This document shows, one piece after another, positions 1 to 64,000 of a stretch of 64,000 nucleotides of DNA. A model generated the notes under the pieces. That model was not told where the DNA came from. It did no database searches and was given only the letters and a program-made list of their open reading frames with translations. This DNA is from Mucilaginibacter sp. CSA2-8R (GTDB lineage Bacteria; Bacteroidota; Bacteroidia; Sphingobacteriales; Sphingobacteriaceae), in contig NZ_CP152389.1 in the NCBI RefSeq assembly GCF_038806765.1, forward strand, positions 1,302,001 through 1,366,000, written 5' to 3'. Position 1 is the first letter of the stretch; each line of letters begins with the position of its first letter. Position numbers and translations under genes: made by a program.

Positions 1-1515
1 ATGGTATATGCTAAAAATATTGATGAGCATAAAAAATTAGAAGGAAAGCTAGAACTTACTCAAAGAAAGCTGATGCAGGTTCTAGAAACCTCACTGATCG
101 GCTTTTTGCAGATTAATTTTGACTGGACCATTACTTACTGGAATAAAGCAGCTGAAATGCTGATTGGTTATGGTCAGGATAGTGTTATTGGGAATAATAT
201 CTGGACTATATTGCCCGAAATAAGATATTCAGATTTTAACTATTATTTTGAAAAAGCTCTATTAGAGCGTACTAATGAAGATTTTGTAGATTACTTCTGG
301 CCATTGCAAAAATGGTTTTCGTGCAGCGTGTACCCTGTTGATGATGGCATTATTGTACACTTTAGAGATGTTACTGATGAAAGGCAAAACCAAGAAGGCC
401 TGTTAGAGAAAATTGACCAGTTAAAGGAGATATCTTATTTAAATTCACATGCCATCCGTAAACCGATTGCCAGTTTGTTGGGTTTAACACAACTTATTAC
501 GCAGGACATAGTTAATGCCAATGAGTTTAAGAACATAGCCGCATTAATGCACGAATGCAGTACTGAACTGGACGAAGTAGTGAGAGAGGTAAACCGCCGT
601 GTAATTAACCAGGATAACCTGCAAGGCAGCAGCGACGGTATGGAGGTTTTTTGTTTTGAAGATTTAATAACGCAACTGATTGCAGATATACAGCACCTGT
701 ACCAGCAACATCATATTATCATTATACAAAGCATTAAGATAGATTTCTACGGTAACAAACATAGTATTGCCTTGGCTTTAAAGTACCTGATAGATAATGC
801 AGTTAAGTTTTCTCCGGCAGGTAGCAGCATTGTGATAAGGTCTGAACTGCTAAGCCACAATATAGTATTGAGCGTAGAAGACTTTGGTGCCGGTTTAAGC
901 GCAAAACAAATGCAGGGCTTGTTTTTTTTAATTAACCAGCGCAAGCATGCCAGCCTGAGTACAGGTTTATTCAAAATAAACGAAGTATGCCGCAGGCACC
1001 ACGGCAACATGTGGATTGAGAGCGATTTTGGACAGGGGTCTGTGTTTACCATGCGCTTCCCGATTTCTAATTTGGGCATGGCCAAACTCAGCCGCAAAAG
1101 CAAACTACTCGCTTTTAAACAATCGGCTATCGAGATTACTTTCAATGAAGAGAAAAAATGCCTGGTGCTTAACTGGTCGGATTTTCATAATAGCTATACC
1201 GTACGAGACGGATGTCTAAAGGCGCTGCAACTACTGCAAGAGCATCAATGCAGTAAAATTTTAAACAACAATGCCGATACCTTAGGTGGCTGGATGGATG
1301 CCTGTGACTGGATTGTGGATGAGTGGTTTCCGGTTGCACAATCGGCCGGATTAAAACATGTAGCCTGGATACACTCCACTTGCACGTTCAGTAATTTATC
1401 GGCAAAATATACTTTTAACGCTTTTAAAAGCGACGTTATAACCAAACAGTTTAAAGACGTGCAGCAGGGACTAAACTGGTTGAGTAACCCGATGATGGAA
1501 GTATATAGCGAGTAA
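1..1515 (+). CDS. PAS-domain sensor histidine kinase, 5' end probably cut by window
   Basis: This is a sensor kinase with a PAS domain (about residues 24-125), a phosphoacceptor helix around His150 (NSHAIRKPIASLLGL) and a HATPase domain (about 218-357) with the NAVKFSP N-box and DFGAGL G1 box. A further 130 residues after the kinase resemble the STAS/SpoIIAA-like tail seen on some Bacteroidota kinases. The first visible residues (VYAKNIDEHKKLEGKL) look like the end of another PAS/PAC domain, so the ATG at base 1 is probably internal and the gene starts outside the window. No transmembrane segment is visible here. The signal and partner regulator are unknown. No response regulator follows, so the kinase may act on a distant partner. 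Confidence 0.85.
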   Translation: MVYAKNIDEHKKLEGKLELTQRKLMQVLETSLIGFLQINFDWTITYWNKAAEMLIGYGQDSVIGNNIWTILPEIRYSDFNYYFEKALLERTNEDFVDYFWPLQKWFSCSVYPVDDGIIVHFRDVTDERQNQEGLLEKIDQLKEISYLNSHAIRKPIASLLGLTQLITQDIVNANEFKNIAALMHECSTELDEVVREVNRRVINQDNLQGSSDGMEVFCFEDLITQLIADIQHLYQQHHIIIIQSIKIDFYGNKHSIALALKYLIDNAVKFSPAGSSIVIRSELLSHNIVLSVEDFGAGLSAKQMQGLFFLINQRKHASLSTGLFKINEVCRRHHGNMWIESDFGQGSVFTMRFPISNLGMAKLSRKSKLLAFKQSAIEITFNEEKKCLVLNWSDFHNSYTVRDGCLKALQLLQEHQCSKILNNNADTLGGWMDACDWIVDEWFPVAQSAGLKHVAWIHSTCTFSNLSAKYTFNAFKSDVITKQFKDVQQGLNWLSNPMMEVYSE

Positions 1516-1571
1516 TATCAGAGCCAATTAATTTCTGATGTATTGTTGTTAGCTCTTTACAATTATATGTT

Positions 1572-1579
1572 TAGCTTTG
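1572..1579 (+). promoter_or_regulatory. -7 box (TAGCTTTG) upstream of the ThuA-like gene
   Basis: TAGCTTTG matches the Bacteroidota -7 consensus TAnnTTTG and lies 21 bases before the ATG at 1601. A well-spaced -33 TTG is not obvious; the nearest TTG is 23 bases upstream. Confidence 0.45.
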
Positions 1580-1600
1580 GTACCAACCAAGGTCTGAATT

Positions 1601-2323
1601 ATGTCTTTATCTCAAAAACTGCTGCTGGCTTTTTTGCTGTGCAGTAACTGTCTGCTGGCAAAGCAAAAAGTTTTAATATTCTGCAAAACTGCCGGCTTTC
1701 ATCATCAATCTATTGGGGCTGGTATTAATGCAATTAAGCTGCTTGGCGAAAAAAATAATTTCGAAACCGATACTACAACCGATGCCAGTAAGTTTACTTA
1801 CGGCAACCTGAAAAAATATGCTGCCGTGATATTTTTAAATACAACCGGCGACGTCCTTAACGATGGGCAGCAAACTGAGTTTCAAAAATACATCAGGTCG
1901 GGTAAGGGATATGTAGGGGTACATGCTGCTACCGATACCGAGTACGACTGGCCATGGTACGGCGAGTTGTCAGGCGCTTACTTTAGTAATCATCCCAAAA
2001 TACAGCAGGCCGTTTTAAAGTTAAACGGCCCTGCCAATGATTTTACTAAGGATTTGCCCGCGCAATGGACCAAAACCGACGAGTGGTACAACTTTAAATG
2101 GATATCAGATAAAATACATGTGGTGCTCGTGCTGGATGAAAGCAGTTATACTGGCGGTAAAAACGGGGCAATGCACCCCATGAGCTGGTACCACGAATTT
2201 GATGGTGGCAGGGCATTTACAACTGCCTTGGGTCACACCGATGAGTCCTATACAGATCCGCTGTTTTTGCAGCATCTTTTAGCCGGCATCAATTACGCCA
2301 TGGGGCGGAAAGTGAAGGTCTAA
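1601..2323 (+). CDS. ThuA-like domain protein, secreted
   Basis: A 240-residue protein with an N-terminal signal peptide (MSLSQKLLLAFLLCSNCLLA) followed by a single ThuA/trehalose-utilisation-like fold of the class I glutamine amidotransferase type. Family hallmarks are KTAGFHHQSIGAG near the N-terminus, GYVGVHAATDTEYDWPWYG in the middle and ALGHTDESYTDPLFLQHLLAGI at the C-terminus. ThuA proteins are common in Bacteroidota secreted carbohydrate-processing sets, but their reaction is poorly defined. The neighbouring convergent pectate lyase hints at a carbohydrate role; that is inference. Its own -7 box sits just upstream. Confidence 0.85.
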   Translation: MSLSQKLLLAFLLCSNCLLAKQKVLIFCKTAGFHHQSIGAGINAIKLLGEKNNFETDTTTDASKFTYGNLKKYAAVIFLNTTGDVLNDGQQTEFQKYIRSGKGYVGVHAATDTEYDWPWYGELSGAYFSNHPKIQQAVLKLNGPANDFTKDLPAQWTKTDEWYNFKWISDKIHVVLVLDESSYTGGKNGAMHPMSWYHEFDGGRAFTTALGHTDESYTDPLFLQHLLAGINYAMGRKVKV

Positions 2324-2328
2324 AGTAT

Positions 2329-2348
2329 ACACACACACACACACACAC
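2329..2348. repeat. (AC)10 dinucleotide microsatellite
   Basis: Ten uninterrupted AC units begin six bases after the ThuA-like stop codon, in the gap between two convergent genes. Such tracts are prone to slippage, but this one lies outside coding sequence. Confidence 0.95.
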
Positions 2349-2373
2349 TCAGTTTAAAAGGGTTTTTGAAAAT

Positions 2374-2403
2374 CTGAATAGCTTATTTGGTTAAGCTATT
2401 CAG
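2374..2403 (-). terminator. Hairpin overlapping the stop codon of the pectate lyase gene
   Basis: A perfect 12-bp stem (CTGAATAGCTTA and its complement) with a 6-base loop. On the minus strand it is followed by a short T-rich stretch (ATTTTC). The stop codon of the minus-strand gene is inside the stem. It probably acts as a terminator, though the T-tract is weak. Confidence 0.5.
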
Positions 2404-3792
2404 GTAAACTTCAAGCATGGTATAGCCTTCTGCGTTAAGTTTGTTGCCGTCTTTCGCATTGTGTGAGTCTAATCGGTTTTTAGTTTCCCAGGCATCAGGT
2501 ATACCATCGCCGTCCGAGTCTTTTTCGGGAGCTTTAGATGGGTATGTAGCCCAGCCGCCAACTGCCGATGGATCGTCAATAATACCCGGTTTACCTAAAA
2601 CGCCCATACCCTCGCAATGATTAGTTTGAGCTTCTTTCACCAGTCGCTGGTCGGTTGCATCGCGTTTGGGCAGTGTAGCCCCGGCATTAGCCAGTACTGC
2701 TCCTAAAGCTTTGTCGGCAGTCTGCATCGCAATAGCATCGCTTACAGCAAACTCAGTTGCTGTAAAAATGTCTTTTTGCTTGTCTGCAGGTACTTCTTTG
2801 GCATCAACGCCTTTGCGGTTATCTGTGGTTAAAACTTTTGAGCCACGCATTATATTACCAGTCAAAAACCAAGTGCCAACGCCCTTAGCTTTTTCGGGCG
2901 TGTAGTTAGCTTTTACAAATTTTAACTCGGCAGGTGTGGCCGGACCTGGTAAATAATAGTTATTTACCAGGTTAATCATTGATTTGCCATTGGGTATCTC
3001 AACCTCGCCGCCATAACAGGCATTGGGCGACGACCAGTTGAAGATGACGTTGTTCCGGTAATCAATCAATGCGGTGGTATCATGCGCCCGCGCGCCATTA
3101 AATCTTACAGTACGGCTGTTATTGTCTGCAATTAAATTATGATGGAAAGAAGATCTTTGCCCACCCCAAACACCGCTGTACGAACGGTGCCCTTTCGCAT
3201 GTCCGGCTTCGTATAAACCTTCGCTGCTAATACACCATTGTATGGTTAAATTTTTAGTATCGTAGAGTGCTGCATTTTCTTCATTAGCCCAACCGAACGA
3301 GCAATGATCTATCATTACATCATGACAGTTTTCTACGTCGATGCCATACAGACCCGATTTTTCTTTACCTCCCGGCCTGGAGCGCAGGTAACGGATAATG
3401 ATATTGCCATGGTTACCGCCCGCCCGGCCGCTGGCACCGTTTATCCGGAGCGAGTGGCTTTTTAAACAAATGCCGTCGCCAGGTGCCGTTTGCCCGGCTA
3501 TGGTAACGTTCGACCGTTTAATCCTAATATCTGATTTTAAATCAATAATACCCGAAACGTTAAAAATTACGGTAATGGGTTCATCCGGGTATTTTTCAAG
3601 GGCCCAGCGCAGGCTGCCATCCCCGCTGTCGTTAATATTGGTTACCGCAACTACTTGTCCGCCCCGGCCTCCGGTAGCCCATTTACCAAAGCCTTCTGCC
3701 GTCGGAAATGCAGGTGTTGGGTTAGTGTTACCGCTTGGTAGGGCAGTACTTAGGCAGAGTAAAATTGCCGGGAAGATATTAAAAGACAGCAT
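2383..3792 (-). CDS. Pectate lyase, polysaccharide lyase family 1 type, secreted
   Basis: A 469-residue secreted protein. A signal peptide (LSFNIFPAILLCLSTALPSG) precedes a right-handed beta-helix with the Bacteroidota PL1 opening FPTAEGFGKWATGGRGG. Family segments include VTIAGQTAPGDGI, the DVMIDHCSFGWANEEN calcium/active-site region and IQWCISSEGL. The C-terminus carries a calcium-binding thrombospondin-3-like stretch (DSDGDGIPDAWE, about residues 423-435), common on secreted Bacteroidota PL1 enzymes. Expected activity is beta-elimination of polygalacturonate in the periplasm or outside. It stands alone, without a local SusCD pair, although a polysaccharide locus lies 10 kb downstream. Confidence 0.87.
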   Translation of the reverse strand: MLSFNIFPAILLCLSTALPSGNTNPTPAFPTAEGFGKWATGGRGGQVVAVTNINDSGDGSLRWALEKYPDEPITVIFNVSGIIDLKSDIRIKRSNVTIAGQTAPGDGICLKSHSLRINGASGRAGGNHGNIIIRYLRSRPGGKEKSGLYGIDVENCHDVMIDHCSFGWANEENAALYDTKNLTIQWCISSEGLYEAGHAKGHRSYSGVWGGQRSSFHHNLIADNNSRTVRFNGARAHDTTALIDYRNNVIFNWSSPNACYGGEVEIPNGKSMINLVNNYYLPGPATPAELKFVKANYTPEKAKGVGTWFLTGNIMRGSKVLTTDNRKGVDAKEVPADKQKDIFTATEFAVSDAIAMQTADKALGAVLANAGATLPKRDATDQRLVKEAQTNHCEGMGVLGKPGIIDDPSAVGGWATYPSKAPEKDSDGDGIPDAWETKNRLDSHNAKDGNKLNAEGYTMLEVYLNSLTK

Positions 3793-3851
3793 GATATTTA
3801 GCGTTTATAATAGATTGGTGCTGAATAACGAATTATGGCACTCAGCATATT

Positions 3852-3859
3852 CAAAGCTA
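3852..3859 (-). promoter_or_regulatory. -7 box (TAGCTTTG) for the pectate lyase gene
   Basis: On the minus strand TAGCTTTG fits the TAnnTTTG consensus about 60 bases upstream of the lyase start codon. Confidence 0.45.
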
Positions 3860-3930
3860 AGCATCTGCGTGCAAAAGATTACGGTATTATACATTGTCAT
3901 GCTAATCGTTACAATAACAGGTCGGTAATA

Positions 3931-4353
3931 TTACTCGCCCCAGGCTGTAATCATAACATTGCGGTTGCCACCATGGTTGCGGTGTTCGCATAGGTATATG
4001 CCCTGCCAGGTGCCTAATGCCAGCCTGCCGTTGCGGATGGGAATCATGACCGAAGCGCCCAGCATAGCCGCTTTCAGGTGTGCGGGCATATCGTCCGAGC
4101 CTTCGTAGTCGTGCATGTAATCCGGGTCGTTTTCGGGCACGGCTTTATTAAAGTACATTTCAAAATCCGCTCTTACGGTCGGGTCCGCATTCTCATTGAT
4201 GGCTAGCGAGGCCGAGGTATGCTGGATGAAGACCTGGCACATGCCTGCGTTGATATCCCGCAGTTGCGGCATGGCTTGTTGTATCTCGGTGGTGATGATG
4301 TGAAAACCGCGCCTTCGCGCTTTGAGTTGTAACGCCTGTTGATAAAGTTTCAT
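3931..4353 (-). CDS. YjbQ family protein (UPF0047, secondary thiamine-phosphate synthase type)
   Basis: The open frame extends upstream to 4500, but homology begins at the Met at 4353, giving 140 residues, the usual YjbQ length. The extra 49 residues (Cys-rich, no family similarity) look like untranslated sequence. Hallmarks are the VFIQHTSASLAINENADP motif and the C-terminal GTWQGIYLCEHRNHGGNR segment of the single-domain YjbQ fold. E. coli YjbQ has weak thiamine-phosphate synthase activity in vitro, but the physiological role is uncertain. It is divergently transcribed from the oxidoreductase at 4568. Confidence 0.9.
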   Translation of the reverse strand: MKLYQQALQLKARRRGFHIITTEIQQAMPQLRDINAGMCQVFIQHTSASLAINENADPTVRADFEMYFNKAVPENDPDYMHDYEGSDDMPAHLKAAMLGASVMIPIRNGRLALGTWQGIYLCEHRNHGGNRNVMITAWGE

Positions 4354-4567
4354 GAATGGCCGTTTTAAGAATTGATCGTTAACATCAAGACCAGTAAAGT
4401 CATCACTTGTTTTACCTGCGCAATACAATGTTAATAGACACTTGATGCAAGCACCACGATTTAATCCAAATGTAATTTTAAGGTAGTGGGTTGATAACAA
4501 TTCTCCATTATTGTTATTTATTTATGTAAGATGCAGCAATGCATTCTAAAACCCAATGCTCGTCAAT

Positions 4568-5566
4568 ATGGAAGTAAATTTTGATGCCCTCTGGATTACC
4601 GAAGATAACGGCACGTATAAAAAGGAAATTAAACAGCTATCGACCTCGCAATTACCTATCGGTGATTTACTGATTAAGGTGAAATATTCGTCTGTTAATT
4701 ACAAAGATGCGCTGTCGGCAAGCGGTAATAAGGGCGTTACCAAAAAGTTTCCGCATGTGCCCGGTGTTGATGCAGCAGGTATTGTAATGCAGTCTAATAC
4801 TTCAGCTTTTGCCGCAGGCGACGAGGTGATTGTAACCGGTTTTGATTTGGGCATGAATACCTGGGGCGGCTTTGCAGGTTACATCCGCATACCGGCTGAC
4901 TGGGCTATTCGCTTGCCCCAAGGCTTATCGTTACAAGAAGCCATGGCTTTTGGTACGGCTGGATTAACTGCCGGGCTATCCGTGCTGGAAGTTGTTGATG
5001 CGCAGATTGAGGCTACGGCGGGACCAGTAGTGGTAAGCGGTGCTACCGGAGGGGTAGGGAGTATTGCTGCATCCATATTAACTACATTAGGCTACCAGGT
5101 AGTGGCAGTTTCGGGCAAAACGGAAGATGTTTTTTTAACGGATATATTAGGGGTAACTGAAATAATGGGCCGTGACGAGTTTATAGATGCTTATGATGCC
5201 AAGCCAATAACCAAGCCGGCCTTTGCTGCAGGAATTGATACGGTAAGCGGTCGTATTTTGTCGGGTATGCTTAAGGCTGCACAATACGGCGGTGTGGTTA
5301 CCTGCTGTGGTATGGTAGCATCGCCCGAATTACAAACCAGTATATTTCCTTTCATATTACGCGGTGTTAAGCTTGCCGGTATCGACTCTGTTATGGCACC
5401 TCTGCCTGTACGCCAAAAAGTATGGCAATTACTGGCTACTGGTTGGAAGCCGCATAATTTGCAGAAAATTGTACAAGAAATAGATTTACCAGCTTTGCCC
5501 GAGGTGCTCGAAGTGCTGTTGCACGGCCAGGCCCGAGGCCGGCATATTTTAAAGCATGCAGACTAA
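4568..5566 (+). CDS. YhdH/YhfP family quinone oxidoreductase (AcuI-like)
   Basis: About 332 residues of a zinc-free medium-chain dehydrogenase/reductase. The N-terminal half has the VKYSSVNYKDALSASG motif typical of the YhdH/AcuI group, then PHVPGVDAAG. The NADPH-binding Rossmann region has VVSGATGGVGSIAA. AcuI members reduce acrylyl-CoA to propionyl-CoA with NADPH; others are generic quinone reductases, so the substrate is not certain. The frame opens at 4556, but the second Met (4568) matches the usual N-terminus. It appears monocistronic, divergent from YjbQ. Confidence 0.85.
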   Translation: MEVNFDALWITEDNGTYKKEIKQLSTSQLPIGDLLIKVKYSSVNYKDALSASGNKGVTKKFPHVPGVDAAGIVMQSNTSAFAAGDEVIVTGFDLGMNTWGGFAGYIRIPADWAIRLPQGLSLQEAMAFGTAGLTAGLSVLEVVDAQIEATAGPVVVSGATGGVGSIAASILTTLGYQVVAVSGKTEDVFLTDILGVTEIMGRDEFIDAYDAKPITKPAFAAGIDTVSGRILSGMLKAAQYGGVVTCCGMVASPELQTSIFPFILRGVKLAGIDSVMAPLPVRQKVWQLLATGWKPHNLQKIVQEIDLPALPEVLEVLLHGQARGRHILKHAD

Positions 5567-5671
5567 GCAACATGTCTTGAAACGAGCTTAGTACTGCGTT
5601 AGCTTTTAGGTCATTGTAGCCATTTCAATTAATGCAATGGTTTTGCTGGCGTCGCTTACCTGCAGGCCGAG

Positions 5672-5881
5672 TTAAGCTATCAATGCACTGTAATTTGCTG
5701 GGTTGGTTAAGCCTTTTCGCTGATAAACTTCTATACTGATGGACTGTTTTGGAATAATATAACTTACTATTGCAGGTTGCGAAGCTACCTCCGAAGTTGC
5801 GTCTTTCTGACAGGCGCCAAGAGATAAAATAAAGCCAATGATGATGATAACCACAAAGGCCGAAACTATGGTTCTGAGCAT
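5672..5881 (-). CDS. Small putative lipoprotein, unknown function
   Basis: A 69-residue protein starting at the Met at 5881. The open frame extends further upstream, but this Met begins a clear lipoprotein signal (MLRTIVSAFVVIIIIGFIL) with lipobox LGAC and acceptor Cys24, leaving about 45 mature residues. No family is recognised. It lies 58 bases downstream of the same-strand hypothetical gene at 5940-6323 and may share its transcript. The lipobox supports real translation, but so small a gene remains uncertain. Confidence 0.5.
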   Translation of the reverse strand: MLRTIVSAFVVIIIIGFILSLGACQKDATSEVASQPAIVSYIIPKQSISIEVYQRKGLTNPANYSALIA

Positions 5882-5939
5882 TACTTTAATTTTAACGTTG
5901 AGAGTAATATTGAGCCGGACCTTAGGGTGGTTCGAGCGT

Positions 5940-6323
5940 TTACGGTTTAATAATGGCCATGTTGTTACGAGCTTGTTTAAGCTTGCGCAACCGGGCCGAA
6001 TCATCCGGTTTTGCATAATGTAAATGGTGCCATCGTTTTCTGAACCAATAATACAGCCCGTTCTGGCCGCAGGCCATTCTGATCATGTCCAGCAACGTGT
6101 TGTTAAAAAGGCGTTCGCTGATGTTATACTGCTGTATGGCCTCACGTTCAAAAAAAATAGGCGGTTTGTATTTGATGAGAACGCTGTCGAGCATTTTATC
6201 CACACCATTAGTAAAAAAGTGATCTATTACCACCTTTTTTAGGGTTAGCTTGCCGCGCTGAGCATAGGTAGCTGAGAAGGCTTTATTGAAAAGTAATGCG
6301 GGGTGAATAAACAATCGTATCAT
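5940..6323 (-). CDS. Hypothetical protein, 127 residues
   Basis: The ATG at 6323 is preferred over the in-frame TTG at 6329. The translation has protein-like composition: aromatic and charged residues are evenly spread, with a hydrophobic N-terminus (MIRLFIHPALLFNKAFSATYAQ) that could be a signal or anchor. A basic C-terminus (WFRKRWHHLHYAKPDDSARLRKLKQ) follows. I do not recognise a family. It could be co-transcribed with the small lipoprotein gene downstream. The opposite-strand frames here look less protein-like. Confidence 0.45.
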   Translation of the reverse strand: MIRLFIHPALLFNKAFSATYAQRGKLTLKKVVIDHFFTNGVDKMLDSVLIKYKPPIFFEREAIQQYNISERLFNNTLLDMIRMACGQNGLYYWFRKRWHHLHYAKPDDSARLRKLKQARNNMAIIKP

Positions 6324-6392
6324 CAACAATCAGGCGGCTAATATGCCCAAGTTGCGATATATAACCGTCTGTCTGAAAAAAATGAGATAAGG

Positions 6393-6414
6393 GGCCACAT
6401 GGTGTAGACCAAAC
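6393..6414. repeat. Copy 1 of a 22-nt direct repeat flanking the LytTR operon
   Basis: This segment shares nearly all positions with 7653-7674, including the common core GTGTAGACCAAA preceded by GGCCA. Here it lies inside a hairpin (GGGG/CCCC ends) just after the response regulator gene, so it may double as a terminator for that operon. Confidence 0.5.
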
Positions 6415-6436
6415 CCCTCCTTGTGCCGAAAAATAG

Positions 6437-7150
6437 CTACTGGATTTTGCCCGTCATGCGGTTGATGGCATCTTTGTAATTTTCACTGAAGGGTATTTCT
6501 GCATCTCCTATTTTAATCCGCCCCTTGCGTATTGAGTGCAGGTGATCGAGATTTACAATGTATGATTTGTGCACTCTGAAAAACTGGTCGGCAGGTAACT
6601 GTTCTTCCAAAGCTTTAATGGTAATGCGCGAAAGGATGGGTTTGGGTAAGTTGGTGGCGTACAGCTTTACATAGTCTTTCAAACCTTCGATATAGGTAAT
6701 ATCGTCGTGGCTTATTTTAATCAAGTTGTAATCGGCATACACAAACAGGTACTTGCGCGGCTTATCAGTAGCGGTTGGTTCGGGCTGTTTTTTATTGAGC
6801 TCGAACATCGCATGCGCTTTATTGCACGCTTTTAAAAATCGCTCAAACGATACCGGCTTAAGCAGGTAATCTACTACGTCAAGCTCAAAACCATCAATGG
6901 CAAACTGCTCATAGGCCGTCACAAAAATTACCAGTGGTTTTTGGGCTAAACTTTTTACCAGTTGCAAACCGCTGATGCCTGGCATCTGAATGTCGCAAAA
7001 AATCAGGTCAATATTTTGTTCCTGCAGTATCTGTATAGCCTGAGTGGCGTTGCGGCAACTACCAGTCAACTGCAGGTATTCCACCTGTTTAATATTGTCT
7101 TCCAAAAGTTCGAGCGCCAGAGGCTCATCGTCAATAATCAGGCAACGCAT
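6437..7150 (-). CDS. LytTR family response regulator
   Basis: A 237-residue regulator: a receiver domain (about residues 1-115) with acidic pair Asp7/Asp8, phospho-acceptor Asp53 (FCDIQMPG) and Lys in LLKPVSF, then a C-terminal LytTR DNA-binding domain (about 135-235; ITYIEGLKDYVKLY, FFRVHKSYIVNLDHL). It should control genes under the neighbouring membrane kinase, plausibly including the receptor gene at 9101. Its start codon overlaps the upstream stop codon by one base (TGATG), so it is translationally coupled to the degenerate kinase-like protein. Confidence 0.92.
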   Translation of the reverse strand: MRCLIIDDEPLALELLEDNIKQVEYLQLTGSCRNATQAIQILQEQNIDLIFCDIQMPGISGLQLVKSLAQKPLVIFVTAYEQFAIDGFELDVVDYLLKPVSFERFLKACNKAHAMFELNKKQPEPTATDKPRKYLFVYADYNLIKISHDDITYIEGLKDYVKLYATNLPKPILSRITIKALEEQLPADQFFRVHKSYIVNLDHLHSIRKGRIKIGDAEIPFSENYKDAINRMTGKIQ

Positions 7151-7608
7151 CAGGTTAAATTTATTTGTGCAAATACTAAGTAATTGTCAAGGTAGTAATC
7201 GCGGTAAAGTAAATAATCATTCGGATATAACGCTTCCAGTTTTCGCCTAAGCCTTAAGAAAGTAGCCTGCGTACGTTCGTCAAAAACTGCCATGTTCCGT
7301 TTGTAATGAACGCAAACGGTTAGCCGGTTGTCCTCCAGTTGAAGGTCGAAAATAATAATGGGTTTTTCAACATCGGGAATGCCAAATTCAAACGCATCGT
7401 TGATTAAAGGCATTAATAAATCATGTTCTATTTGATGCTGTGATACTACAGACACATAGTTTAAATCGATACGGGCAGTATCAACGCAGTTAAGTTTTAT
7501 CCGTTGGATATGGCCTGCCAGGTAATCAGTTTCTTGCGATGCACTAAATAGCTTTTGAGAACTTTTGCGATACATAAATGAGAGCCCTTGATGAGCTGTT
7601 AACTGCAT
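7150..7608 (-). CDS. Degenerate LytS-type histidine kinase remnant (GHKL-like, no H-box)
   Basis: A 152-residue protein with no membrane segment and no PHFxFN phosphoacceptor box. It aligns by eye with the last half of the intact kinase at 7779-8876: QETDYLAGHIQRIKL matches KEIEYLKSYINLQML, and PLINDAFEFG matches the N-box PFVENAFKHG. The N-box ENAF is changed to NDAF (Asn70, Asp71), and the GIGLSN glycine box is absent, replaced around 110-127 by a shortened LRRKLEALYP segment. ATP binding and phosphotransfer therefore look lost. The open frame and the TGATG coupling to the regulator suggest a retained, perhaps regulatory, protein rather than random decay. Confidence 0.7.
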   Translation of the reverse strand: MQLTAHQGLSFMYRKSSQKLFSASQETDYLAGHIQRIKLNCVDTARIDLNYVSVVSQHQIEHDLLMPLINDAFEFGIPDVEKPIIIFDLQLEDNRLTVCVHYKRNMAVFDERTQATFLRLRRKLEALYPNDYLLYRDYYLDNYLVFAQINLT

Positions 7609-7652
7609 AGTTAACTTTTTAGCGCTTTATATTTTCAGGTTATAGATGTACC

Positions 7653-7674
7653 GGCCAAATGTGTAGACCAAAAC
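7653..7674. repeat. Copy 2 of the 22-nt direct repeat
   Basis: It lies upstream of the kinase remnant/LytTR operon, in the 170-base divergent promoter region, and shares the GTGTAGACCAAA core with copy 1 at 6393-6414. It could be a regulator-binding site. Confidence 0.5.
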
Positions 7675-7778
7675 AGTTACATTGCATGTTAACCATCAGA
7701 ACCGGCGTTCGTCGCGGCAATATGGGCTGTTATCTCATTAATATGCAGCACCCGTAAAATGTATGTTTATTTGTAGTA

Positions 7779-8876
7779 ATGAATAAGTTAATTGGTAAAC
7801 CCTGGGTTTATAATTCGATTCCGGCATTGGTGTGGTTTTTATTGCTGGTACTGCCTTTTTTAACTGGCCGGCCGGCTAACATACCGGCTACGGCGCATCA
7901 CCGCTTTCTCATCAATGTAGTAAGTACCAATTTCTTATTGTTGTGTGTATTTTATTTGCACACGTATTTGCTGTACCCCATCCTTAAACGCAAGGGCCTT
8001 GCTTGGTATATAGTTTCGCTGGTATTGATGCTTGGTGTTTACGGTCTTTGCTGGTGGTTGATTACAGGCGTGTTTCATCATCCCGATGCTGCCCGTCATT
8101 TGCCCGATTTAACGCGTGCCGGCCAAAATGGTGCTCGTAATGGCAGGCATTTTGGCCCGCCGGGCGGTGGGGGGCCAAGGCCCTTCTCGGCAGTATTAAG
8201 TGTGCTTATTGCCTTGCTTTGCAGTTACTGTTATAAAATGATACTCGACAACGCTAACCGCGAGCAGTTGCTCAAGGAGCGCGAAACCATCCATTTAAAA
8301 ACGGAGCTTAACTTTTTGCGTTCGCAGATTAGTCCGCATTTTATGTTCAATGTGCTGAATAACCTGGTTGCGCTGGCTCGAAAAAAGTCTGATACGCTTG
8401 AACCCGCCATTATTAACCTTTCGCAGATAATGCGATATATGCTGTACGAAAGTGATGATAACCAGGTATTACTTTCTAAAGAGATTGAATACCTAAAAAG
8501 TTATATCAATTTACAAATGCTTCGCTTTGGTAGCGAGGTAACCGTTAAGGTAAACGTAACAGGTAACGCCGATATGTTTATGATTGAGCCCATGCTGCTG
8601 ATCCCGTTTGTAGAGAACGCCTTTAAACATGGAACCGGTATGCTCGAAAACCCGGTAATTTTGATTGGGCTGAATGTTGATGAAACTAAACGTCAGTTAC
8701 AATTCAGGGTTACTAATTCTATCAGTCCGCTCGATGTATCTAAGGATAAAAGCTCTGGTATTGGACTTAGCAATGTAAACCGGCGTTTAGCCATCTTATA
8801 TCCAGGCAAGCATCAGCTTAATGTTTTCAATAAAGATAATTCTTTTACTGCCGAGCTCATTCTCAACCTGGCATAA
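7779..8876 (+). CDS. LytS/YehU-type membrane sensor histidine kinase
   Basis: A 365-residue kinase with four predicted membrane helices (about 11-27, 44-66, 73-95, 134-152). Between helices 3 and 4 is a probable periplasmic loop ending in a Gly/Pro-rich stretch (FGPPGGGGPRP). A His_kinase domain follows with phosphoacceptor His187 in SPHFMFNVLNNL. The HATPase domain has N-box PFVENAFKHG and glycine box SSGIGLSNVNRRL. It is divergent from the LytTR regulator, its likely partner, and precedes the outer-membrane receptor at 9101. A TTTATTTG element, one mismatch from the -7 consensus, ends only five bases before the ATG. Confidence 0.9.
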   Translation: MNKLIGKPWVYNSIPALVWFLLLVLPFLTGRPANIPATAHHRFLINVVSTNFLLLCVFYLHTYLLYPILKRKGLAWYIVSLVLMLGVYGLCWWLITGVFHHPDAARHLPDLTRAGQNGARNGRHFGPPGGGGPRPFSAVLSVLIALLCSYCYKMILDNANREQLLKERETIHLKTELNFLRSQISPHFMFNVLNNLVALARKKSDTLEPAIINLSQIMRYMLYESDDNQVLLSKEIEYLKSYINLQMLRFGSEVTVKVNVTGNADMFMIEPMLLIPFVENAFKHGTGMLENPVILIGLNVDETKRQLQFRVTNSISPLDVSKDKSSGIGLSNVNRRLAILYPGKHQLNVFNKDNSFTAELILNLA

Positions 8877-9028
8877 ACTCAAATCATCTATCAGTCGGTA
8901 ATAAAAAAACTGCTGTCGCGTAAAAGTTGCCGCTGGTCGCTACAATAATCCGGGTGGTATACTTTATTTTTTATTTGCTTTTGACCGGGGTACTCTTGTA
9001 GCATAATCACCCTGCTATCAAACAGATG

Positions 9029-9072
9029 GTTCACCTGCAACAGCCACCGGGACGCTCTCAAAACAGGTGAAC
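9029..9072. promoter_or_regulatory. Inverted repeat (GTTCACCTG ... CAGGTGAAC) before the receptor gene
   Basis: Two perfect 9-base arms separated by 26 bases end 28 bases before the ATG at 9101. They could form a leader hairpin or be a dimeric operator. The rest of the 8877-9100 gap shows no other clear signal. Confidence 0.4.
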
Positions 9073-9100
9073 TATCATTGTTAGCTGCAAAGCAAAAGCG

Positions 9101-11962
9101 ATGAAACGTATCTCCATCTTTATTTATTTAAGCCTTTTGGCCCATCTCTGTATTGGCCAAACCGCTCGTACCGTAAGCGGCAGTGTAAAGGATACCACAG
9201 GTGTGGCCATACCCGGCAGCACCATTAAAATTTTAACCGGAACAGACAGCGTAACCACCATTACCAATAATAATGGTGGTTTTAGTTTTGCAAGTATTAA
9301 AGCCGGTAGCTTTACTATACATATCAGCTCTATCGGTTATCAGTCCGTTAAAAGGCAGTACACGGGCAGCGAAAGTAACTTAGGAACGATTACTTTGAAA
9401 ACTGAGGATAACCAGCTTAAAGCTGTTGTAGTAAATGCCGTAACGCCCATCAAGCTTAAAGGTGATACTACTGAGTTTAATGCCAATGCCTACAAAGTGC
9501 GCGAAGGTGCACCGGTAGAAGATATGATTAAAAAGCTGCCCGGTGTGGACGTTGATAAAAGCGGTAATATAACCGCGCAAGGTAAAAGTGTGACCAAGGT
9601 ACGGGTAAACGGTAAAGATTTTTTTACCGGCGATGTAAAAACAGCTACCCAAAACCTGCCTGCCGATGTGGTGCAAAACATCCAGTTGATTGATGATTAC
9701 GGCGATCAGGCCAACCTGACCGGCATTAAAACAGGCGAGCCCGAAAAGATTTTAAATATCACAATCAGGCCCGACAAAAACTACGGCTACTTTGGCCAGG
9801 GAACCGTAGGCGATGGCTCGGATGCACAGAAAGCGCTGGCCGGTAAAGATGAGTCGAACAGGTATGTAGCCTCTGGTAATTTATTTGATTTTAAAGGCGA
9901 CCGGCAGATTGCGGCTTTGGCCAACTTTAATAATACCAATACCAGTTTATTCAGCTTTGGGGCAGGTGGCCCGCGTGGTGGTGGCCCCGGCGGTGGAGGC
10001 GGACGGCAGGGTGGCGGTGCTACCACAGCTGGAAGCAGCGATGGTATCACTACTACTCGCTCTTTAGGTTTAAATTACCGCGACCAGTGGGGCAAAAAAA
10101 TATCAGCTTACGGTAGCTATAGCTTTTCTGATAACACCGTTCGTACATTAAGTTCAACCATACAAAACAACACCTCACTTACGCTGCCGAGTATCAATAC
10201 GCTGAGCAGCAACCAAACTGATAGTAAAGCCAATCACCGGTTCAATTTTAACATCGAGTATAAGATTGACACCGTGAATTATCTGAAAATATTACCTACG
10301 TTTTCGTACGCCGGTGTAAACACCGATTTATCGCAAACCAGTAACCTTACCCGCAACAATAATGTAGTAAGCAATTACTCTTTGTTATCGGCCTTAAACT
10401 CGTCGGCGCCCAATTTGGGTGGTAATGTGTTGTACAATCACAAATTTAACTCACACGGCCGTAACTTTAGTGTCAATGCCAGTGCCGGTTCAACCGAGTT
10501 GACCCAAACACAAAACCCGGTTTACAATTATACATCGGGCAAGGGTACTGTGCCTGCCAACCAGTTGATTAATACCAACGTTAAACTGGATAGTGTGGGT
10601 GCTACAATGTCGTATATTGAGCCGCTAAGCAGACGTTCTTTTTTAGAGCTTAATTATGCCTATCATTATGCTCATACCACATCAGATAAAGCAACCGATA
10701 CCCTAACTGCCGCTAACATCCGCAACAGGTACGATTTATTAAGCAATAACTACACCTTCAATTTTATTACAAACCGTGTTGGTTTAAATTACCGGTTTAT
10801 TGAGAAAAAGTATAACTATGTTTTGGGCCTTGCGGCGCAGCCCTCTCTGCTTACCGGTTATTCGCCGTCAACAGGCGTAAATACAAGTATCTCAACTTTC
10901 AATTTTGCACCTACCGCAAGGTTTATTTATAATGCCTCGCGCAGCCAGTCGTTCAGTTTTAACTACAGCGGCGCCAGTAACCAGCCAACATATACTACTT
11001 TACAGCCTGTTATTGATTTTTCTAATGCGCAATACCCGGTTCAGGGTAACCCGTCTTTAAAGCCTGAATTTAACAATAGTGTGTCCTTGCGTTACAATCA
11101 ATTTGATTTTCAGTCGGGCAATGTATTATTTGCAAATTTGTCATTTAATAAAACCAGCGATAAGATTGTAGCCAATACCATCACTTACCCGGCCAAGTAT
11201 ACGCCAAACAGCCAGCTGGCAGGCCGCATACTTACTCAATATTTAAATGCCGATGGCTTTTACTCGGCGCAGGGTGGTTATACTTATGCTAAACCCTGGC
11301 AGCAACGCCGGTATACCTTGATGTTCAACGGTAATATGTCTTATGCCAATAACATATCTTACATCAGTAACGTGGCAGAAGATACTTATGCTATGACGAC
11401 CGAAAAAAATATAGGCAAAAGTTTGACACTAACGCAAGGCACTAAATTCCGTACAGATATAACCAACGTTATTGATGCCGAATTGAATGCCAGCTACAGC
11501 ATTACCCGCACTAACAACTCGCTGCCTCAAAACAATATTAACAACAGCTTCCGCACACTTAGCTTAGGCATTACGGGTAAAAACTACTTTGGCCCAACCT
11601 GGACGTTTAGTTACGATTACACCAAGAGCCTGTATTATGGCTATACCGGCTCTACCAATCCTAACATCCTGAATACTTATATCGAAAAGAAGTTTTTGAA
11701 ACAAAATATGGGGGCGTTACGTCTATCGGCGTTTGATTTGTTTAACCAGAACACGGGCTTCAGCACAACACAATCCAGCAGTTATATTACTCAAACCCAA
11801 AGTAACCGTTTAGGGAGATATTATCTGCTTACGTTTACCCTGCGTTTGCAAAAGTTTGCAGGTAAACGACCTAACGTGGGCGAGGGGCCAGGTGGTATGC
11901 GTGGGCCAAGGAGTGGTGGCTTTGGTGGCCCGCCTCCAGGCATGGATGGTGCAGGTAGCTAA
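9101..11962 (+). CDS. TonB-dependent receptor-type outer-membrane beta-barrel protein with Gly-rich segments
   Basis: A 953-residue protein: signal peptide (KRISIFIYLSLLAHLCIGQ), carboxypeptidase-regulatory-like domain (about 25-100; VSGSVKDTTGVAIPGSTIKI), plug-like region (GAPVEDMIKKLPGVDVDKSGNI) and a large beta-barrel. A Gly-rich insertion lies at about 286-306. After a likely final strand (YYLLTFTLRLQKF, about 905-917) comes a 35-residue tail rich in Gly/Pro/Arg. Ending beyond the last aromatic strand is unusual for an outer-membrane barrel. The substrate is unknown. The adjacent kinase has a similar Gly-rich loop, so the pair may sense and take up the same ligand (inference). A bidirectional terminator follows. 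Confidence 0.85.
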   Translation: MKRISIFIYLSLLAHLCIGQTARTVSGSVKDTTGVAIPGSTIKILTGTDSVTTITNNNGGFSFASIKAGSFTIHISSIGYQSVKRQYTGSESNLGTITLKTEDNQLKAVVVNAVTPIKLKGDTTEFNANAYKVREGAPVEDMIKKLPGVDVDKSGNITAQGKSVTKVRVNGKDFFTGDVKTATQNLPADVVQNIQLIDDYGDQANLTGIKTGEPEKILNITIRPDKNYGYFGQGTVGDGSDAQKALAGKDESNRYVASGNLFDFKGDRQIAALANFNNTNTSLFSFGAGGPRGGGPGGGGGRQGGGATTAGSSDGITTTRSLGLNYRDQWGKKISAYGSYSFSDNTVRTLSSTIQNNTSLTLPSINTLSSNQTDSKANHRFNFNIEYKIDTVNYLKILPTFSYAGVNTDLSQTSNLTRNNNVVSNYSLLSALNSSAPNLGGNVLYNHKFNSHGRNFSVNASAGSTELTQTQNPVYNYTSGKGTVPANQLINTNVKLDSVGATMSYIEPLSRRSFLELNYAYHYAHTTSDKATDTLTAANIRNRYDLLSNNYTFNFITNRVGLNYRFIEKKYNYVLGLAAQPSLLTGYSPSTGVNTSISTFNFAPTARFIYNASRSQSFSFNYSGASNQPTYTTLQPVIDFSNAQYPVQGNPSLKPEFNNSVSLRYNQFDFQSGNVLFANLSFNKTSDKIVANTITYPAKYTPNSQLAGRILTQYLNADGFYSAQGGYTYAKPWQQRRYTLMFNGNMSYANNISYISNVAEDTYAMTTEKNIGKSLTLTQGTKFRTDITNVIDAELNASYSITRTNNSLPQNNINNSFRTLSLGITGKNYFGPTWTFSYDYTKSLYYGYTGSTNPNILNTYIEKKFLKQNMGALRLSAFDLFNQNTGFSTTQSSSYITQTQSNRLGRYYLLTFTLRLQKFAGKRPNVGEGPGGMRGPRSGGFGGPPPGMDGAGS

Positions 11963-12010
11963 AGCCCGACCGTACCATTGCGAGTTTAAAAACCATGTTA
12001 AATAACAAAA

Positions 12011-12041
12011 CCTTCCTGTTTTGCAGGAAGGCTTTGTTGTT
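12011..12041. terminator. Bidirectional terminator between receptor gene and tRNA-Gly
   Basis: CCTTCCTG and CAGGAAGG form an 8-bp stem with loop TTTTG. T-rich flanks occur on both strands, so it can serve the plus-strand receptor gene and the minus-strand tRNA. Confidence 0.75.
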
Positions 12042-12046
12042 TTGTG

Positions 12047-12119
<73 letters not shown>

Positions 12120-12175
12120 TTATTATTAGCCGTAGTTTTGTTTAAAGTATTATCTACGTCTGAATTTTGTAGGCG

Positions 12176-12183
12176 CAAAGGTA
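12176..12183 (-). promoter_or_regulatory. -7 box (TACCTTTG) for tRNA-Gly
   Basis: On the minus strand TACCTTTG matches TAnnTTTG about 57 bases upstream of the tRNA 5' end. No clean -33 element is seen. Confidence 0.45.
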
Positions 12184-12327
12184 GCATTCTAAATTTATTT
12201 TGCCAGTGTTTTTTTTAACATGTGATAAAATTGAGATAAGTGGCTCTATTTTAGGTTTATAATTTTTAGTGATCGATTGTAATTATTAACAAAAGTAAAT
12301 CAAGCTTAAAAAGCAGACACTGTTTTG

Positions 12328-13221
12328 TTACTTCAAGTTTTCTTTAAAAAAATCAATTGTACGTTGCCAGGCCAGGTCGGCAGCCGCTTTATCATAACGT
12401 GGTGTGGTGTTATTATGAAAGCCGTGGTTTACGTTTTCGTAGATAAAAGCCTGGTATTTTTTGCCATTTTCTTTCAATGCAGCTTCATAAGCAGGCCAGC
12501 CGCCGGTAATCCGGGTATCCAGTGAGGCATAATGTAACTGTAAGGGCGCCTTCATTTTAGGAACATCAGCAATGGCCGGCTGGCTGCCATAAAACGGTAC
12601 GGCTGCCGCCAGGTCCGGAATCCGCACAGCCATCATGTTGGCTATACCACCGCCAAAGCAAAAGCCAACTACGCCTATTTTGCCGTTACAGTCTTTATCG
12701 TGCTTCAGGTAATCGTAAGCTGCAATAAAATCTTCTTCCATCTGGCCTTTGTCACGTTTGGCTTGCATGTTACGCCCTTCATCGTCATTGCCAGGATAGC
12801 CGCCCAGCGGGCTTAAGGCGTCAGGAGCCAGGGTAACAAAACCTGCCAGCGCTGCTCTTCTGGCTACGTCTTCAATATAGGGATTTAAGCCACGGTTTTC
12901 GTGCACTACTACAATGCCGCCCAATTTCTTTTTATGATCGGCCGGCACAGATAGTAACCCCTTAATGGTGCCGCCGCCTTTAGGAGAAGAGTAAGTGATA
13001 TATTCTGATTTTAAACGCGGATCATCTGGTTCAACTAAAATATTGCCCTTGTAATCGGGCATTAAAAAACTGAGTAGTGCGGGTACGGTTAAGCCGCCTA
13101 CAGCATAGGCTGATAACTGCTGCACAAAATTTCGCCGGTTTAAGCGGCTATGTGCATAATCGTCATACAAGTCAAATACTTCTTGCTTGATGTCTTCTTT
13201 TTTGATGGGGTTAGGCTCCAT
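12328..13221 (-). CDS. Dienelactone hydrolase family protein with N-terminal Tat-like segment
   Basis: A 297-residue alpha/beta hydrolase. The catalytic triad can be read as Cys188 (VGFCFGGG), Asp235 (SLDTRITGG) and His266 (NHGFHNN), with Glu108 in VVVHENRG, as in dienelactone hydrolases. Before the domain is a region with a twin arginine and a hydrophobic stretch ([17 protein letters not shown], about 27-43), resembling a Tat signal behind an unusually long 26-residue acidic n-region. Export is therefore possible but not certain. The true substrate is unknown; many family members are general esterases. Confidence 0.85.
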
Positions 13222-13235
13222 GGTTGGGTTTTAAT

Positions 13236-13243
13236 CAAAGCTA
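13236..13243 (-). promoter_or_regulatory. -7 box (TAGCTTTG) for the dienelactone hydrolase gene
   Basis: The minus strand carries TAGCTTTG 15 bases upstream of the start codon, matching TAnnTTTG. Confidence 0.45.
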
Positions 13244-13288
13244 ACGATAAAGCATGTTTAGGTTAATGTAAGCTTGTAATAGTTTCGT

Positions 13289-13296
13289 TACATTTG
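13289..13296 (+). promoter_or_regulatory. -7 box (TACATTTG) for the hybrid regulator gene
   Basis: TACATTTG matches TAnnTTTG 50 bases before the first ATG of the HTCS gene. The -33 element is not clear. Confidence 0.4.
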
Positions 13297-13346
13297 TTTC
13301 CAGGCAGTATCTCGGTATACAACCTTTTTCGTGCACGGCACATCAA

Positions 13347-16300
13347 ATGGTCGAAGCTTTAAAAGTATATAGAGTTTATTATTTAGCTGACCTGAAATGT
13401 TTGTTTAAATTTGTCTTACCAATTATAAATATCTTGAATTCGTTACCCTTAAAAGGATTTAAAGAATATCTTCTTTTTTTGTTCGGTTTTTTGTGTGCAG
13501 CAGCAGGCTATGCCTCGCCTGTTCCGGTAAAATATTTAGGTATTGAAAACGGATTATCAAACAACTCAGCCACTTGTATAGCTCAGGATAAATATGGCTT
13601 TATTTGGATAGGTACTTATGACGGGCTTAACCGTTATGATGGTTATGAGTTTAAAACTTTTAAAAATATCTGGGGAAACGCAAAATCATTGGTAAACAAC
13701 CACACCAAAGCGGTACGTGCAGTAGGTAATCGTATTTACGCAGGTACCGAAAAGGGGATGTGTTACTTTGACTACACCGATTCTGAGTTTCATAGCTTGT
13801 ATTATCTGGACGAGAATAAAAGGCGTATAAAAGTCAACTTCGATATCAACGAAATACTGAGTGATGCCAAAGGGAACGTATACGCGGCTACCAGCCAAAC
13901 TGCGCTGCTAAAGTTTAGCCCCCATGATACTGTAGGTGTTGCCATAAATGTTGGCTTGGGCAATACTGTGCAATGCATGACGTTTGACCGGACTAACCGC
14001 TTGTGTGTGTTTATAAATGGGGTAGGCCTTGGTTGTTACGATGCTGCAAAAAACAAAATCACGATCATAAACCGTGAAGTTATAACGGCAGGTTGCCTGG
14101 CCGCAGACGTGCATAACAACATTTGGATAGGTAGTGCCAACGGATTATACATTTACAATCGAATCAGCAAAAAAGTCGGCTTGTTTGAAAACTCCAAGCG
14201 AAAGCTTGTTGCCGGAAACATATCGAATTTGCTCTTAACCGCTAACGGCAGCATGTGGATATCTACCAATGGGTCCGGTATCAATATTTGGAACGAACAA
14301 AGTCAGTCTTTAAGTGCAATACTGCCCGGCGAGTCCCGCTACGATTTAAAAAGTGGAGCAGTATCTGTAGTTTTCGAAGATAACGAAAGTCGGAAATGGA
14401 TAGCTACCCTGCGTGGCGGCATCAATGTAATTGATAAAAATATCAATTTGTTCAGGCTTTATAATCACGATGCTTTCAACAAAAACAGTGTCCCTAATAA
14501 CTTTATCCGTTCATTTTGCGAAGACGAACTGCATAATGTGTGGATTGGTACAGACGGTCGTGGTATAAGTTACTGGAACACAAAAAATAATACTTATCAA
14601 ACTTACGATCACCATCCTGCTGCGGGCAGTATTAGCAGTAATTTTGTAGTCAGTGTAATAAAAGACTACACCAATAAAATCTGGGTGGCATCTTTTAACG
14701 GCGGTATTGATGCGTTTGATAAGTCAGCTCACGGCTTTAGGCATTACCCCTGTTTTGAACTCGGCACCAAAGTAGAGGAGCGTAATATCTGGAAGCTGTA
14801 CGAAGATGCTAAACACCGGCTATGGGCAGGCAGCACCTGGGGTGGAGCATTATATTTATACAATAGAAAGCTTGATAGCTTTGAGATATTTGATAAAAGG
14901 CTGGTTGATATACACACCCTTTTTGAAGATGATAAGGGAGAACTTTGGGGAGGAAATTACACCCACCTTATCAATATTGATACTAAGCAAAAAAAACACC
15001 GGTATTATTTTATCGGGCAGGCCATAAGGGCTATTGCGCAAGATAGCCTTCATCAATTATGGATTGGTACAGAGGGCGGTGGATTGTTAAAGTTTAACAG
15101 GCAAACCCATCAATTTATCCGGTATACCGAAAATGAGGGATTGCCCAGCAACACTGTACTGAATATTTTGATTGACAACAAAAATAATTTATGGTGCAGT
15201 ACTTATAACGGACTTTCGAAGTTTGTACAGGCTAAGCGCAGCTTTATCAACTATTTTGCTTCTGATGGCTTGCAGAGTAACCAGTTTATGTATAATGCTG
15301 CGTTGAGGCTACAATCGGGGCAAATGCTTTTTGGCGGTATAAAAGGATTTAATCTTTTTAACCCGGATAGCGTATCGGCTTATGTACACCAGCCTCGTGT
15401 GCAGTTAACAGATTTTAAGGTAAGCAACGTGCCTTTAAACAGAACCGGTTATGCAGACCAGCAATCACTTAACACGGTAAAGCACATTAAAATACCCTTC
15501 AATCAGGCAACAATTTCCATAAGTTTTACGGCACTTGAATACTCCTATCCCGAAAAAATTAGTTATGCATACTATTTAGAAGGATGGGATCATGAATGGA
15601 ATTACGTAGGCAAATCAACCTCTGCATATTTTAGCAGGCTTACCGAAGGTGACTATTCACTTAAAATTAAAGCAACCAATACCGAGGGGACGTGGAGTAG
15701 TGAACCATTAGTTATTAAAATAACCGTATTGCCACCTTGGTACCGTACGTGGTGGGCCTATCTTGGCTATCTTACTGTTTTTGGTTTAAGTGCATACGCT
15801 TTTGGTTACTACCGCAAGCGGCAGCTAAAATTAACTTACGAGGTTGAAATTGCTAACCTTCGCGTTGAAAGAGAAAAGGAATTGAATGAAAAGAAGCTGG
15901 CATTCTTTACCAATGTTTCGCACGAATTCAGAACGCCGCTTACCCTCATCATTAATCCGATAAAAGATTTGCTCAATCAAAATAAGAGCAATGCTGATGA
16001 ACTAAACGTAATTTACCGTAATGCGCGCCGCCTGTTAGGGATGGTTGACCATCTATTATTATTTCGCAAAACAGAAACTGAAAATACACAGCTTAAGGCA
16101 AGCAGGGTAGATTTTGTGACGCTGTGTAACGATGTGTTTGTTTGCTTTGCTCAGCAGGCAAAAATTAGAAAAATTAGTTACACGCTTGATTTTAAGGCTG
16201 AAAGCGTTGAAATATATGCTGACCGTGAAAAAATAGAGATCGCATTATTCAATTTAATTTCAAATGCAATAAAATTTACGCCCGATGGCGGCAGTATTGT

Positions 16301-17486
16301 AATAACGCTCGATGAAGATGATGGCAATGTGTTTTTTACCATTGCTGATAACGGCATAGGTATTAGTAAAGATGTTGGCGATAAGCTTTTTAATAAGTTT
16401 TACCAGGCAAAAGACAGTAACTATTTTAAAACCGGATTTGGAATAGGTTTGTATTTGGTTAAGGTTTTTATTGAAGCACATCACGGCAGTATTAATTATT
16501 GCAACAACCCTAACGGCGGCACTACTTTTACGTTGAGCATACCCAAAGGAAAAAAGCATTTTACGCTCGAGGAAGTTTGCGAGAACGTGATTTTTGATGC
16601 TAATCCTATTACTGAATTGATTGACTATAACAATCGTGAAGCGGTAGTACAGGAAGCGGAAACTGTTAATTTGGAGTTATTGTTATCTAACAAACTATCC
16701 ATTCTCATTATTGATGATAATGAACAGATTAGAGATTACATCAAAAAAGTATTTAATCAAGACTATAATGTGCTTGAAGCCTGTTCGGGTAAGCAGGGTT
16801 TGGAAATCATCAAAAAATATCTGCCCGATATGGTGATCAGTGATATTGTTATGGGGGAGATGAGCGGGTTGGAACTTTGCAAAGCCATAAAGCAGGATAC
16901 ATCTATTAATCATATTCCGGTTATTTTATTAACCGGCGATGCGACGTCCGGCATTATGATTAAGAGTATTGAAGAGGGCGCTGTTGACTTTTTAAGTAAG
17001 CCTTTTGAAAAGGAGATACTGATAGCTAAGGTAAAAAGTATACTGCGCAGCAGGGCCGAATTACAAAACTACTTTTATAAAGAAATTACGCTCAAAAATA
17101 ATGTGCGTAATATATCCGAAGAACATAAAGACTTTTTGTACAACTGTATCAGTGTTATTGAGCAGCATTTGATTGACCATAATTTCGACGTGGAAATGCT
17201 ATCAAAAAAAGTAGGTATGAGCTATCCTACGTTGTTTAAACGTATTAAGCTAATCACCGGGCAATCGGTCAATAATTTCATCAGGTTCGTGCGTTTACGC
17301 AAAGCAGCCGAATTATTAATTCATACCAATTGCAATGTAAACGAAGCCGCTTACCAGGCAGGGTTTAATGACATCAAGTATTTTCGCGAGCACTTCAATA
17401 AGCAGTTTGGTGTCAATCCCTCCGAATTTATAAAAAAGCACCGTGCTACGTTTCAGATATCTTATCGGATGAATCAGTCTAACTAA
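13347..17486 (+). CDS. Hybrid two-component system regulator (HTCS) of the polysaccharide locus
   Basis: A 1379-residue one-protein phosphorelay. A hydrophobic signal/anchor (about 37-57) precedes a two-bladed-repeat periplasmic propeller sensor (about 60-700; repeats such as DKYGFIWIGTYDGLNRYDG). A Y_Y_Y domain (about 710-790), membrane helix (about 798-822) and HisKA with His859 (NVSHEFRTPL) follow. Then come a HATPase, a receiver with Asp1166 (ISDIVMG) and a C-terminal AraC-type helix-turn-helix (about 1275-1372). HTCS proteins sense oligosaccharides and activate the adjacent SusCD operon. The ATG at 13347 places a long stretch before the signal; a downstream TTG (for example 13434) is an alternative start. 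Confidence 0.95.
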   Translation: MVEALKVYRVYYLADLKCLFKFVLPIINILNSLPLKGFKEYLLFLFGFLCAAAGYASPVPVKYLGIENGLSNNSATCIAQDKYGFIWIGTYDGLNRYDGYEFKTFKNIWGNAKSLVNNHTKAVRAVGNRIYAGTEKGMCYFDYTDSEFHSLYYLDENKRRIKVNFDINEILSDAKGNVYAATSQTALLKFSPHDTVGVAINVGLGNTVQCMTFDRTNRLCVFINGVGLGCYDAAKNKITIINREVITAGCLAADVHNNIWIGSANGLYIYNRISKKVGLFENSKRKLVAGNISNLLLTANGSMWISTNGSGINIWNEQSQSLSAILPGESRYDLKSGAVSVVFEDNESRKWIATLRGGINVIDKNINLFRLYNHDAFNKNSVPNNFIRSFCEDELHNVWIGTDGRGISYWNTKNNTYQTYDHHPAAGSISSNFVVSVIKDYTNKIWVASFNGGIDAFDKSAHGFRHYPCFELGTKVEERNIWKLYEDAKHRLWAGSTWGGALYLYNRKLDSFEIFDKRLVDIHTLFEDDKGELWGGNYTHLINIDTKQKKHRYYFIGQAIRAIAQDSLHQLWIGTEGGGLLKFNRQTHQFIRYTENEGLPSNTVLNILIDNKNNLWCSTYNGLSKFVQAKRSFINYFASDGLQSNQFMYNAALRLQSGQMLFGGIKGFNLFNPDSVSAYVHQPRVQLTDFKVSNVPLNRTGYADQQSLNTVKHIKIPFNQATISISFTALEYSYPEKISYAYYLEGWDHEWNYVGKSTSAYFSRLTEGDYSLKIKATNTEGTWSSEPLVIKITVLPPWYRTWWAYLGYLTVFGLSAYAFGYYRKRQLKLTYEVEIANLRVEREKELNEKKLAFFTNVSHEFRTPLTLIINPIKDLLNQNKSNADELNVIYRNARRLLGMVDHLLLFRKTETENTQLKASRVDFVTLCNDVFVCFAQQAKIRKISYTLDFKAESVEIYADREKIEIALFNLISNAIKFTPDGGSIVITLDEDDGNVFFTIADNGIGISKDVGDKLFNKFYQAKDSNYFKTGFGIGLYLVKVFIEAHHGSINYCNNPNGGTTFTLSIPKGKKHFTLEEVCENVIFDANPITELIDYNNREAVVQEAETVNLELLLSNKLSILIIDDNEQIRDYIKKVFNQDYNVLEACSGKQGLEIIKKYLPDMVISDIVMGEMSGLELCKAIKQDTSINHIPVILLTGDATSGIMIKSIEEGAVDFLSKPFEKEILIAKVKSILRSRAELQNYFYKEITLKNNVRNISEEHKDFLYNCISVIEQHLIDHNFDVEMLSKKVGMSYPTLFKRIKLITGQSVNNFIRFVRLRKAAELLIHTNCNVNEAAYQAGFNDIKYFREHFNKQFGVNPSEFIKKHRATFQISYRMNQSN

Positions 17487-17582
17487 TGGCATACTTATCA
17501 AAGTATTCCCATTCGAGATTACTTTTTTAAAACAGCATGTTGCATGGTGAGCATTTTATTGCTACAAATTAAAACCGGCATG

Positions 17583-17669
17583 GTAAGTATGTGAGCTGCA
17601 TACTTACTGAGAGGGGTAAATAAGTATATAAAACTAATTTACCCCCTATATTTTATGGTTTTACCCCCC
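17583..17669. promoter_or_regulatory. Candidate HTCS operator cluster upstream of susC
   Basis: The 376-base gap 17487-17862 holds no gene. It contains a perfect inverted repeat GTAAGTATG/CATACTTAC (17583-17607, 7-base loop), then GGGGTAAAT (17613-17621) opposed to ATTTACCCC (17637-17645), then a third TTTTACCCCCC (17659-17669). No clear TAnnTTTG box is visible before susC, which fits an activator-dependent promoter. Binding by the AraC domain of the HTCS is inference. Confidence 0.5.
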
Positions 17670-17862
17670 TTTGTCTACGCTAATTACCGCTTACTTCGTC
17701 TTAATTAGAGCGCCATCGTTAAACCAAGCGAACGTTTAAACCTATAACATAGCTTAATAATTAACAGTGCCATATTAAGTTATCAGGCAGCCAAAACGAG
17801 GCTATTCTGGTAATTGATAAGTGTGCATATTTTAAAAACCAATTCATCTAAACAATTAATGT

Positions 17863-20800
17863 ATGAGAAAAAATTTTACTAATCTCATTTTACTTACGCT
17901 ATTATTTAGCGTTGCATTAGCAGGCATAGTACCTGCAGCTTTTGCCCAAAGCTCCTATACTGTAACAGGTAGGGTATTAGATTTGAAAAACATTCCTTTG
18001 CCTGGTGCTACTGTCAAGGTAGAGGGTTCCCAACAAGGAACTGTAGCTGATGTAAACGGTAGTTTTAAAATCAATTTAAGCTCACCAGCTACGTTGGTTA
18101 TTTCATTTACTGGCATGGTATCAAAGAGTGTGAAGGTTAGTGCTTCAAACAATCAAGTAGAAGCAAACTTGGCCGATGGCGGCAAGCAACTTACCGATGT
18201 GGTTGTAGTTGGTTACGGTAATCAAAGACGCTCAGATGTTACCGGTTCAGTTACCTCAGTACCTAAGTCTCGTTTATCTCAATTGCCGGTAACCAACGTA
18301 TTGCAGGCATTAGAAGGTGCTGTACCTGGGGTTAACGTTGTTACCAGTTCTTCGGTTCCAGGTACACAACCATCGGTGCAGGTTCGTGGTCAAAATTCAA
18401 TATCGGCCGGCAACTCACCTTTTGTCGTGGTAGATGGTATTCCTCTAAGCAAATCAGGCGGTTCGTTGAACGATATTAATCCTAACGATATAGCATCGAT
18501 GGAGATATTGAAGGATGCATCAGCAGCGGCAGTTTATGGTACCAATGCATCAAACGGCGTAATTATTATAACCACCAAAAGAGGTGCAAGTGGTAAGCCA
18601 GTGATTAGGTACAGCGGTTATGGCGGTTGGGAAAATTATGCGCATAAATTGGAGCCGCGCGACCCTGCTTCTTTTACACAAAAGTATTTGGATTATCTAT
18701 CGCAAAATAATTTAAAGCAGCAGTTTACAGAACCGGTTTACAACAACGGCGAACGTGCAAATTATGCTGCGGGTAACATCACCAACTGGTTAGACGCCGT
18801 TAGCCAGCAGGGTTATATGCAAGATCATAACCTGAGTGTACAAGGCGGCAGTGAGGATGTGAAATACTTTTTATCTGGTGATTACCTGAAGCAAAAAGGT
18901 GTTTTGCAAGGTTATCAGTATCAACGCGTAAGTATTCGTTCTAATTTAGATGTTAATGTAACTAAGTTTTTATCAGTAGGTACTTCAGCTTTCGTAACTA
19001 ATAACAACTATGATGGCGGCCGTGTAAACCTATTGTTTGCCACCGCTATGAGCCCTTATGGAAACATTTATAACGCCGATGGTACTTACGCTATTTACCC
19101 GCAAGCCCCTGAGCAATTATATACTAACCCTTTCTTAGGGTTAAATACTGACGTGGTAAATCGCAGTGTTAATGTGGTGGGTAATGGCTATGCAGAGGTG
19201 AAATTTGGCGGTTTAATTAAAGGTCTAAAATATCGTTTAAATGTTGGTTACAACTACCTGCCAACCCGTTACAACTACTACAGCGGTCGTTTAGCAAATA
19301 CCCCATTAGGATCAGCTACTGCTACCAACACCGAAACTACAGGTTACACACTTGATAATCTGTTGCTTTATGTACGCGACTTTGGAAAAAGCCGTGTAGA
19401 TTTTACCGGTTTGTACGGTGCTCAACGCCGCCGTTATGTTAGTGCAACTGCAGGTGCAACCAATTTTGTAAACGATGCTTTATCTTATAATAACATTGGT
19501 GCAGGTGCAACTCAAACAGCAAGTTCTTATTCAGACCGCTATGCGCTTAATTACCAGATGGCGCGTTTAGTTTACTCGTATGATCAGCGTTATGTAATTA
19601 CAGGTACCGTTCGTCGTGATGGTTCTTCAGTATTCGGTGCCAACACCAGCAAGTTTGGTACATTTTACTCAGCTGCGTTGGCTTGGAATATCAGCAACGA
19701 AGCATTTATGAAGAATGTAAAGTTTGTAAATACTTTAAGGTTACGCGGCTCTTACGGTAAAGCCGGTAACGAGGGTATTAGTGTATATGGTACTATAACA
19801 ACTGACGGCAGCACACGCTTTCCATTCAACGGTGTAAGTTATATTGGTTTGCAAGCCGGTAACTTGGGTAACGCTAATTTACAGTGGGAAGCCACCAAAC
19901 AAACTAACATAGGTTTAGAGTTCGCAGTATTAAATAACCGCATAACTGGTAATATTGATGTTTACAATAGCGCTAACAATGGCTTATTACTTTCAAGAGC
20001 GTTACCAGCAATTACAGGCTACGGCAGGGTTTTAGATAACTTAGGTAAAACACGTAACCGCGGTATTGAGGTAACTTTGAATACTAAAAACGTTCAGTTT
20101 AAGAAATTTGCCTGGGAAAGTAACATCGTATTTGCAGCCAATAAAAACAAGATTGTTGATTTGTACGGCGACCAGCAGAGCGACTTAGGTAACCGCTGGT
20201 TTATCGGTTCTCCAATCAGTGTAATATATGATTATAAAATGGTTGGTGTTTGGCAAACTGGCGAAGATGCTTCTAAGCAAGATCCGGGTGCTAAGCCAGG
20301 TGATTTAAAATTTGCTGATACTAACGGTGATGGTAAAATTACTCCTGATGATCGCGTTATATTAGGTCAAACTGCACCAAAATGGACCGGTGGCTTTTCA
20401 AATACGTTTAGGTATAATAATTTAAGCTTAACCGTTTTTATTCAAACTGCACAAGGCATGCTGAAAAACAATGCCGATTACAACTATGCTGATGAGGCTG
20501 GTCGTCGTAATACACCTGCCGAGATTGGTTACTGGACGCCTACTAATGGTAGCCAGGACTTCCAGTCTTTATCATATACCAATACTCGTGGATATGGTTA
20601 TCCCCACAATGCAAGCTATACTCGGCTAAAGGATATAACGCTTAACTATACCGTGCCTCAAAGTATTGCTAACAAACTCGGTTTGTCAACTTTAAGCGTA
20701 TATGCAAGTGGTCGTAATTTACACACCTGGACTAAATGGATAGGTTGGGACCCGGAACAAACTTATTACACTCGTGGTAGCGGCAACTCTGGTAATAACC

Positions 20801-20883
20801 AAGCTGCGTTCGCTGCCGATTTCAGTAATAACTATCCTGTTACCCGTACTTTTGTACTGGGACTTAATATTTCATTAAAATAA
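17863..20883 (+). CDS. susC-like: SusC-family TonB-dependent oligosaccharide transporter
   Basis: A 1006-residue SusC homologue: signal peptide ending around Ala28-Gln29, carboxypeptidase-like domain (about 33-110; VTGRVLDLKNIPLPGATVKVEG) and a TonB box-like VVVVGYGNQRR. The plug has the SusC signature (VVDGIPLSKSG, MEILKDASAAAVYGTNASNGVIIITTKRG), followed by a C-terminal barrel ending GLNISLK. It imports oligosaccharides across the outer membrane together with the SusD lipoprotein 17 bases downstream. It is the first gene of the enzyme operon and should be induced through the HTCS upstream. Confidence 0.97.
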   Translation: MRKNFTNLILLTLLFSVALAGIVPAAFAQSSYTVTGRVLDLKNIPLPGATVKVEGSQQGTVADVNGSFKINLSSPATLVISFTGMVSKSVKVSASNNQVEANLADGGKQLTDVVVVGYGNQRRSDVTGSVTSVPKSRLSQLPVTNVLQALEGAVPGVNVVTSSSVPGTQPSVQVRGQNSISAGNSPFVVVDGIPLSKSGGSLNDINPNDIASMEILKDASAAAVYGTNASNGVIIITTKRGASGKPVIRYSGYGGWENYAHKLEPRDPASFTQKYLDYLSQNNLKQQFTEPVYNNGERANYAAGNITNWLDAVSQQGYMQDHNLSVQGGSEDVKYFLSGDYLKQKGVLQGYQYQRVSIRSNLDVNVTKFLSVGTSAFVTNNNYDGGRVNLLFATAMSPYGNIYNADGTYAIYPQAPEQLYTNPFLGLNTDVVNRSVNVVGNGYAEVKFGGLIKGLKYRLNVGYNYLPTRYNYYSGRLANTPLGSATATNTETTGYTLDNLLLYVRDFGKSRVDFTGLYGAQRRRYVSATAGATNFVNDALSYNNIGAGATQTASSYSDRYALNYQMARLVYSYDQRYVITGTVRRDGSSVFGANTSKFGTFYSAALAWNISNEAFMKNVKFVNTLRLRGSYGKAGNEGISVYGTITTDGSTRFPFNGVSYIGLQAGNLGNANLQWEATKQTNIGLEFAVLNNRITGNIDVYNSANNGLLLSRALPAITGYGRVLDNLGKTRNRGIEVTLNTKNVQFKKFAWESNIVFAANKNKIVDLYGDQQSDLGNRWFIGSPISVIYDYKMVGVWQTGEDASKQDPGAKPGDLKFADTNGDGKITPDDRVILGQTAPKWTGGFSNTFRYNNLSLTVFIQTAQGMLKNNADYNYADEAGRRNTPAEIGYWTPTNGSQDFQSLSYTNTRGYGYPHNASYTRLKDITLNYTVPQSIANKLGLSTLSVYASGRNLHTWTKWIGWDPEQTYYTRGSGNSGNNQAAFAADFSNNYPVTRTFVLGLNISLK

Positions 20884-20900
20884 TTTAGCTTAATAAAGAC

Positions 20901-22520
20901 ATGAAAAAGTTTTCTATCATATTGGGCGTTGCGTCTGCACTTTTATTGGGTGCGTCTTCTTGCAAAAAGAGTTTTCTCGACGAAAAGCCATATTCTTCAT
21001 ATTCTCCTCTAACAGTTACCGATTCTTTAGGGTTCGAAGCTTCGCTTATAGGACTTTACCAATACCAAACCGGAACACTTACCTGGTCGAGCGATCAAGG
21101 CTGGCCAAGCGTTTGGCAAGTTGGTACTGATGTTGCTAATGCCACCGCAAATCAGCAAGGGGTAGAAGTGCCTTATTATAACTATCAGCAACTTACGTCT
21201 ACCGACCGTGGATCCTCTATTGCTTGGGGTCGTTACTATGCTTTGATTAACAATAGCAATATTATCCTCGATGGACTGACATCTGCCAATGGAGTTGGCG
21301 CGGTGGGTAAGCGACTGGTTGAAGCAGAGGCCAAATTTTTCCGTGCTTATGCATATAACACATTGGCAACGCTTTACGGTCGTGTACCATTAATTACTAA
21401 GTCAATCACCGGGCCTAAAACCGATTTTACTCGTAATTCACTCGACGAAGTGAATACACAAATCGTTAACGACTTAACATTTGCTGCTTCAGGCCTACCT
21501 GATTTAAATGCGGTTGGCAATCGTGTAAATGCCGCTGGTAAACCAGTAAGCCGCGCTAACAAGTATATGGCTATGCAATTGTTGGCCGAAGTATATTTGC
21601 GTATGGGTAAAAACGATCTGGCAGAGCAAACGGCACAAAGCATCATCAGCAGCGGTAAATTTAACCTGATCCGCTCTCGTTACGGTGTACGTGCAGGTGG
21701 TGCCGGCGATTATTATTCTGATATGTTTGTTTATGGCAACCAACGCCGTTCGCAAGGTAACAGCGAAGCGATCTGGGTGTTGGAGCAAGAAAATCCGAAC
21801 TCGGTGATTGGTGGCAACGTAGATGCTGCACAGCAGCGCCGTGTATTTGGTGCGGCCTATTATCAAATACCTGGTATGGCTTTGGCCGATTCTTTAGGCG
21901 GTCGTGGTATTGCCCGCTTAAGGCTGAGCAACTGGGTCCTGTATGGCTTGTATAAAGGTAATGATATTCGTAATTCACAATACAGTATCAAGCGTCGCTA
22001 CTACTATAACGATCCGGCATACCCTGCTTTAATTGGTAAGCAGGTACCTTTTACCGGTGCAGATACTTTATTCCGTATTTGCCCAAGCACAACCAAATGG
22101 GGCGCTTTTGACCCTAATGATACCTTTGGTTATGCTATGATAAAAGATTTCATCATGATGCGTTTAGGCGAAACCTACTTATTACTTGCCGAGGCTCAGG
22201 TTAAACAAGGTAAATTAGCTGATGCCGCTAACTCCATCAACGTTTTACGTACCCGCGCCAATGCTGCCCAGGTAAGTGCTTCTGATATGAATTTAAACTT
22301 CATTTTAGACGAGCGTGCCCGCGAATTGGTAGCTGAAGAAAATCGCCGGATGACTTTAATGCGGACCGGAACTTTGGTTGAACGTTCTTTGAGATTAAAC
22401 TCAAACGATGCGCAAAAACCAATTACCGGTCTAACCGCAACTAACTTATTACTGCCCATTCCCCTAACAGATATCCAAATAAACAAAGACGCTAAACTGG
22501 AGCAAAACCCAGGTTATTAG
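20901..22520 (+). CDS. susD-like: SusD-family glycan-binding outer-membrane lipoprotein
   Basis: A 539-residue SusD/RagB protein with a lipoprotein signal (lipobox ASSC, Cys21) and the usual FLDEKPYSSYSP start. TPR-like helices follow (VEAEAKFFRAYAYNTLATLYGRVPLI; ANKYMAMQLLAEVYLRMGKNDLAEQ). The C-terminus is FILDERARELVAEENRRMTLMRTG...LLPIPLTDIQIN...LEQNPGY, matching the family. It forms the lid of the SusC transporter. An intrinsic terminator follows directly, separating susCD from the enzyme genes. Confidence 0.97.
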   Translation: MKKFSIILGVASALLLGASSCKKSFLDEKPYSSYSPLTVTDSLGFEASLIGLYQYQTGTLTWSSDQGWPSVWQVGTDVANATANQQGVEVPYYNYQQLTSTDRGSSIAWGRYYALINNSNIILDGLTSANGVGAVGKRLVEAEAKFFRAYAYNTLATLYGRVPLITKSITGPKTDFTRNSLDEVNTQIVNDLTFAASGLPDLNAVGNRVNAAGKPVSRANKYMAMQLLAEVYLRMGKNDLAEQTAQSIISSGKFNLIRSRYGVRAGGAGDYYSDMFVYGNQRRSQGNSEAIWVLEQENPNSVIGGNVDAAQQRRVFGAAYYQIPGMALADSLGGRGIARLRLSNWVLYGLYKGNDIRNSQYSIKRRYYYNDPAYPALIGKQVPFTGADTLFRICPSTTKWGAFDPNDTFGYAMIKDFIMMRLGETYLLLAEAQVKQGKLADAANSINVLRTRANAAQVSASDMNLNFILDERARELVAEENRRMTLMRTGTLVERSLRLNSNDAQKPITGLTATNLLLPIPLTDIQINKDAKLEQNPGY

Positions 22521-22530
22521 TGTAACGTTC

Positions 22531-22563
22531 AAGTGACAGGCCGAAATAGCCTGTCACTTTTTT
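22531..22563 (+). terminator. Intrinsic terminator/attenuator between susD and the enzyme genes
   Basis: AAGTGACAGGC and GCCTGTCACTT form a perfect 11-bp stem with a 7-base loop, followed by TTTT and further T-rich sequence. The next gene starts 14 bases later with no visible promoter, so partial read-through is the likely way the enzymes are expressed. Confidence 0.8.
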
Positions 22564-22576
22564 ATTATTTTACTCA

Positions 22577-23923
22577 ATGAACTGCAATACTCCTTCATAT
22601 CTGAAATATATTGTAAGCTTAGGTCTGCTCATCAATATATTTGAGCCTGTTTCAGCACAGCAAAAAGATATCAAGGTAAGTACTATCGCCCATAATGCCT
22701 GGGCTAATAATTCTGCCAATACCGTAATCTTTCGTAAAAACGCGCTGGTTACTTTTAAAGGAGTACAGTATGCTTCTTTTTATGACTCTGCACAGTATGT
22801 AGTGTTGGCCAAACGATTGGTTGGCTCATCAACCTGGCAAACACAACGCACCCCATACACCGGCGATGCTACGGATGCACATAAATCCATTAGTTTAATG
22901 ATAGATGGTGGAGGCGTTGTGCATGTAGCCTGGGGGCAACACAACAATGCGTTAAATTACGCTAAAGGACTTAAACCCGGCTCGCTTGAGTTAGGACCGA
23001 AGCTGGGCATGACCGGTAACAAAGAAAATAAATTAAGTTATCCCGAATTTTATCGCCTGGCTAACGGCAATCTGATTTTTCTATATCGCGATGGCGGTTC
23101 GGGCAACGGTAACTTAATCATTAACCATTACAACATTCAAACCGGCAAGTGGAATCGCCTGCAGGATAACCTGATTGATGGCGAAGGGCAACGCAATGCT
23201 TACTGGCAACTGGCTACCGATAAAGCCGGTACCATACACCTGTCGTGGGTGTGGCGCGAAACGCCTGATGTAGCCAGCAATCATGATTTAGCCTATGCCT
23301 GCTCAAAAGACGGGGGCATCACTTGGCAAAAATCAACCGGCGAACTATATAAACTGCCTATTACAGCAGCAACCGCAGAATATGCCTGCAAAATTCCGCA
23401 AAAAAGCGAGCTAATTAACCAAACTTCGATGTTTGCCGATGACAAGGGCAATCCGTTTATTGCTACCTATTGGCGCGAGGAAAACAGCCAGATACCGCAA
23501 TATCATTTGGTTTATAAAAGCGGAAACAAGTGGAAGGTAAGTAACCTGGCCTTCCGTAAGTCGGCCTTCTCATTGTCTGGTCAGGGTTCTAAAAGTATAC
23601 CTATAGCCAGGCCGCAAATTATCGCCTGGCAAAATAAAGGCACTCTGGCGGCTGGCCTTATTTTCAGGGATGCCGAACGGGGCAGTAAAGTATCCATAGC
23701 CGTGTGCAACAACCTGCAACAAGCAGCATGGAAGGTAATTGATTTAACAGATTACAGTGTTGGTGCATGGGAACCAACTTTGGATACAGAGCTTTGGAAA
23801 GATAAGTACCTGCTTAACCTTTTTGTACAAAAAGTAACCCAGGTTGATGGCGAAGGCCTGGCGCACGAAAAGCCCGAGGCTGTACAAGTTTTGCAGTGGC
23901 AGCCTCAATCAAACAAAAAATAA
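22577..23923 (+). CDS. BNR_4-type seven-bladed propeller protein, GH145/PL42-like candidate
   Basis: A 448-residue secreted protein (signal peptide to about Ala27) of the BNR repeat-containing family. Landmarks include HNAWANNSANTVIFRKNALVTF near the start, DAHKSISLMIDGGGVVHVAWGQHNN with His102 and His122, YPEFYRLANGNLIFLYRDGG, and LSWVWRETPD. From memory, BNR_4 propellers include ulvan lyases (PL24/PL25) and the arabinogalactan-acting GH145 rhamnosidases/PL42 rhamnose-glucuronate lyases. Immediate coupling to a GH88 unsaturated glucuronyl hydrolase supports a lyase or rhamnose-glucuronate-directed role; absence of sulfatases argues against ulvan. The exact family needs a profile search. Confidence 0.7.
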   Translation: MNCNTPSYLKYIVSLGLLINIFEPVSAQQKDIKVSTIAHNAWANNSANTVIFRKNALVTFKGVQYASFYDSAQYVVLAKRLVGSSTWQTQRTPYTGDATDAHKSISLMIDGGGVVHVAWGQHNNALNYAKGLKPGSLELGPKLGMTGNKENKLSYPEFYRLANGNLIFLYRDGGSGNGNLIINHYNIQTGKWNRLQDNLIDGEGQRNAYWQLATDKAGTIHLSWVWRETPDVASNHDLAYACSKDGGITWQKSTGELYKLPITAATAEYACKIPQKSELINQTSMFADDKGNPFIATYWREENSQIPQYHLVYKSGNKWKVSNLAFRKSAFSLSGQGSKSIPIARPQIIAWQNKGTLAAGLIFRDAERGSKVSIAVCNNLQQAAWKVIDLTDYSVGAWEPTLDTELWKDKYLLNLFVQKVTQVDGEGLAHEKPEAVQVLQWQPQSNKK

Positions 23924-25138
23924 ATGACAACATACTTAAAAAAGACACTTTGGGCAGCAGCTCTTTTAACCGGTACTTTTGGTAAGCTAAGTGCTCAAAG
24001 CGTAAAAGGCTTGTTAGCCGATAAAAGTTTAGTTAAGCACGCGAATAACATTTTTAAAAGTGCCGGCCAGCAGTACCGTTACCTTGCAGGCCGCCTTCCG
24101 GCAAATCGTTTCCCCAAAACCTTTTACGCTAAAGCCGACAGCTTGGAAACCAGCGGCTCGGGCTGGTGGTGCAGTGGTTTTTATCCGGGTACGCTGTTGT
24201 ATCTCTATAAACAAACACACGATGCTGCCACGCTCACTGAGGCCCAGCGTATGCTGAAACTGCTGGAAGTTGAGCAGCACAACAAAACCACGCACGATTT
24301 AGGTTTTATGATGTACTGTAGTTTTGGCAATGCATTGCAGATTGCGCCTAAGCCCGGGTACAAGCAAATTTTGCTTAACAGCGCCAAGTCGCTCTCAAGC
24401 CGGTTCGACGCTAAGGTAGGTGCCATCAAATCATGGGACTCAAAAAAGCAAGAATACCTGGTGATTATAGATAACATGATGAACCTGGAGTTACTCTTTT
24501 GGGCAACACGTGCTACAGGCGATTCCAGCTATTACAAAATAGCCGTTACTCATGCCAACACCACCATGAAAAATCATTTCCGGCCGGATTTTAGTTCATA
24601 CCACGTCATTAACTACAATCCCGCAACCGGTGCTGTGCAGCAAAAACGTACCGCTCAGGGTTACGCCGATGAATCGGCCTGGGCACGTGGGCAAGCCTGG
24701 GGATTGTATGGTTACACCGTAATGTACCGCGAAACCAAAAACAAAAAATATCTTAATCAGGCTAATCGCATCGCGCAGTTCATCCTTAATCATCCTAACC
24801 TGCCAAAAGACAAAATTCCTTACTGGGATTTTAATGCGCCTAATATTCCTAATGCTTTAAGAGATGCATCAGCAGGGGCCGTCATGGCTTCGGCATTATT
24901 AGAGTTGTGCCGTTACGCTGACCCAAGCCAGGCTAAAATTTATTTTAATGCGGCGCAAACCATGCTTAAAACATTGTCGGCTCCGCCTTATCTGGCAGCG
25001 GCCAAAACCAACGGAGGTTTTATCTTGCAACATAGCGTAGGTCATATTCCGCAGGGTACCGAAGTGGATGTACCACTTACTTATGCCGATTATTATTACA
25101 TTGAAGGTCTTGAACGTTATAAAAACTTTAGCCGTTAG
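23924..25138 (+). CDS. GH88 unsaturated glucuronyl hydrolase
   Basis: A 404-residue (alpha/alpha)6-barrel enzyme with signal peptide (to about Ala24). GH88 hallmarks are SGSGWWCSGFYPGTLLYLY, the catalytic HDLGFM motif (Asp125), IIDNMMNLELL (Asp183) and ADESAWARGQAWGLYGY. It hydrates and removes delta-4,5-unsaturated glucuronate from the non-reducing end of products made by lyases. Its ATG begins directly after the TAA of the propeller gene, so the two are co-translated, and the pair suggests lyase followed by clearance of the unsaturated sugar. Confidence 0.93.
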   Translation: MTTYLKKTLWAAALLTGTFGKLSAQSVKGLLADKSLVKHANNIFKSAGQQYRYLAGRLPANRFPKTFYAKADSLETSGSGWWCSGFYPGTLLYLYKQTHDAATLTEAQRMLKLLEVEQHNKTTHDLGFMMYCSFGNALQIAPKPGYKQILLNSAKSLSSRFDAKVGAIKSWDSKKQEYLVIIDNMMNLELLFWATRATGDSSYYKIAVTHANTTMKNHFRPDFSSYHVINYNPATGAVQQKRTAQGYADESAWARGQAWGLYGYTVMYRETKNKKYLNQANRIAQFILNHPNLPKDKIPYWDFNAPNIPNALRDASAGAVMASALLELCRYADPSQAKIYFNAAQTMLKTLSAPPYLAAAKTNGGFILQHSVGHIPQGTEVDVPLTYADYYYIEGLERYKNFSR

Positions 25139-25163
25139 CGGCAACAAAACACAAGCTTAAATT

Positions 25164-26114
25164 ATGATCAAATCATTCTTGTTCTCCATCTGTTTAGTAG
25201 CAGGCCTTAGTGTTAAGGCTCAAAGCATTGATACGCTTAATGCTCCTGCTGCTGCGCTGCCCGGAGTGTATGCAGACCCCAACATTACTGCGTTTAATAA
25301 AAAGTTTTATATCTATCCTACTACCGATGGAACTGTAGGTTGGATGTCTACTTACTTTACCTGCTGGTCATCAGATAACATGGTCGACTGGAAAAACGAA
25401 GGTGTTATTTTAGATCTGCCCAAAGATTTAACTTGGGCTAAAGAACGGGCCTGGGCGCCGGCCATTGCCAAAAAGAACAATAAATATTATTTCTACTACT
25501 CAGCCGATGTAAACATTGGTGTAGCTGTAAGCGACAAGCCTACCGGCCCATTTAAAGACTCTATCGGTAAACCACTAATTAAACGCGGCAGTCTGCGTGG
25601 GCAGATGATTGACCCGATGGTGCTTGTAGATGATGATGGTAGCGCCTATATGTACTGGGGACAGGGCCAGTGCCACGCAGTAAAGTTAAATGATGATATG
25701 GTAAGCTGCGATACTGCTAAAATTATCAACTTTAAACCCGAAGGGTACAATGAAGGGCCTTTCGTTATTAAACGTAAAGGCATTTATTACCTGATGTGGT
25801 CTGAGTATGATACCCGCGATCCGCGCTATTCTATCGCGTATGCTACATCCAAATCGCCGTTAGGCCCATTCACCAAAGTGGTAAACCAGCCGGTACTTAA
25901 GGGCAAAGGTGTAGTAAAGGGTGCAGGTCATCACTCAGTTGTTAATGTACCAGGTACTGATAAATGGTTTATTGCCTATCACCGTTTCAAAATTCCGGGC
26001 GGGGATGGTTACAACCGCGAAACCTGTATTTCACCAATGTACTTTGATAAAGAAGGCCGGATTTTACCGGTGAACGTTTTTGAAAAGGTAAAACCAATTA
26101 AAATCAAAAAGTAA
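25164..26114 (+). CDS. GH43 family glycoside hydrolase
   Basis: A 316-residue secreted single-domain five-bladed propeller. The GH43 catalytic residues are visible: Asp38 as base (VYADPN), Asp150 as pKa modulator (MIDPMVL) and Glu197 as acid (YNEGPFV). Typical activity is alpha-L-arabinofuranosidase or beta-xylosidase; the subfamily cannot be fixed by eye. In this locus, removal of arabinose from side chains would fit. The signal peptide ends at SVKAQ. It lies 25 bases after GH88 and 11 bases before the DUF2264 gene. Confidence 0.9.
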   Translation: MIKSFLFSICLVAGLSVKAQSIDTLNAPAAALPGVYADPNITAFNKKFYIYPTTDGTVGWMSTYFTCWSSDNMVDWKNEGVILDLPKDLTWAKERAWAPAIAKKNNKYYFYYSADVNIGVAVSDKPTGPFKDSIGKPLIKRGSLRGQMIDPMVLVDDDGSAYMYWGQGQCHAVKLNDDMVSCDTAKIINFKPEGYNEGPFVIKRKGIYYLMWSEYDTRDPRYSIAYATSKSPLGPFTKVVNQPVLKGKGVVKGAGHHSVVNVPGTDKWFIAYHRFKIPGGDGYNRETCISPMYFDKEGRILPVNVFEKVKPIKIKK

Positions 26115-26125
26115 AGCCGTTGTAA

Positions 26126-27358
26126 ATGACTAAGCCTAACGCTTTACTACTTTTATTGTTACTAAGTTTTTCGGTATCGGCCAAGGCTGCCGATAAGGCG
26201 CCAACTTTGAGCCGTAAGCAGTGGTTGGCGTATCTGGATAGGGTAGCCCGTCCTGTAATGCAAAACATTTCGCAAAACCAGCTCAAAGCTAACATGCCGG
26301 TGGTAACGTCAGGAGCTATTGATAACAAGGAGCAGCGCAGTAAGGTAGCTTATCTCGAAGCTTTTGGCCGTACGCTTTGCGGCATTGCACCTTGGTTGCA
26401 GTTAGAGGGCGGTAATCCATCCGAAGTTAAAATGCGCGACCAGTACCGCCAATGGGCATTGCAGGGTATTGCCAATGCCGTAAACCCCGGCGCTAAAGAT
26501 TATTTGCAGTGGAACGGTGGGCAGCCATTGGTAGATGCTTCGTTTGTTGCGTTGGCTCTTGTGCGGGCGCCCTGGTTATGGGAGCATTTAAATAAGCCGG
26601 TACAGCAACAGATAGTAACTGCCTTGATGATAACACGAAATACTGTTCCGGTTTATTCGAACTGGATCTTGTTTTCGGGCGCAATTGAGGCTTTTTTTGA
26701 TAAATACGATTTAGGCTACGACCCGGTACGTATCGAATTTGCTGTACGCGAATTTACGCAGCACTGGTACGTTGGCGACGGCTTATATGCCGACGGTATG
26801 AGCTTCCATCTGGATTATTATAATAGCATCGTTATTCATCCAAATTTGAATGCCATACTGGATGAGGTAAGCAGTAAACACAAGATTTACCAGCACGAGC
26901 GTGACAACGCTAAATTAATCAGTCAGCGGTATGCGCAGATTCTGGAAGGTATGATTAATGCCGATGGCAGTTATCCGGCTATAGGTCGCTCTATTGTTTA
27001 TCGTGGCGGGGTTTTTCATCACTTGGCCGATATGGCTTATAGAAAACAACTTCCATCGTCTATCAGTCCGGCGCAAGTACGTGAAGCACTTGGTGCAGTA
27101 ATTAAGAAAACGCTAAATGCACCTAATACTTTTAACAAAGACGGTTGGCTTAACATAGGGCTGTATGGTAACCAGCCTTCGCTGGCCGAGTTTTATATTA
27201 CTACCGGTAGCCTGTACATCTGCACCGACATTTTTATGCCTTTAGGATTGCCGGAAACGGATGAGTTTTGGAGCGCACCGCCTGCACCCTGGACGTCAGT
27301 AAAAATATGGAGTGGGCAAGATGTACCGGCCGACCACGCTTTCGAATTAAAAAAATAA
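26126..27358 (+). CDS. DUF2264 domain protein, secreted
   Basis: A 410-residue protein with signal peptide (to about Ala21) and the DUF2264 pattern: LSRKQWLAYLDRVARPVMQ, YLEAFGRTLCGIAPWL, SNWILFSGAIEAFF, YVGDGLYADGMSFHLDYYNSIVIHP and INADGSYPAIGRSIVYRGGVFHHLA. The fold is expected to be an alpha/alpha toroid. I recall that related proteins were placed in a glucuronidase family (GH154) studied in arabinogalactan degradation, but I cannot verify this here. The context, beside GH88 and a GH2 glucuronidase, agrees with a uronate-directed enzyme. Confidence 0.85.
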   Translation: MTKPNALLLLLLLSFSVSAKAADKAPTLSRKQWLAYLDRVARPVMQNISQNQLKANMPVVTSGAIDNKEQRSKVAYLEAFGRTLCGIAPWLQLEGGNPSEVKMRDQYRQWALQGIANAVNPGAKDYLQWNGGQPLVDASFVALALVRAPWLWEHLNKPVQQQIVTALMITRNTVPVYSNWILFSGAIEAFFDKYDLGYDPVRIEFAVREFTQHWYVGDGLYADGMSFHLDYYNSIVIHPNLNAILDEVSSKHKIYQHERDNAKLISQRYAQILEGMINADGSYPAIGRSIVYRGGVFHHLADMAYRKQLPSSISPAQVREALGAVIKKTLNAPNTFNKDGWLNIGLYGNQPSLAEFYITTGSLYICTDIFMPLGLPETDEFWSAPPAPWTSVKIWSGQDVPADHAFELKK

Positions 27359-27375
27359 CAACATGCTCCGTACTC

Positions 27376-28518
27376 ATGAATGTAAGAAAAACTTTTTTAG
27401 TGATTATGCTCCTGACTGCCGGGTTAATTACTGGAGCCGTCTCCGTAAAGGCACAGGAGCCTAAACCGGGCACTGGTAAGTTAGTGCAGTTTACACCGGG
27501 TACCATTTGGCCAGATGATAAAGGAGTTCACATCAACGCCCATGGCGGCGGCTTACTATATAATAAAGGAACTTATTACTGGTACGGCGAACATAAGATT
27601 GAGGGTGGCGCCGGCAACCGGGCTATGGTTGGGGTGCACTGTTATTCGTCAAAAGATTTATATAACTGGAAAGATGAAGGCATTGCGCTGAATGTATCAC
27701 CAGATACCACCAGCGATATTGCCAAAGGCTGTGTACTGGAACGCCCGAAAGTTATTTACAATAAGAAGACTAAAAAGTATGTCATGTGGTTTCACCTGGA
27801 GCTTTTAGGTCAGGGTTATAAAGCTGCCCGGGCCGGTGTGGCCACCAGTAATAAAGCCACAGGTCCGTACACTTTTATTAAAAGCTACAGGCCCAACGCC
27901 GGCAAAATGCCTTACTATCCAACCGGAACTTCGAATGAAGACAAGGTTGATTGCACAAAGCCTAAAAATAAAAGCGAGGGTTTCTTTTGCCGCGATGTGC
28001 CCGGTGGCCAAATGGCACGCGACATGAATGTGTTTGTAGACGATGATGGTAAGGCTTACCACATTTTTTCGGCAGAAGAGAATGCTACCCTAGATGTAGC
28101 CGAGTTAACCGACGATTACACTGGGCATACCGGCAAATTTTCGAGAGTTTATGCCGGTCACTCTACCGAAGCACCTGCGCTTTTTAAACGTAACGGTATC
28201 TATTATATGATAGGATCGGGTACTACAGGTTGGGCGCCTAACCCGGCACGTTGGTTTACAGCAAAAAATATTTATGGCCCGTGGACTTATCATGGTAACC
28301 CATGCGTAGGCGAGGGTGCGGAGATTACGTTTGGCGGTCAGAGTACTTACGTATTGCCGGTAGCTGGTAAAAAGGACGCATTCATTTTTATGGCCGATAA
28401 ATGGACGCCCAAAAATGCAATTGACGGCAGGTATTTATGGCTACCCATAACCTTTAAAGGTGACGATATTGAATTGAAATGGATGAACGAGTGGACTTTA
28501 GACGTATTTAATAAGTAG
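27376..28518 (+). CDS. GH43_24/GH43_34-like exo-beta-1,3-galactanase candidate
   Basis: The start is placed at the Met at 27376 (MNVRKTFLVIMLLTAGLITG signal peptide), 17 bases after the DUF2264 stop; the open frame upstream overlaps that gene and is non-homologous. The mature 350-residue propeller opens with VHINAHGGGLLYNKGTYYWYGEHK. This is the signature of GH43 subfamilies acting on beta-1,3-galactan, where the usual aspartate base of the first blade is absent. PKVIYNKKTKKYVMWFH and STEAPALFKRNGIYYMIGSG match the later blades. Proposed role: exo-cleavage of the beta-1,3-galactan backbone. Confidence 0.82.
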   Translation: MNVRKTFLVIMLLTAGLITGAVSVKAQEPKPGTGKLVQFTPGTIWPDDKGVHINAHGGGLLYNKGTYYWYGEHKIEGGAGNRAMVGVHCYSSKDLYNWKDEGIALNVSPDTTSDIAKGCVLERPKVIYNKKTKKYVMWFHLELLGQGYKAARAGVATSNKATGPYTFIKSYRPNAGKMPYYPTGTSNEDKVDCTKPKNKSEGFFCRDVPGGQMARDMNVFVDDDGKAYHIFSAEENATLDVAELTDDYTGHTGKFSRVYAGHSTEAPALFKRNGIYYMIGSGTTGWAPNPARWFTAKNIYGPWTYHGNPCVGEGAEITFGGQSTYVLPVAGKKDAFIFMADKWTPKNAIDGRYLWLPITFKGDDIELKWMNEWTLDVFNK

Positions 28519-28520
28519 TA

Positions 28521-30377
28521 ATGAAGAAAATTTATTGGTTAGTATTATTGTTGGTGAGCCATCTGGCAGTTAATGCACAAGATAGCCTGATTACCGATAT
28601 TGGTGCACGCAAAACAACCAGTTTAAATGGTAAATGGCAATACATTGTAGACCCCTACGAAACGGGATTTTATGATTACCGTTACAAAGAACTGAATCAG
28701 AAAAATGGGGATGCTTACTGGAATACCGACATCCAGAAAGACCGTACCGAGAAAAAAGAACATGGTTACATTGATAAGTACAGCATCGAAGTTCCGGGCG
28801 ACTGGAACCACCAAAAACCCGAGTTTACTTTTTACGAAGGTACGATATGGTATAAAAAATCTTTTGATTACAAGCCGGTGCAGGGCAACCGCTATTTTGT
28901 TTACTTCGGTGCTGTAAACTATCGTGCCGATGTTTACCTCAACGGTAAAAAGTTAGGGATGCACAAAGGCGGTTTTACACCTTTTAACTTCGAAATACCT
29001 GCCGGGATACTAAAAGAGAAAGATAACTTTTTGGTAGTTAAGGTAGATAACAAGCGTTACGCCGACGAAGTACCTACCCTAAACACCGACTGGTGGAACT
29101 ATGGCGGTATTACCCGTAATGTTTGCGTGGTAGAGTTGCCGCAGAGCTTTATCCAGGATTTTGTATTACAACTAAAAAGGCCTGTTGATGGGAAGGCCCC
29201 GGCCGCATCACCGGATGCCTCGGGTTGGGTTAAAATTAATAATCCTCGGGCTGGCGAAACTATTACAGTAGAAATTCCTGAACTGAAATTCAGGAAACAA
29301 ATTCCTGCGTCGGGCGAAACTACCGCTTTAAACTTAAAGCTGCCTAAGCTGCAGTTATGGAGCAATGCGACGCCTAAACTGTACAAAGTAGTGGTATCTA
29401 CCAAAACCAACCGGGTCGAAGACAAAATTGGTTTCCGTACTATTGAGGCCTTTGGCAAACAGGTATTGCTGAATGGTAAGCCGGTATTTATGCGCGGCAT
29501 CAGTGTTCATGGCGAAATTCCGCAGGATGTACGCAGGGCTTATTCACAAGCAGATGCAATGCAGCTGCTTACCCAAGCCCGTAATTTGGGCTGCAACATG
29601 GTGCGCCTGGCGCATTATCCGCACGATGAAACGATGACACGTCTGGCCGATTCATTAGGCGTGTTGGTTTGGTCGGAAATACCGGTTTACTGGACCATTA
29701 ACTTTGGCAGTACCGAAGTTTTAAATAAAGCTAAAGCACAGTTGGCCGAAATGATTTACCGCGACCATAACCGTGCAAGCATCATCATCTGGTCGGTAGG
29801 TAACGAAACACCTATCAGTCCAACGCGAACTGATTTTATGCACAGCCTGATTACCGAAGCTAAGCGCTTAGATAACACCCGTATGGTTTCGGCTGCACTG
29901 GAGGTAAATTATGCTTCGGGTAAAAATTTGAATTTAATTGACGATCCGCTGGGAGAATTTGTAGATTTGGTGGCATTCAACGAATATTTAGGTTGGTATG
30001 GCGGCCTGCCCGAACAGTGCCGCAAAACTAATTGGGGCACGCCTTACAATAAACCGTTGTTCATCAGCGAAACTGGTGCAGGCGCCAAAGGTGGTTTCCA
30101 TGCCGACTCGCTTACCCGCTTTAGCGAAGAGTACCAGGAATGGTATTACAAAGAGCAGGTAGCTATGTTAAAACGTATGCCCGATAATTACGTAGGTATA
30201 TCACCATGGGTACTAAATGATTTCCGTTCGCCTAAACGCAACAACCCGGTATACCAGGAAGGCTGGAACCGTAAAGGGTTGTACGATGATAAAGGCAACA
30301 AGAAAAAAGCCTTTTACATATTGCAGGCCTATTACGAGCAAATGAAAAAGTTACATGATCATCCAAAAAGCAAATAA
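28521..30377 (+). CDS. GH2 glycosidase, probable beta-glucuronidase
   Basis: A 618-residue enzyme with signal peptide (to Ala19) and GH2 order: sugar-binding jelly roll (about 30-205), immunoglobulin-like domain (about 210-310), TIM barrel (about 315-610). Acid/base Glu429 is in SVGNETP and nucleophile Glu517 in FISETGAG. The WNRKGLYD segment (Asn583, Lys585) matches the N-x-K motif by which GH2 beta-glucuronidases bind the carboxylate, so glucuronidase is preferred over galactosidase. It lies two bases after the preceding stop codon and five bases before GH35. Confidence 0.9.
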   Translation: MKKIYWLVLLLVSHLAVNAQDSLITDIGARKTTSLNGKWQYIVDPYETGFYDYRYKELNQKNGDAYWNTDIQKDRTEKKEHGYIDKYSIEVPGDWNHQKPEFTFYEGTIWYKKSFDYKPVQGNRYFVYFGAVNYRADVYLNGKKLGMHKGGFTPFNFEIPAGILKEKDNFLVVKVDNKRYADEVPTLNTDWWNYGGITRNVCVVELPQSFIQDFVLQLKRPVDGKAPAASPDASGWVKINNPRAGETITVEIPELKFRKQIPASGETTALNLKLPKLQLWSNATPKLYKVVVSTKTNRVEDKIGFRTIEAFGKQVLLNGKPVFMRGISVHGEIPQDVRRAYSQADAMQLLTQARNLGCNMVRLAHYPHDETMTRLADSLGVLVWSEIPVYWTINFGSTEVLNKAKAQLAEMIYRDHNRASIIIWSVGNETPISPTRTDFMHSLITEAKRLDNTRMVSAALEVNYASGKNLNLIDDPLGEFVDLVAFNEYLGWYGGLPEQCRKTNWGTPYNKPLFISETGAGAKGGFHADSLTRFSEEYQEWYYKEQVAMLKRMPDNYVGISPWVLNDFRSPKRNNPVYQEGWNRKGLYDDKGNKKKAFYILQAYYEQMKKLHDHPKSK

Positions 30378-30382
30378 TTTAC

Positions 30383-32257
30383 ATGAAGAAGAAGTATATA
30401 TATATAGCGCTTAGCTTGTTTTTATGTGCCAAAGCACCTGCTCAAACCCAACCTATTAATGGTTCGCACACCTTTGCTTTAGGCGATGAAGCATTTATGC
30501 TGGACGGAAAACCGTTTCAGATGATTTCGGGAGAGATGCATTACCCCCGCGTACCTCGTGCGGCCTGGCGCTCCCGCATGAAAATGGCCAAGGCCATGGG
30601 ATTGAATACCATTGGTACCTATGTTTTTTGGAACGTTCATGAGCCTCAGAAAGGTAAGTTTAGCTTTAGCGGCGAAGATGATATTACCGAATTTGTGAAC
30701 ATTGCCAAACAAGAAGGCCTTTGGGTAGTATTGCGCCCAAGCCCTTATGTATGCGCCGAGTGGGAATTTGGCGGCTACCCTTACTGGTTACAAAACGAAA
30801 AAGGTTTGGTAGTGCGCAGCAAAGAAACGCAGTACCTTAAAGAGTACGAAGCTTACATCAAAGAAGTAGGCAAGCGTTTAGCGCCTTTGCAAATTAACCA
30901 TGGTGGCAACATCCTGATGGTGCAGATTGAAAACGAGTATGGCTCGTACGGCAGTGATAAAGAGTACCTGGCCATTAACCAGCGCATGTTTAAAGAAGCT
31001 GGTTTTGACGGTTTGTTGTATACCTGTGATCCTGCAGCCGACCTGGTTGCCGGCCACCTGCCCGGCCTGATGCCCGCAGTAAACGGATTAGACGACCCAG
31101 CCAAAGTAAAAACACTGATTCGCGAAAATCATAATGGCAAAGGGCCGTTTTATATTGCAGAGTGGTACCCGGCCTGGTTTGACTGGTGGGGAACAACACA
31201 CCATACTGTACCGGCTAAAGATTATGCCTCAAAATTAGACGGCGTTTTAGGTGCAGGTATCTCTATCAATATGTATATGTTTCATGGAGGTACTACTCGT
31301 GGTTTCATGAACGGTGCCAATTATAAAGAAACTACGGCGTTTGAGCCACAAATTAGCAGCTACGATTATGACGCACCATTGGATGAGGCAGGCAACGCTA
31401 CGCCTAAATTCATGGCTTTCCGCGAGGTAATTGAAAAGCACCTGCCTGCTGGCAAAAAGCTGCCTGCGGTGCCTGCTGCCAAACCTACAGTAAGCGTCCC
31501 TGCATTTAAATTAACACAGCAAGCGGTATTGTTAAGCAATCTTCCGGCTGCGGTAAAAAATGCTACTCCGCTAACTTTCGAAGATTTGAACCAGGATTAC
31601 GGTTATGTATTATACCGGACCAAATTGACTGGCGGAAAATCGGGACTATTAAAATTAACCGATTTGCGTGACTATGCCGTGGTGATGGTAAACGGTAAAA
31701 TGATAGGTACGCTTGATCGCAGGTTAAAGCAAGACGGCATGGAAGTGAACCTGCCAAAAGGCGAAGTAACTCTGGATTTACTGGTAGAAAACATGGGCCG
31801 CATCAATTTCGGCAAGTTTTTGCTGCAAAATAAAAAAGGTATTACCGAAAACGTAAGTTTTGCTGGCAACGAACTGAAAGGCTGGCAGATGTATAGTTTG
31901 CCTTTTGCCGACACCAAAGCGCTTAAATTTACAGCCGCCACTGGCAAAAATAGTAACGAAAGCCCGGTGGTACGTAAAGGCAGCTTTACGCTAAGTAATG
32001 TGGCCGACACTTACTTCGACATGGAAAGCTGGGGTAAAGGTGTGGTTTGGGTAAACGGTCATAACCTTGGCAAGTACTGGGGTATTGGTCCGCAGCAAAC
32101 CGTTTATGTACCTGCCGAATGGCTTAAAAAAGGTGCTAACGAAGTTGTAGTACTGGAATTATTAAAGCCTGAACAAACCGAGTTGCAAGGCATTCAAAAG
32201 CCGGTTTTAGATAAGTTAGGTAAACCAACTATCTTAAAAATATCGGCAGTAAAATAA
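30383..32257 (+). CDS. GH35 beta-galactosidase, secreted
   Basis: A 624-residue GH35 enzyme with signal peptide (to about Ala20). The catalytic barrel has MISGEMHYPRVPRAAWRSRMKMAKAMG-type opening motifs, acid/base Glu185 (IENEYGSYG) and nucleophile Glu260 (YIAEWYPAWFDWWG). C-terminal jelly rolls include WGKGVVWVNGHNLGKYWGIGPQQTVYVP. It releases terminal beta-linked galactose in the periplasm. It is the last gene of the locus and is closed by a strong terminator at 32336. Confidence 0.95.
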   Translation: MKKKYIYIALSLFLCAKAPAQTQPINGSHTFALGDEAFMLDGKPFQMISGEMHYPRVPRAAWRSRMKMAKAMGLNTIGTYVFWNVHEPQKGKFSFSGEDDITEFVNIAKQEGLWVVLRPSPYVCAEWEFGGYPYWLQNEKGLVVRSKETQYLKEYEAYIKEVGKRLAPLQINHGGNILMVQIENEYGSYGSDKEYLAINQRMFKEAGFDGLLYTCDPAADLVAGHLPGLMPAVNGLDDPAKVKTLIRENHNGKGPFYIAEWYPAWFDWWGTTHHTVPAKDYASKLDGVLGAGISINMYMFHGGTTRGFMNGANYKETTAFEPQISSYDYDAPLDEAGNATPKFMAFREVIEKHLPAGKKLPAVPAAKPTVSVPAFKLTQQAVLLSNLPAAVKNATPLTFEDLNQDYGYVLYRTKLTGGKSGLLKLTDLRDYAVVMVNGKMIGTLDRRLKQDGMEVNLPKGEVTLDLLVENMGRINFGKFLLQNKKGITENVSFAGNELKGWQMYSLPFADTKALKFTAATGKNSNESPVVRKGSFTLSNVADTYFDMESWGKGVVWVNGHNLGKYWGIGPQQTVYVPAEWLKKGANEVVVLELLKPEQTELQGIQKPVLDKLGKPTILKISAVK

Positions 32258-32335
32258 GCATCATTGGTGCCGCCGGGCAAATTAAGCTAAGCTGAGTTTG
32301 CTTACGGTTGGAGATGACGATAAATTATATGTTAT

Positions 32336-32375
32336 AAAAGAGTGGCCGTCCGGCAAGGATGAGCCACTCTTTTTT
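32336..32375 (+). terminator. Intrinsic terminator at the end of the polysaccharide locus
   Basis: The stem AGAGTGGC/GCCACTCT, flanked by AAA/TTT, is followed by six T. The gap 32258-32649 (392 bases) holds this terminator and the next promoter; I see no gene in it. Confidence 0.8.
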
Positions 32376-32550
32376 GTTTAAGCACAATATTATGCCTGCG
32401 TTTAAAGCAAACGGGTACAACAAAAACTTGGTTTCAATCACTAAATGCAATCAATTACCAGTTGCTTTACGCCTTACGCTGTTAAAGTGCTATGCTAAAA
32501 TGGTACACTTCAATGCACAGATGATATAATAAAATTGTGTTCGGGTAAAA

Positions 32551-32558
32551 TAGCTTTG
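32551..32558 (+). promoter_or_regulatory. -7 box (TAGCTTTG) of the CoA-transferase operon
   Basis: TAGCTTTG matches TAnnTTTG 91 bases before the first gene of the operon, after the terminator of the previous locus. This supports independent transcription. The -33 element is unclear. Confidence 0.5.
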
Positions 32559-32649
32559 CTAACGTACCATTGTAACCCATTGCCATTATAGCATACTATC
32601 CTGATTATACTTTTCGCCCGGATGATGTTTATAAGTCGCCATTACCTAT

Positions 32650-33813
32650 ATGTCTGAACAAATTATACTTAAGGGAATAACCTGGAACCATAGCCGGGGC
32701 TTTGTACCTATGACGGCCACTGCCCAGCGCTTTTCAGAATTAAATCCGAACGTTGAAATCGTGTGGGAAAAGCGTTCCCTGCAACAGTTTGCCGATCTTT
32801 CTATCGAACAGCTTGCGCAGCGTTATGACTTGCTGGTAATAGATCATCCCTGGGCTGGCTTTGCCGCCAACACCCGTACCATACTGCCGTTCGATGAATT
32901 TTTGCTTGCCGAATTTTTGAAAGATCAGGAAGTGAACACGGTGGGCGAATCATACACCAGCTACAACTTTCATGGTCAGCAATGGGCGTTACCTATTGAC
33001 GCCGCCACGCCGGTAGCCTCCAGTCGTCCTGATTTATTAACCGCACACGGCACAGACAAACCATCAACCTATGATGAATTGATAGAACTCGCTCAACGCG
33101 GATTAGTGGCCTGCCCGCTGATTTCTATCGATTCATTGATGACCTTTTACACCTTTTGCTGCTCCTTGGGCGAAGACCCTTTTCAGAATGACAGCGAAGT
33201 TGTGAGCCGCGAAACAGGCGTACAAGCACTACAAATGTACCGCAACCTGGCCAAACTGGTTGATCAGGCTTGCTTTGGCTACAACCCCATAAAGGTATAC
33301 GAGCGCATGACGCTTACTGATGATATTGCCTATTGTCCGTTTGCCTATGGATATTCTAACTATTCGCGTCAGGGCTACGCCCGTAGAGTGCTTCATTTTC
33401 ATGATATGATAACGCTGGATGGTAAAACCAACCTTCGTTCAACTTTGGGCGGCACAGGTTTGGCTGTTTCATCAAAAGGCCAGCATATTGATGTGGCGAT
33501 GAAGTACGCTGAATACGTAGCTTCACCAGCCTGCCAGCAAGGCTTATATACTGACAATGGCGGCCAGCCGGGGCATTTAAGTGCCTGGACCAATAAGCAC
33601 ACGAACAGTTACACAGCAAATTATTTCAGTAATACCCTGCCCGCTTTGCAACGCGCCTTCTTACGTCCGCGCTACAACGGTTCTATGTATTTTCAGGACC
33701 ATGGCGGCGACATTGTACGTAATTACCTCATGAATGGTGGCAGCGAGGCCAAGGTGTTGAATCAACTGGATAGATTATACCAGCAATCGAAAGGACAAGC
33801 GCAACATGGTTAA
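32650..33813 (+). CDS. Family 1-type solute-binding protein homologue lacking a signal peptide
   Basis: A 387-residue periplasmic-binding-protein fold. The first beta strand (ILKGITWNHSRGF) starts right after the ATG, leaving no room for a signal peptide or lipobox. Family features include FSELNPNVEIVWEKRSLQQF, LVIDHPWAGF, WALPIDAATPV and the late GGTGLAVSSKG with VAMKYAEYVASP. In ABC importers such proteins deliver sugars to a permease, but no permease or ATPase lies in the operon, so a cytoplasmic role (carrier, sensor or enzyme subunit) must be considered. Its stop overlaps the next start by eight bases. Confidence 0.8.
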   Translation: MSEQIILKGITWNHSRGFVPMTATAQRFSELNPNVEIVWEKRSLQQFADLSIEQLAQRYDLLVIDHPWAGFAANTRTILPFDEFLLAEFLKDQEVNTVGESYTSYNFHGQQWALPIDAATPVASSRPDLLTAHGTDKPSTYDELIELAQRGLVACPLISIDSLMTFYTFCCSLGEDPFQNDSEVVSRETGVQALQMYRNLAKLVDQACFGYNPIKVYERMTLTDDIAYCPFAYGYSNYSRQGYARRVLHFHDMITLDGKTNLRSTLGGTGLAVSSKGQHIDVAMKYAEYVASPACQQGLYTDNGGQPGHLSAWTNKHTNSYTANYFSNTLPALQRAFLRPRYNGSMYFQDHGGDIVRNYLMNGGSEAKVLNQLDRLYQQSKGQAQHG

Positions 33814-34960
33814 GCCTTTAGATGGATTGGTGGTGCTGGAGTTCAGCCAGTTTATGGCCGGGCCGACAGCAGGTTTACGCCTGGCCGATTTGGGTGCGCG
33901 TGTCATCAAAATTGAACGCCCCGTTAAGGGTGAGGCTGGCCGGCAGATTGCCATACGCAATATCTTTGTAGATGGCTCGAGCCTGGTCTTTCATACCATC
34001 AATCGGAATAAAGAATCGTACGCGGCCGATTTAAAAGACCCGGAAGATTTAGAGCGTGTAAAAAAGCTGATAGCGCAGGCCGATGTGATGACACATAACT
34101 TTCGGCCCGGCGTAATGGAAAAAATTGGTCTGGATTACCAGACTGTACAAACAATAAATCCGCGTATTATATACGGTGTAGTTACCGGTTACGGTAGCGA
34201 AGGCCCGTGGGCCATACGCCCTGGTCAGGATTTGTTAATCCAGTCGCTATCGGGTTTAACTTATTTGACCGATACGCATGATGCCGGTCCGGTGCCGTTT
34301 GGCCTGGCGGTGGCCGATATTATGTGTGGAGCCCACTTTGTGCAAGGTGTTTTGGCGGCGCTCATCAAAAGAAATAAAACTAAAAAAAGTGTGCTGGTTG
34401 AAGTAAGCCTTCTCGAATCAGTGCTTGACCTGCAATTTGAAGTAATAACCACGCACCTTAACGATGGCCGCAAACTGCCGCAACGCAGTAAAAACAAAGG
34501 TGCAGGCCATGCTTACCTGAGTGCCCCATACGGTATTTATCGTACTGCCGATGCCTATCTGGCCTTAGCCATGGGCAATCTGCACAAAATTGGCGAGGCG
34601 CTGGATGTTGACTTGAGCGATTACTCCAGTCGCGAATCGTGGTTTGAGCAACGCGATGAAATTATGGATAAACTGGCTTTAAGGCTCGAAACGAAAACCA
34701 CCGCCGAGTGGCTGGCTATCCTCGAACCTTTGGACATCTGGTGTTCTGAAATATTGACGTATGCTCAAAGCTTACATCATGAAGCTTTTGAAGCGATGGG
34801 AGTGAAGCAAAACGTGGTATTGCCCGATGGGCAGGAACTGAGTACCACCCGCTGCCCGATACGCATTGACCACAACCGGTTATATTCGCCTGTAGCCGCA
34901 CCGCAGCCCGGTCAGCAAACCGAAATTATTAATCAGCAATTTAACTTAACCGGTGCATGA
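33806..34960 (+). CDS. CaiB/BaiF family III CoA-transferase, paralogue 1
   Basis: A 384-residue family III CoA-transferase. It has [32 protein letters not shown] at the N-terminus, [32 protein letters not shown], and the catalytic aspartate Asp171 in [11 protein letters not shown], aligned with Asp169 of formyl-CoA transferase. It moves CoA between carboxylic acids through an aspartyl-CoA thioester; the acid here is unknown. It overlaps both neighbours (8 and 4 bases), implying translational coupling with the binding protein before it and the second transferase after it. Confidence 0.93.
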
Positions 34961-36096
34961 AGCCTTTAGAAGATTATTTGGTGGTTGATTTCAGCCAGTT
35001 TTTATCAGGGCCGTCTGCCGGTTTGCGCTTGGCTGATTTGGGTGCGCGTGTCATCAAAATTGAGCGGCCTGAAACAGGTGATATCTGCCGGCATTTGTAC
35101 ACTTCAAACGTCATCATGAATGGCGAGTCGTCGGTGTTTCATGCCATAAACCGGAATAAAGAAAGCTTTACGGTTGATTTAAAAAATGAGACCGACAAAC
35201 AGCACGTTTGGGAGCTGATAAAAAAGGCCGATGTGGTGATGCATAATTACCGCCCAGGAGTGATGGAGCGGTTGGGCTTTGATTATGAGACAATCAAAAA
35301 CGTAAACCCCGAGGTAATTTACGGAGAAATATCCGGTTACGGTGATGTTGGTCCCTGGAAGGATAAACCCGGCCAGGACCTGCTATTGCAGTCGCTTACA
35401 GGCCTAACCTGGTTAAGCGGTAACAACGGCGGCCCGGTGCCGATGGGCTTATCCATTATTGACATGCTGGCCGGTACACATCTGGCGCAGGGTATACTGG
35501 CCTGCCTGGTGCGGCGCAGTATTAAAAATGAAGGGGCACTGGTACAGGTAAGTATGATCGAGTCGGCTTATGATTTGCAGTTCGAGGCCGTAACCACCTA
35601 CTACTACGATGGCTTGCTGCCGCAGCGTACCGAAAAAAATAATGCACATGCATACTTGGGGGCACCTTACGGTATTTACAAAACGGCCAACGGCTACATG
35701 GCCTTGGCTATGGGGTCTATTCCGCAGCTGGCACAACTGTTAAAATGCAACGCACTGTTGCCGTACACCGAAGTAGCGCAGGCTTTCCATCAGCGCGACG
35801 AAATTAAGGCTATCCTGGCCGACCATCTGCAATTGGATACTACCGAAAGCTGGCTATCAGTGTTGCAGCCTGCCGACATTTGGTGTGCCGAAGTAATGAA
35901 CTGGGATATCCTGATGCAGCAGGAAGGCTTTAAAGCCCTGAACATGATACAGGAGGTGCAAATGCAAGACGGCTACCAGTATCAAACCACCCGTTGCCCG
36001 ATACGTATTGATGGTGAGTTGCTTACCTCGAGTAAAGGGTCGCCGGCGCTGGGGCAGGATACTGATAAAATATTGCTGGAAATTAAAACTGAGTAG
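34957..36096 (+). CDS. CaiB/BaiF family III CoA-transferase, paralogue 2
   Basis: A 379-residue paralogue of the preceding transferase, very similar throughout ([47 protein letters not shown]), with its own aspartate Asp169 in [11 protein letters not shown]. The ATGA overlap with paralogue 1 suggests stoichiometric production, as in heteromeric family III enzymes such as BbsEF, so a heteromer is plausible though unproven. The next gene starts one base after this stop codon. Confidence 0.93.
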
Positions 36097-36097
36097 T

Positions 36098-37336
36098 ATG
36101 AGCAGTGCCGACACCATCAGGATAGCCGTGAGGAAGTTTGGTCCGTTTGAGAGCACCCTGCAAAAGCTTTGGGATGCCTTTTGTGCAGAAACAGGCTGCA
36201 CGCTCAAGGCCGAAATGGTGCCGATGGACCTGGAGTTGCTCTACGATACCATCATCAAAAATAAAGGTCTGCAAAACGGCGACTGGGATATTGCCCATGT
36301 AGTTACCGACTGGCTTTACGAAGCCTGGAACAGCGGCTTGCTCGAAAATTTGCAGCCGTATATTCAAAAAGATGCGCCTGAAGAATATCCTACCGCTTGG
36401 AGTAATTCATTATTGTCGGCCCAGCACTACCCTAACGGCGTGGCCGGGCTACCGTTTCACGACGGCCCCGAATGTTTAATTTACCGGAAAGATTTGTTTG
36501 ATGATGTTGCCGAGCAAAAGGCCTATCAACAGCAATATGCCAAACCTTTGCAGGTACCGCAAACCTGGGAAGATTTTAAGACCATAGCCCGTTTTTTTAA
36601 CCGGCCGGAGCAAGGTCTATACGGTACAGTGCTCGCCGGCTATCCGGATGGGCACAATACGGTTTTTGATTTTGTGTTGCAACTTTGGACTCGTGGCGGA
36701 GAACTGACTGATGCAGACGGAGAAGTTGATATAAATACCCGGCAAGCGGCTGAAGGGCTGCAATACTATCGCCAGCTATTTTCAGACACCAGTGCTGTGC
36801 ATCCCGAATCGGCAGATTACGAATCGGTAGCCATGGGGATGGCCTTTGCCCGAGGCGAGGCGGCCATGATGGTCAACTGGTTTGGCTTTGCTTCCATGTG
36901 CGAGGTGATTGCCGAATCGACGGTAAAAGGTAAAGTGGATATTGCCAGGTTGCCTTGTCAGCCAGGTTCAGCTTCGGCATCGCTTAACGTGTACTGGTTG
37001 TACACCATAGGAGCAGGCAGTTGCCACAAACAGGTAGCTTTTGATTTTTTGCGCTTTGCTACTAACCGCAGCAGCGATAAATTGCTGACGTTGGAAGGTG
37101 GTATTGGCTGCCGTAAATCTACCTGGACAGATAGCGAAGTAAATACCATTATTCCTTATTACCATAAACTACAGGATTTACACGAGGTTGCTAAATCGCT
37201 GCCGCAAAAAAGTAACTGGGCGCAAATTGCCCATATTATAGACGAAGTAGTGCTGGCCGCCATCAATACTGATATCCCTGCAGAGCAATTGTTAACACAA
37301 GGCCAGCAAAAAATTAATGAACTGATAGTTCGCTAA
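36098..37336 (+). CDS. Second solute-binding protein homologue lacking a signal peptide
   Basis: Start set at the Met at 36098, one base after the previous stop; the upstream open frame overlaps the transferase gene. The 412-residue product begins MSSADTIRIAVRKFGPFES with no hydrophobic leader. It has MalE-type family traits: WDIAHVVTDWLYEAWNSGLLENLQPYI, GVAGLPFHDGPECLIYRKDLFDD, VPQTWEDFKTIARFF and FARGEAAMMVNWFG. It differs clearly from the first binding protein, so the operon has two distinct cytoplasmic binding-protein homologues flanking the transferase pair. Role unknown. Confidence 0.8.
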   Translation: MSSADTIRIAVRKFGPFESTLQKLWDAFCAETGCTLKAEMVPMDLELLYDTIIKNKGLQNGDWDIAHVVTDWLYEAWNSGLLENLQPYIQKDAPEEYPTAWSNSLLSAQHYPNGVAGLPFHDGPECLIYRKDLFDDVAEQKAYQQQYAKPLQVPQTWEDFKTIARFFNRPEQGLYGTVLAGYPDGHNTVFDFVLQLWTRGGELTDADGEVDINTRQAAEGLQYYRQLFSDTSAVHPESADYESVAMGMAFARGEAAMMVNWFGFASMCEVIAESTVKGKVDIARLPCQPGSASASLNVYWLYTIGAGSCHKQVAFDFLRFATNRSSDKLLTLEGGIGCRKSTWTDSEVNTIIPYYHKLQDLHEVAKSLPQKSNWAQIAHIIDEVVLAAINTDIPAEQLLTQGQQKINELIVR

Positions 37337-37344
37337 TACAACAT

Positions 37345-38427
37345 ATGCAAATTTCTTATCAACCCATAATGCCTCAAAATCCGCAACCTATCGTTATTAT
37401 AGGTGCCGGCGGTATTGTGAGCGACGCCCATTTGCCGGCCTATAAAAAGGCTGGGTTTAACGTAGTTGGCATTACCAACCGTACCCGCGCCCGTGCAGAA
37501 AAACTGGCTGCCGAATGGGGCATACCAAATGCATACGATACCGTTGCCGACGCCGTAGCCAACGCACCCGCTAATGCGGTATACGATATCACCATTATGC
37601 CCGAAAAGTTTGTAGAAACTTTAGAGCAACTGCCCGACGGCTGTGGAGTACTCATCCAGAAACCGATGGGCGATTACTTTTGGCAAAGCAAAGAGATACT
37701 GGAGGTTTGCCGCCGTAAAAAATTAGCGGCAGCTATTAATTGCCAGCTGCGCTTTGCACCCTACGTAAGTGCCGCACGCGACATGATTGCGCAGGGCCTG
37801 ATAGGGCAGTTGTACGATATGGAAGTACGTGTGACTTTAACCACGCCTTGGGAGCTGTTTCCGTTTGTGATGGTGCACCCACGGCTGGAAATTCAATACC
37901 ACAGTATTCATTATATAGACTTAATGCGCTCGTTTTTAGGCGACCCGAAATCCGTAATGGCCAAAACGCTTAAACATCCGGCTAAGGAGCTGTCGTCTTC
38001 GAGGTCGACCATATTGTTTGATTATGGTGATACTATGCATGCCGTTATTAACACCAATCACGACCATGCCTTTGGTCCGCATAACCAGGAAAGCTTTATT
38101 AAGTGGGAGGGGACTAAGGGAGCGATTAAAGCGCGGATGGGCTTGCTGATGGATTACCCGCACGGTGTGCCCGATAAGTTTGAGTATTGCCTGCTGGAAG
38201 AAGGTAAAGCGCCTGAGTGGAAAGAAATAACACTGCAAGGTTCATGGTTTCCGGATGCTTTTATTGGTACCATGTCGAGCCTGATGCGCTACAAGGGCGG
38301 CGAAACGGATGTATTGCCTACCCACGTAGAAGATGTTATTAAAACTATGGCCGTGGTAGAAAGTGCCTATCAAAGCAGCGATAACGGTGGCGTGCTGATT
38401 GCTGATAAACTGAACGATTTACAGTAG
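37345..38427 (+). CDS. Gfo/Idh/MocA family NAD(P)-dependent oxidoreductase
   Basis: A 360-residue dehydrogenase: N-terminal Rossmann fold ([40 protein letters not shown]), the IQKPMGDY segment corresponding to the family EKP motif, and a C-terminal alpha/beta domain with [26 protein letters not shown] and [18 protein letters not shown]. Such enzymes oxidise or reduce sugars and cyclitols. The second Met (37369) is an alternative start. It is eight bases after the second binding-protein gene and is presumably the oxidation step of the pathway. Confidence 0.92.
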
Positions 38428-38473
38428 AATAAGGCATAAAGCAGACTTTTATAAATCAGAAAACGATATATTC

Positions 38474-38509
38474 GAAGCTCGAAGCAGATATGAAGCTCGA
38501 AGCAGATAT
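38474..38509. repeat. Perfect 18-bp tandem duplication before the MaoC gene
   Basis: GAAGCTCGAAGCAGATAT occurs twice in direct succession and ends three bases before the ATG at 38513. Each unit also contains an imperfect internal GAAGC repeat. Copy number could vary by slippage and alter translation initiation. Confidence 0.9.
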
Positions 38510-38512
38510 TAT

Positions 38513-38959
38513 ATGTATTTCAAATCCACTTTTTTTGAAGATTACAACATTGGCGACAAACGAGTAACTTTAGGGCGAACTATTACCGAAACCGACTTTG
38601 TAGTACATGCCGGCCACACCGGCGATTTTTTTCCGCACCATATGGATGCTGAATGGTGCGCCACGCAGCCGTTTAAACAACGCATTGCGCATGGTACCAT
38701 GATTTTTAGTATTGGCATTGGGTTAACTGCTTCAGAAATTAACCCCGAAGCCATGTCTAAAGGATATGATAAACTGCGTTTTGTAAAGCCGGTTTTTATC
38801 AACGATACTATTCGCTCCGAAGTAACCATCTCCGAAAAAGCGGATAGCAAAAAGCCAGCGTATGGCACCGTGACCGAACACGTAGAAGTCATCAATCAAA
38901 AAGGAGAAGTAGTACTGGTATGCGACCACTTGCTGGTTGTTAAAAAAACAACTGTTTAA
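38513..38959 (+). CDS. MaoC-family hot-dog-fold dehydratase
   Basis: A 148-residue single hot-dog domain with the (R)-enoyl-CoA hydratase signature: [27 protein letters not shown] (Asp38 and His43 in the catalytic positions), [15 protein letters not shown] and [25 protein letters not shown]. It should hydrate or dehydrate a CoA thioester, which fits the two CoA-transferases upstream. It is preceded by an 86-base gap with a tandem repeat and followed by the transporter after three bases. Confidence 0.92.
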
Positions 38960-38962
38960 CAT

Positions 38963-40267
38963 ATGGCTAACATTAGCACTGGCGCCGAAAGCGCTGTAAT
39001 TAACGAATCAGACTTAAAAGGGAAAAACCTGATGGTGCCCTTCGCGCTTATCTGCTCCCTGTTTTTTTTGTGGGGAATGGTGCATAACACCGATGGTATC
39101 CTCATTCCGCATCTTAAAAAAGCTTGTCAGTTAAGTAACGCACAGTCCACCCTGGTAGACACCGCCGTATATGCAGCATACTTTTTAATGGCTATACCTG
39201 CAGGTATACTGCTCAGAAAGCTGGGTTATAAAAAAAGCATCTTGGTGGGGCTTTGTTTAGCTGCTATTGGTGCAGCGTTATTTATACCGGCTGCAAATGC
39301 ACTTGCTTATACCGGATTTTTAGGCGCTTTGTTTATTATAGGCTGTGGCATTGCTATATTAGAAACAGCTGCCAATCCTTACGCAGCTGTACTTGGCGAC
39401 CCGGCCAAAGCTACTACCCGTTTAAATTTGGCGGCAGCTTTTAACGGTGTAGCAGCCATGGTAGGCCCGTTAGTAGGTACGCTATTTATTCTTTCGGGTA
39501 AAAGCCTTACGCAAGCCCAACTTGATGCAATGCCATCTGCCGAACGCACTGCTTATCTGTTGCATGAAGCATCATCAGTAAAAGTGCCTTACGGCATACT
39601 TGCTGGTGTACTGGTTTTGGTAGCTATATTGTTTGGGTTAACCAAGCTGCCCGAAATTAAAAATGTAACCAAAGAAGAAACCGCGGGCGGTAGCTTTTTG
39701 GGTACTTTAAGGCATAAGCATTTAGCCTGGGGCGTTATTACTCAATTTTTTTACGTAGGAGCACAAACATGTGTAATTAGCTTTTTTATCAGGATGGCCA
39801 TTCAGGGTGGAGGCTTTGATGAAAAAACCGCAGGTTTTTGGCTGGCGGTATACGGCGCATTTTTTGTAGGCGGCCGCTTTATTGGTACGTTCATCTTACA
39901 GTATATAAAAGCTCCCAAACTGCTTGCTATTTATGCTATTTCGGCTGCTGCGCTATGCGGTCTTGCTATTTTAATTCAGGGTGTATTTGTAGTCTATTGT
40001 CTGTGTGGTATAGGCTTCTTCATGTCTATTATGTTCCCAACCATATTTAGTTTAGGTATTGATGGCTTAGGTGAAGATACTGCACCCGCCTCGTCATTCA
40101 TGATTATGTCGATAGTAGGCGGTGCCATACTGCCTTATATTATGGGTATGGTGATTGATTTTAGTCATGACAAGATACAGCCTGGCTATATCATACCGCT
40201 GCTTTGTTTTCTTGTAATTGTGTATTTCGGCTTAAGTGGTCACAAAATCAAAAAACATTTAGTGTAA
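38963..40267 (+). CDS. FucP-family sugar:proton symporter (MFS)
   Basis: A 434-residue protein with about 12 membrane helices of the L-fucose permease subgroup: LICSLFFLWGMVHNTDGILIPHLKKACQLSNAQSTLVD, LGYKKSILVGLCLAAIGAALF, ILETAANPYAAVLGDP and ARRLNLAAAFNGVAAMVGPLVG-like ATTRLNLAAAFNG. These import monosaccharides by proton symport in Bacteroidota. As the last gene of the operon it probably brings in the pathway substrate; L-fucose, L-rhamnose or a related sugar is a guess. Confidence 0.92.
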   Translation: MANISTGAESAVINESDLKGKNLMVPFALICSLFFLWGMVHNTDGILIPHLKKACQLSNAQSTLVDTAVYAAYFLMAIPAGILLRKLGYKKSILVGLCLAAIGAALFIPAANALAYTGFLGALFIIGCGIAILETAANPYAAVLGDPAKATTRLNLAAAFNGVAAMVGPLVGTLFILSGKSLTQAQLDAMPSAERTAYLLHEASSVKVPYGILAGVLVLVAILFGLTKLPEIKNVTKEETAGGSFLGTLRHKHLAWGVITQFFYVGAQTCVISFFIRMAIQGGGFDEKTAGFWLAVYGAFFVGGRFIGTFILQYIKAPKLLAIYAISAAALCGLAILIQGVFVVYCLCGIGFFMSIMFPTIFSLGIDGLGEDTAPASSFMIMSIVGGAILPYIMGMVIDFSHDKIQPGYIIPLLCFLVIVYFGLSGHKIKKHLV

Positions 40268-40314
40268 CAGAGCGCATTGCCGGCAAATTTTATAAGAAAC
40301 GCCTCAAAACTTGA

Positions 40315-40473
40315 AAAGGCGACGACGATTTAGCCGGCAAATACTCGAGCGGAACTTTTGTGGCTGTACCTGCGGATAAATGTTTCTGGCGCTTATTAGC
40401 AACCTGCCTGAGAAAGCAACCTGTTGAGCTGGAGGCTTGGATTGATTTAGATGTGGCCAAATGGCTTACGTAA
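40315..40473 (+). pseudogene. Possible gene remnant without a start codon
   Basis: The gap 40268-40695 (428 bases) has no complete gene, but this frame encodes 52 protein-like residues (for example FVAVPADKCFWRLLATCL, then LEAWIDLDVAKWLT) ending in TAA. There is no ATG, GTG or TTG in frame, and a TGA precedes it. The opposite strand frame is Ser/Thr-rich and less convincing. It may be a decayed gene end or chance. No family is recognised. Confidence 0.3.
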
Positions 40474-40615
40474 CAAAATACGCTTGTAATTGACAGAGTC
40501 GTTAACACAATCTATAATTTATTGCATATAAGCAGAGGTAAGCTGATATTTGAAGCTGCGTTAGCAACATTATAGACATTGTTGAATGCTCAATGAAAAA
40601 GTCACCTTAAAAAAT

Positions 40616-40672
40616 ATTGAAATAACAAAAGCGCCTTGTAATTTGATTACAAGGCGCTTTTGTTATTTCAAT
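40616..40672. terminator. 27-bp perfect inverted repeat, bidirectional terminator
   Basis: Two exact 27-base arms with a 3-base loop centred on 40644, with core AAAAGCGCCTTG/CAAGGCGCTTTT. The T-runs within and after the arms let it terminate the minus-strand sucC gene and plus-strand transcription from the transporter operon. Confidence 0.85.
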
Positions 40673-40695
40673 AAACGTACTAAAACGTTTGTGTG

Positions 40696-41886
40696 TTATG
40701 CTAACACTTCTTTAACGCGTTCTGCAGCTTCTTTTAATAAGATAGCCGAGAATACTTTCAGACCTGAATTATCAATCAGTTCTTTTGCTTCTTTAGCATT
40801 AGTACCTTGTAAACGTACAATGATAGGCACAGGGATGTTACCAATTTCCTGGTAAGCATCAATTACACCCTGGGCAACACGGTCGCAACGTACTATACCA
40901 CCAAAGATGTTAATTAAGATAGCTTTAACGTTAGGATCTTTTAAGATAATGTTAAAGGCAGCTTTAACCGTTTGTGCGTTGGCAGTACCGCCTACATCTA
41001 AAAAGTTAGCAGGCTCGCCACCGGCAATCTTGATAATATCCATGGTAGCCATAGCTAAACCGGCACCATTAACCATACAACCTACATTACCATCTAATTT
41101 AACATAGTTTAAGTTAGAGTGGCTGGCTTCAACCTCCATCGGGTCTTCCTCGTTAGTGTCGCGCAGGGCGGCATAATCCGGGTGGCGATAAAGCGCGTTA
41201 TCATCCAGGTTCACCTTAGCATCAACAGCTAAAATTTTATTGTCTGATGTTTTTAGTACCGGGTTAATTTCAAACTGCGAAGAGTCGGTAGCATCGTAAG
41301 CTTTGTATAAAGCAGCGATAAACTTAACCATGTCTTTGAATGCATCGCCTGATAGGCCTAAATTAAAGGCTATTTTACGGGCCTGAAAGCCTTGCAAACC
41401 AACTTTAGGGTCAATCTCTTCTTTATGTATCAAGTGAGGAGTAGAGTGAGCTACTTCTTCAATGTCCATACCACCTTCGGTAGAGTACATGATGATATTA
41501 CGGCCTTTAGCACGGTCAAGCAATACACTCATGTAAAACTCTTTAGTTTCGCTATCGCCTGGGTAATAAACGTCTTGTGCAACTAATACTTTGTGTACTT
41601 TTTTGCCTTCCGGACCGGTTTGAGGAGTAACCAGTTGCATGCCTAAAATAGCATCGGCTTTTTCTTTAACCTCATCAAGATTTTTAGCTAATTTAACGCC
41701 ACCACCTTTACCACGGCCGCCGGCATGGATTTGGGCTTTAATAACTACCCAGCTCGAGCCGAAATCTTCTTTCATTTTTTGGGCAGCCTCAACAGCCTGT
41801 TCAACAGTGTCGGCTACAATGCCTTCCTGTACCCTTACGCCAAAACTTTTTAGTATGGCCTTACCCTGATATTCGTGAATATTCAT
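40696..41886 (-). CDS. sucC: Succinate-CoA ligase (ADP-forming) subunit beta
   Basis: A 396-residue SucC of normal length. The ATP-grasp N-terminus starts MNIHEYQGKAILKSFGVRV, with VVIKAQIHAGGRGKGGGVKLAKNLDE as the nucleotide-binding region. C-terminal features are GCMVNGAGLAMATMDIIKIAGGEPANFLDVGGTA and ILINIFGGIVRCDRVAQGVI. With SucD it interconverts succinyl-CoA and succinate in the TCA cycle; sucD is not in the window. The gene has its own terminator at 40616. Confidence 0.98.
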   Translation of the reverse strand: MNIHEYQGKAILKSFGVRVQEGIVADTVEQAVEAAQKMKEDFGSSWVVIKAQIHAGGRGKGGGVKLAKNLDEVKEKADAILGMQLVTPQTGPEGKKVHKVLVAQDVYYPGDSETKEFYMSVLLDRAKGRNIIMYSTEGGMDIEEVAHSTPHLIHKEEIDPKVGLQGFQARKIAFNLGLSGDAFKDMVKFIAALYKAYDATDSSQFEINPVLKTSDNKILAVDAKVNLDDNALYRHPDYAALRDTNEEDPMEVEASHSNLNYVKLDGNVGCMVNGAGLAMATMDIIKIAGGEPANFLDVGGTANAQTVKAAFNIILKDPNVKAILINIFGGIVRCDRVAQGVIDAYQEIGNIPVPIIVRLQGTNAKEAKELIDNSGLKVFSAILLKEAAERVKEVLA

Positions 41887-41906
41887 GTCTTGTGAAGAAT
41901 TTGCGG

Positions 41907-41914
41907 TAAATCTA
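41907..41914 (-). promoter_or_regulatory. -7-like box (TAGATTTA) for sucC
   Basis: On the minus strand TAGATTTA differs from TAnnTTTG only in the last base and lies 20 bases upstream of the sucC start codon. Confidence 0.35.
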
Positions 41915-42081
41915 CAATTTCAGTTGTATTTAAAAAACCTGATTAGACTTTTTATATAAATACCGCAATCATGTACGTCCATTCGTGCCAAAGTATACCG
42001 GGATAATTAGCTGATAAAAAATTATCCGTCAATAAACGCCTATTGGTAAACGGCCCATTAGGCAAGGCTATGTTTTTTGTC

Positions 42082-42089
42082 TATTTTTG
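42082..42089 (+). promoter_or_regulatory. -7 box (TATTTTTG) four bases before the LolD-like start codon
   Basis: TATTTTTG matches TAnnTTTG and ends at 42089, with the ATG at 42094. Transcription would begin at or next to the start codon, giving a leaderless mRNA. No -33 TTG is found at the usual distance. Confidence 0.4.
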
Positions 42090-42093
42090 CTAC

Positions 42094-42747
42094 ATGCTGA
42101 AAGCACTCGGTATTCAGAAATACTATAATAAGCTCCATATTTTAAAAGGGGTTGACCTGGAAGTAAAACAGGGTGAAATTGTAACTATTGTTGGAGCATC
42201 CGGTGCGGGCAAAAGCTCGCTGCTTAACATCATTGGTACTTTAGATAAACCTGATGGCGGGCAGCTGTTTATGGATGAAGTTGAAATAAGCAAGCTGAGC
42301 AGCAAACAACTTAGCCATTTCCGCAATACGCAGATAGGTTTTATTTTCCAGTTTCATCACTTGCTGGCCGAGTTTGATGCTATTGAGAATGTATGTATCC
42401 CTGCTTTTATTGCCGGTACTGCTAAAGCCGACGCGCAAAAGCGTGCAGCCGAATTGCTGGATATGCTTGGTTTAAGTAGCCGCATGCATCACAAACCCAA
42501 CCAGCTATCGGGCGGCGAGCAACAGCGTGTGGCCGTAGCAAGGGCTTTAATTAACAAACCGGCCTTGGTGTTAGCTGATGAACCATCAGGTAACCTGGAC
42601 TCGGCAAATGCCCGTGATTTGCATGAATTGTTTATCAACCTGCGCAATAACTTTAATCAAACGTTTGTAATTGTTACGCACAACGAAGACCTGGCCGATT
42701 TATCAGACCGTAAGGTGGTGATGAAAGACGGGCTGATTGTGAATTAA
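42094..42747 (+). CDS. LolD-like ABC transporter ATP-binding protein
   Basis: Start set at the Met at 42094 ([20 protein letters not shown]); the upstream extension [17 protein letters not shown] contains the promoter box. The 217-residue ATPase has Walker A GASGAGKS (34-41), Q-loop FIFQFHHLL, signature [15 protein letters not shown], Walker [14 protein letters not shown] and the VTHN switch. It belongs to the MacB/LolD/FtsE group, probably energising lipoprotein release or a MacB-type permease encoded elsewhere. The next gene follows after four bases. Confidence 0.9.
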
Positions 42748-42751
42748 ATTT

Positions 42752-43063
42752 ATGGCTTCCATTCTGATTACAGGGGCCAGCCTGGCCAAAGCCTACCGGC
42801 TCAAAAATACGTTACCTGCCGCTAATGTAATTTTAGGCGATTATTTAGATTTGCCCGAAGTAATGATTAAATCAGGGCAAATGATAAGGTTGCCAAATCC
42901 ACATGCAGAATCTTATCCGCACCAAATGCTGGCACTTTGCCTGGATTGCGGTTTTGAAACAATTTACGTGCTGCACGCTGACGAAATGCGGGCACTTGCG
43001 CCCTCCACGCAATTGTTTAACGAGTATGGCATCACATTCCAAACCATTCATGATCAATTATAG
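42752..43063 (+). CDS. Stand-alone pre-ATP-grasp-like Rossmann protein
   Basis: A 103-residue protein with a Rossmann-like start (ILITGASLAKAYRLKNTL), a middle MIRLPNPHAESYPHQMLALCLDCGFETIYVLHADEMRAL and the end STQLFNEYGITF. The order resembles the N-terminal domain preceding ATP-grasp in carbamoyl-phosphate-synthase-like enzymes, but no ATP-grasp follows. The resemblance is by pattern only. It lies in an operon between the LolD-like ATPase and a HAD protein, overlapping the latter by 14 bases, so a joint function is likely. Confidence 0.6.
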   Translation: MASILITGASLAKAYRLKNTLPAANVILGDYLDLPEVMIKSGQMIRLPNPHAESYPHQMLALCLDCGFETIYVLHADEMRALAPSTQLFNEYGITFQTIHDQL

Positions 43064-43649
43064 CGATATCGATCCGCGCATTAATGCTTTTGTTTTTGAG
43101 CTGGATAACGTGTTGTTTCCGGAAAAAGATTATCTATACCAAGTGTATTACCTTTTTGCAGGATACCTGGAATACACCGAGTTGCTGGATGCAAAAGTGC
43201 TGGTTAGTTTAATGGTGAGCACTTACGAACAAAGCGGAGCCTCTGCCGTATTTGATACTTTGCAGGAGCGTTTTAAACTGGACGAAAAATACCGCTTTAA
43301 CTTTGAGCACCTGCACACTGCTGCACAGGTGCCTTTAATGCTATTTATCTATCCCGAAATGCTAAAGTTGCTGCAGGATATTGTGGTTGACCGTAAGCAG
43401 ATTTTTATTTTAACCAACGGTAACCCTCAACAACAACTCAATAAAATTAAACATACCGACTGGCAAGGGTTGGAAAAATATTTGACCTGTTATTTTGCCG
43501 AAGAAATTGCATCCAAACCTGAACCCGACGCCCTACACTTTATTATCGAAAAGCATCACCTGCAACGCCGGGAAATAATGATGATAGGCGCTTCTCAAAA
43601 CGATGAGTTGTGCGCCGAGGCTGCCGGCGTTGACTATATTTCTGTATAG
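43050..43649 (+). CDS. HAD-superfamily protein with altered catalytic motif
   Basis: Start set at the Met at 43050, overlapping the previous gene by 14 bases. The 199-residue product resembles HAD nucleotidase-type phosphatases: motif I region FVFELDNVLFPEKDYL, motif II Thr122 (ILTNGN), motif III Lys156 (ASKPEPDALHF), and motif IV MMIGASQNDELCAEAAG. The motif I nucleophile Asp is Glu17 (FELD instead of FDLD), and the first Asp of motif IV is Ala181. Phosphatase activity is therefore doubtful; a binding or regulatory role is possible. Confidence 0.8.
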   Translation: MINYSDIDPRINAFVFELDNVLFPEKDYLYQVYYLFAGYLEYTELLDAKVLVSLMVSTYEQSGASAVFDTLQERFKLDEKYRFNFEHLHTAAQVPLMLFIYPEMLKLLQDIVVDRKQIFILTNGNPQQQLNKIKHTDWQGLEKYLTCYFAEEIASKPEPDALHFIIEKHHLQRREIMMIGASQNDELCAEAAGVDYISV

Positions 43650-43720
43650 CAGAAACTATCTTCCACTATCGATAATTTATTGGTATATTGTCCGTTAAAG
43701 AAAAAATTATAGAAGATAGG

Positions 43721-45226
43721 ATGAAGAGGATTGTTTACTTGTTTTTGCTGTTCGTTGTTGTTTTTGCATCATGTAAAAAAAATAACAGTACCGATACAGG
43801 GTCGGGCCCAACAGCATCGAATGATGATTTATTAAAAGATTCTGTTTATATGTATGCGCAGGAAGAGTATCTGTGGAATGATGCTTTACCTGCGGCAAGC
43901 GTTTTTAACCCAAGGCAGTATACTGGCAGCACTACCGTATCTGCGTTACAGGCCGAAGTTGACGCTTTATCTCAAATCAAAATTAACCCGTCAACCGGGA
44001 AACCGTACGAGTACGATATGCAGTATCCCGGCACGTCGAAGTATTCTTACGTTGACCAGGGGCAGGCAGCTACCTCTATTGGTGGTACCGGCGGCGACTT
44101 TGGCTTTTATGTGTTTTACCAAACCAGTTCTGACTTACGGATAAGATACGTTATTCCTAACTCGCCTGCAGCAACAGCGGGGTTAGTGCGTGGGTACAAA
44201 GTTACCGCCATTAACGGTACTACCAATTTGGCTTACTCGTCAAGCAGCGACCCGGTTATTACTTTTGTAGGTAATGCGCTGGCAGGAAACAGTATTACAT
44301 TAACACTGCAAAAGCCAGACAACTCAACTTTCAATGTTACCATAAACAAAGGTACCTATACCATTAACCCAGTGATGAAGTATACCACTATTACTACAGC
44401 AAGTGGTAAAAAAATGGGTTACCTGGCTTTAAAGTCTTTTACTACATTAACTAACGCGCAAGCCAAAATTGATGAGGCCTTTAACAGCTTTATTGCCAAT
44501 GGCATTACCGAAATGGTGGTTGACTTACGTTACAACGGTGGTGGTGCGGTTGAAACCTCACAATACATTGCCAACTACTTGGTGCCATCAGCCAAAAATG
44601 GTACGCTGATGTATACCGAAAACTTTAACAGCAAACTGCAAAACGATGTTTACCCCTTGCTGGCTCAAAAGTACAGGATTGATAAAGGCGATTTTAGCAT
44701 AGCCAAAAACTCGTTCAATTTTGTTAAAAAGGGTTCGCTTAATTTAAACCGCGTTTTCTTTATTGTTACCGGTGGTACGGCGTCGGCCAGCGAGTTGTTG
44801 ATCAACAACCTGAACCCGGTAATGAATGTGCAGATCATCGGGCAAACTTCATACGGCAAACCGGTAGGCTTCTTCGGTATACCTGTAGGCAGCCGTTCTG
44901 AGTATGATTTATATCTGGCCGAGTTTGAAAGCCGTAACTCAGCAGGTAAGGCCGATTTTTACCAGGGTATGGTACCAGGTGGTAATTTTGCCGGTGTGGT
45001 AGCTGCTGATGATTACACCAAAGACTTTGGCGATCCTACCGAAGGCCTTTTATCTCGTGCTGTAAACTTTATAGAAAAAGGAACCTTTGCCGTGCCCACC
45101 TATCAAACCAATAGTTTAAACGATACCCAGGCTAGCGACCGTGCCAAGGCTAACAGTATTTTGGACGAAAAGCTGCACGAATTTAAAGGCGCAATACATA
45201 CCCGCGACTTACAAGCCATACATTAA
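43721..45226 (+). CDS. S41 family C-terminal-processing-type peptidase, lipoprotein
   Basis: Start set at the Met at 43721 (MKRIVYLFLLFVVVFASC), giving a lipoprotein signal with Cys18 and 501 residues. A PDZ domain (about 110-200; IRYVIPNSPAATAGLVRGYKVTAING) precedes the S41 protease core. Ser355 lies in GGTASASELL, and MVVDLRYNGGGAVETSQYIANYLV marks the substrate-strand region. It is likely a periplasmic, membrane-anchored processing or quality-control protease. It is 71 bases after the HAD gene and convergent with smc, with only seven bases between the stop codons. Confidence 0.92.
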   Translation: MKRIVYLFLLFVVVFASCKKNNSTDTGSGPTASNDDLLKDSVYMYAQEEYLWNDALPAASVFNPRQYTGSTTVSALQAEVDALSQIKINPSTGKPYEYDMQYPGTSKYSYVDQGQAATSIGGTGGDFGFYVFYQTSSDLRIRYVIPNSPAATAGLVRGYKVTAINGTTNLAYSSSSDPVITFVGNALAGNSITLTLQKPDNSTFNVTINKGTYTINPVMKYTTITTASGKKMGYLALKSFTTLTNAQAKIDEAFNSFIANGITEMVVDLRYNGGGAVETSQYIANYLVPSAKNGTLMYTENFNSKLQNDVYPLLAQKYRIDKGDFSIAKNSFNFVKKGSLNLNRVFFIVTGGTASASELLINNLNPVMNVQIIGQTSYGKPVGFFGIPVGSRSEYDLYLAEFESRNSAGKADFYQGMVPGGNFAGVVAADDYTKDFGDPTEGLLSRAVNFIEKGTFAVPTYQTNSLNDTQASDRAKANSILDEKLHEFKGAIHTRDLQAIH

Positions 45227-45233
45227 TACAAGC

Positions 45234-48200
45234 TTAGTCGGCCAGTTGGCGCAAGTCAACTGGCACTACGCGCGAAATACCTTGTTCAACCATAGTTACA
45301 CCGTAAACAATATCGGTGCTGGCTATGGTTCTTTTATTATGCGACACGATGATAAATTGTGAGCCGGAAGAGAATTTGCGGATGATGTTATTGAACTTAT
45401 CAATATTGGTATCATCGAGTGGAGCATCAACCTCATCAAATATACAGAAGGGGGCGGGTTTTAACAGGTAGAGTGAAAATAAGATAGCGGTAGCCGTAAG
45501 CGTTTTTTCGCCACCTGATAACTGGTTGATAGACAATGGTCGCTTACCTTTAGGCTTAGCTATTATATCGATGTCCGATTCCAATGGGTGATTCGGATTC
45601 GTCAGAATCAGATCGCATGAATCCTCTTCATTAAAAAGTGAGCGGAATACCTTGATGAAGTTTTCGCGTACCATGGTAAATGCCGCCATGAATTTCTCGC
45701 GGGCCGTGTCGTCAATTTCCTGGATGGTAGAAAGCAATGAGGCCTTAGCTTCCATCAAATCTTTTTTCTGCAACTGGATAAACTCGTATCGGTCATTCAT
45801 TTCCTTAAACGCTTCGAGCGCCATGGGGTTAATGGCGCCAAAATCATCCAGTTGCTTTTTGAGTTTTTCGGTGCGTTCGCGTAAATCCTGTTCTTTTTCG
45901 TTGGCTGGTATTTCTGTTTCCAGCAAATCATTGATATCAATGTTAAACTCTACCGCCAGTCGCTCCTTTAAAGCATTTAATTCCAGTTTCAGGTCGTTAC
46001 GCTTATCCTTTAATTCATTTTCAATTACGTCGGCTTGGTCTTTTTGCCGGCGCAATTGGCTAACCGCGTTTTCTGTTTCGGTAATCTGCCCTCGCAAGGC
46101 ATAGTAGTCCTGCTCGGCAGCACGGGTGGCCTGTTCAAGTTCTTCACGCTGGCTATACATTTCCAGCAGTTCGTCGTCCGAAAAATCGGTTTGCTTTAAG
46201 GTTTCCAGTAAGGCAGCCTGCACTTTTTCCATCTCGGCAGTATTGTTATTCAGCCTAACCTCAAGGCTGTCCTGCTGCGTTTCGCGGTACTCCAGGTCTT
46301 TAATTAACCCTGAAACCTTATTTTGCTGCTGGTGAAAACGGATGTTCTCCTGGTTGAACGCATTGCTTTGTACCGTGGTGTACTCGTTAAGTTCATTAAA
46401 GGCCTGTTGCTTGTCCAGCAATAAGTCGCTCTGTATTTCTTTCTGAGTTCTTAATTCGGCTAATTGAGGTTGTAGCTGATGCTCCTGAGCCTGGATATCG
46501 CTTATTTTGCTGGCAATGTCTTCTTTGCGGTTGCGGCTGTTGGTTATAAAGGTTTCGTATTGTTCGCGCCGGGTAGTTACGGTAACCAACTCGGTATGGA
46601 GACGGTTAAGTTCCTGTTGCTTTTGCTGTATTTCGGCTGCCCGTCCTGACGACTTTAGCGCGGTAAGTTTACTTTGCAGCGTTTCAATCCCGGATTTGTA
46701 AGCAGCAATTTGTTGCTCAAACTGCCGTATATCTTTAGCCAGATTTTCGAGGTTTTTGGCCCGGCCTATCCGCTTGCCCTCAAACAAGCCTACCGACCCG
46801 CCAGCCATGCTAAATACCGACTTGCTGAACCTGCCGCTTTTGCCTAATAATACTACACCTTGTGGTACAGGCGTGCTATTCAAATCACTTTCATTGGTGT
46901 CATTTACCAGATACACATTGCGCAAAATATAATTACACAATGGCCGGTAACGTGTTTCGGTTTCTATAACCTGTAAGGCCGGTACCCAACCCTCGGGTGC
47001 TGCATTAGGCTCTATAGCAGGCAACGCCGCATAATGCTTTAAGATAAAGAACTGTGCCCTGCCTCTGGATGCATTACGCAACAGGTTAATGGCTTTAATG
47101 GCATTATCGTAATCTTCCACTACGAAATAGTTCATCAACGGCTCCAGATAGTTCTCAATGGCTACCCGGTATTCCTCGCGACAGAACAAAATATCGCTGA
47201 ATAAAGTGATACTCTTAGCCCAATCGCCGTGTTTTTTTAAGAACCGAATTGATTCAGGAAAGCCTTCCAGGTTATCAACCAAACTTTTGGTCAGGTTGTA
47301 CTCGTTTTGCTTGGCATCCAACTGGCGGCTATGTTGCGATAGCTGTTCGCGGGTATCGGCAATAAAGCCCTCTGTTTCTTTAATCTGGAGTTGCAACTGA
47401 TTTTCAAACTCTACCGCCAGTTGGTGCTCGTCTTTGGCTGTTTCGGTACGGTATTCGAGCTCGGTTACCAACTGGTTAAAGTGCGATAACTCTACCTCGC
47501 GGCTGGCTGTATCTTCCATATTACGCTGGCTTTCCTGTTCCAGGGCCTGCTGTTGGATACGTAAAATGTCTAATTCTTTTTCGGTTTGATAAATCTGGTT
47601 CTGGAGCCGGTTGTTGATGCTGGTCAGCTCGTTGAGTTCGGTGCGCGCGTCCGTTTGTTCCGAGCGTAATTCGTCAACGGCCTGTTTTAGGTCGTCTACC
47701 TTATCACGAATAATTTCCAGGTTTTCTTCTTCCTGCATTTTCTCTTCGCTCAGCCGTTTAATGTAGTACAGCACATGGTTAAGCTGGTTACGGTCGCGTT
47801 CCAGCTCCTCGGTAAGGCGAGCTTCTTTATCGCGCTGAAACTTAAGCTGCTCGTTTTTGATTTTCTTTTCGCTCTCGTAAGCCCGTATTTTGGCCACAAA
47901 CTCGTTAGTAGCTTTTTGCTGAACTGATAGGTTTTTCTCGCGTGTCAGGTTGTCCAGCTTTTGTTGCTGCAGGGCTGCCTCCAGGGTGTCAATCTTGGCA
48001 ACTATGCCAAAACGTTCTTCGCGATGCTTTTGCTCCTGCTCCTCAATACGCAGCAGTGAGTCGCTGAATGATGCAATGCGGAATGAGGCCAGCATGATGC
48101 TGAGCGATTTGTATTGCTCTTTGAGCCGGTAATAGCGCTCCGTTTTTTTAGCCTGATTCTCGAGCGTTTTCAGGTTTTTTTCAATTTCAAAGAGTAAATC

Positions 48201-48776
48201 ATGTACGCGCTCCAGGTCAGCTTCGGTATCTTTAAGCTTATTAAAGGTTTGCTTTTTGCGGACTTTGTATTTTGATATGCCGGATGCTTCTTCGAACAAA
48301 TTACGGCGCGAACCCTCTTTGTTGGTAATAATCTCATCGATCATTTTAAGCTCGATGATCGAGTAGGAGTCTGAACCTATGCCGGTATCTAAAAAAAGGT
48401 CGGTAATGTCTTTAAGGCGGCACTGCACATCATTGAGGCGGTACTCGCTTTCGCCGGTACGGTAGAGTTTGCGGGTTAGGGTAACCTGCGAAAAATCGGT
48501 AGGCAAAATGTTTTTGGTATTATCAAAAGTAAGTGATACCTCGGCGAGGTTAGCAGGTTTGCGGCTTTTAGTACCGTTAAAGATGATGTTCTCCATCTTC
48601 TCCGACCGCAGTGCACGGGTGCTCTGCTCGCCCAATACCCAGCGGATAGAATCAACTACGTTGGATTTGCCGCAGCCATTAGGGCCTACAATGGCCGTAA
48701 CCCCTTCGTTAAAGTTAATCGTAATTTTATCGCCAAAGCTCTTAAAGCCTTTAACCTCTAACTTTGTTAACTGCAT
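45234..48776 (-). CDS. smc: Chromosome segregation ATPase SMC
   Basis: A full-length 1180-residue SMC. Walker A GPNGCGKS is at residues 31-38, followed by IRWVLGEQS. Long coiled coils flank a hinge (about 500-670). The C-terminal head has the LSGGEKTLTATAILFSLYLLKPAPF signature and Walker B FCIFDEVDAPLDD. It organises the chromosome with ScpA/ScpB, which are not in the window. A short hairpin (45241-45264) falls in its last codons. The nearest upstream gene on this strand, phzF-like, ends 176 bases away, so it has its own promoter. Confidence 0.98.
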   Translation of the reverse strand: MQLTKLEVKGFKSFGDKITINFNEGVTAIVGPNGCGKSNVVDSIRWVLGEQSTRALRSEKMENIIFNGTKSRKPANLAEVSLTFDNTKNILPTDFSQVTLTRKLYRTGESEYRLNDVQCRLKDITDLFLDTGIGSDSYSIIELKMIDEIITNKEGSRRNLFEEASGISKYKVRKKQTFNKLKDTEADLERVHDLLFEIEKNLKTLENQAKKTERYYRLKEQYKSLSIMLASFRIASFSDSLLRIEEQEQKHREERFGIVAKIDTLEAALQQQKLDNLTREKNLSVQQKATNEFVAKIRAYESEKKIKNEQLKFQRDKEARLTEELERDRNQLNHVLYYIKRLSEEKMQEEENLEIIRDKVDDLKQAVDELRSEQTDARTELNELTSINNRLQNQIYQTEKELDILRIQQQALEQESQRNMEDTASREVELSHFNQLVTELEYRTETAKDEHQLAVEFENQLQLQIKETEGFIADTREQLSQHSRQLDAKQNEYNLTKSLVDNLEGFPESIRFLKKHGDWAKSITLFSDILFCREEYRVAIENYLEPLMNYFVVEDYDNAIKAINLLRNASRGRAQFFILKHYAALPAIEPNAAPEGWVPALQVIETETRYRPLCNYILRNVYLVNDTNESDLNSTPVPQGVVLLGKSGRFSKSVFSMAGGSVGLFEGKRIGRAKNLENLAKDIRQFEQQIAAYKSGIETLQSKLTALKSSGRAAEIQQKQQELNRLHTELVTVTTRREQYETFITNSRNRKEDIASKISDIQAQEHQLQPQLAELRTQKEIQSDLLLDKQQAFNELNEYTTVQSNAFNQENIRFHQQQNKVSGLIKDLEYRETQQDSLEVRLNNNTAEMEKVQAALLETLKQTDFSDDELLEMYSQREELEQATRAAEQDYYALRGQITETENAVSQLRRQKDQADVIENELKDKRNDLKLELNALKERLAVEFNIDINDLLETEIPANEKEQDLRERTEKLKKQLDDFGAINPMALEAFKEMNDRYEFIQLQKKDLMEAKASLLSTIQEIDDTAREKFMAAFTMVRENFIKVFRSLFNEEDSCDLILTNPNHPLESDIDIIAKPKGKRPLSINQLSGGEKTLTATAILFSLYLLKPAPFCIFDEVDAPLDDTNIDKFNNIIRKFSSGSQFIIVSHNKRTIASTDIVYGVTMVEQGISRVVPVDLRQLAD

Positions 48777-48952
48777 TGATGCGCAATCGTATCCTAACTA
48801 ATAGTTTAATCATCAAAGTAACGAAAAAACTAAGATTTTTGGTATAGATTAGGGCATCGATTTCAAAAAGTTGGTTGTACAACAACGGTTGACAGTTGCG
48901 TGTAAGTAAGCAGCTTACTAGTTTCATAACAACTCAGATGTTGCTATTTTTT

Positions 48953-49738
48953 CTAAATATAAATCTCCCCCTTTAAATAAGTCACTGCCTCGCCGCTCAT
49001 CAAAACGCGGTCGCCTTTGTGCTCGCACCATAATTCGCCTTTGCGGGCAGAAAGCTGGTAGGCATGCAAGTGGGTTTTACCTAATTTTTCGGCCCAGTAA
49101 GGGATGAGGTTACAATGTGCCGAGCCGGTAACCGGATCTTCGGGAACACCTGCGGCTGGGGCAAAAAACCGGGACACAAAATCAACATCTTTACCTGGAG
49201 CAGTGATAATGATACCAACGGCGTCTACCTTGCTCAATAAAAAATGATTGGGCTGCATATCAATAATATCCTGCTCATTTTCATATACCAAAAAGTAGTC
49301 GCGCGAGCGTAATACGTGCACCGGCATTTTATTTTCCAATCCTTCTAACAATCCCTCAGGCATTTCGGCCGGGTAGGGAGGGCGTGATGGGAAGTCGAGC
49401 GTGTATAGATTGCCGTTTTTAGTCACTTTCAATGTCCCGGCCTTTTGGGTTTCAAAATGAATAGCTTCCTCGGTGTAACCTAATTCTGTAAAAATAATAT
49501 GCGCGGTTGCCAAGGTAGCATGTCCGCATAAGTCTATTTCATACTCGGGTGTAAACCAGCGTAGGTGATAGCCACTGGTTGTTTTTACAAAAAATGCAGT
49601 TTCGGCCAGGTTATTTTCGATGGCGATTTTTTGCATAGTTTCGTCGGGCAGCCATTCGGCTAAAGGGCATACCGCTGCCGGGTTGCCGCCAAACAATTGG
49701 TTGGTAAAGGCATCAGCCTGATAGATAGGTATAGTCAT
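48953..49738 (-). CDS. PhzF family isomerase/epimerase
   Basis: A 261-residue PhzF-like two-lobed diaminopimelate-epimerase fold. It starts with IPIYQADAFTNQLFGGNPAAVCPL. The catalytic-loop Glu lies in NNLAETAFF, with HLRWFTPEYEIDLCGHATLATAHI, and the second lobe has FFAPAAGVPEDPVTGSAHCNLIPYWAEKLGK. In phenazine producers PhzF isomerises dihydro-hydroxyanthranilate, but most stand-alone homologues have unknown substrates and no phz genes are nearby. It overlaps the ABC ATPase stop by four bases (ATGA). Confidence 0.92.
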   Translation of the reverse strand: MTIPIYQADAFTNQLFGGNPAAVCPLAEWLPDETMQKIAIENNLAETAFFVKTTSGYHLRWFTPEYEIDLCGHATLATAHIIFTELGYTEEAIHFETQKAGTLKVTKNGNLYTLDFPSRPPYPAEMPEGLLEGLENKMPVHVLRSRDYFLVYENEQDIIDMQPNHFLLSKVDAVGIIITAPGKDVDFVSRFFAPAAGVPEDPVTGSAHCNLIPYWAEKLGKTHLHAYQLSARKGELWCEHKGDRVLMSGEAVTYLKGEIYI

Positions 49739-50397
49739 TTGCGGGATTGATTATAGCTAAGATAGCCGTAAGTTATCAACTCTTCCGGGTGTTTTATCAA
49801 TTTTGTAACGCCGTTTTGTAACAAATACACTTTGTCGCTTACATCCAGTATATTTTCATATTGGTGATCGGTTACAATAAATCCTTTATAAACAGAACGT
49901 TTACGTATAATGGCTTTTATCTCTTCGGCCTGTACCGGCGAGATATGTGTAAACGGCTCATCGAGTAAAATATAACTGGCTTTACTGTATAAAAGCATCA
50001 GCGTTTCGAGCTTGCGAAGTTCGCCGCCCGAAAGCTGGCTGGGTTTCTGATTTTTAAACTGCTGATAAACATCAAGCGCAGTAAACTCATCCCAGGCTTG
50101 ATGGTCAACCAGCATGGGCGCCAGCTGGCAAATGGGTATTTGTTTGGGCAAATAATTTTGCTGCGGTAGGTAGGCAATGGTGTTATTGGTATATCCTGTT
50201 TCAATTACTTTATCGTCAGCATTGATATGCTTATAGCTGGGCATTACGGTACCAAATATGATTTTTAATAAACTGGATTTGCCGCTGCCATTACGGCCGA
50301 GCAATCCGGTAATACAGCCGGGCCGGCAATCCAGATAAACATCATGCAGTATTTTCCGGCCCTGATATTCTAACTGGACACTGTCTATTTTGAGCAT
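49735..50397 (-). CDS. ABC transporter ATP-binding protein
   Basis: Start set at the Met at 50397 (MLKIDSVQLEYQGRKILHDV). The 220-residue ATPase has Walker A GRNGSGKS (34-41), YLPQQNYLPK in the Q-loop region, signature LSGGELRKLETLMLL, Walker B YILLDEPFTHISP and the VTDHQYENIL switch. It overlaps the upstream two-helix membrane protein gene by 13 bases and is coupled to phzF downstream. The only local membrane candidate is that 107-residue protein, so the transporter may be unusually small or use a distant permease. Confidence 0.9.
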   Translation of the reverse strand: MLKIDSVQLEYQGRKILHDVYLDCRPGCITGLLGRNGSGKSSLLKIIFGTVMPSYKHINADDKVIETGYTNNTIAYLPQQNYLPKQIPICQLAPMLVDHQAWDEFTALDVYQQFKNQKPSQLSGGELRKLETLMLLYSKASYILLDEPFTHISPVQAEEIKAIIRKRSVYKGFIVTDHQYENILDVSDKVYLLQNGVTKLIKHPEELITYGYLSYNQSRK

Positions 50398-50708
50398 GGT
50401 ATGCAAGGTGAGAAATGAAGGCAAAGAGACGTTACGAGCGAGAAAGCTATAAGGTCGGCTGTAAACGTGATAGTGTACAATTTAATTACCCCGTGCCCGG
50501 CATTACGATAGTAGTCATAAACATAGCTGCTAAAATGATACCTGAAAAACACTGCACTTGCATATCCAAAAAGCTTGGTAAACAAGCTGAATAGTATGGC
50601 AGACAGGCCAAATATCATTAAAAACACTAGGGCAATAACGCTAAACAACAAATGGTACCACCAAAATGGCCGGTAAAATTGCAGCAGCAAATGGTATAAG
50701 TGAGACAT
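50385..50708 (-). CDS. Small two-to-three-helix membrane protein coupled to an ABC ATPase
   Basis: A 107-residue hydrophobic protein: N-terminal aromatic stretch (HLLLQFYRPFWWYHLLF), helix LLFSVIALVFLMIFGLSAILFSLF, a Tyr-rich loop (SSYVYDYYRN) and a final hydrophobic segment. I recognise no family. Its last 13 bases overlap the ATPase start, so co-translation suggests it is an ATPase partner or membrane tether. Confidence 0.65.
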   Translation of the reverse strand: MSHLYHLLLQFYRPFWWYHLLFSVIALVFLMIFGLSAILFSLFTKLFGYASAVFFRYHFSSYVYDYYRNAGHGVIKLYTITFTADLIAFSLVTSLCLHFSPCIPCSK

Positions 50709-50782
50709 AGCGTGACGGGTGAAAGCTGAGTATATACAACTTAAACCGGGGCGGCTTTATTGTACTTAATGCAACGCTTTAT

Positions 50783-51973
50783 TTAATTAGGTATCCAAAG
50801 TACCGAGTTGCCAGTACCGTATTCGTTTTGTTCGCGTTGCTTGTTGCCGGGGTCTAATATCCATCTACCGCCTGCCACAAATTTATAACGGTATTTACCC
50901 GGTTTTAAACGCATGCTGATGTGCCATTCATTGCCTTCGTGGGCCATGGTATAACCTGTAGGGTTCCAGTTGTTAAAGTCGCCTGCCAGGCGCACTTCGG
51001 GGCTATTGTTATAGCCTTTAAGCACAAAGGTGTGGTTGGGCGCAACAGATACAAAAGAATTATGGTTGTCGTCGGTGACGGACGAGTGCGGATTAGCCGG
51101 ATCTGTTAGCCATTGTCCATCAACCCAAAACTTATAGTCATAGTTGCCTTTAGGTAAAATAAGCGACGCTGCCCAGCCATTAGCTGTTTTTTTAAGCCGG
51201 GTACTGGTGGGGTTCCAATTGTTGAAGCTACCGGCCACAAAAACGTTTTGGGCGTTAGTATAGCCGTTAATTTTAAAGGTAACATTTTCGCCAAGACTTA
51301 CTACTGATACGGGTTCGTTTTTGTATTTTGATTGGGTTGCGTTAGCTGGGTCTGTCATCCACCGGCCATCCTTCATAAAGCGGTATAGGTGGGTGCCCTC
51401 ATGCAGATAAAGTTGCTTTTCCCAATGGTCGTTTTTAAAAGTCATCACCAGCTCGTTAGCGTTCCAGCCATTAAAGCTGCCGGCTACCGATATACGGCGT
51501 GCTGATGGATTGCCTGCCAGCTTAAAAGTATAGTTATAGCGAAAATAGATTGAGTTGTATTCGCCCCAGCCGTCTGCCTCTGTAAGATTGTTTTCCAAAT
51601 CGCGTGTCCACCGGCCGTTGATGATGTATTTGTAAGCATAAACACCCGGTTCCAGTTTTACATCGCTTACCCAGCCGCTGTCGGTACGCGTCATCAAACC
51701 TTGTTGGGTAGTCCATTCGTTAAAACTGCCGGATAATTGTACGCGCCTTACATTGGTATTGCCCGGTAAAAAGAAACGTGTTAAACCCGATGGTAGCTCG
51801 CGCACGGTAACTTTAGAAAACTTGTTCACTCCATAAGCTACATCACCTGGGTAGCCCGGATCTGATTTGGCAACAGCGGACGATGCATAGCGCATAGCCT
51901 TACCGAACTGCAATTGCGGAACAATGCAAAACGTCAACAAGACTATAATGTATGGAGTAAGCCGCCTTAACAT
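50783..51973 (-). CDS. Secreted protein with four glycogen-binding-type (AMPK1-CBM/CBM48-like) repeats
   Basis: Start set at the Met at 51973 (signal segment LTPYIIVLLTFCIVPQLQF). The 396-residue product has four tandem E-set modules (about 63-145, 148-230, 232-312, 314-396). Each shows a V-x-x-x-GSFNxWN motif, then a GxYxYKFxxxGxWxxDP motif. Such modules bind alpha-glucans or act as interaction domains. No catalytic domain is present. It starts four bases after the aspartyl protease stop, so the two are co-expressed. Confidence 0.85.
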   Translation of the reverse strand: MLRRLTPYIIVLLTFCIVPQLQFGKAMRYASSAVAKSDPGYPGDVAYGVNKFSKVTVRELPSGLTRFFLPGNTNVRRVQLSGSFNEWTTQQGLMTRTDSGWVSDVKLEPGVYAYKYIINGRWTRDLENNLTEADGWGEYNSIYFRYNYTFKLAGNPSARRISVAGSFNGWNANELVMTFKNDHWEKQLYLHEGTHLYRFMKDGRWMTDPANATQSKYKNEPVSVVSLGENVTFKINGYTNAQNVFVAGSFNNWNPTSTRLKKTANGWAASLILPKGNYDYKFWVDGQWLTDPANPHSSVTDDNHNSFVSVAPNHTFVLKGYNNSPEVRLAGDFNNWNPTGYTMAHEGNEWHISMRLKPGKYRYKFVAGGRWILDPGNKQREQNEYGTGNSVLWIPN

Positions 51974-51977
51974 GAGG

Positions 51978-52952
51978 TTAGTGATTGTAAATGTACATTT
52001 CCAGTTCTTTTTTGACGAAGTTAATAGTGAAAATACCCCGGGTAAAAAAGTCATATCCTAAAACCGCATCTACCGAAAGCCCATAAGCCCTGCCTAAATG
52101 ATTCAAGTCGGTTATGATAATCCTGTTGTTTCTGAACAGGTAGTTGCCAATCACCATCTGGTCAAAGTTGGCATATACCAGGGCTTTGCCGGTGCCACCC
52201 ACACCCACAATGGCCGATTTGTTAATGGGCTGCATCACGCTCATCACTGCCTTCGGGCAATCTTTTGAAAGCAGATTACTTTCGGCACCGGTATCAAAAA
52301 CAAACCAGGTAGTTTTGTCGGCAATGGACCCCTTTATAAACATTACATCGTTCATGTACTTGAAGTCTGTGCGCATATCCGGTGATTGAAAAGCCCGTTG
52401 GCCTGCAGGTATCTCACTTTTACTGTCCAGTTTGTGTAAGTACAGCACGTTATGGAAAAGATCAATGGTGATGGCCATTTTGCAAAATAGCTGCGTGCCT
52501 ATAATACCCAATACTTTAATCTTCTTGGTGTTTTCAATGGCTGATAAATCACAAACATCGGCAGGAAGCCTTTTGTACTTTATATCTAAGCCTAATAAAA
52601 AGTTACTGACCTGGGTGCGAAAGGTGCCTGTCGATGCTCCGTTCACACCGGTGGCTTCCTGGTCGCCTACGTGTGGCATGTCTCTAAAGTAAGTGGCGTT
52701 GAGCACCAGGTAAGGCGCACCGGTATCAAGCACAAAGTTACCGGCAACCGAATCAACCTGAGCTTCTACCACAATCAGATTCCCTGCCCTTTTTATCGGA
52801 ATGATCACCGTTTTTAAATCGTCAGCAAAAATGGGTTCGATAACGGGCGAAGCTGAATTTGCACGATGTTCTATAATAATGGCTGGCTTTGCACTTGCCT
52901 TGCTACCTAGCAAGAGTGAAAGCAGCATTAATATAAAGCATAGGTTGTGCAT
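51978..52952 (-). CDS. Secreted aspartyl protease-like protein with two DTG motifs
   Basis: A 324-residue protein with signal peptide (to about Ala21). Retropepsin-like motifs appear twice: Asp76 in NFVLDTGAPYLVLN and Asp220 in WFVFDTGAESNLLS, each followed by a hydrophobic-hydrophobic-Gly element (VLGIIGTQLF; VDAVLGYDFF). It thus resembles a duplicated bilobal aspartyl protease rather than a single-domain retropepsin dimer. The substrate is unknown. The CBM48-like gene follows after four bases. Confidence 0.82.
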   Translation of the reverse strand: MHNLCFILMLLSLLLGSKASAKPAIIIEHRANSASPVIEPIFADDLKTVIIPIKRAGNLIVVEAQVDSVAGNFVLDTGAPYLVLNATYFRDMPHVGDQEATGVNGASTGTFRTQVSNFLLGLDIKYKRLPADVCDLSAIENTKKIKVLGIIGTQLFCKMAITIDLFHNVLYLHKLDSKSEIPAGQRAFQSPDMRTDFKYMNDVMFIKGSIADKTTWFVFDTGAESNLLSKDCPKAVMSVMQPINKSAIVGVGGTGKALVYANFDQMVIGNYLFRNNRIIITDLNHLGRAYGLSVDAVLGYDFFTRGIFTINFVKKELEMYIYNH

Positions 52953-53007
52953 CCGGTTGAAATATACCTATAAGACCGGCCTATTGCGTAATTAGTTACA
53001 CCGGCTC

Positions 53008-53709
53008 TTAAAAAAATGATAACTGAGCAGGGGAGGTGCCGGCAGCGTCAACGCGGATTTGGTTTACAAAAAGGTGAGCCTGCCGTGTAGGCTCGGGTAT
53101 GCGGTAGCCTTTCAGGCACTTTTTAATAACCTCTACGCTTTGTTCTAATGTTATTTGATGCCCCGGCGATATATAGATGGGATTGCAGTTTTTTTTGCTG
53201 CGCAGCGCCATGCCAATCACTTCCTGCTTATCATACATGGGGCTTTGAGCGTTAACTGCGTTGGCGGGTTCTTCGTATTTGCCAAATAAGCGGCTTTTAG
53301 CGCTGCCAATAGTAGGCGTATTAGTAATTACTCCAAAATGTGAAGCTATACCCATACGCCTGCGGTGAGCAATGCCCTGTCCGTCGAGCACCAACAGGTC
53401 AGGTTTAGTTTCCAATTTTTCCCAAGTCTCTAACAAAGCCGGTACTTCGCGAAAAGCCAGGAGGCCTGATATGTATGGAAAGGTGGTTCGGCTTATAGCG
53501 GATGCATGGCCAATTATTTCCATTTCCGGATATTTGAACAATACAATACCGGCGTATACCACTTCCGAATATTTATTGAAAGATATATCTGAACCGGCAA
53601 TAATGCGGATAGGTTTATCTAACGGCTTAATCTGTATTTGATGCCGTAGTTCTTGCTGGTAGGCAATGGCTTGCTCAGCATTCAGGCTTTCATATTCGGA
53701 TGGCTGCAT
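53008..53709 (-). CDS. nfi: Endonuclease V
   Basis: A 233-residue deoxyinosine-directed repair endonuclease of normal length. Catalytic acids can be placed as Asp41 (AGSDISF), Glu88 (AFREVP) and Asp109 (VLDGQGIAHRRRMG). PYISGLLAFRE and ASHFGVITNTPTIGSAKS are typical. It cleaves near deaminated adenine in DNA. It lies downstream of the sigma factor gene but is separated from it by a terminator. Confidence 0.95.
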   Translation of the reverse strand: MQPSEYESLNAEQAIAYQQELRHQIQIKPLDKPIRIIAGSDISFNKYSEVVYAGIVLFKYPEMEIIGHASAISRTTFPYISGLLAFREVPALLETWEKLETKPDLLVLDGQGIAHRRRMGIASHFGVITNTPTIGSAKSRLFGKYEEPANAVNAQSPMYDKQEVIGMALRSKKNCNPIYISPGHQITLEQSVEVIKKCLKGYRIPEPTRQAHLFVNQIRVDAAGTSPAQLSFF

Positions 53710-53726
53710 ACCTTATAAAAGCAAAA

Positions 53727-53753
53727 AAGCCCCTGGTTGTTTACCAGGGGCTT
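53727..53753 (-). terminator. Intrinsic terminator of the primary sigma factor gene
   Basis: AAGCCCCTGGT/ACCAGGGGCTT form an 11-bp stem with a 5-base loop; on the minus strand TTTTTT follows. It separates rpoD from the endonuclease V gene. Confidence 0.85.
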
Positions 53754-53766
53754 CGTATCATTAAGG

Positions 53767-54627
53767 TTAACCTAAATAAGATTTTAAAATTTTGCTTCGC
53801 GATGTGTGGCGTAAGCGTTGTAAGGCTTTATCTTTAATCTGACGTACACGTTCGCGGGTCAGGTTAAATTTCTCGCCAATTTCCTCAAGCGAAAGCGGAT
53901 GATTGGTGCCTAAGCCAAAGAACAAAACGATGATTTCGCGTTCGCGTTCTGTTAAGGTAGACAGCGAGCGTTTAATTTCTTCAGATAATGACTCGTTGAT
54001 CAGTATCGAGTCGGTGTTAGGCTCCTGGTTTTCGAGTACGTCTAAAAGTGTATTTTCTTCGCCCTGTACAAACGGTGCATCCATAGAAACATGGCGGCCG
54101 GAGTTGCTTAAGGTATCGGATATTTTGTCAACAGTAGTTTCCAGAATATCAGCTAACTCTTCTGGTGAAGGCTCGCGCTCATACTCTTGCTCCAATTTAG
54201 AAAATGCCTTGCTGATTTTGCTTAATGAGCCTACCTGATTTAAAGGTAAACGCACAATACGTGATTGCTCGGCAATAGCCTGTAAGATAGACTGACGAAT
54301 CCACCAAACGGCATATGAAATAAATTTGAAGCCTTTGGTTTCGTCAAAACGTTTGGCTGCTTTAATTAAACCCAGGTTACCTTCGTTAATTAAATCGCCA
54401 AGGGTTAGGCCTTGGTTTTGGTATTGTTTAGCTACGGATACCACAAAACGCAAGTTGGTTTTGGTTAAGCGTTCAAGTGCAGCTTGGTCGCCTTCGCGGA
54501 TCTTTTGGGCTAATATTACTTCTTCTTCGGCAGTTATCAGGTCAACCTTGCCAATCTCGTGTAAATACTTGTCGAGCGACTGGGATTCACGGTTGGTAAT
54601 GGACTGGGTTATTTTGAGTTGTCTCAT
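53767..54627 (-). CDS. rpoD: Primary sigma factor of RNA polymerase (RpoD/SigA type)
   Basis: A 286-residue sigma-70 protein with regions 1.2 to 4 but no region 1.1, as usual in Bacteroidota. Region 2 carries [41 protein letters not shown], region 3 [21 protein letters not shown], and region 4.2 [30 protein letters not shown]. It directs transcription from the TAnnTTTG promoters noted throughout the window. Own -7 box at 54667 and terminator at 53727. Confidence 0.97.
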
Positions 54628-54666
54628 CTAATTGTTACCTCGATTCTTGTGTTAGAATTGAACGTG

Positions 54667-54674
54667 CAAAGGTA
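54667..54674 (-). promoter_or_regulatory. -7 box (TACCTTTG) of rpoD
   Basis: The minus strand reads TACCTTTG, matching TAnnTTTG, 40 bases upstream of the start codon. Confidence 0.5.
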
Positions 54675-54791
54675 TTAAATTCTCATGAAAAATTGTCATT
54701 TAATTTGACATTCACAATTATATTATATATAAAAACCTATGCATATCTATCAATATTGTATCATAAGTCGTACCAACTTGTTGATATCGAA

Positions 54792-55700
54792 TTAAATATC
54801 TGTCAACTTAAATACATCTTTTACACGTATACCTTTCTCTGTTTGTTGCAAGGTGCAACACTCGTTAACGGCATCATGCTCAAAAAATAGGATGTATTCC
54901 TGATCTAAGGCTTGCTGTAAAAAGGTTCGCTTTTCGTCCATAGCCTGTAGTGGAAATATATCATAAGCCGCTACATACGGTATGGGCAAATGCCCGGTGG
55001 TGGGTATCAGGTCGGCTATATAAAACACCAGCCGGTTTTTATAATGCAATAACGGCAGCATCATGGATTGGGTATGGCCAGATACGAAAAACACCTGCAT
55101 ATTGGCAGAGAAGTGTATGCCATTTTGTACCTCAACAAACTTTAAACGGCCACTTTCTTTGAGCGGCAGTAGGTTTTCAATTAAAAAGGATGCCTTTTCG
55201 CGATCGTTAGGGTTTTCGGTAGCCCAGTGCCAGTGCTTTTCATTAGTCCAGTAAGTAGCATTTGGAAAGGCGGGTTCTAATGTTTCGCCGTTTTTGATTA
55301 CAGCTCCGCCAACATGATCAAGATGCAGGTGCGTTAAAAATACATCAGTTATATCGTCGGGAGTAAAGCCATGCAGAGCCAGCGAGCTTTGCAGTGTATC
55401 ATTGCCATGCAAGTAGTAATAGCTTAAAAACTTTTCGCTTTGCTTATTGCCGATGCCAGTGTCAATCAGTATCAACCTGTCATCGTCTTTAACCAGCAGG
55501 CAGCGCATAGCCAGGCTGCAAAGGTTTTGCTCGTCGGCCGGGTTGGTTTTGCTCCAGATATTTTTAGGCACCACGCCAAACATGGCGCCACCATCCAGTT
55601 TAAACAGGCCGGTGTTGATTACAAAAAGCTCAGCCCCCCGGTCGTCGGAAGCCCCCCAACCCCCTGAAGGGGGAGCAGAAGATGAGGTGTTAGTTGTCAT
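54792..55700 (-). CDS. MBL-fold metallo-hydrolase with repeat-encoded N-terminus
   Basis: Start set at the ATG at 55700; the upstream in-frame TTG (55709) overlaps the -7 box. The 302-residue protein has the zinc motif THLHLDHVGG, LILIDTGIGNKQ, the later FVSGHTQSM and FEHDAVNE. It resembles lactonase-type MBL hydrolases (FKLDGGAMFGVVPKNIW start). Residues 5-24 (TSSSAPPSGGWGASDDRGAE) are not family sequence: they are encoded by a genomic C/G-rich repeat placed after the start codon. Substrate unknown. Confidence 0.88.
   Translation of the reverse strand: MTTNTSSSAPPSGGWGASDDRGAELFVINTGLFKLDGGAMFGVVPKNIWSKTNPADEQNLCSLAMRCLLVKDDDRLILIDTGIGNKQSEKFLSYYYLHGNDTLQSSLALHGFTPDDITDVFLTHLHLDHVGGAVIKNGETLEPAFPNATYWTNEKHWHWATENPNDREKASFLIENLLPLKESGRLKFVEVQNGIHFSANMQVFFVSGHTQSMMLPLLHYKNRLVFYIADLIPTTGHLPIPYVAAYDIFPLQAMDEKRTFLQQALDQEYILFFEHDAVNECCTLQQTEKGIRVKDVFKLTDI
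55650..55677 (+). repeat. C/G-rich genomic repeat, copy 1 (inside the MBL coding start)
   Basis: AGCCCCCC-AA-CCCCCTGAAGGGGG, containing palindrome CCCCC-TGAA-GGGGG. An inverted relative lies at 55784-55805. This motif type is familiar as an interspersed repeat in Bacteroidota intergenic regions (recollection). Confidence 0.7.
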
Positions 55701-55706
55701 ATTTAA

Positions 55707-55734
55707 CAAATATAGAAGCCCTCTTGCTTGTCAA
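55707..55734 (-). promoter_or_regulatory. Complete promoter (TTG-N17-TATATTTG) of the MBL gene
   Basis: On the minus strand TTG (55734-55732), 17 bases, then TATATTTG (55714-55707). This is the same spacing and -7 box as the promoter at 57478-57505. The ATG follows after six bases, so the transcript is probably leaderless. Confidence 0.65.
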
Positions 55735-55746
55735 CAAGAAGGCTTC
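55715..55746 (-). terminator. Hairpin after lpdA, overlapping the MBL promoter
   Basis: GAAGCCCTCTTG and CAAGAAGGCTTC pair with one mismatch around an 8-base loop. On the minus strand it is followed by TATATTTG rather than a T-tract, so termination is uncertain. The -33 TTG sits in the loop. Confidence 0.45.
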
Positions 55747-55783
55747 TGCTAAATTTAAGATATCAATTTTGTTATCCAACTCG

Positions 55784-55805
55784 CCCTTTAGGGGGCAGGG
55801 GGGCT
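55784..55805 (-). repeat. C/G-rich genomic repeat, copy 2 (inverted), abutting the lpdA stop
   Basis: On the minus strand AGCCCCCC-TG-CCCCCTAAAGGG, the same architecture as copy 1 but in inverted orientation, 106 bases away. It begins at the last base of the lpdA coding region. Confidence 0.65.
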
Positions 55806-57196
55806 TACAGGTGAATCACTTCGTCGTAAGCAGCTGCTGCAGCTTCCATTACGGCTTCACTCATGGTAGGGTGAGGGTGTACCGATTTAATGATTTCATG
55901 ACCCGTAGTTTCCAGTTTGCGTGCAGTTACAACCTCGGCAATCATTTCGGTAACGTTGTAGCCAATCATGTGTGCACCCAAGAACTCACCATATTTGGCA
56001 TCAAAAATTACTTTTACAAAACCATCTTTAGCGCCGGCTGCACTTGCTTTACCTGATGCTGAAAATGGAAAGCGACCAATTTTTAATTCGTAACCAGCTT
56101 CGCGGGCTGCTTTTTCGGTGTAACCTACCGAAGCAATTTCTGGAGAGCAGTAGGTACAGCCCGGGATATTGTTATAATTCAACGGTTCAACGTGCTGACC
56201 GGCAATTTTTTCTACACATATAATGCCTTCGGCAGAAGCCACGTGAGCTAAAGCCTGACCTTTTACAATGTCGCCAATTGCATAAATACCTTCCACATTG
56301 GTGCGGTAATAGTCATCAACTAATACTTTGCCTTTGTCAAATTTAACACCGGCTTCTTCCAGGCCAATGCCTTCCAGGTTGGTCGCAATGCCTACTGCCG
56401 AAAGAACGATCTCAGCCTCCAGGGTTTCAACGCCTTTGGCCGTTTTAACGCTTACTTTACAAAGTTCGCCACTGGTATCAACAGACTCAACTGTAGAACC
56501 GGTCATGATATTGATACCTTGTTTTTTTAGCGTGCGGGCCAGTTGTTTTGAAACTTCTTCGTCTTCAACCGGAACAATGTTATCTAAATATTCTACTACG
56601 GTTACCTGGGTGCCCATAGCATTGTAGAAATAAGCAAACTCAATACCGATAGCGCCCGAGCCAACTACTACCATTGATTTGGGTTGGTTAGGCAACACCA
56701 TAGCCTGGCGGTAGCCAATAATCTTTTTGCCGTCTTGCGGCAGGTTAGGTAACTCGCGTGAGCGGCCTCCAGTGGCCAGTATAATATGTTTTGCGGTATG
56801 CTCGGTTACGGTACCATCGGCAGCCTTAACTTCAACGGCTCCTTTGCCTTTAAGTTTACCGAAGCCCATAACCACATCAATTTTGTTTTTCTTCATCAAA
56901 AACTGCACACCTTTGCTCATGCCATCGGCAACGCCACGGCTGCGTTTAACTACTGAGGCAAAATCAGGCTCACCTTTAACATCTACGTTGATACCATAAT
57001 CGGCAGCATGATTAATGTATTCAAACACCTGGGCGCTTTTTAATAAAGCTTTGGTGGGTATACAACCCCAGTTAAGGCAAATACCACCCAATGATTCTTT
57101 TTCAATGATGGCTGTTTTTAAACCCAGCTGAGACGCGCGTATAGCCGCTACATAACCACCAGGACCAGATCCGATAACAATTACATCGTAGTTCAT
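55805..57196 (-). CDS. lpdA: Dihydrolipoyl dehydrogenase
   Basis: A 463-residue flavoprotein of normal length. The FAD site is VIVIGSGPGGYVAAIRASQLG, the redox-active disulfide is Cys40/Cys45 (GGICLNWGCIPTKAL), the NAD site is VVGSGAIGIEFAYFYNAMG, YAIGDIVKGQALAHVASAEG follows, and the C-terminal active-site motif is HPHPTMSEAV. It is the E3 component of 2-oxoacid dehydrogenases and glycine cleavage. It has its own promoter at 57223; no E1 or E2 genes are adjacent. Confidence 0.98.
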   Translation of the reverse strand: MNYDVIVIGSGPGGYVAAIRASQLGLKTAIIEKESLGGICLNWGCIPTKALLKSAQVFEYINHAADYGINVDVKGEPDFASVVKRSRGVADGMSKGVQFLMKKNKIDVVMGFGKLKGKGAVEVKAADGTVTEHTAKHIILATGGRSRELPNLPQDGKKIIGYRQAMVLPNQPKSMVVVGSGAIGIEFAYFYNAMGTQVTVVEYLDNIVPVEDEEVSKQLARTLKKQGINIMTGSTVESVDTSGELCKVSVKTAKGVETLEAEIVLSAVGIATNLEGIGLEEAGVKFDKGKVLVDDYYRTNVEGIYAIGDIVKGQALAHVASAEGIICVEKIAGQHVEPLNYNNIPGCTYCSPEIASVGYTEKAAREAGYELKIGRFPFSASGKASAAGAKDGFVKVIFDAKYGEFLGAHMIGYNVTEMIAEVVTARKLETTGHEIIKSVHPHPTMSEAVMEAAAAAYDEVIHL

Positions 57197-57222
57197 TATG
57201 TTTTTCTTTTACAGTTCGGCGT

Positions 57223-57249
57223 CAAATCTAAATAAAAAGGCTGATACAA
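57223..57249 (-). promoter_or_regulatory. Promoter (TTG-N16-TAGATTTG) of lpdA
   Basis: On the minus strand TTG (57249-57247), 16 bases, then TAGATTTG (57230-57223), 27 bases upstream of the lpdA ATG. Confidence 0.6.
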
Positions 57250-57344
57250 TAAAGCATTGTAAAGTCATCAAAAATTGTAAGAATTAATTAAACGGATTGC
57301 TGATTTTGTAATGTTTTTTTGACACTTACTTAATACCCAATGGT

Positions 57345-57405
57345 TATTTAGTTCAATTTGCCGGTTATTGTTCAAAATTCAATAAAACAGGTAAGTATTT
57401 AGTTC
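57345..57405 (+). repeat. Two direct copies of TATTTAGTTC upstream of the Oar-like gene
   Basis: The 10-mer is at 57345-57354 and 57396-57405, each followed within a few bases by ATTTG. The 358-base gap 57197-57554 is AT-rich and otherwise holds only the two divergent promoters. These could be operator half-sites. Confidence 0.35.
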
Positions 57406-57477
57406 TTATTTGAACATATCCACATAAAAATTGATAAATGTGAAAAAGTTCCAACATTTATTAACATTAACTTAACG

Positions 57478-57505
57478 TTGAAACAGAAGCTGTTGCCTAT
57501 ATTTG
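57478..57505 (+). promoter_or_regulatory. Complete promoter (TTG-N17-TATATTTG) of the Oar-like receptor gene
   Basis: TTG at 57478-57480 and TATATTTG at 57498-57505, 49 bases before the ATG. It is the clearest Bacteroidota primary-sigma promoter in the window. Confidence 0.7.
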
Positions 57506-57554
57506 CCAGGAATTTACAACTATTAAAAGTTAATTAAACAAACAAAACAAAAGC

Positions 57555-60500
57555 ATGAGAAAAAGTTTACTTCTCGCGATTCTTTTCTTGTTTGCTACCG
57601 TCGCTACCTTTGCACAGGTAACGTCCAGTAGTATGACAGGTACAGTTAAGGATGCTAAGGGGGCAGCGCTTCCAGGTGCTACCGTTAAGGCTACGCACTT
57701 GCCATCCGGTACTGTTTATTCAACATCTACCAACAAAGATGGTTTGTACAACCTTCCGGGTATGCGTGTTGGTGGTCCTTACCAGGTAGTGATCAGTTTT
57801 ATTGGTCAAAACACGGCTACTTTCAATGAGATTACCTTACAGTTAGGTCAGCCGTTTATTTTAAATGCTAACCTTGCTGATTCTGGTTTACAACTGGCTG
57901 CAGTAAGTGTTTCTGGAGCTAAAACAAAAAAGATTACCACCGCACGTTTAGGTGCCAGTACCAACGTTAACCGTACGCAGTTAGCTACTTTGCCAACATT
58001 TTCGCGTAGCATCACTGATTTTACCCGTTTAACACCGCAGTCAACTGGTACAAGTTTTGCAGGCCGCGAAAGCCGGTTAAACAGTATTACAGTGGATGGT
58101 GCTAACCTGAACAACACTTTTGGTACTTCGTCAGACTTGTTACCTGGTGGTGGTGCTCAGCCAATTTCGATTGAGGCCTATGATGAGCTTTCCATCAACA
58201 TTGCTCCGTTTGACGTTCGTCAGTCGGGTTTTACCGGTGCAGGTATTTATGCCACTACTAAAAGCGGTAACAATACTTTCCACGGTTCTGCTTACACATT
58301 TTACCGTAACCAATCTTATAACGGTACTCATGTTGGGGACGTTGACTTCAGCGCTCAGAACGCAAAATCTACCCAAAAAACTTATGGTTTTACTTTGGGT
58401 GGCCCAATCATCAAAAACAAATTATTCTTCTTTGGTAACTTTGAACACGAAGTATTTACCAATCCAGGTATTAACTATTCTCCAACAGGTGGTTCGGGCT
58501 TAGGTATTGTGTCGGCAACTCCAGTTGCTGATTTACAAGCGGTATCTGATTACCTTCGTAACAAATTTGGTTACGAAACAGGTGGTTATGACAACTTTGC
58601 GGCATTTCAGCCTAAAAATACAAAAGCGTTGTTAAGGTTAGATTATAACATTAACGATAAAAACAAATTAACTGTTAAATACAGCTATTTGAATGCTACC
58701 AGTGATAACCAGGTAAATGGCACAAGTACGCCAAACAACGCGTCTTACGGATACACCAACTCATCTGGTAACATTACTACCCGTGGTACAGGTGGTTTGC
58801 CTAACAGCAGATATAGCAACCGTTCTATAGCTTTTGAAAACTCGAACTACGGTTTCTTAAATAAAGTACATACTGGTACTGCCGAATTGAACAGCACAAT
58901 CAATTCAAAAATGTCGAACCAGTTATTGTTAACCTTTAAAAAGTATAGCAATCCGCGTACTACCAAAGGTGCTACTTTCCCAACTATCGATATATTTAAC
59001 GGTACAGGTGATAATTACATTACTGCAGGTTCTGATCCTTACACCAAGTACAATGATGTAATTGATAACACTACAACCTTGTACGATAACTTTACTTACT
59101 ATGCCGGTAAGCACACATTAACCGGTGGTGTAAGCTATGAGTATCAGCGTGTAGGTAATGCCTTTATGCCAGGTGCTGCAGGTTCTTACATCTACAACTC
59201 GTTAAACGACTTTTTAAATGACCGTGCTCCAATCCAGTTTACTTATAACTATTCATTAGTACCTGGTCAGGATAAAGTTTTCTCTGCAAACTTAAAAGTA
59301 GGTACACTTAGCTTATACGCTCAGGATGAGTACAACGTAACCAGTAACTTCAAATTAACTTATGGTATACGGGCAGATAAACCAATGTACCTGGAAAACC
59401 CAATAGAAAACCCTCAGTTAACTGCACTGCAGTTTCCTGATCCTAACTCTAATACCGGTGGTTTAAAAACTTACAACTCTGGTCAGTGGCCTAAGTCTAC
59501 GTGGTTATTCTCGCCAAGAGTAGGTTTCCGTGCCAGCTTGCTTGAAAACAATTCATTAGTATTGCGTGGTGGTATGGGTATTTTCACTGGTCGCGTACCT
59601 TATGTGTTCTTAACCAACAACCCAAGCAATAGCGGTATGTATAACTTTGGTGGTGTAGCAACTGCTGCCCAGTTGGCTAACATCAAGTTAAATGCCGACC
59701 CAAGTGTGTACGCTAATTTGTTCCCGCAATCAGCAGGTACTACTTACCAGTCATCAAGCGTTGTTATTGACCGTAACTACAAGTTTCCGCAAGTTTTCAG
59801 AGCTGACTTAGCCTTAGAGAAAAATTTAGGCAACGGCTTTAACGCTACTTTTGAGGCTTTATACACCAAAGATATCAACGCTACCCGTATGCGTAACCTT
59901 AACTTGAAAACACCAAATGGTGTACTTGTTGAAGGCGATAATACTCGTGTACGTTACGTAGGTACAGGTACTAACGGTGCTGTAACCGTTCAGGACCGTA
60001 ACATTTATCCAAACAGCCCGGCTTTATCAGTTATTGCTTTAGAGAATACTAATAAAGGTTATTCGGCAGCATTAACTGCTCAGCTTTCTAAAACCTTTAC
60101 TAATGGTTTCTTTGCATCAGCAGCGTATACTTACACTGTATCGAAAGAAGCTTTCGCAACTGCAGGTACTACTGCAGCCAGCGTTTGGGCTACTACTGCT
60201 AACGTGGGTACTACTAATGATGTGGAGTTGTCTAATTCGGCCAACTTTGTTCCTCACCGCGTAGTAGCATCTGCTTCTTACAAAATTAATTACCTTAATC
60301 ATGGTGCAACCTCATTCGGCTTATTCTTCCAGGGACAAGCTCAGGGTACTCCGTCAAGCTATGTAGTTAACGGCGACTTAAATGGCGACGGTAACGCATC
60401 ATCAGATTTAATTTATGTACCTAAAAGTGCAAGCGAGTTAAACTTTACGCAATACACAGCAACTGTTAACGGTGTGTCTTACATTTACACTCCACAACAG

Positions 60501-60896
60501 CAGGCTGCCGCTTTCGACCAGTTTATTAACAACTCACCATACCTTAAAAACCGCAGAGGTAAGTATGCCGAACGTAATGCTGCATTCTTACCATGGTACA
60601 CTCGTGTAGATGCCGACGTTAAACAAGAGTTTTACATCAATTCTGGCGGTCAGCGTCATACTTTACAAATCAGCGCTACTTTAATTAACTTACCAAACTT
60701 GTTAAACAGCACCTGGGGCGTTCAGAAAGCGTTTACCACAACCAGCCCAATCAGTTACCTGAGTACTGATGCTAATGGTGTGCCTGCTTATAACATGCGT
60801 CAGTTGAATGGTCAGTTGGTAACTACGCCATTCCAAAACGTTTATACAACCGGTACCACCTGGAGCTTATTATTAGGTGCCAGATATACATTCTAA
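57555..60896 (+). CDS. Oar-like TonB-dependent outer-membrane receptor
   Basis: A 1113-residue receptor: signal peptide (RKSLLLAILFLFATVATFAQ), carboxypeptidase-regulatory-like domain (about 25-115; MTGTVKDAKGAALPGATVKATHLPSGTVYST), plug (RSITDFTRLTPQSTGTSFAGRESRLNSITVDGANLNNTFGTSSDLLPGGGAQPISIEAYDE-type, PFDVRQSGFTGAGIYATTKSG) and a barrel ending WSLLLGARYTF with the terminal Phe. This is the Oar family, different from SusC; substrates are unknown, peptides or proteins being suggested for some. The lipoprotein gene 32 bases downstream is probably co-transcribed. Strong promoter at 57478. Confidence 0.9.
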   Translation: MRKSLLLAILFLFATVATFAQVTSSSMTGTVKDAKGAALPGATVKATHLPSGTVYSTSTNKDGLYNLPGMRVGGPYQVVISFIGQNTATFNEITLQLGQPFILNANLADSGLQLAAVSVSGAKTKKITTARLGASTNVNRTQLATLPTFSRSITDFTRLTPQSTGTSFAGRESRLNSITVDGANLNNTFGTSSDLLPGGGAQPISIEAYDELSINIAPFDVRQSGFTGAGIYATTKSGNNTFHGSAYTFYRNQSYNGTHVGDVDFSAQNAKSTQKTYGFTLGGPIIKNKLFFFGNFEHEVFTNPGINYSPTGGSGLGIVSATPVADLQAVSDYLRNKFGYETGGYDNFAAFQPKNTKALLRLDYNINDKNKLTVKYSYLNATSDNQVNGTSTPNNASYGYTNSSGNITTRGTGGLPNSRYSNRSIAFENSNYGFLNKVHTGTAELNSTINSKMSNQLLLTFKKYSNPRTTKGATFPTIDIFNGTGDNYITAGSDPYTKYNDVIDNTTTLYDNFTYYAGKHTLTGGVSYEYQRVGNAFMPGAAGSYIYNSLNDFLNDRAPIQFTYNYSLVPGQDKVFSANLKVGTLSLYAQDEYNVTSNFKLTYGIRADKPMYLENPIENPQLTALQFPDPNSNTGGLKTYNSGQWPKSTWLFSPRVGFRASLLENNSLVLRGGMGIFTGRVPYVFLTNNPSNSGMYNFGGVATAAQLANIKLNADPSVYANLFPQSAGTTYQSSSVVIDRNYKFPQVFRADLALEKNLGNGFNATFEALYTKDINATRMRNLNLKTPNGVLVEGDNTRVRYVGTGTNGAVTVQDRNIYPNSPALSVIALENTNKGYSAALTAQLSKTFTNGFFASAAYTYTVSKEAFATAGTTAASVWATTANVGTTNDVELSNSANFVPHRVVASASYKINYLNHGATSFGLFFQGQAQGTPSSYVVNGDLNGDGNASSDLIYVPKSASELNFTQYTATVNGVSYIYTPQQQAAAFDQFINNSPYLKNRRGKYAERNAAFLPWYTRVDADVKQEFYINSGGQRHTLQISATLINLPNLLNSTWGVQKAFTTTSPISYLSTDANGVPAYNMRQLNGQLVTTPFQNVYTTGTTWSLLLGARYTF

Positions 60897-60928
60897 TAGT
60901 TGTTGTAAGATTTGTTAAAACGATTGAA

Positions 60929-61450
60929 ATGAAAAAACTAAATAAAATTATAACGCTTGCTTTAACTGCAATCCTGACCTTAACTATGTTTTCATGTAAA
61001 AAGGATACAGATGTTGCAGGTACAGAAGCAAAATTGCCTGCATTGCAATTAAGCAGCTTAGGTACACAACAAACAGGTCCTTTTGCAAGCACACAAACAA
61101 TACAATTAATGTTTGGTGCAACTACCACTAATACAGCTACAGGTGCCTTTCGTATCGAAATTTTGAACGGTACGTCAGCATCTTCTGCGGTGTTAAGAAC
61201 CATCAATTTTGCCAGCTGGAGAGGTAATGATACGCCTGCTGCCGGTACAACGGCTACAAACCATTCTATCACTTATAACTTGTTACCTACCACATATCAA
61301 AACACTAATGTATATGGTGGTAGTATCTTACTTAAATTAAGTGCTTTGAATTTAACTTCCGGAAGTACCTATTCTATCAGAGCAACTGCTTTTGCAGCAA
61401 ATGGTACTTCTTCAAGTCTTACTCAAACCTCATTTTTAAAAATGCAGTAA
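60929..61450 (+). CDS. Putative lipoprotein, unknown function
   Basis: A 173-residue protein with lipoprotein signal (TLTMFSC, Cys23), then a Thr/Ser/Ala-rich beta-type domain without recognised motifs (FRIEILNGTSASSAVLRTINFASW; YGGSILLKLSALNLTSGSTYSIRATAFA). It may be a surface or periplasmic partner of the Oar-like receptor, based on adjacency and a shared terminator at 61475. I recognise no family. Confidence 0.75.
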   Translation: MKKLNKIITLALTAILTLTMFSCKKDTDVAGTEAKLPALQLSSLGTQQTGPFASTQTIQLMFGATTTNTATGAFRIEILNGTSASSAVLRTINFASWRGNDTPAAGTTATNHSITYNLLPTTYQNTNVYGGSILLKLSALNLTSGSTYSIRATAFAANGTSSSLTQTSFLKMQ

Positions 61451-61474
61451 TTAAGTAATACTGATTAATACTAA

Positions 61475-61504
61475 AAGGTTCGGCCATTTGGCCGGACCTT
61501 TTTT
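61475..61504 (+). terminator. Intrinsic terminator after the receptor/lipoprotein pair
   Basis: AAGGTTCGGCC/GGCCGGACCTT (one G-T pair) with a 4-base loop, followed by TTTT. Confidence 0.85.
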
Positions 61505-61517
61505 GTTGACAAAAAAC

Positions 61518-61547
61518 AAAGCCCGGCTATCAGATTAGTCGGGCTTT
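61518..61547 (-). terminator. Intrinsic terminator of purM
   Basis: AAAGCCCGGCT/AGTCGGGCTTT form a stem with one mismatch or wobble. On the minus strand TTTGTTTTTTG follows. It faces the terminator of the convergent lipoprotein gene. Confidence 0.8.
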
Positions 61548-61568
61548 ACCTATAAATTTTAATTGGTA

Positions 61569-62750
61569 TTAATAATATACAAACTCCCCAAATCCCGATT
61601 TTACAGTGACCTGCTTTGCCGAAGCCGGCTCAACGCGACCGATGATTTGGGCATCGATACCGAAGCTTTGCGAAATTTTAATCAGGTCGGCTGCAATGGT
61701 TTCGGGCACGTACAATTCCATGCGGTGGCCCATATTAAATACCTTATACATTTCTTGCCAGCTGGTGCCCGACTCCTGGTGTATCAACTTAAACAGCGGC
61801 GGAACCGGGAAGAGATTGTCTTTAATCACATGCACGTCTTCCACAAAGTGTAGTACTTTGGTTTGGGCGCCGCCACTGCAATGCACCATGCCGTGTATCT
61901 GGCTACGGTAGTTGTCTAAAATGGTTTTAATTACCGGCGCGTAGGTGCGGGTAGGAGAGAGCACCAGTTGGCCGGCAGTGATGGTTTGGCCGTTGCCAAT
62001 GTCAACTAAATCGGTCAGGTTTTTACTGCCCGAAAATACCAGGCTTTCGGGTACAGCCGGGTCAAAGCTTTCCGGAAAGTTTTGCGCGATCGTTTTGTTA
62101 AATACATCATGACGGGCCGAGGTTAAGCCGTTAGAGCCCATACCCCCGTTGTATTCATGCTCATAACTGGCCTGTCCGTACGAGGTTAAACCTACAATTA
62201 CGTTACCGGCCTGTATGCGGTGATTGGAAATTACATCGTCGCGTTTTAATCGGCAAGTAACGGTAGAGTCTACAATAATGGTACGAACGAGGTCGCCTAC
62301 GTCGGCTGTTTCGCCACCGGTAGAATAGATGCCGATGCCATGGCTGCGTAGTTCTTCCAGTATTTCTTCGGTGCCGTTAATAATCGCGGCAATCACCTCG
62401 CCAGGAATCAGGTTTTTATTACGGCCAATGGTTGATGACAGTAAAATATTATCAGTAGCGCCCACGCAAAGCAGGTCGTCCAGGTTCATGATGATGGCAT
62501 CCTGAGCAATACCCCGCCAAACCGACAGGTCGCCGGTTTGCTTCCAGTAAATGTAAGCCAGTGACGATTTAGTGCCTGCACCGTCGGCATGCATAATATT
62601 ACAGTAAGCCGGGTCGTTACTTAATATATCAGGTATTATTTTACAAAAGGCCTTTGGATAGAGGCCCTTATCAATATTTTTAATAGCCTGGTGAACATCA
62701 TCTTTGGAGGCCGATACGCCCCGCTGATCATATCTTTGCTCAGAAATCAT
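61569..62750 (-). CDS. purM: Phosphoribosylformylglycinamidine cyclo-ligase (AIR synthase)
   Basis: Start set at the ATG at 62750; the in-frame TTG at 62756 lies inside the -7 box. The 393-residue PurM is of the longer Bacteroidota form. It has YDQRGVSASKDDVHQAI, the ATP-binding HADGAGTKSSLAYIYWK, AQDAIIMNLDDLLCVGA, IYSTGGETADVGDLV, GLTSYGQASYEHEYNGGMGSNGL and MVHCSGGAQTKVLHF. It converts FGAM to AIR in purine synthesis. It stands alone here. Confidence 0.95.
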   Translation of the reverse strand: MISEQRYDQRGVSASKDDVHQAIKNIDKGLYPKAFCKIIPDILSNDPAYCNIMHADGAGTKSSLAYIYWKQTGDLSVWRGIAQDAIIMNLDDLLCVGATDNILLSSTIGRNKNLIPGEVIAAIINGTEEILEELRSHGIGIYSTGGETADVGDLVRTIIVDSTVTCRLKRDDVISNHRIQAGNVIVGLTSYGQASYEHEYNGGMGSNGLTSARHDVFNKTIAQNFPESFDPAVPESLVFSGSKNLTDLVDIGNGQTITAGQLVLSPTRTYAPVIKTILDNYRSQIHGMVHCSGGAQTKVLHFVEDVHVIKDNLFPVPPLFKLIHQESGTSWQEMYKVFNMGHRMELYVPETIAADLIKISQSFGIDAQIIGRVEPASAKQVTVKSGFGEFVYY

Positions 62751-62753
62751 GTT

Positions 62754-62761
62754 CAAATATA
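62754..62761 (-). promoter_or_regulatory. -7 box (TATATTTG) three bases before the purM start codon
   Basis: The minus strand reads TATATTTG-AAC-ATG. Transcription would start at about the ATG, giving a leaderless purM mRNA. No -33 TTG at the expected position. Confidence 0.5.
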
Positions 62762-62810
62762 CGGGTTAACGTAGTAAAATCGTTACTTTGCTGTACATCT
62801 GCCTTCCGTT

Positions 62811-64000
62811 ATGCTTAAAAGTCTGTTATTAGCTATCAACAACTGGCGTGCGAATCAAAACTCGCAGCGCAATTTTTTAATTTACTGTAGCGTGCTGGTT
62901 GGCCTGGTTGGCGGATTTGCGGCTGTTGCTCTTAAGTACATGGTACATTTAATGGAAGAGCTTAGCCGACATATTGCGGCCAGCGTACCTTACCATTACA
63001 GCTTTTTGTTTTTGCCCGCATTGGGCTTGCTGTTAACCGTGGCCTATCAGCATTTAATAAACCGCGATGCAATACAGAAGGGGATAGGAAGCATTTTGGT
63101 GAATATCAAAAAAAACAAGTCAAATATACCTTATAACAATGCCTACTCACATCTCATCAGCAGCTCATTAACAGTAGGTTTTGGTGGCTCATCTGGTTTG
63201 GAGGCTCCTATTGTTTGTACCGGGGCAGCATTAGGTTCTAACGTAGGCCGGTTTTTTAAGCTAAGCAATTACGAAAAAACAGTGTTGCTGGCGGCCGGGG
63301 CGGCAGCAGGTATTGCAGCTGTATTTAACAGCCCTATTGCCGGCGTGCTGTTTGCCTTAGAAATACTGATTGGCGAAATTACAATACCCACATTTATTCC
63401 ATTGCTGATTGCATCAGCAACTGGGGTGGTAGTGGGTAAGCTGTTGCACTCAGGGCAGCTATTTCATTTAGTAACAGAGGGTTGGCTGGTACAGGCCCTG
63501 CCGTTTTATATTGTATTGGGCGTATTAAGTGGATTAATTGCCGTATACATCACTAAAGTTGCCGAAAACCTGGAGAAAGGCATTTTTATGAAGTATAACC
63601 GCTATACCAGGGCCATTGCAGGAGGTTTGCTTTTAGGAATACTGATCTTGCTTTTTCCGCCGTTGTTCGGCGAAGGCTACCATTATTTGCAGGCTATATT
63701 GAATGGTAATATGGAAATGCTGAAAGAAGAGTCGTTATATGCCGACTGGCTGTCAGAGCCTTTAGTAATGCTGTTGTTTATTGCAGCGTTAGTATTAATA
63801 AAAATTGTAGCTACAGGCATTACTTTGGGAGTAGGTGGTAACGGCGGCACCTTTGCACCTACTATGTTTACCGGCGCTTTTTTAGGTTTATTGTTAGCGT
63901 ATGGTGTTAATCAAACAGGGCTAATCCATTTAAACACCAGTAACTTTATTGCGGTGGGCATGGCCGGTGCTTTGAGCGGTGTGCTGCATGCTCCGCTTAC
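62811..64000 (+). CDS. ClC-family chloride channel/transporter, 3' end cut by window
   Basis: The frame is open from ATG 62811 to the window end (396 codons visible). The translation is strongly hydrophobic and shows ClC filter motifs: GFGGSSGLEAP with the gating glutamate Glu131, AAGAAAGIAAVFNSPIAGVLFALEIL, and GGNGGTFAPTMFTGAFLG, corresponding to the GxFxP motif. It transports chloride, possibly in exchange for protons since the gating glutamate is kept. Many Bacteroidota ClC proteins carry a C-terminal CBS pair, which would lie beyond the window. Divergent from purM, with 60 bases between start codons. Confidence 0.93.
   Translation, partial: MLKSLLLAINNWRANQNSQRNFLIYCSVLVGLVGGFAAVALKYMVHLMEELSRHIAASVPYHYSFLFLPALGLLLTVAYQHLINRDAIQKGIGSILVNIKKNKSNIPYNNAYSHLISSSLTVGFGGSSGLEAPIVCTGAALGSNVGRFFKLSNYEKTVLLAAGAAAGIAAVFNSPIAGVLFALEILIGEITIPTFIPLLIASATGVVVGKLLHSGQLFHLVTEGWLVQALPFYIVLGVLSGLIAVYITKVAENLEKGIFMKYNRYTRAIAGGLLLGILILLFPPLFGEGYHYLQAILNGNMEMLKEESLYADWLSEPLVMLLFIAALVLIKIVATGITLGVGGNGGTFAPTMFTGAFLGLLLAYGVNQTGLIHLNTSNFIAVGMAGALSGVLHAPL

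Follow-up and report, generated by a model that had tools for sequence, protein, structure and literature searches.

Gene cluster at the locus

Within the window, the whole 64,000-nucleotide stretch of the Mucilaginibacter sp. CSA2-8R genome analyzed here, two genes for receptor-type proteins accompany a tandem pair of family III CoA-transferase genes:

32650..33813, + strand: SBP1, putatively cytoplasmic sugar-receptor-fold protein, 387 aa (Pfam SBP_bac_1; model and fold match; no upstream start)
33806..34960, + strand: CoAT1, predicted family III CoA-transferase, 384 aa (PF02515, 2.1e-93; Asp171 conserved)
34957..36096, + strand: CoAT2, predicted family III CoA-transferase, 379 aa (PF02515, 3e-95; conserved Asp in the same column as in CoAT1)
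36098..37336, + strand: SBP2, another receptor-type protein lacking an export signal, 412 aa (SBP_bac_1, 9.4e-22; 1eu8, 2.2e-27 by profile; own clade)
37345..38427, + strand: Gfo/Idh/MocA oxidoreductase, 360 aa (PF01408, 2.9e-10)
38513..38959, + strand: MaoC-type hydratase, 148 aa (PF01575, 2e-22)
38963..40267, + strand: FucP-type MFS symporter, 434 aa (TIGR00885, 366.6 bits; cut-off 280.4)

An earlier note on this DNA had placed two solute-binding-protein reading frames at 32650-33813 and 36098-37336; these coordinates proved correct, and both proteins match Pfam SBP_bac_1 (gathering cut-off 26 bits), SBP1 with 48.1 bits (2.1e-12) and SBP2 with 78.8 bits. SBP1 and CoAT1 overlap by 8 bp, CoAT1 and CoAT2 overlap by 4 bp, and 1 bp separates CoAT2 from SBP2; translational coupling of these four genes is plausible. 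The symmetrical flanking of the transferase pair by receptor-type genes that the note described is present in the window, but several relatives lack SBP2, so the arrangement is not universal. Its remark that no permease or ATPase lies nearby needs narrowing: the genome holds no CUT1-type permease, but a FucP-type MFS permease closes the cluster and an ABC ATPase-like frame, read from its translation, lies at 42043-42747, 4.7 kb past SBP2.

Family and fold of SBP1 and SBP2

Structurally, the AlphaFold model of SBP1 (pLDDT 88.9) has its first strand at residues 5-12, and the relatives begin at that same strand, which agrees with the earlier suggestion that the fold starts directly after the start codon. 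In the comparison with the mature ABC receptor 6jaq, residue 4 of the model pairs with residue 3 (Z 36.2 over 372 residues), and all matches listed in two fold searches (50 in each) were ABC receptors. The SBP2 model is poor (pLDDT 54), so its kinship is read from sequence, including the profile match to 1eu8; receptor fold and Pfam membership were found by both sequence and fold for SBP1, and by sequence for SBP2. SBP1 has the full-length fold, Pfam family and two-lobed cleft of the SBP_bac_1 sugar binders of ABC importers, such as the trehalose/maltose- (1eu8), alpha-glycoside- (6j9w), sulfoquinovosyl- (7ofy) and maltose-binding (6dtq) proteins; unlike these importers, SBP1 and SBP2 occur without an export signal or sugar ABC permease, in an operon of CoA enzymes.

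An alignment of 34 SBP1 sequences (A3, made up of the window protein together with 33 of 43 extracted relatives) contains 29 invariant columns, among them the polar residues H14, R16, D65, D117 and R339, and in the profile alignment the Trp of the 1eu8 LGGW motif is replaced by Thr. Judged by this profile alignment and by the ligand residues of such receptors, rather than by model coordinates, the conserved residues may line the cleft.

Evolutionarily, SBP1 and SBP2 appear to be separate lineages rather than a matched pair, with SBP2 the narrower in spread. Their profiles compare at 43.5% probability (E 0.00024), and a tree of hand-chosen sequences (23 SBP1, 8 SBP2 and 11 ABC receptors), whose branches are long and whose root is set at the midpoint, separates them into two clades, so that descent as one duplicated pair is unsupported. 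For the tree, the L045 ABC receptor and the L041 SBP2 were each extended to a start ahead of their annotation; read from its annotated start, the L045 receptor lacks the signal stretch. Listed or annotated starts were used for the L010 SBP2, the L042 SBP1 and L047. The second receptor in four loci (L044, L045, L047 and L050) is an ABC receptor and not an SBP2 ortholog.

Export signals and ABC partners

Upstream of SBP1, an in-frame stop at 32632 lies five codons ahead of the ATG with no alternative start between them, and the only earlier starts for SBP2 (36008, 36011 and 36014) fall within CoAT2 and would not extend the protein by any hydrophobic segment. Hydropathy and visual reading, used here in place of a trained predictor, revealed no export or lipoprotein signal in either family, as compared with 11 ABC controls; ABC receptors in four of the SBP1 loci bear signal peptides, whereas the SBP1 relatives there start at the first fold strand. 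The earlier reading that neither protein has an export signal was thus upheld by the upstream-start check and by signal-less relatives set against signal-bearing controls, and a missed signal peptide was rejected on the same grounds.

In the complete genome (one contig, 99.92% complete), SBP_bac_1 matches three proteins, namely SBP1, SBP2 and ModA, and the four BPD_transp_1 permeases have as best NCBIfam assignments ModB (above cut-off), two Opp-type and one glycine-betaine-type (all below cut-off). This search, directed at CUT1-type permeases and not at CUT2-type (another family) or TRAP systems, found no CUT1-type sugar permease: none of the four is sugar-type by its best NCBIfam match, and the idea of a CUT1-type partner encoded away from the locus was rejected. 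Recruitment of SBP1 and SBP2 to a cytoplasmic, non-transport use is strongly supported: neither family has export signals, ABC receptors encoded beside them do bear such signals, and the genome lacks a CUT1 permease. We infer a cytoplasmic location for both. A contrary view, in which both are normal secreted ABC receptors whose true start was overlooked or which leave the cytoplasm by some atypical route, would suit their SBP_bac_1 membership and ABC-receptor fold, but seems exceedingly improbable given the SBP1 start, the signal-less relatives, the missing CUT1 permease and an operon composed of cytoplasmic enzyme families.

The CoA-transferase pair

CoAT1 and CoAT2 are the only two CoA_transf_3 genes of the window genome. 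Both have the CoA_transf_3 domain. Across 92 CoAT sequences, the conserved family III Asp (Asp171 in CoAT1), which we take to be the catalytic residue, is present in every one and in both copies; from domain and Asp, CoA-transferase activity is predicted for both proteins. Natural CoAT-CoAT fusions occur in two genomes (L091, 768 aa; L092, 765 aa), and the two proteins probably form a heterodimer. They are clear members of the family that includes formyl-CoA, succinate-hydroxymethylglutarate and succinyl-CoA:mesaconate CoA-transferases, but differ from these in that neither reaches an NCBIfam equivalog cut-off, the copies are in tandem and a receptor-type gene is their partner. Benzylsuccinate CoA-transferase (9fn0, chains A and B) is likewise encoded by two side-by-side paralogous genes; unlike that type, the present pair keeps the Asp in both copies and is accompanied by a receptor-type gene.

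Distribution and co-occurrence

Relatives of SBP1 were found in Bacteroidota, Verrucomicrobiota, rhizobia and Streptomyces, and the order of the genes is conserved. In a Bacteroidota sample of 296 genomes, SBP1 and the CoAT subfamily occur in one and the same set of 16; in a Verrucomicrobiota sample of 240, they occur in one and the same set of 13. Shared ancestry inflates these counts, and the seed genome is part of each sample. Subfamily matches in Bacteroidota reach 9.5e-114 or better, with the next genome at 1.1e-51. This exact co-occurrence in two genome samples supports a functional link between SBP1 and the CoA-transferase. A more distant CoA-transferase occurs without SBP1 in 24 of the 296 genomes, and other family members therefore do not need such a partner. 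The earlier proposal that the binding folds were recruited as cytoplasmic carriers, sensors or enzyme subunits is thus partly supported, as regards cytoplasmic use and the link of SBP1 to the transferase. Of the two receptor-type proteins, only SBP1 tracks the transferase throughout.

At the level of loci, CoAT was present in 53 of the 55 SBP1 loci inspected (directly adjacent in 43), with none within the stretch read in L047 and L063, and a MaoC or crotonase hydratase was present in 51. SBP1 adjoins an IclR gene in L063, a crotonase gene precedes SBP1 in six loci, and G286 retains both SBP1 and CoAT although they lie ~60 kb apart. No SBP1-CoAT fusion was found in eight loci examined; G524 and G454 have extended open frames there, but these are not fusions, as the ORFs counted from a start codon measure 383 and 374 aa. 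Plasmid SBP1 regions were taken from 12 of 145 records, and the rows of one 15-locus set are not independent, since 10 of them are Mucilaginibacter or near relatives. Genes for 6-deoxyhexoses lie near SBP1 in many loci; of the 12 loci in the Verrucomicrobiota set, just 2 were found to have such markers. Among the proteins compared across three rhizobial loci, SBP1 had the lowest identity, at 61-66%; CoAT reached 71-78% and the ABC receptor 78-83%.

Proposed role and alternatives

Functionally, SBP1 probably belongs to the catabolism of fucose, rhamnose and similar sugars, not to their uptake. Sugar would enter through the FucP-type symporter and be converted to a sugar acid by dehydrogenases (with lactonases in relatives), the acid would be activated to a CoA thioester by CoAT1 and CoAT2, and the thioester would be acted on by the MaoC hydratase (a crotonase elsewhere). 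SBP1 and SBP2 would each descend, by a lineage of its own, from the sugar receptors that serve ABC importers, and SBP1 would hold the acid or acyl-CoA in its cleft as substrate-binding partner of the CoA-transferase; the SBP1-CoAT contact, the ligand, the order of steps and the role of SBP2 are parts of this pathway that we infer. That SBP1 is such a cytoplasmic partner for acids derived from 6-deoxyhexoses is a tentative proposal, with chances a little short of even.

A real but somewhat doubtful possibility is that SBP1 is itself an enzyme of receptor fold, which would carry out an isomerization, dehydration or C-C cleavage of the sugar acid or acyl-CoA beside the CoA-transferase without binding it. 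The invariant polar residues and the Trp-to-Thr replacement are consistent with catalysis, obligate co-occurrence would be expected of a following pathway enzyme just as of a subunit, and SBP1 stands away from CoAT in G286 and behind a crotonase gene in six loci; it has, however, no recognized catalytic motif, and only ABC receptors were among the fold matches listed. Cytoplasmic carriers or buffers for free intermediates, with no dedicated partner, would also retain the receptor fold and its conserved columns, and two different binders per operon would fit two intermediates, but we consider this role unlikely for SBP1 and SBP2, as it leaves the tracking of one CoA-transferase subfamily unexplained. 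Slightly less likely again is a cytoplasmic role in sensing a ligand to regulate the operon, perhaps by way of nearby IclR-type regulators. IclR genes do occur in 17 of the 55 loci, often divergently beside SBP1, and in L063 one adjoins SBP1 where CoAT is absent from the stretch read; against this, a tblastn search with three representatives, which may miss some, found none in the other 38, including the loci closest to the window, while CoAT occurs in 53, and a Pfam scan of SBP1 found no DNA-binding or signaling domain. An IclR-linked sensor was thus rejected as the general role of SBP1, and the data favor an enzyme partner or an enzyme over a sensor.

Receptor-fold proteins such as porphobilinogen deaminase, THI5 and MqnA, which are precedents for enzymes on this fold, work inside cells and share this cytoplasmic use of a two-lobed fold, whereas the sequences of SBP1 and SBP2 place them in SBP_bac_1, a family not known to have yielded a cytoplasmic enzyme or a partner of one. 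No account of a solute-binding protein working in the cytoplasm alongside a CoA-transferase was found in the open-licence literature, and passages of PMC9007349 mention none. Taken broadly, we consider it somewhat more likely than not that a sugar-receptor fold, annotated as an ABC receptor, serves in several phyla as an obligate part, located in the cytoplasm and acting as substrate-binding subunit or as catalyst, of a CoA-thioester pathway for sugars of the L-fucose/L-rhamnose type, and that a second receptor lineage joined the operon independently in Bacteroidota. If so, import receptors would have been turned into enzyme partners, polysaccharide-degrading and plant-associated bacteria would possess an uncharacterized CoA-dependent deoxysugar route, and the small set of soluble proteins would be suited to direct testing. 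Annotated plasmid records name SBP1 relatives extracellular or ABC substrate-binding proteins, and such naming masks a family whose distribution over phyla goes with that of one CoA-transferase subfamily.

SBP1 and SBP2 as probable cytoplasmic receptor-type proteins

The receptor-type proteins SBP1 and SBP2 (SBP_bac_1 family) are encoded around two family III CoA-transferases, CoAT1 and CoAT2, in a cluster that is preceded by a polysaccharide-utilisation run (hybrid two-component regulator, TonB-dependent receptor, SusD, GH88, GH43, DUF2264, GH2 and GH35).

32650-40267, + strand: whole cluster, SBP1-CoAT1-CoAT2-SBP2-Gfo/Idh oxidoreductase-MaoC hydratase-FucP symporter
32650-33813, + strand: SBP1
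33806-34960, + strand: CoAT1 (8 bp overlap with SBP1)
34957-36096, + strand: CoAT2 (4 bp overlap with CoAT1)
36098-37336, + strand: SBP2 (1 bp after CoAT2)

The genome (5.34 Mb, one contig) has its closest relatives found for the window in Mucilaginibacter. A short tandem repeat (unit about GAAGCTCGAAGCAGATAT) occupies 38470-38512, between the Gfo/Idh and MaoC genes, and 3' of the cluster, beyond an opposite-strand ORF, the ORF at 42043-42747 resembles a LolD-like ABC ATPase on a reading of its translation only.

The earlier note had described SBP1 and SBP2 as lacking export signals and ABC partners and as beginning directly with the binding fold, and all of this was borne out. No alternative start was found upstream of SBP1, where an in-frame stop stands at 32632, and the earlier in-frame starts of SBP2 fall within the CoAT2 gene. 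The hydropathy maximum (12-residue mean, first 45 residues) was 0.0 to 1.20 in SBP1 (n=23) and 0.07 to 1.12 in SBP2 (n=8), without overlap with the 1.57 to 2.57 of ABC sugar receptors (n=11); four of these controls share a locus with an SBP1 (L044, L045, L047 and L050), the signal of the L045 receptor being visible only when the gene is read from a start 5' of the annotated position, and the remaining seven adjoin sugar permeases. Twelve Verrucomicrobiota SBP1 loci start at the family start too, and the upstream in-frame extensions in three of them (17, 27 and 51 residues) had no hydrophobic core by eye. The genome's SBP_bac_1 matches number three (SBP1, SBP2 and ModA), and its four BPD_transp_1 permeases are, by best NCBIfam match, one molybdate, two Opp-type and one glycine-betaine-type, with only the molybdate pair passing the cut-off; within this BPD_transp_1 search, no sugar permease of the CUT1 type turned up. 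Structurally, the SBP1 model (pLDDT 88.9) has the fold of ABC sugar receptors from end to end (Foldseek 6.8e-22 to 6dtq; Z 36.2, rmsd 3.2 over 372 residues to 6jaq), the alignment starting where the mature receptors start, and for SBP2, whose model is poor (pLDDT 54), a profile indicates the same kinship (1eu8, 2.2e-27). We regard a cytoplasmic, non-transport use of both proteins as nearly certain.

Distribution and association with CoA-transferases

The arrangement is conserved far beyond the window's genome. Relatives of SBP1 occur at 15 loci on genome contigs (46-95% identity; Mucilaginibacter, Flavobacterium, Saccharicrinis, Galbibacter, a Methylacidiphilum-named MAG and others), in 145 of 72,556 plasmid records (Sinorhizobium, Azospirillum, Streptomyces, Rufibacter and others; 30.5-59.4% identity among the matches listed), in 16 of 296 Bacteroidota genomes (that of the window included), and in 13 of 240 genomes from the phylum of the Methylacidiphilum-named MAG (labelled Verrucomicrobiota). 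SBP2 is narrower: it is present in 10 of the 296 Bacteroidota genomes, all within the 16 carrying SBP1. Beyond this phylum, relatives were found in a sphingomonad (46.8% identity) and in a haloarchaeon (37.5%); the matches then fall to ABC receptors at 28%. Neither of the latter two relatives had a signal peptide by reading, and the ABC receptor beside each has a hydrophobic stretch at its start. The haloarchaeal stretch includes CoA transferase, MaoC, AMP-binding protein, Gfo/Idh, L-rhamnose mutarotase, amidohydrolase and alpha-L-fucosidase genes. Its AMP-binding (acyl-CoA ligase-type) gene (L069, 7326-8954), directly 5' of the SBP2 relative, is a possible second route to a CoA thioester.

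Across 55 SBP1 loci (15 genome-contig, 12 plasmid, 15 further, 12 Verrucomicrobiota and L068), a CoAT was found in 53, directly adjoining on the same strand in 43, along with MaoC or crotonase (51), Gfo/Idh (33) and IclR (17). The two exceptions are L047, whose plasmid carries one CoA-transferase elsewhere, and L063, from genome G286. Gene order varies: SBP1-CoAT-CoAT-SBP2-Gfo-MaoC-FucP, or SBP1-CoAT-CoAT with crotonase and aldehyde dehydrogenase, in Bacteroidota; MaoC-CoAT-SBP1 in rhizobia; and SDR-CoAT-crotonase-SBP1 in six of the 12 Verrucomicrobiota loci.

Of the 296 Bacteroidota genomes, 40 matched CoAT2 as query (E<=1e-40), among which 16 have two matches each at 9.5e-114 or better (best among the other 24, 1.1e-51) and are exactly the 16 with SBP1, and the CoAT of L015 (E<=1e-60) matched exactly the 13 of 240 Verrucomicrobiota genomes with SBP1, counts that are inflated by shared ancestry, with the seed genome included in each sample. 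Telling is the retention of the separated genes in G286, where SBP1 lies about 60 kb from CoAT1, CoAT2, SBP2, Gfo and MaoC, within an L-rhamnose operon (with a bifunctional RhaD above cut-off and sub-threshold RhaI- and RhaB-like proteins). We judge it highly probable that SBP1 is functionally linked to the CoA-transferase. A 468-aa protein encoded between SBP1 and the rhamnose genes of G286 (L063, 6798-8204) had no match in Pfam or NCBIfam; inspection by eye suggests a membrane transporter.

For CoA-TRANSFERASES, the Asp at CoAT1 position 171, which we take to be the catalytic Asp of family III, was kept in 92 of 92 sequences compared. Two Verrucomicrobiota genomes encode the CoAT1-like and CoAT2-like domains as a single fused protein (L091, 5927-8233, 768 aa; L092, 5874-8171, 765 aa), which suggests that CoAT1 and CoAT2 form a heterodimer. 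In other relatives there is only one CoAT copy. Neither CoAT1 nor CoAT2 reached an NCBIfam equivalog cut-off.

Origin and possible roles of SBP1

The tree resolves SBP1 and SBP2 as separate groups, each set off by a branch with 100/100 support, and places SBP2 with the ABC receptors. The signal peptide was probably lost twice, separately, in the two lineages; long branches and midpoint rooting make this probable rather than proven. Twenty-nine columns are invariant among 34 aligned SBP1 sequences, several directly following the model's first three strands and others in the RP motif at 339-340, aligned with an RP of 1eu8; the Trp of the 1eu8 LGGW is replaced by Thr269. From these features we infer a cleft conserved for a changed, perhaps acidic, ligand.

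As to mechanism, we tentatively favour, at somewhat below even chances, SBP1 as a substrate-binding partner of the CoA-transferase over SBP1 as a free-standing enzyme, which we consider somewhat less likely. At three rhizobial loci SBP1 was less conserved (61-66% identity) than the other proteins compared (CoAT 71-78%, ABC receptor 78-83%), which argues against a special constraint on it. Searches of open-licence papers gave no description of an SBP1/CoA-transferase system.

Candidate substrates

Neighbouring genes make 6-deoxyhexoses the likely substrate class: FucP in the window is above cut-off, relatives lie near RhaT, L-rhamnose mutarotase or alpha-L-fucosidase, and a fuconolactonase-like amidohydrolase and a 2,4-didehydro-3-deoxy-L-rhamnonate-hydrolase-like protein (both below cut-offs) are among the neighbours. 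Such markers occur in 36 of the 55 SBP1 loci. Of the 12 Verrucomicrobiota loci, however, just 2 have them, and the substrate there may therefore differ. A RuBisCO-like protein is encoded at L002 (17601-20897), L003, L005 and L093; at L002 it lies 3' of FucP with PF07005/PF17042 kinase-type and Asp/Glu racemase-type proteins, a combination resembling apiose/isoapionate gene sets.
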